The notes beneath the pieces were generated by a model. That model was not told where the DNA came from, made no database searches, and saw nothing but the letters and a program-made list of their open reading frames with translations. DNA of 22,668 bases from a virus: positions 1 through 22,668 of IMG/VR virus record IMGVR_UViG_3300034152_000228; one strand, given 5' to 3'. Shown here piece by piece: positions 1-22,668 of this stretch. The translations under genes were made by a program, and so were the position numbers. Every line of letters begins with the position of its first letter. Position 1 is the first letter of the stretch.

Positions 1-612
1 AAGAAAATCATTGTTGACGGAGCCGCTGTCATCGCAGATGTAGACGTCATCGAACCAAAAGTTATCTGGGTAAAGAGCACTTCCTTGGAACCTTACGGCG
101 TCAATATCCGCGGTGCCACCTTGCTGCGTATCCTTACTTGTCTCATTGATGAGTTGTTCTTCGTTGACTTTGAGTGTATAGCTGCCGGTCGTGTTATTGA
201 TAGTGTACTTAAACTCGATATAGTACCAAGTATTCGCAGAGATTATACCACTGGCCGTTGACGAAAGATGCGTTGACGTCCGATATACAGAAAGCGCACC
301 GGAAGAATTAAGACGCAATTCCATACCGGCTACGGAACCAGTCTCGAAGAATTTCAGAAACGTCTGCGAAGATAGTCTCTCAGCTTTAAAAGCAAATCCT
401 ACGATAATCGTAGTGATAGTACCACCAAGATCCTTGGTCGTGATATACGGAACTGCGCTAGTATCAGCTTTCCACGCCAAGCCAGCTACACGACCAGCAC
501 CAATGTGTGTATTACTCACACGGTTGGTGGCCGCGTATTTCCTAGTCATTGTGCTAGGAATGTTACCGGCAGTGTTAAAAGCCTCAAAGCCTTCAATCCA
601 GAGAAGAGCCAT
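1..612 (-). CDS. LamG/concanavalin-like phage surface protein, 3' part cut by window edge
   Basis: The reading frame opens with ATG at 612 and stays open for 204 codons to the window edge, so the C-terminus is missing. It starts MALLWIEGFE and is a close paralogue of the next gene upstream (615-1646). Shared landmarks are the GRVAGLAW segment, SAVPYITTK, VGFAFKAE, a W-Y-[IL]-E strand, LKVNE, and FxFDDVYI near the end of the visible part. This pattern of short beta strands fits a jelly-roll LamG/concanavalin-A-like carbohydrate-binding domain. A GGAGG about ten bases upstream supports the start. Position after the tape measure suggests a tail-tip or virion-surface binding protein. The fold is inferred from pattern, and the ligand is unknown. 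Confidence 0.8.
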   Translation of the reverse strand, partial: MALLWIEGFEAFNTAGNIPSTMTRKYAATNRVSNTHIGAGRVAGLAWKADTSAVPYITTKDLGGTITTIIVGFAFKAERLSSQTFLKFFETGSVAGMELRLNSSGALSVYRTSTHLSSTASGIISANTWYYIEFKYTINNTTGSYTLKVNEEQLINETSKDTQQGGTADIDAVRFQGSALYPDNFWFDDVYICDDSGSVNNDFL

Positions 613-614
613 GA

Positions 615-1646
615 TTAAGCGACCTCCGCACCGAATTGTGCGTTATTGACTCCGCCCGCGGTCCAGGCAGCGGACGTATTTGGATCTTCTTCCACAATTC
701 GATGCAACGATTTGTAGCTCGTTGTACCAATCGACTGACCGGCGTCCGCATCCGTCGTTGCACCAGATTTGACGAGCGTTTTCAAATCGTAGTTCTGAGC
801 ATCCGTCTCTCGACATTCAGTATTGATTTGAATACCCTTGATGCCGACCGTTCCGGCCAACACAGACTCATAGTTGTAAAGGTCTTGGTGTCCGGCCGTA
901 CTAGATTCAACGTAACTGGTGTCACCGTCAGGCGGATTCTCGTCCACTCGATCATAGTTTGAACCGGAATCGGGTGTAAAGTCAGATGCATCACCAGCGG
1001 CATTCGGGAATATCGCGTCAACACGCGAGTTTCCAAGAAAGTCGTTGTTATTGCTTCCTGTCGTAGTCAGGATATAAATGTCATCGAAACTGAAATTGTT
1101 GGGATACGTCGAGCTTCCTTGGAATTGGAATTGGTTCGTCTCGGCAATACCGCCTCGACGAGTATCCTGACCAGTGAGGTTAAGCTCCTGTGTCTCATTG
1201 ACTTTGAGTTCAACCTCACCGGCAGTGTTATGGATCAAGCAACGTAATTCGAGATAACACCACGTATCAGCCGAAAGACTAATACCACTGGTCGTTCCCA
1301 ACAAGCTATTGAGACGATAGACCGCAAATTCCCCGGCTGCGGTTAATCTCAAATTGACGCCTTCAAGAGCACCAGGTTCGAACGTGGTCATGATCTTCAT
1401 GTTGCTGAGTTGCTCTGCTTTGAAAGCAAACCCAACAATCCATTCCGTAATGGACCCAAAACTCTTGGTCCGAATATACGGAACGGAACTCGTGTTCGTG
1501 TACCAACGATGGCCAGAGATGCGCCCTGCTTCAATGTCCGTAAAATCAATACGATAAGTGGAAGAGTAACGTTCTTCCATACCATCAGGCGCAACACCAT
1601 CGGTATCGCCATATGTTTCGAAACCTTCGATCCAAAGCAGGGTCAT
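615..1646 (-). CDS. LamG/concanavalin-like phage surface protein with C-terminal conserved phage domain
   Basis: This 343-residue protein starts MTLLWIEGFE. Residues 1 to about 205 look like a LamG/concanavalin-like jelly roll: alternating beta strands, VGFAFKAE, W-Y-LE, LKVNETQEL and FSFDDIYI. From about residue 210 a second region begins with FLGNSRVDAIFPNAAGD and contains GDTSYV, a Tyr/Leu-rich strand set and a C-terminal AAWTAGGVNNAQFG. I recognise this second region from other phage structural proteins, but it has no known function. The ATG at 1646 is preferred over the GTG at 1652, because GGAGA lies six bases before the ATG and touches the GTG. Only two bases separate its stop from the start of its paralogue. 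It is likely a tail-tip or surface adhesin. There is no enzymatic motif. Confidence 0.8.
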   Translation of the reverse strand: MTLLWIEGFETYGDTDGVAPDGMEERYSSTYRIDFTDIEAGRISGHRWYTNTSSVPYIRTKSFGSITEWIVGFAFKAEQLSNMKIMTTFEPGALEGVNLRLTAAGEFAVYRLNSLLGTTSGISLSADTWCYLELRCLIHNTAGEVELKVNETQELNLTGQDTRRGGIAETNQFQFQGSSTYPNNFSFDDIYILTTTGSNNNDFLGNSRVDAIFPNAAGDASDFTPDSGSNYDRVDENPPDGDTSYVESSTAGHQDLYNYESVLAGTVGIKGIQINTECRETDAQNYDLKTLVKSGATTDADAGQSIGTTSYKSLHRIVEEDPNTSAAWTAGGVNNAQFGAEVA

Positions 1647-1652
1647 GATCAC

Positions 1653-1657
1653 TCTCC
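1653..1657 (-). promoter_or_regulatory. Ribosome binding site deciding the start of the lectin-like gene
   Basis: GGAGA on the minus strand lies six bases before the ATG at 1646 and directly abuts the alternative GTG at 1652, so it can only serve the ATG. Confidence 0.6.
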
Positions 1658-1674
1658 ATTTTGGAAAGAAACCA

Positions 1675-1695
1675 GGGTAGGTGGTGAGCCTACCC
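1675..1695 (-). terminator. Probable weak rho-independent terminator
   Basis: A perfect 7-bp GC-rich stem (GGGTAGG/CCTACCC) with a 7-base loop lies between the stop of the tail-associated gene (1719) and the RBS of the lectin-like gene. On the minus strand it is followed by a broken T tract (TGGTTTCTTT), so termination is probably partial, lowering expression of the lectin-like pair relative to the tail genes. Confidence 0.5.
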
Positions 1696-1718
1696 CGGCT
1701 TGATTTTAGGCTCAGTGA

Positions 1719-2444
1719 TTACGTAGTCGAAGCGTTGACCGTGTAGGTCACCTTCAACTGGTCACCGTTCTGAACCGTCACATCGCCACCACTGAACAAA
1801 GCCGTTGACCACAACGTATTGGCCGTTCCGGCTGTATGGTCATTTTTCGTCTGCGCATTCGTACCACCGGCAATGAAGATACCCTTCACCGTACCCGAGG
1901 CCGTAATGTCGAAAATGGCCTTGGTCGTGGTGTTGGTAATTGACTGGCCGGAGGCCGCATCCGGTGGCCACTCGGGACGAGTTGTCGCACTGTCACCGTT
2001 GTTAGCATCGGTGTAGTCGTCGAACTCATCCCAACCGTTACCGACTTGATTGATGTCGTCGTAAATGTCCGTCGCATCGAGAGCCGAATAACCGGAATTA
2101 TCGATCAAACCCATGTACCAAGCGGTACGCTGCGTACCACTGTCAAAGTACACGTTCAGGTTGTTGTTGAGTCCCTCATTGACGATGCCATTGGGGAACT
2201 CATGTCGTCCAATCACTTCGCCATCACGAATGTGCTCGACAGCAAATGAACCACCCTGGAACATGGGTTGATCAACCCAGCGATGACGCTGGTTTCGATT
2301 TGGATCTCCGCCCCACGGCCCACGTGGTGTCTTACCGACAACACATTCGGCGCGCTGCTGCGGATCTTGCCGCTCCTCGCGCTCCAATTGTCGTCTGCGC
2401 ATTGCAGCGAATCGCTTTCTGCGCTCTATTTGACGCTGATTCAT
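1719..2444 (-). CDS. Tail-associated structural protein of unknown function
   Basis: This 241-residue protein has a highly charged Arg/Glu/Gln-rich N-terminus (about residues 1-35) and then a soluble beta-rich domain. Near residues 85-115 are a conserved NGIVNEGLN stretch and TAWYMGLID. Later come an Asp/Thr-rich middle, FDITASGTVKGIFI, and a C-terminal DQLKVTYTV strand. I recognise this as a type often found in siphovirus tail regions. It resembles beta-sandwich decoration or tail-tip proteins, but no activity can be assigned. Its ATG overlaps the tape measure stop (ATGA), so translation is coupled. A hairpin follows the stop. It could be a distal-tail or fibre-attachment component. Confidence 0.75.
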   Translation of the reverse strand: MNQRQIERRKRFAAMRRRQLEREERQDPQQRAECVVGKTPRGPWGGDPNRNQRHRWVDQPMFQGGSFAVEHIRDGEVIGRHEFPNGIVNEGLNNNLNVYFDSGTQRTAWYMGLIDNSGYSALDATDIYDDINQVGNGWDEFDDYTDANNGDSATTRPEWPPDAASGQSITNTTTKAIFDITASGTVKGIFIAGGTNAQTKNDHTAGTANTLWSTALFSGGDVTVQNGDQLKVTYTVNASTT

Positions 2445-5400
2445 TGACCAGTTCTCCTTGCGTTGTAAGTTGAGCGTCTCGTCTCACGTTTGAACTGCTT
2501 CATGATTTCGCGAGCAGTTTCGCGAGCATTAGTGGTTTCCGAGACACTAATGCTTATAGGTCCAACGTTCGTGACTTCCCCACCCTGATCGCGGAATACT
2601 GGTCTGATGCCAGCGTTCATCGCTTGAATCTGAGGGAAGAAATCACGAGTCGCGGCAGCAGTATTGACAGACTCACCGGCTGAAAGCATAGCTGGAAGTC
2701 TATCGGTACCCGCTGGCATTCCGCCTTCCTGTAAATAGGCCAGACCGCCCATGCGACGCATTAAGCCGCCAAAAGCCCTGTTCTGTGCGGCTCCAGCCTG
2801 ACTTTGAAGGTCAATTTGCCGTTGTAGACTGGCATTGGTGTCTTCGACTGCGCCTTTAAGAGCCGCCTGCCCGGAAGCAGCAACTCGTCCAGCATTCTGA
2901 CCAGCAGTACCAGCGTCTTGAGCCTTAGTAGACTGCTGTCCAAATGCCTCGCCAACGGCTTTGATTCTATCCTCAAGCGGAGTCAGTGTCTCAGCCACAA
3001 CTTGGAGACCAGCCGCCTTCTCGGCCTCGGTAACAATGGTCCCAAGCGCGCTACTTGCTTCCCGAATCTGTTTTGCAAGATCAGGGAATCCGCGCATTTC
3101 TGCTTCATTGGCAAGATCACGCAACGATCGCGTGGCCTCCGCGGCAGCAGATGCGTCAAAAGTTTCGGCTGAAAGTGCTTTCTCCGCGACTTGTTGAAAC
3201 TGAATAAATCGGGTGACAATACCTTTGAGTACAGGATCAAGTGCTTGAAATTCTGTTTCTTTGAAGATTCCTGCGTTAAAGGCAAGTGTTCGACCAGTGT
3301 TGGCTACTTGAGAGGCTAATGCCGTCCAAAATTGTGGTGAGAACCATCCTGCTTTTGGATCTGCTCGGGCAAACGTTTGTCGTCCGATCTGGATAGCCGT
3401 ATCAACAACGTCAACGGCCGCTGTGCGCGCATCTGTTAGGGCATTTGTCCAATCCTTCGTTGCAATAATTATATCTTGCGTGGCTGTTTTGGCGCGTTCG
3501 AGATCCCTCTCAATTTCCGGCAGTGCCTCTTGTGCATCTTCGAAGCCCCGTGCACCGATCTCGACACCAGTCAATTTCTCAAAAGCAAGTTTCTGACTAT
3601 CGGGAATTGCATCAGCTTGTGCATTGAGTTTGTTCAGAATTCGTTGAAGGTTAATGTCAACAACGTCAGTGAGATCAATCTCAATCCCTGTAATCGGATC
3701 ACGGAAAGCCTCCCGGAATTTCTGTCGAAGCGCACCGACATCCGGGTCGTATGCTTCAAGAATTCGAGCATTCTTGCCAGCAGCCTCAAGTTCTGCATCG
3801 AGCTGCTTTGTTAGTTTGCCGACCTGATCTCGAATCGTGTCGAGGTCAATATCTGGTTTGACCTCACCCTTCTCAACAATGTCGGTAAGTTCTTTGATTT
3901 TCTGCTGCAATACTTCAATTCGTGTTCTTCGCGCTTCCTCTTGTGCTCTGATTTTATCCGCAATTTGGACTTGTTCTTGTTCCTTCTCGATCTGTTCTTC
4001 GATAATTCGTTGTTGTTGTGCAAGTGCGCGTTGTACTTGTTGTGTGGCTCGGAAAATGGAGGCGCGATTCTTAGACGTATCTGCGGTGCTAAGAGCTTCT
4101 TTCGCAACGGATTCAGCCTGCTTGCGCAACTCTTCCGCACGCTTGGCGTCACCACGTTGCAACGCCGCAGCGGACTGTCCAAGCAGACTCTGTGATCGTT
4201 CAATCTGCTTGAAGATTTTCTGTTGGTCGTTCAAACCTCTGAGGCTACGATCAAAATTGAATTTCTCAATAGCAAATTGTGCTCCGAGCAATTGCTGCTG
4301 CAAATCTCTGATATTATCCGCAGCGTCGGCCGACACGTCACGAATGCCTTGAACGAAAGATTCGTAGGCACCAAGACGATCATCAACCTGATCCGCAATG
4401 CTACCGAAAACTGCGTCTTGCAGTTCTTCAGCGAAACGAGCATCTTGCAGCCACAGTTTCTGTCGTTCCTGCAAGAATCTCTGCGTACTGGAAAGAATCT
4501 CTTGCTGAGAACCTTCAGCTGCCTTCTGGCGGAGCCGTTCCTCAGTCAAAGCGATCTTAGAGAGTTCCTCTTGTTCCTTCTTAACCTCCTCAGCCGCTCG
4601 CTTCGCAGCGTTACGAATGTTGTTGATTGATACCACGATCGCAGCGACAGCCGCACCGATAGCCAAAGCCGCACCCAACGGTGTCGCCAGGAATGACATA
4701 AGAGCAATGCGCGCCTTAACAACGGACGCTAACAAGCCCTTGAAAGACAAGGACACAAGCGTATTTCTAGTGATGATGCCGATTGAGAAGTTGAGGTACG
4801 CGGCCCCAGCAACCACGATAGCACTCGTGAGAGCTTGGATCGTCTCAGGACCACCACCGAAAGCGTTAAAGAATGCATTGAGCGTACGGATAGCCCCTTG
4901 ACCAAACGAAGAAACAAAGACGTTTCGAATCCTTGTAATTTCCTGCTCGAAACGTTTGGCGTCTGTCTCGAAAATGGTATCGAACGCTTCTTGTAAGTCA
5001 ACTTCACCAGCTGCTTGCAACTCTTTCAAGTTACTAACCATCTTCTCGGTAGCATTACCAGCCAAACCAAGAACACCGCGAACTGCTCGAACTCGGTTGA
5101 ATAATTCACCGATTTCAGAAGCAGAATCTCCGGCACGATCCGTCAATTGCTCCAGAAAACCAGAGAAACCGAATGCTTGGATACCAGCTTCAGCGCTAGC
5201 CACACCCATTTCATTGAAGGTTTCCTGTAGCGCCTCGGTGGGTCGGATCAATTTCAAATTGATATTGTTGATAAGCGTGAACGCTTCATTGTATTTCAAA
5301 CCTTGAACGGTCAAGGTTGCAACAGCAGCGTTCACTTCATCGAACGAAACACCCAGCTGTGACGAGAGAACAAGAACACGTCCATACGTATTAGCGAACT

Positions 5401-6244
5401 CTTCACCACGAATACGACCCAATTCGATGGTCTTGAACAATTTACCAGCAACGGTGTCTGCCTCAGCCGCAGAGAAGCCATAAGCATTGATGGCCGAAGA
5501 CAGCAGGTTCACGGCGGAACCCGTATCAGTTACAGCTGCTACCGCGAACTTATTGGCCGTTGCAAGGAACTCAAACGCCTGCGCACCATCAGCCACTTGG
5601 TTCGATAAAGTTTGATAGAGACCTTCGGACACCACTTCGAGCGGTTGTGCAAATTGCTCCGAAAGACTCCGAACTCTATCGTCCAACTCGGTCAGGCTAA
5701 GGTTAAGATCCTTACCAATGGTCTGGACTTCAGCCAATGACACCTGATAAGCACGGGCATCATTGAGACCGTCCGCAAAGGCGTCCGTAACCAGCGTGAT
5801 GAATCGGTGAATTGTTTGAATGGCGAAAATTCTGGCGACAGACTGCCAAGTCAAGAGAACCGCTTTGCCGGATTCTCGACCCTTCCTGCCCGCATCCTCA
5901 AGACGGTTGCCAAGATCGTCAGCGCTGCTAGCAGCTTCTTTCTGCTTTTTGCCAACAGTTGAAAGAACATTCCCATACTGGTCATACAGGACAGTTGTCT
6001 GTCCTACACCAGCACCGGCAGTCTTATTGAAGTTTTGTGCCTCAGCCGACAGAGTTCGAATTGAACTGGCAGCGCTGGCCGCGGTCTTGTCAAACTGCGC
6101 ACCTGATCTGTTGTATCTCCCAGTAGACGTTGCCGCCGCAGCCATAGCAGCATTATACGCATCTAACTCCGCTTTCATACGGGTCAGCGTTGCGATTGCT
6201 GCTTGGGCTTCAAAGCCTAGTTCTGTTCTGATTTCGTCAGCCAT
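2441..6244 (-). CDS. Tail tape measure protein
   Basis: At 1267 residues this is the largest gene here, in the tape-measure position after the tail assembly chaperone. Residues about 150-440 resemble the phage minor-tail/TP901-type tape measure domain (Ala/Leu-rich helices, AAVTDTGSAVNLLSSAI, GLxYNEAF). Residues about 465-545 carry hydrophobic helices (IVVAGAAYLNF, LGAALAIGAAVAAIVVSI) of the kind thought to enter the host membrane. Long Glu/Lys/Gln coiled coils follow to about 900. The C-terminus has the conserved GGLAYLQEGGMPAGTDRLPA and LSAGESVN motifs common in phage tape measures. By the usual ~0.15 nm per residue, the tail would be about 190 nm. No lysozyme or peptidase motif was noticed. 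The stop overlaps the next start. Confidence 0.95.
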   Translation of the reverse strand: MADEIRTELGFEAQAAIATLTRMKAELDAYNAAMAAAATSTGRYNRSGAQFDKTAASAASSIRTLSAEAQNFNKTAGAGVGQTTVLYDQYGNVLSTVGKKQKEAASSADDLGNRLEDAGRKGRESGKAVLLTWQSVARIFAIQTIHRFITLVTDAFADGLNDARAYQVSLAEVQTIGKDLNLSLTELDDRVRSLSEQFAQPLEVVSEGLYQTLSNQVADGAQAFEFLATANKFAVAAVTDTGSAVNLLSSAINAYGFSAAEADTVAGKLFKTIELGRIRGEEFANTYGRVLVLSSQLGVSFDEVNAAVATLTVQGLKYNEAFTLINNINLKLIRPTEALQETFNEMGVASAEAGIQAFGFSGFLEQLTDRAGDSASEIGELFNRVRAVRGVLGLAGNATEKMVSNLKELQAAGEVDLQEAFDTIFETDAKRFEQEITRIRNVFVSSFGQGAIRTLNAFFNAFGGGPETIQALTSAIVVAGAAYLNFSIGIITRNTLVSLSFKGLLASVVKARIALMSFLATPLGAALAIGAAVAAIVVSINNIRNAAKRAAEEVKKEQEELSKIALTEERLRQKAAEGSQQEILSSTQRFLQERQKLWLQDARFAEELQDAVFGSIADQVDDRLGAYESFVQGIRDVSADAADNIRDLQQQLLGAQFAIEKFNFDRSLRGLNDQQKIFKQIERSQSLLGQSAAALQRGDAKRAEELRKQAESVAKEALSTADTSKNRASIFRATQQVQRALAQQQRIIEEQIEKEQEQVQIADKIRAQEEARRTRIEVLQQKIKELTDIVEKGEVKPDIDLDTIRDQVGKLTKQLDAELEAAGKNARILEAYDPDVGALRQKFREAFRDPITGIEIDLTDVVDINLQRILNKLNAQADAIPDSQKLAFEKLTGVEIGARGFEDAQEALPEIERDLERAKTATQDIIIATKDWTNALTDARTAAVDVVDTAIQIGRQTFARADPKAGWFSPQFWTALASQVANTGRTLAFNAGIFKETEFQALDPVLKGIVTRFIQFQQVAEKALSAETFDASAAAEATRSLRDLANEAEMRGFPDLAKQIREASSALGTIVTEAEKAAGLQVVAETLTPLEDRIKAVGEAFGQQSTKAQDAGTAGQNAGRVAASGQAALKGAVEDTNASLQRQIDLQSQAGAAQNRAFGGLMRRMGGLAYLQEGGMPAGTDRLPAMLSAGESVNTAAATRDFFPQIQAMNAGIRPVFRDQGGEVTNVGPISISVSETTNARETAREIMKQFKRETRRSTYNARRTGQ

Positions 6245-6245
6245 G

Positions 6246-6710
6246 TCAAACCTTTTTAATCAGCTTTCGTCGGAACACGACTGGAGGCAGACCTATAGAA
6301 CCGGCGTACGCGATAAAAGCATCCGCACCAGCACTGAACGATCGCCAAGGTGCTGATTTACTTTTTCCTACGTTTCTATCTTCCTGAATGACGTAGTGTT
6401 CGACTCTCGTCGCTATTTCGATTTTATAATCAGGAAACTTTGCTGTCAACTCCGCTTCGCCAAGTCTAGTTCCCTGCGGAATACGACTCTTACCCTTCAA
6501 TGGAGCTAAAGCGATTCGCCCGCTAACCAATTGCGAAATCTTAAGGAGAGAAGCACGGGCCATGCCCGACCAGAGCGGAACACGACCCGTTGTTGCTTCT
6601 ATCCAAAGCCTCGCCCCCTCTTCAAGGTGTTCGCGCATTCTCTCATCGAGTACAGAAGTGTACTTATTGAGATCAAAATCAATGCCTCGATATGTGCCTC
6701 GAAACCTCAT
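6246..6710 (-). CDS. HK97 gp10-like minor tail or tail completion protein
   Basis: This 154-residue protein begins MRFRGTYRGIDFDL. A helix with LEEGARLWIEATTGRVPLWSG runs into beta strands, which is the pattern of HK97 gp10-like tail proteins. Later features are VEHYVIQED and PWRSFSAGADAFIAYA, also common to that group. The ATG overlaps the stop of the chaperone extension (ATGA at 6707-6710), so it is translationally coupled. Its place between the chaperone and the tape measure is unusual for a tail-completion protein, which more often precedes the tube gene. It may instead act during tail tube or tip assembly. The family call is from motif pattern and is moderately sure; the role is inference. 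Confidence 0.6.
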   Translation of the reverse strand: MRFRGTYRGIDFDLNKYTSVLDERMREHLEEGARLWIEATTGRVPLWSGMARASLLKISQLVSGRIALAPLKGKSRIPQGTRLGEAELTAKFPDYKIEIATRVEHYVIQEDRNVGKSKSAPWRSFSAGADAFIAYAGSIGLPPVVFRRKLIKKV

Positions 6711-6940
6711 CGCTTGCTCATTATCTTAACAAGGTTGTTGAGGAACTTGTTGAAAACATCGAGTTCTTCATGTTCTCGAATTTGATTATAACCGATGAGG
6801 TCTTCCTTGACCGATTTTGGGAGACCCTCCCAATCTTCCCAAGGTTTCAAACCGAATCTCTCGCAGGCCCGAAAGACGGCGTAGTGCATCGTACGCCCGT
6901 CAGGAATGATCAGCTTTCGTCTTGAGCCTGCTGAGAAGCT
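6707..6940 (-). CDS. Tail assembly chaperone, -1 frame extension (gpT-like), made by ribosomal frameshift
   Basis: A second frame, -1 relative to the chaperone gene, is open without a stop from the slippery site at 6940-6946 to a TGA at 6707. It encodes 77 residues after the slip: a basic linker (SRRKLIIPDGRT), then MHYAVFRACERFGLKPWEDW and a helical tail ending IMSKR. It has an internal ATG at 6889 but no clear ribosome binding site there. Joined to 148 residues of the upstream frame, it gives a product of about 225 residues, matching the gpG/gpGT arrangement of lambda-like phages, in which the T part recruits the tail tube protein while the G part coats the tape measure. Existence of the fusion is inferred from sequence. 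Confidence 0.8.
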   Translation of the reverse strand, partial: SFSAGSRRKLIIPDGRTMHYAVFRACERFGLKPWEDWEGLPKSVKEDLIGYNQIREHEELDVFNKFLNNLVKIMSKR

Positions 6941-7383
6941 AAAAAACGTCTCCTTGCCTCCTCGATCGCGATTTCGCTGAGGCTATTCGCCTTCATGACA
7001 CCGGCGACCAGGCGATTGACTTCAACGTCACTGAGACCTGACTCACGGAGTTCCTCACGGAACAAGTGCCATGTGGTGTTGTTGTCGAGCTTGACCTTTT
7101 CCCACTCAAGATCCGGCGTACCTTCGGCCAAACCCTTGACGACCATATAGCCAAGACGCTTGGCACCATAGTTGTCCATTGACTTCAGGAATTCGGGGTC
7201 TTGTGGGTTCTCGATCTTCTCACCGCCGGGCAGGATTTTCTTCGGCGGTTCAGGCGGCGGGCAAAGTTTTTCGAATTCATCAAAACTGTCGATCGCCTTC
7301 GCATGGAAAACGAGATCCTCGCCGCCACGAGGAAGGATGATCATTTCAATGTTTGTGCCTGGTTTCTTGCCTTTCAGCTTCAT
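6910..7383 (-). CDS. Tail assembly chaperone (gpG-like)
   Basis: This 157-residue acidic and helical protein begins MKLKGKKPG. It lies between the tail tube gene and the tape measure, the standard place for a tail assembly chaperone. Residues about 40-55 are proline-rich (PPPEPPKK). The C-terminal half is predicted helical (LSDVEVNRLVAGVMKANSL, EEARRRFLASQQ). The slippery heptamer lies nine codons before its stop, allowing the frameshifted long form. The start is supported by AGGAG seven bases upstream, and the gene follows a terminator hairpin. In lambda-like phages such proteins bind the tape measure to keep it extended before tube polymerisation and are absent from the finished virion. The assignment rests on position plus the frameshift site. 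Confidence 0.82.
   Translation of the reverse strand: MKLKGKKPGTNIEMIILPRGGEDLVFHAKAIDSFDEFEKLCPPPEPPKKILPGGEKIENPQDPEFLKSMDNYGAKRLGYMVVKGLAEGTPDLEWEKVKLDNNTTWHLFREELRESGLSDVEVNRLVAGVMKANSLSEIAIEEARRRFLASQQAQDES
6940..6946 (-). promoter_or_regulatory. Programmed -1 ribosomal frameshift site T_TTT_TTA
   Basis: On the minus strand the zero-frame codons are CGT TTT TTA GCT, giving the heptamer T_TTT_TTA, a canonical X_XXY_YYZ slippery sequence in the correct phase. A -1 slip joins directly to an open frame of 77 residues. A short AGCTT/AAGCT pairing begins just after the site and could act as a weak stimulator, but no strong pseudoknot is obvious by eye. Confidence 0.85.
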
Positions 7384-7405
7384 CTTATAGCTCCTGACTA
7401 AGGAT

Positions 7406-7443
7406 AAAAACCCAGAGCAGCCCGCCCGATGCGGGCTGCTCTG
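7406..7443 (-). terminator. Rho-independent terminator after tail tube gene
   Basis: A perfect 13-bp GC-rich stem (arms 7413-7425 and 7431-7443, CAGAGCAGCCCGC pairing with GCGGGCTGCTCTG) with a 5-base loop is followed on the minus strand by GG and five T (7406-7410). It sits nine bases past the tail tube stop and before the chaperone RBS, so it should lower chaperone and tape measure transcripts relative to tail tube. Confidence 0.85.
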
Positions 7444-7452
7444 AGATCAAAC

Positions 7453-8586
7453 TCAGTACGACGCAGTTCGCGTAATCACGGCTTCCTTCGCATTGCACTG
7501 TCCGGTGACGGACACTTGGGCCGCATCGCCGTCGTGGCTCAACTGCGTGTAGAAGAACTTCGGCAGTCGAATCACTTCCGGCAAAATGTTGCCACAATCC
7601 GGGGCGTTGATGATCTCGATGTCCACGACGTACGCGGCACAAGGATCATCCGTATTCGAAGACGTCCACGTCGAGGCGGGGCCGACCTTCTTCAACGCCT
7701 GTTCGATCGTCGGCGTGGTAGCACCGGAGATCGCGTACAGGAATTCCCACGTGAAATCGAAGGACACATCCATCGGCTGCTCATCACCCTCACGGTACGT
7801 GTCCAATTGGCCACGATCGCGGATGATTTCCAACTCACGATTTTCGTCGTAAGTCAGATTACCTTCACCGACCTTGATTTCAAGCTCAATCGGCATGAAG
7901 GTGACAACCTCACTACCGGACAACGCAATCTGCAGAGTCGGCGAAATCGTAATGCTATCCGTCGCCCCAGCTTCAACACCACCATTGGTCTCGGACACAA
8001 CAGGCGGCGTCGAGTCACTGAGACTGACGTCAGCAGTCGTACACGCATCAATCGGCAACTTGTCAACGCTGGCACCGTCAAACGTCAGCGTAACCGCTGC
8101 CGTATTGATCGGGCCACCAGCACAACTGATGTCACCGGCCGTAAACGCAACACCATTCACCGACAGGCCAGCACAAGCGGAATCGATTGCCGTTTCGATT
8201 TCGGCCGCCGTAGCGTCGAAATCAATCGGCGTAGCCGCTACCGCACTGTTGCCAGGCAGTGTGATGTTAAGCGTCCACGTACCACTGGTCGAAGCGATGG
8301 ACGCCAGGGATTGGACTTCATCCTCACCCGTGGCATTGATCGACCGACCAGTGACATCGTACTTCTGGGTGTCGCCTGCGAACATGACGTGAGCGCCAAC
8401 GGGAACAGTCAATCCCATCGTTGCCTCGGTAAGCGGGACCGACGATGCGCCCTGAGACGCGCCACCGGAATCCACCGTCGGGCTATAGGTACTGTTTCCA
8501 AATCCATCTTTCAGACGGACGATGGCGTCTTTCAGGTCAATCGGAGCGTAGGCGACCAAACGAGGTTCAGATCGAAGAAATTCCAC
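7453..8586 (-). CDS. Tail tube protein (major tail protein) with inserted domain
   Basis: This 377-residue protein starts at GTG 8586 (MEFLRSEPRLV), chosen because AGGAG lies six bases upstream and the upstream gene ends at 8588. Residues 1-95 and about 215-377 look like the two halves of a siphovirus tube subunit. The C-terminal half has NRELEIIRDRGQLDTYREGD, MDVSFDFTWEFL and a final VSVTGQCNAKEAVITR strand, which I recognise from many phage tube proteins. Residues about 100-210 form an insertion with SGTWTLNITL and DFDATAAEIETAI, a domain type often seen inside phage tail proteins that probably decorates the tube surface. A strong terminator follows. The gene lacks TTA, CTA and TCA codons almost throughout, suggesting bias for high expression. 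Confidence 0.85.
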   Translation of the reverse strand: MEFLRSEPRLVAYAPIDLKDAIVRLKDGFGNSTYSPTVDSGGASQGASSVPLTEATMGLTVPVGAHVMFAGDTQKYDVTGRSINATGEDEVQSLASIASTSGTWTLNITLPGNSAVAATPIDFDATAAEIETAIDSACAGLSVNGVAFTAGDISCAGGPINTAAVTLTFDGASVDKLPIDACTTADVSLSDSTPPVVSETNGGVEAGATDSITISPTLQIALSGSEVVTFMPIELEIKVGEGNLTYDENRELEIIRDRGQLDTYREGDEQPMDVSFDFTWEFLYAISGATTPTIEQALKKVGPASTWTSSNTDDPCAAYVVDIEIINAPDCGNILPEVIRLPKFFYTQLSHDGDAAQVSVTGQCNAKEAVITRTASY

Positions 8587-8587
8587 G

Positions 8588-9076
8588 TTAGTCTCCTTCG
8601 TTGAGATGAATCTCAAAAGACGCTGCAACGGTTGCCTCTTCGACACGGTACTTTTGGTCGATCTGACCAAAATGGTTCACACGCACCGTGTTTCTAGGCC
8701 CCCGATTCTTCAACTGCAAAGTGCCGAGGAGTGAATCGTCGTCATTCGGCCCGTCCCCGTAGCGGTAGATGCAGTGGTCTTGGCCAAGCCAGGATTTGAC
8801 TTCGCCGACCAACTTACGCATTTTATGGAAGTCATCATCGTCCATGTATGAGCGGCAGAGAATATTGATTTCACACTCAAGAATGAAGTAGCCTTTACTA
8901 GGCTGCTTCTGGTCTGGACCGTCTAAACGGAACTCGACTAATTCCGTATCATCGGGCAGCCCTCTGTGCGTGCCCTCAACAAAGACTTGGTGATCGGTGT
9001 CGAACTGCTGCGCGAAGTCCCCCGACATCGTAGCAAAGATCCACCGGTCCCAGTCTGGATTACCTTGGACGGTCAT
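8588..9076 (-). CDS. Putative tail terminator/tail completion protein
   Basis: This 162-residue protein (MTVQGNPDWDRWIF) lies directly before the tail tube gene, where siphoviruses usually encode the tail terminator. It has an N-terminal helix, a beta strand set containing LECEINILCRSY, a helix with HKMRKLVGEVKSWL, and a final strand pair VEEATVAASFEIHL. This alpha/beta order resembles tail-terminator proteins such as lambda gpU, but the similarity is topological and not proven. Its ATG overlaps the previous stop by one base (TAATG), so it is coupled to the neck gene. The function is inferred mostly from gene order. Confidence 0.6.
   Translation of the reverse strand: MTVQGNPDWDRWIFATMSGDFAQQFDTDHQVFVEGTHRGLPDDTELVEFRLDGPDQKQPSKGYFILECEINILCRSYMDDDDFHKMRKLVGEVKSWLGQDHCIYRYGDGPNDDDSLLGTLQLKNRGPRNTVRVNHFGQIDQKYRVEEATVAASFEIHLNEGD
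8593..8597 (-). promoter_or_regulatory. Ribosome binding site for GTG-started tail tube gene
   Basis: AGGAG on the minus strand lies six bases before GTG at 8586. It selects this start over a longer upstream reading that would overlap the tail terminator gene by more than 80 bases. Confidence 0.75.
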
Positions 9077-9579
9077 TACAATACCTCCACACTCGCACCA
9101 TCTGAGAAGATCGCACGGTTACGTGCTTTTTCCATGTGAACTTCTCGAATAGGTGCTCCAGTAACTTCAGTCCCGACTATCAACCAGCCGGTGTTAAATT
9201 CAAATTTATGCACTTCGGTCACTTCCCAACGCTTACCATCCAACGTAAAGTAGTGACGCTGTTTCGGTTCGTAGTCTTGACGATCTGCATCTCTTGCGTC
9301 TAAAATCAATTTACGTTTTGATGTGTCAAAGAAGCCTCCCATTGTGAATTCTTTGTTGTTTGCGATAAAAGACAAATCATAAATGAATTTGGTGCTTTGA
9401 ACAGAAGGGAGAACGATTACATGGTTAAATTGCCAAACATCTTTGGAAACAGATTTCTTTCCGGTTCGGTAGTTGTTACCTTCGTTGCTTTGATGGAATG
9501 TCACCTTACCCCCGTATCGCCTTTTCAAGCTATACAGGACACGACGAATGAAACGTGTATTTCTCTGAGGCTGTGACAT
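9076..9579 (-). CDS. Putative head closure (neck/stopper) protein
   Basis: This 167-residue protein begins MSQPQRNTRFIRRVLYSLKR. The opening basic helix is followed by alternating beta strands (VIVLPSVQSTKFIYD, GGFFDTSKRKLILDARD, HYFTLDGKRWEVTEV). The small beta-barrel look and location between the coat protein and the tail terminator suit a head-closure or stopper protein of the HK97 gp7 / SPP1 gp16 type. I do not recognise it at family level with certainty. It is separated by one base from the previous stop and overlaps the next start. An alternative is another connector or minor head protein. Confidence 0.55.
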   Translation of the reverse strand: MSQPQRNTRFIRRVLYSLKRRYGGKVTFHQSNEGNNYRTGKKSVSKDVWQFNHVIVLPSVQSTKFIYDLSFIANNKEFTMGGFFDTSKRKLILDARDADRQDYEPKQRHYFTLDGKRWEVTEVHKFEFNTGWLIVGTEVTGAPIREVHMEKARNRAIFSDGASVEVL

Positions 9580-9580
9580 T

Positions 9581-9817
9581 TCAGAACCATCCGAATCGTG
9601 CGGCTAAGCCTTGCAGACCGAGAGCAGCCATCGCAGCAACCAAGGTACGAATCAACCACGTCCGCCGAGCATCACTCTGCTTCAAACGATCGACGTCAAT
9701 CACGAGACCAGGCTTGCTATCAGAACCGTAAACAGCTTCGAGCGCTGCATCCAGCTTCTCGTGCATGTTTTTGACTTCGTTCTTGATAACAGCAATGTCA
9801 GCTTCGGTGTTACTCAT
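9581..9817 (-). CDS. Small coiled-coil protein with C-terminal membrane segment
   Basis: The gene gives 78 residues from ATG 9817 (MSNTEADIAVIKNEVKN), preferred over a longer reading to 9901 because AGGAG lies six bases upstream and the longer form would run through the terminator. Residues 1-25 form an amphipathic coiled-coil-like helix with heptad spacing. A short linker YGSDSKPGLVIDVDRLKQSD follows. Residues about 56-78 are hydrophobic (LIRTLVAAMAALGLQGL) and could span a membrane. The layout recalls XhlA-like or small tail/holin-associated phage proteins, but no specific family can be claimed. It is the first gene after the coat protein terminator. Confidence 0.65.
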   Translation of the reverse strand: MSNTEADIAVIKNEVKNMHEKLDAALEAVYGSDSKPGLVIDVDRLKQSDARRTWLIRTLVAAMAALGLQGLAARFGWF

Positions 9818-9823
9818 GCTAGG

Positions 9824-9828
9824 CTCCT
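9824..9828 (-). promoter_or_regulatory. Ribosome binding site deciding the 9817 start
   Basis: AGGAG on the minus strand lies six bases before ATG 9817 and just after the terminator T run. This places the true start inside the longer open frame that reaches 9901. Confidence 0.7.
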
Positions 9829-9833
9829 TCGAG

Positions 9834-9870
9834 AAAAAAGCCAACTCCCGCCCGCCTAAACGGGCGGGAG
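9834..9870 (-). terminator. Strong rho-independent terminator after major capsid gene
   Basis: A perfect 10-bp stem, CTCCCGCCCG (9861-9870 on the minus strand) with CGGGCGGGAG (9845-9854), has a 6-base loop and is followed on the minus strand by TTGGC and six T (9834-9839). It begins about 15 bases past the coat protein stop and should cut transcript levels for the neck and tail genes. Confidence 0.87.
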
Positions 9871-9885
9871 CGGCCTCAGACAAGA

Positions 9886-11304
9886 TCAGCCAAGCATACA
9901 AGCACCCAAGTTCGTGTCGAGCACCTTGGAGCCGAACAGCACGTCCATCGTCACCAGGTGACCCTGGCCACGACCTTCGTAGCTGATCGTGGTACGCATG
10001 GCCAAACCGTTGAAGGTGGCCGTACCACTGATGGCACCAGCACCCCGACGCGGAGGAGCGAGCGGTCGCATTACCATCGCCAGAGCGTTACGGTGCATGG
10101 CGAAGTTGTAAGAGCCGGCGTGACCGTAACCCACAACGTCACCATCGGCAATCGCCGTTTCGAGCGGACGATCCAATTCGATGTGGTACTTACCACCACC
10201 GAGGCTCGTCACATCGACGATACCGTACTCACCCGACAGCGCGACGTTGGGCGTACCGGCGGTGTTGAAGCTCACCAACTGACCTTCGTAAGGAACGCCA
10301 GTGCCATCGACCTGGATTTCCTTGTCGTAGCCAGCCGGGTAAGCCGACACACCAGCGTGGCCAGCCAAGTCCACAGTACCCGTCGAGGTCTGTTGGATGT
10401 CGGAAGCCGAAGCCGGAACGGCAACACGCAGCGGACGGTTGAGGGTAAGATCATTGGTAGCGATACCAGTGATCCGGTAAGGCATGAGATCGCCTTCAAG
10501 CGTGATGTACTCACCGACCGCGAAGCCAGCACCACTGTCCACCGAAATCACGGTAGCACCAGCGGCCGCGTCCGCGGACAGCTCGTCAGCCTGAAGCGTC
10601 TCCAAGGAGGCCGCCAGCAAGCTGGGCGTGTTCTGAGCCATCACAACGTTGAAGCCGAGCAATTCACCGAGGCTGGCCCGGCGCAGAGCCGTCCCGTCGT
10701 CGCCAATCTTGTCGGCAGCGTTGAACAGATCCAGCTCCAAGATGTCGGTCTTCGTCGCGGGAGCGACGATCAAGTTACGGCCGTCCACCCATGCCTTGTT
10801 CTCGTCCATCTTCTGGCCGAGTTCAAGCATCGTGCGCTTGACATTCGTAACATTCAGACCTTCCAGGTCGCCAACGGCGTTCCCCAGGTACTGGTAGACC
10901 TGGTTCATGAGAATGCGGTCGATCTTTCGAGCGATCGACAACGCGGCGGGGTTCAGGTGCACACGGATCAGATCCTGGAAGCTGAGGCTCTGCTCGCTAT
11001 CCTTGATCGTGAACGACGTGTGGACGTGCTGATTCAGCTCGACCGCGACGTTTGTCGCCGAAGACGCCTGAACCGTTACGTCGTCATTCGCACCCTTACG
11101 CTTCGCAACGTACTCATTCGGACGTCGCGTGTTAACAACATCACCGAATTCGCTGACTTCATCAGAGAAATCACGGTGAACGAGATTGCCGATGACCATG
11201 TTCTCTTCGAGAATGGCCAACGTTTCCTGTGCCCAAACCTCAGGCACCCAAGCATCAAGGCTGTTGTCGTAACCGACAAAGCGTGCTTTTCCAAGAACGT
11301 ACAT
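9886..11304 (-). CDS. Major capsid protein (P22 coat-like, HK97 fold)
   Basis: The gene gives 472 residues from ATG 11304 (MYVLGKARFVGYD). This start has GAGGA five bases upstream and is preferred over GTG 11325. The N-terminal segments DAWVPEVWAQETLAILEEN, LVHRDFSDE, FGDVVNTRRP and VELNQHVHTSFTIKD are the pattern I recognise from P22-type coat proteins. The next helix, LNPAALSIARKIDRILMNQ, continues it. An extra beta-rich segment at about 225-405 (GATVISVDSGAGFAVGEYI onward) could be an insertion domain comparable in place to the P22 I-domain. The scaffold gene precedes it and a strong terminator follows. Codon use is restricted, with no TTA, CTA or TCA across nearly the whole gene, in keeping with high expression. 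Confidence 0.93.
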   Translation of the reverse strand: MYVLGKARFVGYDNSLDAWVPEVWAQETLAILEENMVIGNLVHRDFSDEVSEFGDVVNTRRPNEYVAKRKGANDDVTVQASSATNVAVELNQHVHTSFTIKDSEQSLSFQDLIRVHLNPAALSIARKIDRILMNQVYQYLGNAVGDLEGLNVTNVKRTMLELGQKMDENKAWVDGRNLIVAPATKTDILELDLFNAADKIGDDGTALRRASLGELLGFNVVMAQNTPSLLAASLETLQADELSADAAAGATVISVDSGAGFAVGEYITLEGDLMPYRITGIATNDLTLNRPLRVAVPASASDIQQTSTGTVDLAGHAGVSAYPAGYDKEIQVDGTGVPYEGQLVSFNTAGTPNVALSGEYGIVDVTSLGGGKYHIELDRPLETAIADGDVVGYGHAGSYNFAMHRNALAMVMRPLAPPRRGAGAISGTATFNGLAMRTTISYEGRGQGHLVTMDVLFGSKVLDTNLGACMLG

Positions 11305-11309
11305 TGCAG

Positions 11310-11314
11310 TCCTC
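11310..11314 (-). promoter_or_regulatory. Ribosome binding site of the major capsid gene
   Basis: GAGGA on the minus strand lies five bases before ATG 11304. It falls inside the longer GTG-started frame (11325), arguing for the ATG. Confidence 0.7.
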
Positions 11315-11324
11315 ACTGTTTTCA

Positions 11325-11359
11325 CGGGACAAACTTGATTTTGAAATCAAACGATCCCG
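11325..11359 (-). other. Imperfect inverted repeat between scaffold and capsid genes
   Basis: An inner 7-bp palindromic stem (TTGATTT/AAATCAA, 2-base gap) is enclosed by an outer CGGGA/TCCCG pairing, separated by unpaired C/A-rich sides. It fills the 57-base gap between the scaffold stop (11362) and the capsid start. There is no T run after it, so it is not a typical terminator. It could be an RNA processing or stabilising structure at the 5' end of the capsid message. Confidence 0.45.
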
Positions 11360-11361
11360 GA

Positions 11362-12228
11362 CTATCGCTCCATACTGCCGTAGAGAAGCTCCGGTTTCTC
11401 TCTACGCAGCCGCCGATATTCGGCTGGATTTTCCGAAGCGAGCTTTCGCACGTCGATTTTGCCCTTCGGAGTTCCTGAACTACCCTGACCACCGAGCCCA
11501 GACTTCATGGTGTCTTCAAACAGGTTGAAGTATTGCGGAAGTTCGGTCATCCGCTTCACCGCCTCTTCGACGGAGTATTCCATGGTAATGGGCTTCTCGC
11601 TCTCCGTGTCAACGTCGGGGAACTTGACTATGGGAGCGACTTGGCCAGTGTTTTGTCCAGCATCATCCACAACATCTTTGAACTCAATCATCGGTCCAAC
11701 GATCGCTGCAATTTGACTCGCATCACATGCTTTGTTCTTCGCAGCAGAAGCGACAATCAGGTTCCTCACGGTCTCGTGCTCAAAGTCACGACGCCAGCGA
11801 TCTCGCTCGGTTGTGAGGTTCTGTACCGTACTGTCGTATTCCTCCTGCTTTGCTTTCGCTGCTCGATCGGACTTTTCCTTGTCCGTGAGGTATTGATTCT
11901 CTAATTCCTCGATTCGCTTGGTCAGAGTTGTCCGTTCTTCCTCGGAGAGCGACGAATTCTTTCTCGCCTCGGCCAGTTGGGTAGCCAGTTCACGCTGAGT
12001 TTGCCTGCCTTGCTCCTCATACTTCCGGCGAAGACCGGCCATATGAGAATCAAATTCTTCTTGCGTGTATGTCTTGCCACTGCCACCACCGGCACCACCG
12101 TCGCCTCCACCGCCATCGCCACCACCGCTACCGCCGGCTCCGCCGTCACCACCACCGGCTCCGCCGTCACCACCGTCACCATCGAAACCAACAAAACGTG
12201 CCCGATTGAGCATAAGATCAAAGTGCAT
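11362..12228 (-). CDS. Capsid scaffolding protein
   Basis: This 288-residue protein lies directly before the capsid gene. After a short start (MHFDLMLNRARFVGFD), residues about 16-51 are almost only Gly and Asp/Ala/Ser. Residues about 52-155 are Glu/Lys/Arg/Gln-rich and strongly coiled-coil (KRIEELENQYLTDKEKSDR, QNLTTERDRWRRDFEHE). A helical C-terminal region ends with basic YRRLRREKPELLYG, typical of scaffolds that touch coat subunits. Position, coiled coil and charged C-terminus together support a scaffold. No protease motif is visible. Its N-terminus shares ARFVG[FY]D with the coat protein. A taAGGA sits eight bases before the ATG. Confidence 0.85.
   Translation of the reverse strand: MHFDLMLNRARFVGFDGDGGDGGAGGGDGGAGGSGGGDGGGGDGGAGGGSGKTYTQEEFDSHMAGLRRKYEEQGRQTQRELATQLAEARKNSSLSEEERTTLTKRIEELENQYLTDKEKSDRAAKAKQEEYDSTVQNLTTERDRWRRDFEHETVRNLIVASAAKNKACDASQIAAIVGPMIEFKDVVDDAGQNTGQVAPIVKFPDVDTESEKPITMEYSVEEAVKRMTELPQYFNLFEDTMKSGLGGQGSSGTPKGKIDVRKLASENPAEYRRLRREKPELLYGSMER
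12076..12183 (-). repeat. Gly/Asp-rich low-complexity tract inside the scaffold gene
   Basis: This tract codes for the Gly/Asp-rich leader of the scaffold. It holds many GGTGGC-like units, including two adjacent 21-base copies (12134-12154 and 12155-12175) that differ at one position. The in-frame period would let the tract change length without a frameshift. Confidence 0.75.
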
Positions 12229-12238
12229 AGCTGTATCC

Positions 12239-12700
12239 TTAAGATACCCTACTTAATCGGATTCCCCTCGTGTTGCCAAGAAGCGGTTTCAAATACCGCC
12301 AAGCAAGTGCGCTCGGAATTCCGGCAACAAAATGCTCGGGGACAGTGGTGCGAGAGTAGGTTGTCCGCGCACTACTGTAACCTTCGGCCACTGCAGCCAG
12401 GTTCTCGTACTCTTGGTCTGGATCTACACCGTCCAGCAATGCGTATGCAGATTCGTAGGTCGCAATCTTCACAGCTTCGGGAATTTCGTCATCTTCGAAA
12501 CCGATCGCATTGGCACGTGGCCATTCCAATTCCTGAGTCGAATCGGCCTTTTCACCACGGAACTTCAGCCGATCAATTCGACGAGAAGCCTCAGCCAAAG
12601 CACGTTCACGTTGATCTTCAGTCGCGTCTTCCCATGCAAAGATGTGCAGACGCTCATTGAAGTAAAGATCAGCGGCGACTAGAGTTCCGTAGTAAGCCAT
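12239..12700 (-). CDS. Head-tail connector/adaptor protein (DnaT-like/gp6-like helical family)
   Basis: This 153-residue, largely helical protein begins MAYYGTLVAADLYF. It has the pattern seen in phage connector proteins of the gp6-like and so-called DnaT-like families: FAWEDATEDQRERALAEA, then IDRLKFRG, then a QELEWPRA segment, IPEAVKIATYESAYALLDG, and a C-terminal AGIPSALAWRYLKPLL. Such proteins form a ring below the portal. The DnaT name is historical and does not imply replication. The gene lies between decoration genes and the scaffold, which is earlier than usual for an adaptor. AGGT lies five bases upstream of the ATG. Confidence 0.75.
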   Translation of the reverse strand: MAYYGTLVAADLYFNERLHIFAWEDATEDQRERALAEASRRIDRLKFRGEKADSTQELEWPRANAIGFEDDEIPEAVKIATYESAYALLDGVDPDQEYENLAAVAEGYSSARTTYSRTTVPEHFVAGIPSALAWRYLKPLLGNTRGIRLSRVS

Positions 12701-12711
12701 GACTTACCTCG

Positions 12712-13092
12712 TTAGCTATCTGGTTTGCGGCTATACTCAAACCAGTAATTGTTCGACCCGTGGTAGATGAAAACAATCATCATCGAACCATCCATGTTAA
12801 ACGCACCTTGTAAGCGGAGATTTCCACCGCCCATCATGCGAATGTTCCGTCCATTCACGAACAAAAGATCACCGTCTTCACCACCAAGAATCGTCTGAAT
12901 TGTCGTACGCGTGGCGTCAGTACCGCGAATGCGAACCCATGAAGAAGTGTTTGTGACGTCTGGTACAGCAACAGCACCTGAAACGTTGATTGTTTCTCGT
13001 GGTCCAATGTTGATTTTACTAATTTGAGTGCGTCGTTTTCCAACATTTTCGATTTGGCCGGCAACAATCGCAAGCGGTTCAAGACCACTCAC
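12712..13092 (-). CDS. Small beta-rich head or tail decoration protein, unknown
   Basis: This 126-residue protein starts with GTG 13092, overlapping the previous TGA (GTGA), so initiation probably depends on coupling. There is no transmembrane segment or catalytic motif. It is beta-rich, with INIGPRETINVSG, TTIQTILGGEDGD, and a C-terminal NLRLQGAFNMDGSMMIVFIY followed by NNYWFEYSR. This last pattern is like C-terminal strands of many small phage structural proteins (F-D-G...W-E-SR). Its company with head-fibre-like genes suggests a capsid decoration role. I do not recognise a named family. Confidence 0.65.
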   Translation of the reverse strand: MSGLEPLAIVAGQIENVGKRRTQISKINIGPRETINVSGAVAVPDVTNTSSWVRIRGTDATRTTIQTILGGEDGDLLFVNGRNIRMMGGGNLRLQGAFNMDGSMMIVFIYHGSNNYWFEYSRKPDS

Positions 13093-13559
13093 AGCTTGAT
13101 CGGCTGTTGCATCTCGATTTCAAACTCAGTCGTGGAGAGAGCGTGACCCACGCGCACGACGAATTCGCCGGCACCGCTCGGCGCGGTCTGAGTCAATTCT
13201 CCAGCGGAGGCTGCATCGAGGAAATAGTTTGCTCCTGGCGTAAGTCCGCCGGTTTCACCTGTGACCGTATCCCATTCGCCCGTCGTCGCTTCAAGGATAC
13301 CATCAACCATAATCTCACCCGATCCTGCGGCCGCAATGGTTTCCGCAGCAAGCCCCTTGACACGAATCGTACCCTGCGCGTCCGCTTGGGCTTTGTCAAC
13401 ATTGGTTGCAGAGACCGCATAGACAGGAGTACAAATCGGAATCGGGTTAGCACCATCGTCGTTAGTCCTTGGAACGGTATTACGAAGATCGATCTGGTCG
13501 CCATCTTGCAACTGCTCGATCTGGCCATTCGTCAGGACTAGTGGTTTCTTTGTTGCCAT
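13089..13559 (-). CDS. Capsid decoration/head-fibre-like protein
   Basis: This 156-residue soluble protein starts MATKKPLVLTNGQIEQLQDG. The first ~25 residues resemble a short anchoring segment. Then comes a beta-rich domain with PICTPVYAVSATNVDKAQAD, IRVKGLAAETIAAAG, a GELTQTAPSGAGEF turn and VVRVGHALSTTEFEI. The YFLD-(x)n-GELT/GFMT-(x)n-P-(x)n-[FY]VV[RK]VGxA series is shared with the neighbouring 13559-14053 product. I take it as a head-surface or head-fibre-like domain of the kind common in siphoviruses. GAGG is five bases upstream, and the start overlaps the previous stop (TAATG). Confidence 0.7.
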   Translation of the reverse strand: MATKKPLVLTNGQIEQLQDGDQIDLRNTVPRTNDDGANPIPICTPVYAVSATNVDKAQADAQGTIRVKGLAAETIAAAGSGEIMVDGILEATTGEWDTVTGETGGLTPGANYFLDAASAGELTQTAPSGAGEFVVRVGHALSTTEFEIEMQQPIKL

Positions 13560-14053
13560 TATAACCTCACTGAGTTGAAAATCAACAAACTGAACAATTC
13601 AGGCGTTATAGCCTGTCCTACCTTGACAACGTAGCCAGTGGTTGGCGGCATTGTTGTCATGAAACCATCGTAATCCAAAAAGTATTCCGATCCTGCTTCA
13701 AGTTTCGGATTACCAATGATTGACGTCCAATCCTCGCGATGTACGCGGCCAGTCCGTATGAAAGGCACTCCATCGCCAATCTTTACGTCCTGTATGGCCA
13801 TCCCTGATACCACGCCGCTGATTCTAAAATCAGCGAGAACAACCTCACCGCTCCCATTCACTGTAATGAGATTGCCAGAAGCAATGTCTACCGCCGCAAT
13901 TGCGTATGCAAGCTCTATCGCTTCGATTACGGTTTCTTGTGTCTCTTGCAGTTCACGAACAATTCGGCGGTAGTCATATGCGTCTGGTTCTCGTAATACA
14001 CTGGGATCGGGGCGTGTTTCACTCGACCCATCCCAAATCGTATTGATAGACAT
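13559..14053 (-). CDS. Head-fibre-like protein combining N-terminal anchor and C-terminal beta domain
   Basis: This protein is 164 residues long. Residues 1-45 (TIWDGSSETRPDPSVLREPD, then DYRRIVRELQETQE) match the N-terminus of the adjacent 77-residue protein. This is a likely virion-anchoring segment followed by a short coiled coil. Residues about 58-164 form a beta domain shared with the 13089-13559 product (YFLDYDGFMTTMPPTTG, YVVKVGQA). It therefore looks like a two-module protein whose halves occur separately in its neighbours. It is likely a capsid or head fibre. There is no enzymatic motif. Confidence 0.7.
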   Translation of the reverse strand: MSINTIWDGSSETRPDPSVLREPDAYDYRRIVRELQETQETVIEAIELAYAIAAVDIASGNLITVNGSGEVVLADFRISGVVSGMAIQDVKIGDGVPFIRTGRVHREDWTSIIGNPKLEAGSEYFLDYDGFMTTMPPTTGYVVKVGQAITPELFSLLIFNSVRL

Positions 14054-14062
14054 GTTTCAAAC

Positions 14063-14296
14063 CTAGGTACCCACATTGACGACGTTGGTGTTGTTCCAGA
14101 GCTTGCCAGCGCCCGGGTTGGACGTCGGAAGCACGCCATTCGCGGGAATCCCCAAGGGAACCAATTGCGTTTGAATCGCCTCCACTTCCGCACGCAGCTG
14201 AGCATAGTCGGCCGCGTCGGGAGCACGGTACACATCAGCATTGGGTCGGCTGTCAGAAGTACCGTCCCAAACACTCGTCGGGTAGTTAGCCGCCAT
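14063..14296 (-). CDS. Short head-fibre N-terminal module protein
   Basis: The gene gives 77 residues from ATG 14296 (MAANYPTSVWDGTSDSRP). GAGGAGA seven bases upstream picks this start over one at 14317, and it overlaps the portal stop by 11 bases. The YPTSVWDGTSxSRP motif, DAADYAQLRAEVEAIQTQL helix, and a Gly/Asn-rich tail (PGAGKLWNNTNVVNVG) are familiar from small siphovirus virion proteins. It is a paralogue of the first 45 residues of the next gene and lacks its C-terminal domain. It may be a free form of the anchor. The function is unknown. Confidence 0.7.
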   Translation of the reverse strand: MAANYPTSVWDGTSDSRPNADVYRAPDAADYAQLRAEVEAIQTQLVPLGIPANGVLPTSNPGAGKLWNNTNVVNVGT

Positions 14297-16100
14297 TCTT
14301 TCGTCTCCTCTTGTCACGACCCCTCACCCGCCGCTTGCCGTCGGGATCATTCTCAGGGTCTTGTGATTGTTGCTTTTCTAGTTTTGCCCCCTCTGGGTCA
14401 ACCTCCAAACCGCGAGCACCAGGATTATCGGTCTCACCGAAACCCTTACTCTGTGCTTTCATTCTCATGAGTTCAGCATCCTCTTTCTCCTTCTTGGCCT
14501 TCTCGGCTTCACCTTTGGGCCAATTACGAGCTAGGGACGCCGTTTCTCTTGAGACGAGTCCGATTTCCGCGTCCGATCGGATTTGCTCCGGATCGGCGGT
14601 AGGATATCGTGAATCGTTGATTTCGGCAATAATTTTGTCAAACTCCTCGTCAGAGACCTTTCCTCCAAGCAGGATGCTGGCGATTTCTTTTTGAATGGCC
14701 TTCCTGAATGTAGGAGAAGCAACATCGGAAGAGCTATTAGAAAGTTGTTCAGCATCTTTCCGCCTATCCTCGTCTGAACGAAGAGAATAGCGCTCAGGAT
14801 ACCGCACAGTCAATGGTTTCCTCGAATCCTCATAATCAGACCATAACTCACCAACACGTCTTTCGCCATGCTCAAGCACCAAACCAATGGCCGAGAGGCC
14901 CGATTCCAAACCACGTTCATCCATTTGTTTTGATTCGGCTGACGCGAATCGTGATCGCGTGTTCGCAACAGCCAAGTTAACGAGTGTACGGATATCATCC
15001 TTGAGGGCTTTCTGCTTCTCCATCGAAATCTGAAGTGGTTCAGATGACGGGTGGATGAAGCCAGGACGATCAACACCAATCGGGTAACGCCGACCATCCG
15101 TCGAACCAACCTTGATGGTCTTCGGATTGTCGGGTCGTTGCTCCTGGTCCGAATTGTCCTCGTCATACTCGTGGACATTGTAATAATCTTCGTTGCTCAT
15201 ATTCTGAGCAGCTTCAAACTTCTGGTCAAATTGCTCCGTGTAGAACGGAACGTTCGATCGCAGCGCATATGCCACGTCGGCCGATTCCATGTTCGTTATG
15301 GCAATTTGATGATTCGCAATGTCCTGTAGGAGTGACGACTGTAGCTCAAGAATAACGAATGGGATCTCATTGAGTTCAAGCTCAACCGGCTCAGGATTGC
15401 TCGGATCGCCATAAATGTCCGTTTGCGACCCTTCGGCGTTGTACGTCTGGCACCAAACAATGCCTTCGCTGTCAATGTAGTAGTGCCGGTACTGTTCAGC
15501 GTAATCGGCGTACATACCGTAGTATGTCTCTTTGATTTCGCTTCTTACCCGGAGCAAAACTTGCGCGAGCCGAAGTTCAGACCCTCTGAGGAAATACTCC
15601 CAGTTTCGGATGTCTTCCGCAACAAACGTATACAGATACGGATGTTGCTCCTGCTTGTCTCGTAGTGTACGTTTCTCGTTGATACGATGATTATCGACGT
15701 AAACGCCAACCTTACCCATCGCTAGAAGCTCGGGCAAGACCTTGGTGCCGATGAAGTGGTTCATTGTCGATCCTTCAAGATCGACACCGCCGAGCTTGCC
15801 TTGGTTCGTTGCTCTGTGCCAGCTTTCTGTCCCACCCGTGCGTTTGATCGCACCCATACGTTGAAAAATCGAGTTTTTCACATCCATGACCGCCGCTTTG
15901 GCAAAACCGCCGATGGGCGTGATCCGTTTTCTGCGGTTAAAATCAGGAGTCCCTTCGGCATCGCAGAATTGCTCCACATACTGCTCGATGAAGTCTTCGC
16001 CGCCCTTCATCACGTACCGGAATTTATCCCATTCCGCAGAGCGTTCCAAATACTCTGGGTGAACGGAATTCTGGATGCTGAACTTTTTCTTGTCGGCCAT
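14286..16100 (-). CDS. Portal protein
   Basis: This 604-residue protein is located between the large terminase and the head genes. The N-terminus has HPEYLERSAEWDKFRYVMKG, then IEQYVEQF and ITPIGGFAKAAVMDVKNSIF. A central GTKVLPELLAMGKVGVYVDN segment is typical of portal proteins related to the DUF4055 group. The middle region is acidic with a DEDNSDQEQ loop. Helices near 440-540 match a portal stem-to-crown layout. The C-terminal 60 residues are highly charged and end in KRRVRGRDKRRRKNGG, possibly for DNA contact. The start overlaps the terminase stop by one base (TAATG). The portal role is well supported by size and place; the exact family is less sure. Confidence 0.85.
   Translation of the reverse strand: MADKKKFSIQNSVHPEYLERSAEWDKFRYVMKGGEDFIEQYVEQFCDAEGTPDFNRRKRITPIGGFAKAAVMDVKNSIFQRMGAIKRTGGTESWHRATNQGKLGGVDLEGSTMNHFIGTKVLPELLAMGKVGVYVDNHRINEKRTLRDKQEQHPYLYTFVAEDIRNWEYFLRGSELRLAQVLLRVRSEIKETYYGMYADYAEQYRHYYIDSEGIVWCQTYNAEGSQTDIYGDPSNPEPVELELNEIPFVILELQSSLLQDIANHQIAITNMESADVAYALRSNVPFYTEQFDQKFEAAQNMSNEDYYNVHEYDEDNSDQEQRPDNPKTIKVGSTDGRRYPIGVDRPGFIHPSSEPLQISMEKQKALKDDIRTLVNLAVANTRSRFASAESKQMDERGLESGLSAIGLVLEHGERRVGELWSDYEDSRKPLTVRYPERYSLRSDEDRRKDAEQLSNSSSDVASPTFRKAIQKEIASILLGGKVSDEEFDKIIAEINDSRYPTADPEQIRSDAEIGLVSRETASLARNWPKGEAEKAKKEKEDAELMRMKAQSKGFGETDNPGARGLEVDPEGAKLEKQQSQDPENDPDGKRRVRGRDKRRRKNGG
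14304..14310 (-). promoter_or_regulatory. Ribosome binding site deciding the 14296 start
   Basis: GAGGAGA on the minus strand lies seven bases before ATG 14296, inside the portal coding end. Confidence 0.65.
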
Positions 16101-17737
16101 TACAGGAAACTCCGAATATTCTGGTTTGTTGCAACAGTCGCGGCCAGTGGTAGAGCCATCTCGCTATAGTTTCTCGCATGTGCGTAGTGGTCTGGACCAC
16201 GCTTTATATACTTCGACACGTCATCGCCACTCGCATCTTCTTCATATTTCTTCACGAGATTTTTCAGGTGTGTTCGATACTCTCCTGGCAGATCAATCGG
16301 CAATTTCAATCGCTTTGAACGGACGCGACCGAGGCTCGTATCAAGCCAAAATGTCCGATTAACACTGATGAGATGTTCATCATCCGCACCGGCTACAACC
16401 ATCTTCTTACTGCCGATTCCCCGAGCGTAATGGCAACGTTTTACTCGGCCCCAGAATCGACAACAAAATTCGTAAACGGCTCGTTCTTCTGGTTGCTTGT
16501 CTAAGACCGCAAAGAAGACTTGATATTCTCGCATGATTATTGCAAGTTCTTCAAATCTTTGAACCTTTCCGACCTTGATGATTTCGCCTTCAGCCAACAT
16601 ATTGAGGTCTGGTCCCATCTTGGGAATACGCCAGCCAGTTACCTCATAATGTAGCCATTTTCCGACGTCGCAACCCATCGTTGTGATTTTGTAGTTGGGT
16701 GGCTTATCATCCATCCGACGTTTGACATAGCAATCGTCAAAATGATGATCCTCAATCTGGGCTCCTGCCACCACATGCGGCATTCCGACCAGTGAATTCC
16801 AAAGTTCCTGCTCAGCCGACGGATTTGTCTCAGCCTCAATCACCGTGGCTGCAAACTTGTCGGGTGTCTTCACACAGCTTGAAAGCTGATTGATATAGAA
16901 TCCACGCCTCTCCAGCCCTTCGAACTTTGGAATCCAGTGACCTGTCTCAACCTGGCTTTTGATTTTATCCTCATGCTCGATCTTTTTCTTGCAAAGAGGG
17001 CAGCATATATGCGACTCTTTGATTCTAGGATCAAGCAAACTCTCCCCGATGAGCACGAAGCATTCGGGATAAGTCAGTGTAATATCTTTCCAACAAACCG
17101 GACAAGTGAAGTACCATGATTCCTGCGTCGTTTGCAGGTACATCTGGTGAACACCCGTCTCCGGGATAATTGGTGTCGAAATGCACCAAATCTGTGAGAC
17201 TAACTGACCATCTGTACGTCTAAAAGCAAGCTGGATCTTCTCCTGATCCATTTCATCAACTTCGTCAAGTACGACGAAGCCAGGATCGATACCTTTCAAA
17301 CCGCTACGGCTTCTCGATCCTCTGATCCAAAGACTTGCTGCTCCTGCTCGTTTGTGTCCGACGTTCTTAACGTCTGAGAACATCCGACGCAGATGTTCAC
17401 TTTCGTCTAATGCGGCATCAAATCGATCAGCACTGAAGTTTGAGGCGTCTGGTGTTTGATTCGGAAAAACATAAAGTACCGAGGCTTGCTCAATGTCCAT
17501 CTTGAAGAATGAACGATTGAGCATAGTCTCAGTATACGCCATCTGTGCGGCCTTCATGCCGACATTGAATGGCGCGGACGAATCATGCATCGCTCTGGAC
17601 CAGGGATGCAGGTCGAATCCGAATGGTTGTCCCTTACGTACGCGGTATGATTGTGCCCATCGCGAGCACGTTTTCACACTTTTTCGTTTTAGACCCGATG
17701 CGAAGACTTCTGCAAATACCTGCTCCAGAGCGTGCAT
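16100..17737 (-). CDS. terL: Terminase large subunit, GpA-like
   Basis: This 545-residue protein is the ATP-driven DNA packaging motor with nuclease. Residues about 59-70 (VGMKAAQMAYTE) are a variant Walker A in the position of the GpA-family motif and lack a classical GK[ST]. VVLDEVDEMD at 155-164 is Walker B, and ISTP near 186 is the coupling motif. A zinc-ribbon-like set CPVC (212-215) and CCPLC (245-249) lies between ATPase and nuclease, as in lambda gpA relatives. The nuclease part has GCDVGK (Asp 357), VLDKQPEE (Asp 413) and a C-terminal PDHYAHARNYSEMAL. GGAGG lies seven bases upstream of the ATG. No small terminase subunit is recognisable next to it. Confidence 0.92.
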   Translation of the reverse strand: MHALEQVFAEVFASGLKRKSVKTCSRWAQSYRVRKGQPFGFDLHPWSRAMHDSSAPFNVGMKAAQMAYTETMLNRSFFKMDIEQASVLYVFPNQTPDASNFSADRFDAALDESEHLRRMFSDVKNVGHKRAGAASLWIRGSRSRSGLKGIDPGFVVLDEVDEMDQEKIQLAFRRTDGQLVSQIWCISTPIIPETGVHQMYLQTTQESWYFTCPVCWKDITLTYPECFVLIGESLLDPRIKESHICCPLCKKKIEHEDKIKSQVETGHWIPKFEGLERRGFYINQLSSCVKTPDKFAATVIEAETNPSAEQELWNSLVGMPHVVAGAQIEDHHFDDCYVKRRMDDKPPNYKITTMGCDVGKWLHYEVTGWRIPKMGPDLNMLAEGEIIKVGKVQRFEELAIIMREYQVFFAVLDKQPEERAVYEFCCRFWGRVKRCHYARGIGSKKMVVAGADDEHLISVNRTFWLDTSLGRVRSKRLKLPIDLPGEYRTHLKNLVKKYEEDASGDDVSKYIKRGPDHYAHARNYSEMALPLAATVATNQNIRSFL

Positions 17738-17749
17738 GATAACGCCTCC

Positions 17750-18019
17750 TTACCCCTGTCGTAATTCCGAAAGCGTCGGCGGACGCTTCGGTTTCTCTTC
17801 CTCCTTCGGTACTGGTTCACCATCAACAATGTCCGTCTGGATGGGGACTCGCGGATCGTGCGGCTCAATCGTCACCTGCTCGGCAGGATAGTCTTGGCCA
17901 AGGTGAAGGTAAATTTGTCCGTGCCGAGCATTGTGGCAATCGAAGACCTTATTGCCCTCGACATAGACATCACAAAGGCCCTCAAATGCTTCGAACTCAA
18001 ACTTTCGCTTTCGTGCCAT
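17750..18019 (-). CDS. Small unknown protein upstream of terminase
   Basis: This 89-residue protein begins MARKRKFEFEAFEG. It has a short beta-rich N-terminal part with CDVYVEGNKVFDCHNARHGQ, including two Cys and two His that could bind metal, and YLHLGQDYPAEQVTIEPHDP. The Pro/Glu/Lys-rich tail (EPVPKEEEKPKRPPTLSEL) is probably disordered. GAGG precedes the ATG. I recognise no family. It stands where a small terminase might be, but is short and has no helix-turn-helix, so I do not call it that. Confidence 0.65.
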   Translation of the reverse strand: MARKRKFEFEAFEGLCDVYVEGNKVFDCHNARHGQIYLHLGQDYPAEQVTIEPHDPRVPIQTDIVDGEPVPKEEEKPKRPPTLSELRQG

Positions 18020-18026
18020 GATACCC

Positions 18027-18410
18027 TCAAAGCAATAGGAGGAGTAGAGGAACGAGTTTCAATAACAAGGCAAGAATCTCGTCCCAGTTTTCGATGATCC
18101 AGTTGTAGATGCTCTCCCACCAGGAAAGCTCTACGTCCAACTCGTCCATGACGTGATCGGCGACCGTCGCAACTCGACCGTTGTACGCAACCTTCTTGTC
18201 GAAACCAGCGACAAGCGTGTCGTACTGGGCAGCCGTGATCTCGCCCTCTTTCCGCTTTCTCCGAGCTTCGGCTCGCTTCTCGCGAATGACTCGCTTGAGA
18301 GCTTTTCGAAATCGCAATCTATAGAAAGGTCCACGGTAAACAGCGGCCGCAGCCGGTGTAGCCGCAAGGCCGCAAGCCATGATGGTCGTGATGAATGTGC
18401 GTCGTTTCAT
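18027..18410 (-). CDS. Small exported protein with Tat-like/lipoprotein-like leader and hydrophobic C-terminus
   Basis: This 127-residue protein begins with MKRRTFITTIMACGLAATPA, a twin-arginine start with a hydrophobic core and Ala-rich cleavage region. IMAC at 10-13 is also a possible short lipobox. Residues about 30-60 are very basic and helical, 65-95 are mixed, and the last ~30 residues (WWESIYNWIIENWDEI, then a run of Leu with one Lys) are amphipathic to hydrophobic. An N-terminal lipid or signal anchor plus a C-terminal membrane segment is the topology of unimolecular spanins, a possible but unproven role. Alternatives are a holin-like or other membrane-active protein. Its ATG overlaps the thioredoxin-like gene stop (ATGA). 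Confidence 0.7.
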   Translation of the reverse strand: MKRRTFITTIMACGLAATPAAAAVYRGPFYRLRFRKALKRVIREKRAEARRKRKEGEITAAQYDTLVAGFDKKVAYNGRVATVADHVMDELDVELSWWESIYNWIIENWDEILALLLKLVPLLLLLL

Positions 18411-18835
18411 TCTTTCTTACAATCCTCCGCTTTCTTTGCGATCCGACGCCAGTTGATCACACCTTTGAATCGGTGTTTGATTTCACCCTCAACGAATGTC
18501 GCAGTGTAGGGTATTCCTTCTGTGACTCCGTTGTCGCGGAAGTAGGCGTACAGATCTGGGTGTTTGTCTACATCATAGACTTTCAGTCGGTATCCCTTCC
18601 TCTTGAGCGCCGACCAATTAACCTTCTGCGCCGGGCACCAAATACACCAGTCCGCGGCGAATCCGACGATGGTGTTCTTTTCCCAGAGTTCTGCGTATTC
18701 TTCGAGTCCTTCCGGCGGCACAACTTTCTGTCCAGAAAGTTCACGCAAAAGCGTATTTTGCTCTTCAACTTGGAGATATTGCCCTCCTTGAAGGCAAGCC
18801 AAGCAGATCGCAATGCAAGCCAAAATCTTAGCCAC
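18407..18835 (-). CDS. Exported thioredoxin-fold protein with WCxxC
   Basis: This 142-residue protein has a short hydrophobic leader (MAKILACIAICLACLQG), then a thioredoxin fold. VGFAADWCIWCPAQK puts the redox pair at Cys64/Cys67. KVYDVDKHPDLYAYF is the central strand-helix, GIPYTATF holds the cis-Pro at 109, and EIKHRFKGV is the final strand. The protein is complete and keeps both active cysteines, so thiol-disulfide activity is plausible. The leader suggests it works outside the cytoplasm. The start is GTG 18835 with AGGAG seven bases upstream; an overlapping ATG one frame away is a shadow. It lies directly between the papain-like and small membrane genes. Phage thioredoxins are known, but exported ones in a late region are unusual. 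Confidence 0.85.
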   Translation of the reverse strand: MAKILACIAICLACLQGGQYLQVEEQNTLLRELSGQKVVPPEGLEEYAELWEKNTIVGFAADWCIWCPAQKVNWSALKRKGYRLKVYDVDKHPDLYAYFRDNGVTEGIPYTATFVEGEIKHRFKGVINWRRIAKKAEDCKKE

Positions 18836-18847
18836 ATCATAGCTCCT

Positions 18848-19846
18848 TCAATAGAGTTTGTGCGAGAGCATGCGTTGAGGATGGCCTACATATGCCGACA
18901 TCGCATAGCAGTCTTCCCAATCCTTCAACATCAATTCAAGGTATTCGGCATCGACCCAAAACGATCCTGGCGGTTGACCGTAAGTTGTTGGGCCGTCGTT
19001 CCACGCTCCATGTGAGTTCAAAATCAATCCGCCTGGGCGGCTGTCGTCTTTGAACCCTGCCAGCAACAGAGCGTGCCACCACTGTTTACGGAACCAGCGA
19101 CCACGCCAACGATTTCCGTTCCATGTGCTCAGATAAGGCTTGCAAAATCCGTCCTTATCCCGAGTATCATGGAAAGCGTATGTTGAGCATAAAATCACTG
19201 GCTGCCCAACAAAGACTGAATCGAAAGCGTCTCGTACGGTCAGGATTTTGGAGTAAGTCTTGACCGGATGTTGCTTAGCTTTCGGCTCCAGCCAGTCAGG
19301 TACGCCCAAATCCCGCATCTTGTATGAGCGAACGACATCGTAACCACGTAAATCGAGATAATTGTCACCAGAAGCGTAGATTTGACGGTGCAGAGTGCCG
19401 TATTGACTCAAAAACTTGACGGCCCACTCGCCGTGGCTGCCTGCTCGTCCCTCAAGGTCGCCTCCGCCGATTTCATTTCGGCTTCCAGTGTAGATCATCT
19501 CGACGCTGGATTTAGCCTTCCATGTTTCGGGCTCAAAACGCATGAACAAGTCACAAGCGGCCAGGATATCGACGCCCAAACCAGCTGCATGTCCAACGCA
19601 ATCGCCCTCTCCACCTTGTTTGTGAGGTTTGAGTGGTGCTCCAAGGATAATTTCGAGATATTTCCAGAGAAATGCCTTTTGACCTTTGCTAATTCCTTTG
19701 AAATGTCCAAATGCTCGTCTAAAAGGGATGCGCCTCGACTTGAAAGCCGGTTTGAGTGCCCCAAAGAACTTATTCTCTTCCTCAGCCCTTGCCGGGGTAG
19801 CAAAAGCTAAGGCCGATAGCAGCCCTAAGAAGCCTCGACGGTTCAT
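18848..19846 (-). CDS. Papain-like (C1-type) cysteine peptidase with Tat-like signal
   Basis: This 332-residue protein starts MNRRGFLGLLSALAF with RR-x-F-L and an A-x-A cleavage site near 20 (TPARAEE), a classic Tat-like leader. Papain landmarks occur in order: Gln77 six residues before Cys83 (KQGGEGDCVGHAAG), EWAVKFLSQYGTLHRQIYA resembling the papain substrate-side helix-strand, WWHALLLAGF with His258, and LILNSHGAWND with Asn277. The Gln-Cys spacing equals that of papain. No clear prodomain is seen beyond about 50 residues after the leader. The start overlaps the upstream stop (ATGA). The likely substrate lies in the host envelope. The family is inferred from motifs and needs a profile search. 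Confidence 0.75.
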   Translation of the reverse strand: MNRRGFLGLLSALAFATPARAEEENKFFGALKPAFKSRRIPFRRAFGHFKGISKGQKAFLWKYLEIILGAPLKPHKQGGEGDCVGHAAGLGVDILAACDLFMRFEPETWKAKSSVEMIYTGSRNEIGGGDLEGRAGSHGEWAVKFLSQYGTLHRQIYASGDNYLDLRGYDVVRSYKMRDLGVPDWLEPKAKQHPVKTYSKILTVRDAFDSVFVGQPVILCSTYAFHDTRDKDGFCKPYLSTWNGNRWRGRWFRKQWWHALLLAGFKDDSRPGGLILNSHGAWNDGPTTYGQPPGSFWVDAEYLELMLKDWEDCYAMSAYVGHPQRMLSHKLY

Positions 19847-20463
19847 TTTATTGCCTTCTCGATGGCATCGGCGATTGCTCGATACGTGGCTGGGTAATCC
19901 GTGATCTCAGCAGCATCTAAATATGCACCAAGGCTGTCTAAAAACGGTTTCCACGCCTCAAGCGAGTCACCAAGCGTCTGATTGGTCGCCCTTGCGGTGG
20001 CTTCGAGCATCTTGTCTGGTGCAATTTCGGCATTTGCAAGGGCTCGAAAGGTGCTTGCTAACTGGAGGGCCTCCTGTTTACCATTTTCTGACCGGACCTG
20101 ACCAAGCCAGGATTTGATTTTAGAATCAAGACCGGTCGGCGTAGCACCTTCGATGACAACCTCGTGCTTCTTGAGTACCGGTTTGCCATTCGCAACGCCC
20201 GCGATCAGAACAAGGTAGCGTCCAGGCGTTCGAGAAGACAGAAAAGCACGCTTGCCGACGGCCTCAAAGTCTGATGTCTCAGGATCGATGTCCCAAACTA
20301 ACTCCTCAGACTTGCTTTTGGTCGCGTCTAGCCTGATCAGTTCACCAATTGAGCCCGTTTCAGGGGCTTCCAACACGATATCAGCAACGGCTGGGGTCGG
20401 TGCGTCTGCTGCATACGCCGGAAAGGCCACAAGTAGCAGCATCGCGAGAAAAATAGATCGCAT
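19843..20463 (-). CDS. Secreted PKD/Ig-like protein with helical C-terminal domain
   Basis: This 206-residue protein has a Sec signal peptide (MRSIFLAMLLLVAFPAYA, cleavage near 19). Residues about 24-107 look like a PKD/Ig-like beta sandwich: GELIRLDATKSKSEELVWD, then FLSSRTPGRYLVLIAGVANG and KKHEVVIEG. Residues about 112-206 are helical (IKSWLGQVRSENGKQEAL, LEATARATNQTLG, LDAAEITDYPATYRAIAD). A binding or envelope role is likely, with no catalytic motif. I associate this layout with secreted proteins of planctomycete-like bacteria, a recollection and not a search result. AAGG lies four bases before the ATG. It is coupled to the cysteine peptidase gene. Confidence 0.75.
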   Translation of the reverse strand: MRSIFLAMLLLVAFPAYAADAPTPAVADIVLEAPETGSIGELIRLDATKSKSEELVWDIDPETSDFEAVGKRAFLSSRTPGRYLVLIAGVANGKPVLKKHEVVIEGATPTGLDSKIKSWLGQVRSENGKQEALQLASTFRALANAEIAPDKMLEATARATNQTLGDSLEAWKPFLDSLGAYLDAAEITDYPATYRAIADAIEKAIK

Positions 20464-20464
20464 G

Positions 20465-21316
20465 TTACCTTCCTCTTCGAGGGAGCATTTTCATCCTTCG
20501 CCGCTTTTGGCGACGAAACTGGCCAACGTGCACGACTGGTGTAGGTGGTGCGGCATCACTTAGGACTTCGACAGCTTGTCTCGTGACCCGCATGTCACCT
20601 TCTAATGCTACCGAAAGGACTTCACCCGCCTGTCTTGAAACTCTAGCAGCGCCTTCAACTGAAGGACCAAATAAAACTTGAACGCTTTGTCTCGAAATAC
20701 GTGCAGTGCCAAGAGATGGATGTTTGTGAAGATATTCGATTGCTTGTCTTGTGACTCGAAGCTCACCGCCTGTGACTTTGAAAAGATATTGAACACCTTG
20801 CCTCGTGATTCTTATTTCACCTGCAACGGGCTCATGGATGTACTCAACAGCCTGACGTGAAACTCTGAGATTACCTCCTATTGCTTCTGCTAAAATCTCA
20901 AGGCTTTGTCTTGAAATTCGAAGGACGCCATTGGTTGTCGCGGAGATGACCTCAACGCCTTGTCTGCTCAGTCTTAGTTGGCCCTCTTCTGCAATGCCAG
21001 CAAGAACTTGAACAACTTGACGAGTGATTCTAAGATCACCACCGGCCGCATCAAAAAGGTACTCCGCTGCTTGTCTCGTGATTCGAAGCTCACCCGCAAG
21101 CGGGTCTTTTGCGATGACTTCGACTTGCTGCCTTGAAGCTCTTAGGTGGCCTGTTCCGCCTGCTGCCGACTCGACAACTTGCTGTGTCGCTCTGAGTTCA
21201 CCCTCAACAGCGCCTTCGGCTGTCAGAATCTCGACTTGCTGTCGAGTTCCCCTGAGTTTGCCCTCACTACCAAGTGCGACGGCCTCAACGATTTGTTGCG
21301 TACCGCGGAGTGCCAT
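20465..21316 (-). CDS. Tandem-repeat protein of fourteen LRxxRQxVEVL units
   Basis: In this 283-residue protein, residues 1-252 are about fourteen copies of a 17-20 residue unit. The core is [LMI]R[IVLGA][TS][RQ]Q-x-[VA][EQ][VYI][LI] followed by a variable turn rich in Gly. The end is Pro-rich, then strongly basic (FRRQKRRRMKMLPRRGR). Such regular short repeats suggest a beta-solenoid or fibre-like array. Similar VTQ-type repeats occur in other phage proteins, but I know no function for them. Early units have the divergent GTQQ form. There is no strong RBS, so coupling to the upstream RWRDDG gene is likely. It could be a virion fibre, a decoration or a DNA-binding protein through its basic tail. 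Confidence 0.85.
   Translation of the reverse strand: MALRGTQQIVEAVALGSEGKLRGTRQQVEILTAEGAVEGELRATQQVVESAAGGTGHLRASRQQVEVIAKDPLAGELRITRQAAEYLFDAAGGDLRITRQVVQVLAGIAEEGQLRLSRQGVEVISATTNGVLRISRQSLEILAEAIGGNLRVSRQAVEYIHEPVAGEIRITRQGVQYLFKVTGGELRVTRQAIEYLHKHPSLGTARISRQSVQVLFGPSVEGAARVSRQAGEVLSVALEGDMRVTRQAVEVLSDAAPPTPVVHVGQFRRQKRRRMKMLPRRGR
20561..21316 (-). repeat. Coding tandem repeats (fourteen degenerate units of 51-60 bases)
   Basis: The repeats can be followed at DNA level by recurring CTTGTCT(C/T)GTGA-like segments on the plus strand, roughly every 54-60 bases. Units differ in loop length by whole codons, keeping frame. Confidence 0.8.
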
Positions 21317-21320
21317 CGCG

Positions 21321-21611
21321 TTACCCGATAATGATGTAGTAAGTGATGCTTACATACGATGTCCCTGGAATGCTTACAAATCGCATCTTGCGAAGGTCGC
21401 CGATGTAAGTGATAGTCTTACCTTCGTAAAGAATATGTCCAACTGTATTGGTAGGATCGGTGCCATCGTCGCGCCAACGACTGTCGAACAGGTTAGCACG
21501 AATCTTGGCATAAGCAGCGCCGTTCGGTACAGCCAGGCTCTTGGGCGTGGTTGACAATTCGAGCTGCTCGAAACCGAGAACTTGGTACTTGGCTTCTGCA
21601 ATGATGGTCAT
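21321..21611 (-). CDS. RWRDDG-family small virion protein, copy 3
   Basis: This 96-residue protein begins MTIIAEAKYQVLGFEQLELS. The shared core is PNGAAYAKIRANLFDSRWRD, then DPTNTVGHILYEGKTITY, then DLRKMRFVS and a final YVSITYYIIIG strand. It is a paralogue of the 21608 and 22243 gene products. The fold is probably a small beta sandwich, common in marine and siphovirus genomes without known function. The ATG overlaps the previous stop (ATGA). Confidence 0.78.
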   Translation of the reverse strand: MTIIAEAKYQVLGFEQLELSTTPKSLAVPNGAAYAKIRANLFDSRWRDDGTDPTNTVGHILYEGKTITYIGDLRKMRFVSIPGTSYVSITYYIIIG

Positions 21612-21877
21612 TTGTCTGGCGCATAATATGTTACGGCAGCGGTGCCGAAGACGTAGAAGCGGTTGATCTTGCCCTTATAACGGAAAGACTTACCCGCATA
21701 GATAATGTGGCCTACCGTGGCTGTTGAAGCGGTGCCATCATCACGCCAACGGACGTCGCCACCAATGTCAGCGGTAACGATGACGTATTCAGTGTTGGTC
21801 GGAGGATTCAGAAAACCGTTTGTTACGGTCTCGAAACCCGTTTGAACCATTCGACGTTCGGCTCGCATTACACTCAT
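21608..21877 (-). CDS. RWRDDG-family small virion protein, copy 2
   Basis: This 89-residue protein begins MSVMRAERRMVQTGFETVTN. The core GGDVRWRDDGTASTATVGHI is followed by YAGKSFRYKG and ends VTYYAPDK. It is a paralogue of the copies on both sides. No signal or membrane segment is seen. The start lies two bases past the TGA that closes the broken gene upstream, so it may rely on coupling to that reading frame. Confidence 0.78.
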   Translation of the reverse strand: MSVMRAERRMVQTGFETVTNGFLNPPTNTEYVIVTADIGGDVRWRDDGTASTATVGHIIYAGKSFRYKGKINRFYVFGTAAVTYYAPDK

Positions 21878-21878
21878 G

Positions 21879-22256
21879 TCAGTCCGCCGGTACTATGTAG
21901 CGTTTGTGATCGTCGTCCCAGGTTGATTGCCAACCTTCTGGGTAATGAGACTTCGCTGGACCATACACAATCCATTTTCGGTGTTTTGAGTCGTCGCGTG
22001 CCACTTTAGCCAACCAAGAATGTGGAAATTATTGTTACCCGGATTGAGAGCCGTTGTTCGATAAAGATAAGAAGTACCGCCGTCAGGAAACTTGACACTG
22101 AAACCAACCCGACCGGATGGCGGCCCACATATCAAGGTCGCCTACGGCGTGCCGCTCGATTCTTCCATGAACCAAATTAGCGAACAGCGGATCAGGCTGC
22201 TCTTTTGGTTCACGCACATCGAAGTATCGAGTGCGGCATCGGTTAGCGCGGTACAT
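21879..22256 (-). pseudogene. Frame-disrupted small gene (about 125 codons) or overlapping small ORFs
   Basis: The frame opens with ATG 22256 (MYRANRCRTRYFDV, ...LFANLVHGRIERHA) and stops at 22083. The middle is protein-like only in another frame (about 22137-22030: VGFSVKFPDGGTSYLYRT, LNPGNNN). From 22028 the first frame is open again to TGA 21879 and reads protein-like (WIVYGPAKSHYPEGWQSTWD, KRYIVPAD). In-frame stops at 22083, 22035 and 22029 break the direct path. Entry to and exit from the middle frame are opposite shifts that cancel. It may be an indel pair, an assembly error, or a decaying gene. The family is not recognised. The middle frame alone would need a TTG start. Confidence 0.55.
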
Positions 22257-22545
22257 AGTAACTCACTGAAACATCGGTTGTTGCAGTTTCCGCATTTTCA
22301 CGAATGAACGTGAACTTCTTGAGATCGGCCGTGAACCACAAGTCGTCGCCCGCTGCGAGAATGTGGCCAACAGTGGCCGTCACTTCACCGGCATCATCCC
22401 GCCACCGAATATCGCCGCCCTGCGCCTGAATGTAGGCATAGGTAGCTTTGTTCGGAGCGTTGAGTCGTTGGACCGAGCCGGTAACATTCTCGAATTGCTC
22501 GAATTCGAGCGGTTCCAACGTGCGATCGGCTTGAATCAGGCTCAT
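22243..22545 (-). CDS. RWRDDG-family small virion protein, copy 1
   Basis: This 100-residue protein begins MSLIQADRTLEPLEFEQFEN. It has the family core: PNKATYAYIQAQGGDIRWRD, EVTATVGHILAAGDDLWFT, DLKKFTFIRE and the closing VSVSYYVPR. It is the first of three paralogues. Only a weak purine tract (AAGAAAGTGAG) precedes the ATG. Its stop overlaps the ATG of the frame-disrupted gene by a few bases. Confidence 0.8.
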   Translation of the reverse strand: MSLIQADRTLEPLEFEQFENVTGSVQRLNAPNKATYAYIQAQGGDIRWRDDAGEVTATVGHILAAGDDLWFTADLKKFTFIRENAETATTDVSVSYYVPR

Positions 22546-22577
22546 TGTCTCACTTTCTTGATCTTAAAATGCGGTCT

Positions 22578-22668
22578 TTAGCGTTCGGGCAGCGCCTTCT
22601 TGGTCTTGAAGCGCAATACGATGTTCACGAGAGCCACGATGCCGGCCAACAGCGCGCTGTACTGACTG
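22578..22668 (-). CDS. C-terminus of a small membrane protein (holin-like?), cut by window edge
   Basis: The last 29 residues are visible: a hydrophobic stretch (YSALLAGIVALVNIVL) followed by a basic tail (RFKTKKALPER). A C-terminal transmembrane helix with a Lys/Arg-rich cytoplasmic end is typical of small phage membrane proteins, including some holins. The N-terminus lies outside the window, so the call is open. Confidence 0.6.
   Translation of the reverse strand, partial: SQYSALLAGIVALVNIVLRFKTKKALPER

Follow-up and report, generated by a model that had tools for sequence, protein, structure and literature searches.

Described lysis of walled bacteria by dsDNA phages centres on a peptidoglycan hydrolase. 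In T7, the lysis genes sit beside the terminase genes, a region comprising the holin (17.5), TerS (18), Rz/Rz1 and TerL (19). The CHAP and NlpC/P60 endolysins belong to the papain-like fold class. Xylellain from Xylella fastidiosa (PDB 3ois) is a cellular, bacterial papain-type protease, for which we know of no thioredoxin or PKD partner. Papain folds annotated as C1-type peptidases also occur in tailed-phage sequences from uncultured Caudovirales (BFVD A0A6J5LAR6, A0A6J5TCZ4 and others). Finally, the viruses of methanogens encode PeiW and PeiP, pseudomurein endoisopeptidases with a Cys-His-Asp triad, which cut pseudomurein isopeptide bonds (PMC4592898).

We analyzed a stretch of viral DNA (the window) that corresponds to the whole of the IMG/VR record IMGVR_UViG_3300034152_000228, 22,668 bases in length. 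Four coupled genes run along its minus strand from 20463 to 18027, upstream of the terminase large subunit gene, and all four reading frames were found where the first-pass annotation had placed them. The features of this region are:

22578..22668, minus strand: C-terminal end of a 2-TM holin-like gene (weak resemblance only), cut by the window end and whole in G001 at 4173-4376
20465..21316, minus strand: repeat protein with LRITRQ-type repeats, outside the conserved block
19843..20463, minus strand: PKD-domain protein of 206 aa, Sec-type leader, PKD fold and a helical half
18848..19846, minus strand: papain-fold cysteine peptidase of 332 aa, Tat-like leader MNRRGFLG, with Cys83, His258 and Asn277, and Gln77 before the Cys
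18407..18835, minus strand: thioredoxin, exported or membrane-anchored, 142 aa, GTG start, W-C64-I-W-C67
18027..18410, minus strand: small protein of 127 aa, C-terminal hydrophobic tail kept in relatives
17750..18019, minus strand: 89-aa gene between the block and TerL
16100..17737, minus strand: terminase large subunit TerL (GpA type), the anchor for collecting relatives

The layout is like that of T7, in that a small membrane protein and envelope-acting genes lie between a TerS-like gene and TerL. It differs in that no lysozyme or amidase was found here, and the envelope enzyme would be an exported protease accompanied by a thioredoxin. As with PeiW and PeiP, which lyse cells and profit from reductant, the enzyme is a virus-coded cysteine enzyme, a likeness that is one of description; the accessible part of that source describes no thioredoxin partner for them (PMC4592898). 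Neither CHAP nor NlpC/P60 scores above cut-off in these genomes, and the fold neighbors of the window papain are instead C1 papains. Xylellain is its best solved fold match, at 17% identity, while the Caudovirales C1-type peptidases, identified by their BFVD names, are about 15% identical.

Gene organization and predicted folds

The PKD gene stop overlaps the papain ATG by 4 nt, a 12-nt gap separates the papain gene from the GTG of the thioredoxin gene, and the thioredoxin stop again overlaps the ATG of the fourth gene by 4 nt. Purine runs resembling Shine-Dalgarno sequences precede the coupled genes. The 127-aa gene is followed on the minus strand by the 89-aa gene, TerL and the portal gene; in L062, a similar-looking 108-aa gene occupies the place of the 89-aa gene. 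(L-numbers denote collected loci and G-numbers records; L014 and L016, for example, are parts of G001.) G001, a 60,442-base contig with 99.8% identity across the window, extends beyond the right end of the window and carries there, at 3595-4376, a TerS-like gene and the small holin-like gene, only the last 91 bases of which are inside the window. The N-terminus of the LRITRQ repeat protein, which is probably virion-related, is similar to another G001 open reading frame (28433-29683), and its Pfam matches are spurious. G001 also contains a truncated sulfatase reading frame (L014:1968-2603), with a ParB-like gene on one side and the TerS-like gene on the other, which is a moron, a remnant or an assembly artefact.

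Scanned as single sequences against Pfam and PHROG, the four proteins returned almost nothing, and family profiles and structure models were required to classify them. The papain-type fold proposed on first reading was upheld by the structure model (pLDDT 77, pTM 0.79) and by Foldseek, which ranked xylellain (E 1.5e-9) and cathepsins at the top of 197 PDB matches at E<=1e-3. The triad Cys83-His258-Asn277 is complete; these residues are kept in the alignment of relatives, in which the triad is invariant wherever it is complete. The succession of Cys, His and Asn, with Gln77 ahead of the Cys, is that of C1-type peptidases. The window protein gave no match to PF00112 in Pfam, and its relative in L028 scored 13.8 bits against a cut-off of 20.7. 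Since the PF00112 score is below the curated cut-off, we assign the peptidase to a papain-fold subfamily of its own rather than to the Pfam C1 family, with proteolysis as the activity predicted from sequence and model.

The Tat-like leader (MNRRGFLG) noted earlier is indeed present in the window copy. Twin arginines are found in 25 papains of the PKD-papain type, L077 alone of this type having a Sec-like leader. These 25 combine a twin-Arg n-region with a moderately hydrophobic h-region, which predicts their export via Tat; a strict RR-x-hydrophobic start is rare, occurring in only 20 of the 904 open reading frames of at least 200 aa in the collected loci. Papains that have no leader belong to other clades (L072/L076, L091, L118 and L128) and to the unrelated phage group G012. 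In two lineages, inteins are located exactly at the papain active site, within the catalytic NSWG block in L036 (2432-4303) and directly at the catalytic GDC in L139 (7120-8619) and apparently also in L138 (437-1909). Inteins favor conserved active sites.

The PKD protein also has the properties first ascribed to it, namely a Sec-type leader and, in the structure model (pLDDT 89), a PKD fold. Its N-terminal half resembles the PKD domains of collagenase G (ColG; 2y72, TMt 0.72), with Foldseek E-values of 2.8e-4 to 4.5e-4 and TMt of 0.68-0.72 across these domains, and its second half is helical in the model. By sequence, no match was obtained in Pfam, and the PKD profile found nothing among solved structures; the fold search alone gave a match.

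For the WCxxC protein, the family profile matched PDI and thioredoxins (E 2.4e-19), corroborating the assigned thioredoxin fold. The window protein alone is under the Pfam cut-off (E 0.0018), and its relatives in L024, L075 and L102 are above it. C64 and C67 of the WCxxC motif and P109, a proline that precedes the last strand pair, are invariant. A candidate lipobox in the window thioredoxin was rejected on inspection by eye. A number of relatives encode, in addition, a DUF1360-like small membrane protein that contains a CPxC motif (CPICLGFW; L018:7961-8218, L025:4303-4593, L036:4829-5095, L043:4650-4910, L068:2523-2819 and others), the start of which often overlaps the thioredoxin stop (the papain stop in L068). 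This protein, which is absent from the phage of the window, could be a redox relay.

The fourth protein had been described as having both a leader and a C-terminal hydrophobic segment. The hydrophobic tail is kept in relatives, together with a basic N-terminus and nothing else; the leader is not conserved, a Tat-like leader being present in this phage only. In many relatives, the gene lies up to ~3 kb from the thioredoxin gene. The holin-like gene is conserved, encodes 62-76 aa with two apparent TM segments and follows the TerS-like gene in G001, L021, L022, L023, L025, L036, L041, L043, L063, L068, L070 and L139. Its family match to a PHROG holin is very weak (E 0.1).

Conservation of the block and exchange of the protease

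Relatives were collected by searches from the papain, the PKD protein and TerL. The PKD-papain-thioredoxin order upstream of TerL recurs in more than 20 distinct, divergent viral contigs, which confirmed the co-occurrence that the first-pass annotation had asked about. The full order kept in these contigs is TerS-like, 2-TM holin-like, PKD, papain, thioredoxin, further genes, hydrophobic-tail protein, TerL and portal. With this order repeated across more than 20 contigs whose papains are mostly 34-44% identical to that of the window, the arrangement is far beyond chance. In an 80-locus sample gathered through TerL alone, the block turned up in TerL clades distinct from one another. Virion genes sit inside the block in many relatives.

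We then read TerL relatives that have no papain for the content of the same interval. Exported trypsin-like proteases occupy the papain slot in L082 and L109 (Trypsin_2, E 6.5e-9 and 5.9e-10), a matrixin in L101 (E 3.3e-13), and a C92 permuted papain in L093 (E 2.7e-13). L102 encodes an exported C39-like protein, assigned by motif with no Pfam match, together with an exported thioredoxin (E 4.7e-14). In L070 (1568-2473), a single lipoprotein consists of a trypsin-like protease (Trypsin_2, E 3e-16; H69, D103 and S177 by motif) fused to a thioredoxin segment (WCNVC; Thioredoxin E 0.005, family profile 1e-8), and its gene stands upstream of TerL, with the holin-like gene on one side and one for a CPYC membrane protein on the other. 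The TerL tree pairs L082 with the papain-bearing L091/L092 and L101 with L069 (PKD and a divergent papain) as sisters, and nests L070 within a clade that carries the cassette. What stays constant in the slot, as predicted from these sequences, is a protease for export, frequently accompanied by a thioredoxin. In L078, L088, L099 and L100, the interval contains neither a papain nor another obvious protease.

The exchange of papain for trypsin-like proteases and matrixin, along with the protease-thioredoxin fusion, favors the earlier suggestion of combined cutting and reduction. A serine-type protease as fusion partner makes substrate disulfides the likelier target of the thioredoxin and weakens the notion that it only reactivates a cysteine protease.

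Other proteins were observed in these phages. Exported cysteine-rich proteins of the CECQNCDCKDCKC type lie in the interval upstream of TerL in L072 (1446-2243), L076 (1961-2647) and L075 (1858-2439), and phospholipase-A2-like proteins with an HDxxY-type motif and a weak Pfam match (E 0.02) lie in this interval in L073 (1056-1403) and L096 (6219-6638). Away from the block of cassette-bearing phages, we observed two more putative exported proteases, a HELTH protein with a leader and no Pfam match (L052:14072-14728, G013) and a trypsin-like protease (L045:15097-15936, G010). G001 has a second, leaderless cysteine-protease-like reading frame far from the block (L016:12997-13608, G001 50997-51608; RWSCSVAAAAM ... 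WWHVVAW), also with no Pfam match. The 63-kb record G012 (L056-L059), which is complete, has a 2.1-kb terminal repeat and represents another phage group, encodes a leaderless papain relative (L059:962-1885) after a membrane-protein gene.

Candidate function of the block

We searched 30 records for eight common peptidoglycan-hydrolase or -binding families (CHAP, M15_3, PG_binding_1, SLT, NlpC/P60, phage lysozyme, M23 and Amidase_2) and found none above the curated Pfam cut-offs, with two matches below threshold (SLT in G033 and NlpC/P60 in G024). Trypsin_2 was above cut-off in 6 of the 30 records. In six long records, including G012, a Pfam scan of all genes recognized no peptidoglycan hydrolase. 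As far as these searches were run, the expectation that no standard endolysin would be present therefore held for the 60-kb sister contig, the other long records and the complete G012. The phages have no endolysin detectable by sequence, in records that are mostly linear, may be fragments and could harbor a divergent endolysin that such searches miss.

Taken together, we read the block as a module for exported proteolysis and disulfide reduction with which the phage would breach the envelope of its host, most likely for lysis, and assign this reading a probability of roughly one half. Lysis is suggested by the position of the block, the absence of further recognizable lysis enzymes and the exchange pattern. 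The original interpretation is supported in part: the folds, the co-occurrence and the lack of a detectable endolysin speak for it, and the protease exchange and the protease-thioredoxin fusion strengthen it. A conserved leader on the small protein and the planctomycete host are not supported, and lysis is deduced from the whole. We also infer that the substrate is envelope protein and that the PKD, holin-like and hydrophobic-tail proteins have the following roles. The papain-type protease would exit by Tat already folded, with its catalytic thiol protected, and the Sec-exported PKD protein would tether or position it on an envelope component. The thioredoxin, exported by Sec, would reduce disulfides in envelope proteins, opening them to proteolysis, and might in addition maintain the protease thiol in its active state. 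Both the small tail-anchored protein and the 2-TM holin-like protein would act at the inner membrane, controlling access.

If this is true, proteolysis and disulfide reduction can open a cell, which would point to hosts with protein-dependent envelope strength and provide a source of enzymes for opening such cells. It raises the testable question of which agent lyses the host cell when a phage has no recognizable endolysin. More tentatively, a whole tailed-phage lineage might be devoid of peptidoglycan hydrolases and release its progeny by exported proteolysis and disulfide reduction directed against a disulfide-stabilized protein envelope, with an interchangeable protease class (papain, C39-like, trypsin-like or matrixin) and thioredoxin as the recurrent partner.

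Remodeling of the envelope or surface, rather than lysis, is an unlikely but credible alternative, in which the proteases trim surface proteins to prevent superinfection, eliminate receptors, release progeny from an S-layer or biofilm, or counter host defenses. Accessory genes, too, typically encode exported enzymes that are variable and exchangeable, lipoprotein or anchored forms exist, and some TerL relatives do not have such enzymes; the position fixed between the TerS/holin-like genes and TerL, the retention of the block across clades and the failure to recognize another lysis enzyme argue instead for lysis. That the papain is an unconventional endolysin, cutting peptidoglycan peptides in the manner of CHAP, NlpC/P60 or PeiW/PeiP with the thioredoxin only keeping its thiol reduced, we regard as improbable. 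Many wall peptidases have papain-like folds, and one papain-fold protein in BFVD is named 'Peptidoglycan binding-like'. PeiW and PeiP, cysteine wall enzymes of viral origin, are most active in the presence of reducing agents (PMC4592898). Against this, the enzyme is nearest in fold to xylellain and cathepsins, which are true papains, exchange for trypsin-like proteases or matrixin fits a protein substrate better than peptidoglycan, and a serine protease fused to thioredoxin needs no thiol reactivation. Packaging of the PKD protein, papain and thioredoxin in the particle, opening the envelope from outside, is very improbable, since Tat and Sec leaders would take them out of the cytoplasm where virions assemble, even though genes for the tail or capsid surface lie beside or within the block, the L018 thioredoxin frame continues into a virion-like reading frame and the papains of some clades are leaderless.

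Host links and precedent

The first-pass annotation had pointed to planctomycetes, with envelopes described as rich in protein and disulfides. That planctomycetes lack peptidoglycan is not supported, as their peptidoglycan sacculi are lysozyme-sensitive (PMC4432640). The host assignment itself is a guess that our searches neither support nor exclude. The papain, TerL, capsid and sulfatase gave no host link: no papain relatives were present in 50,697 phage records, TerL and the capsid protein had matches only in distant phages with a mix of hosts, and the G001 sulfatase piece matched plasmids of mixed taxa. A literature search, which covered subscription journals in part and so does not prove novelty, returned no described precedent for the block. 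A pattern-limited scan of genome contigs identified a single papain copy, which is truncated and belongs to Flexithrix dorotheae (L034:382-798). This copy, the only cellular relative found, lies near a contig end beside an apparent transposase end.
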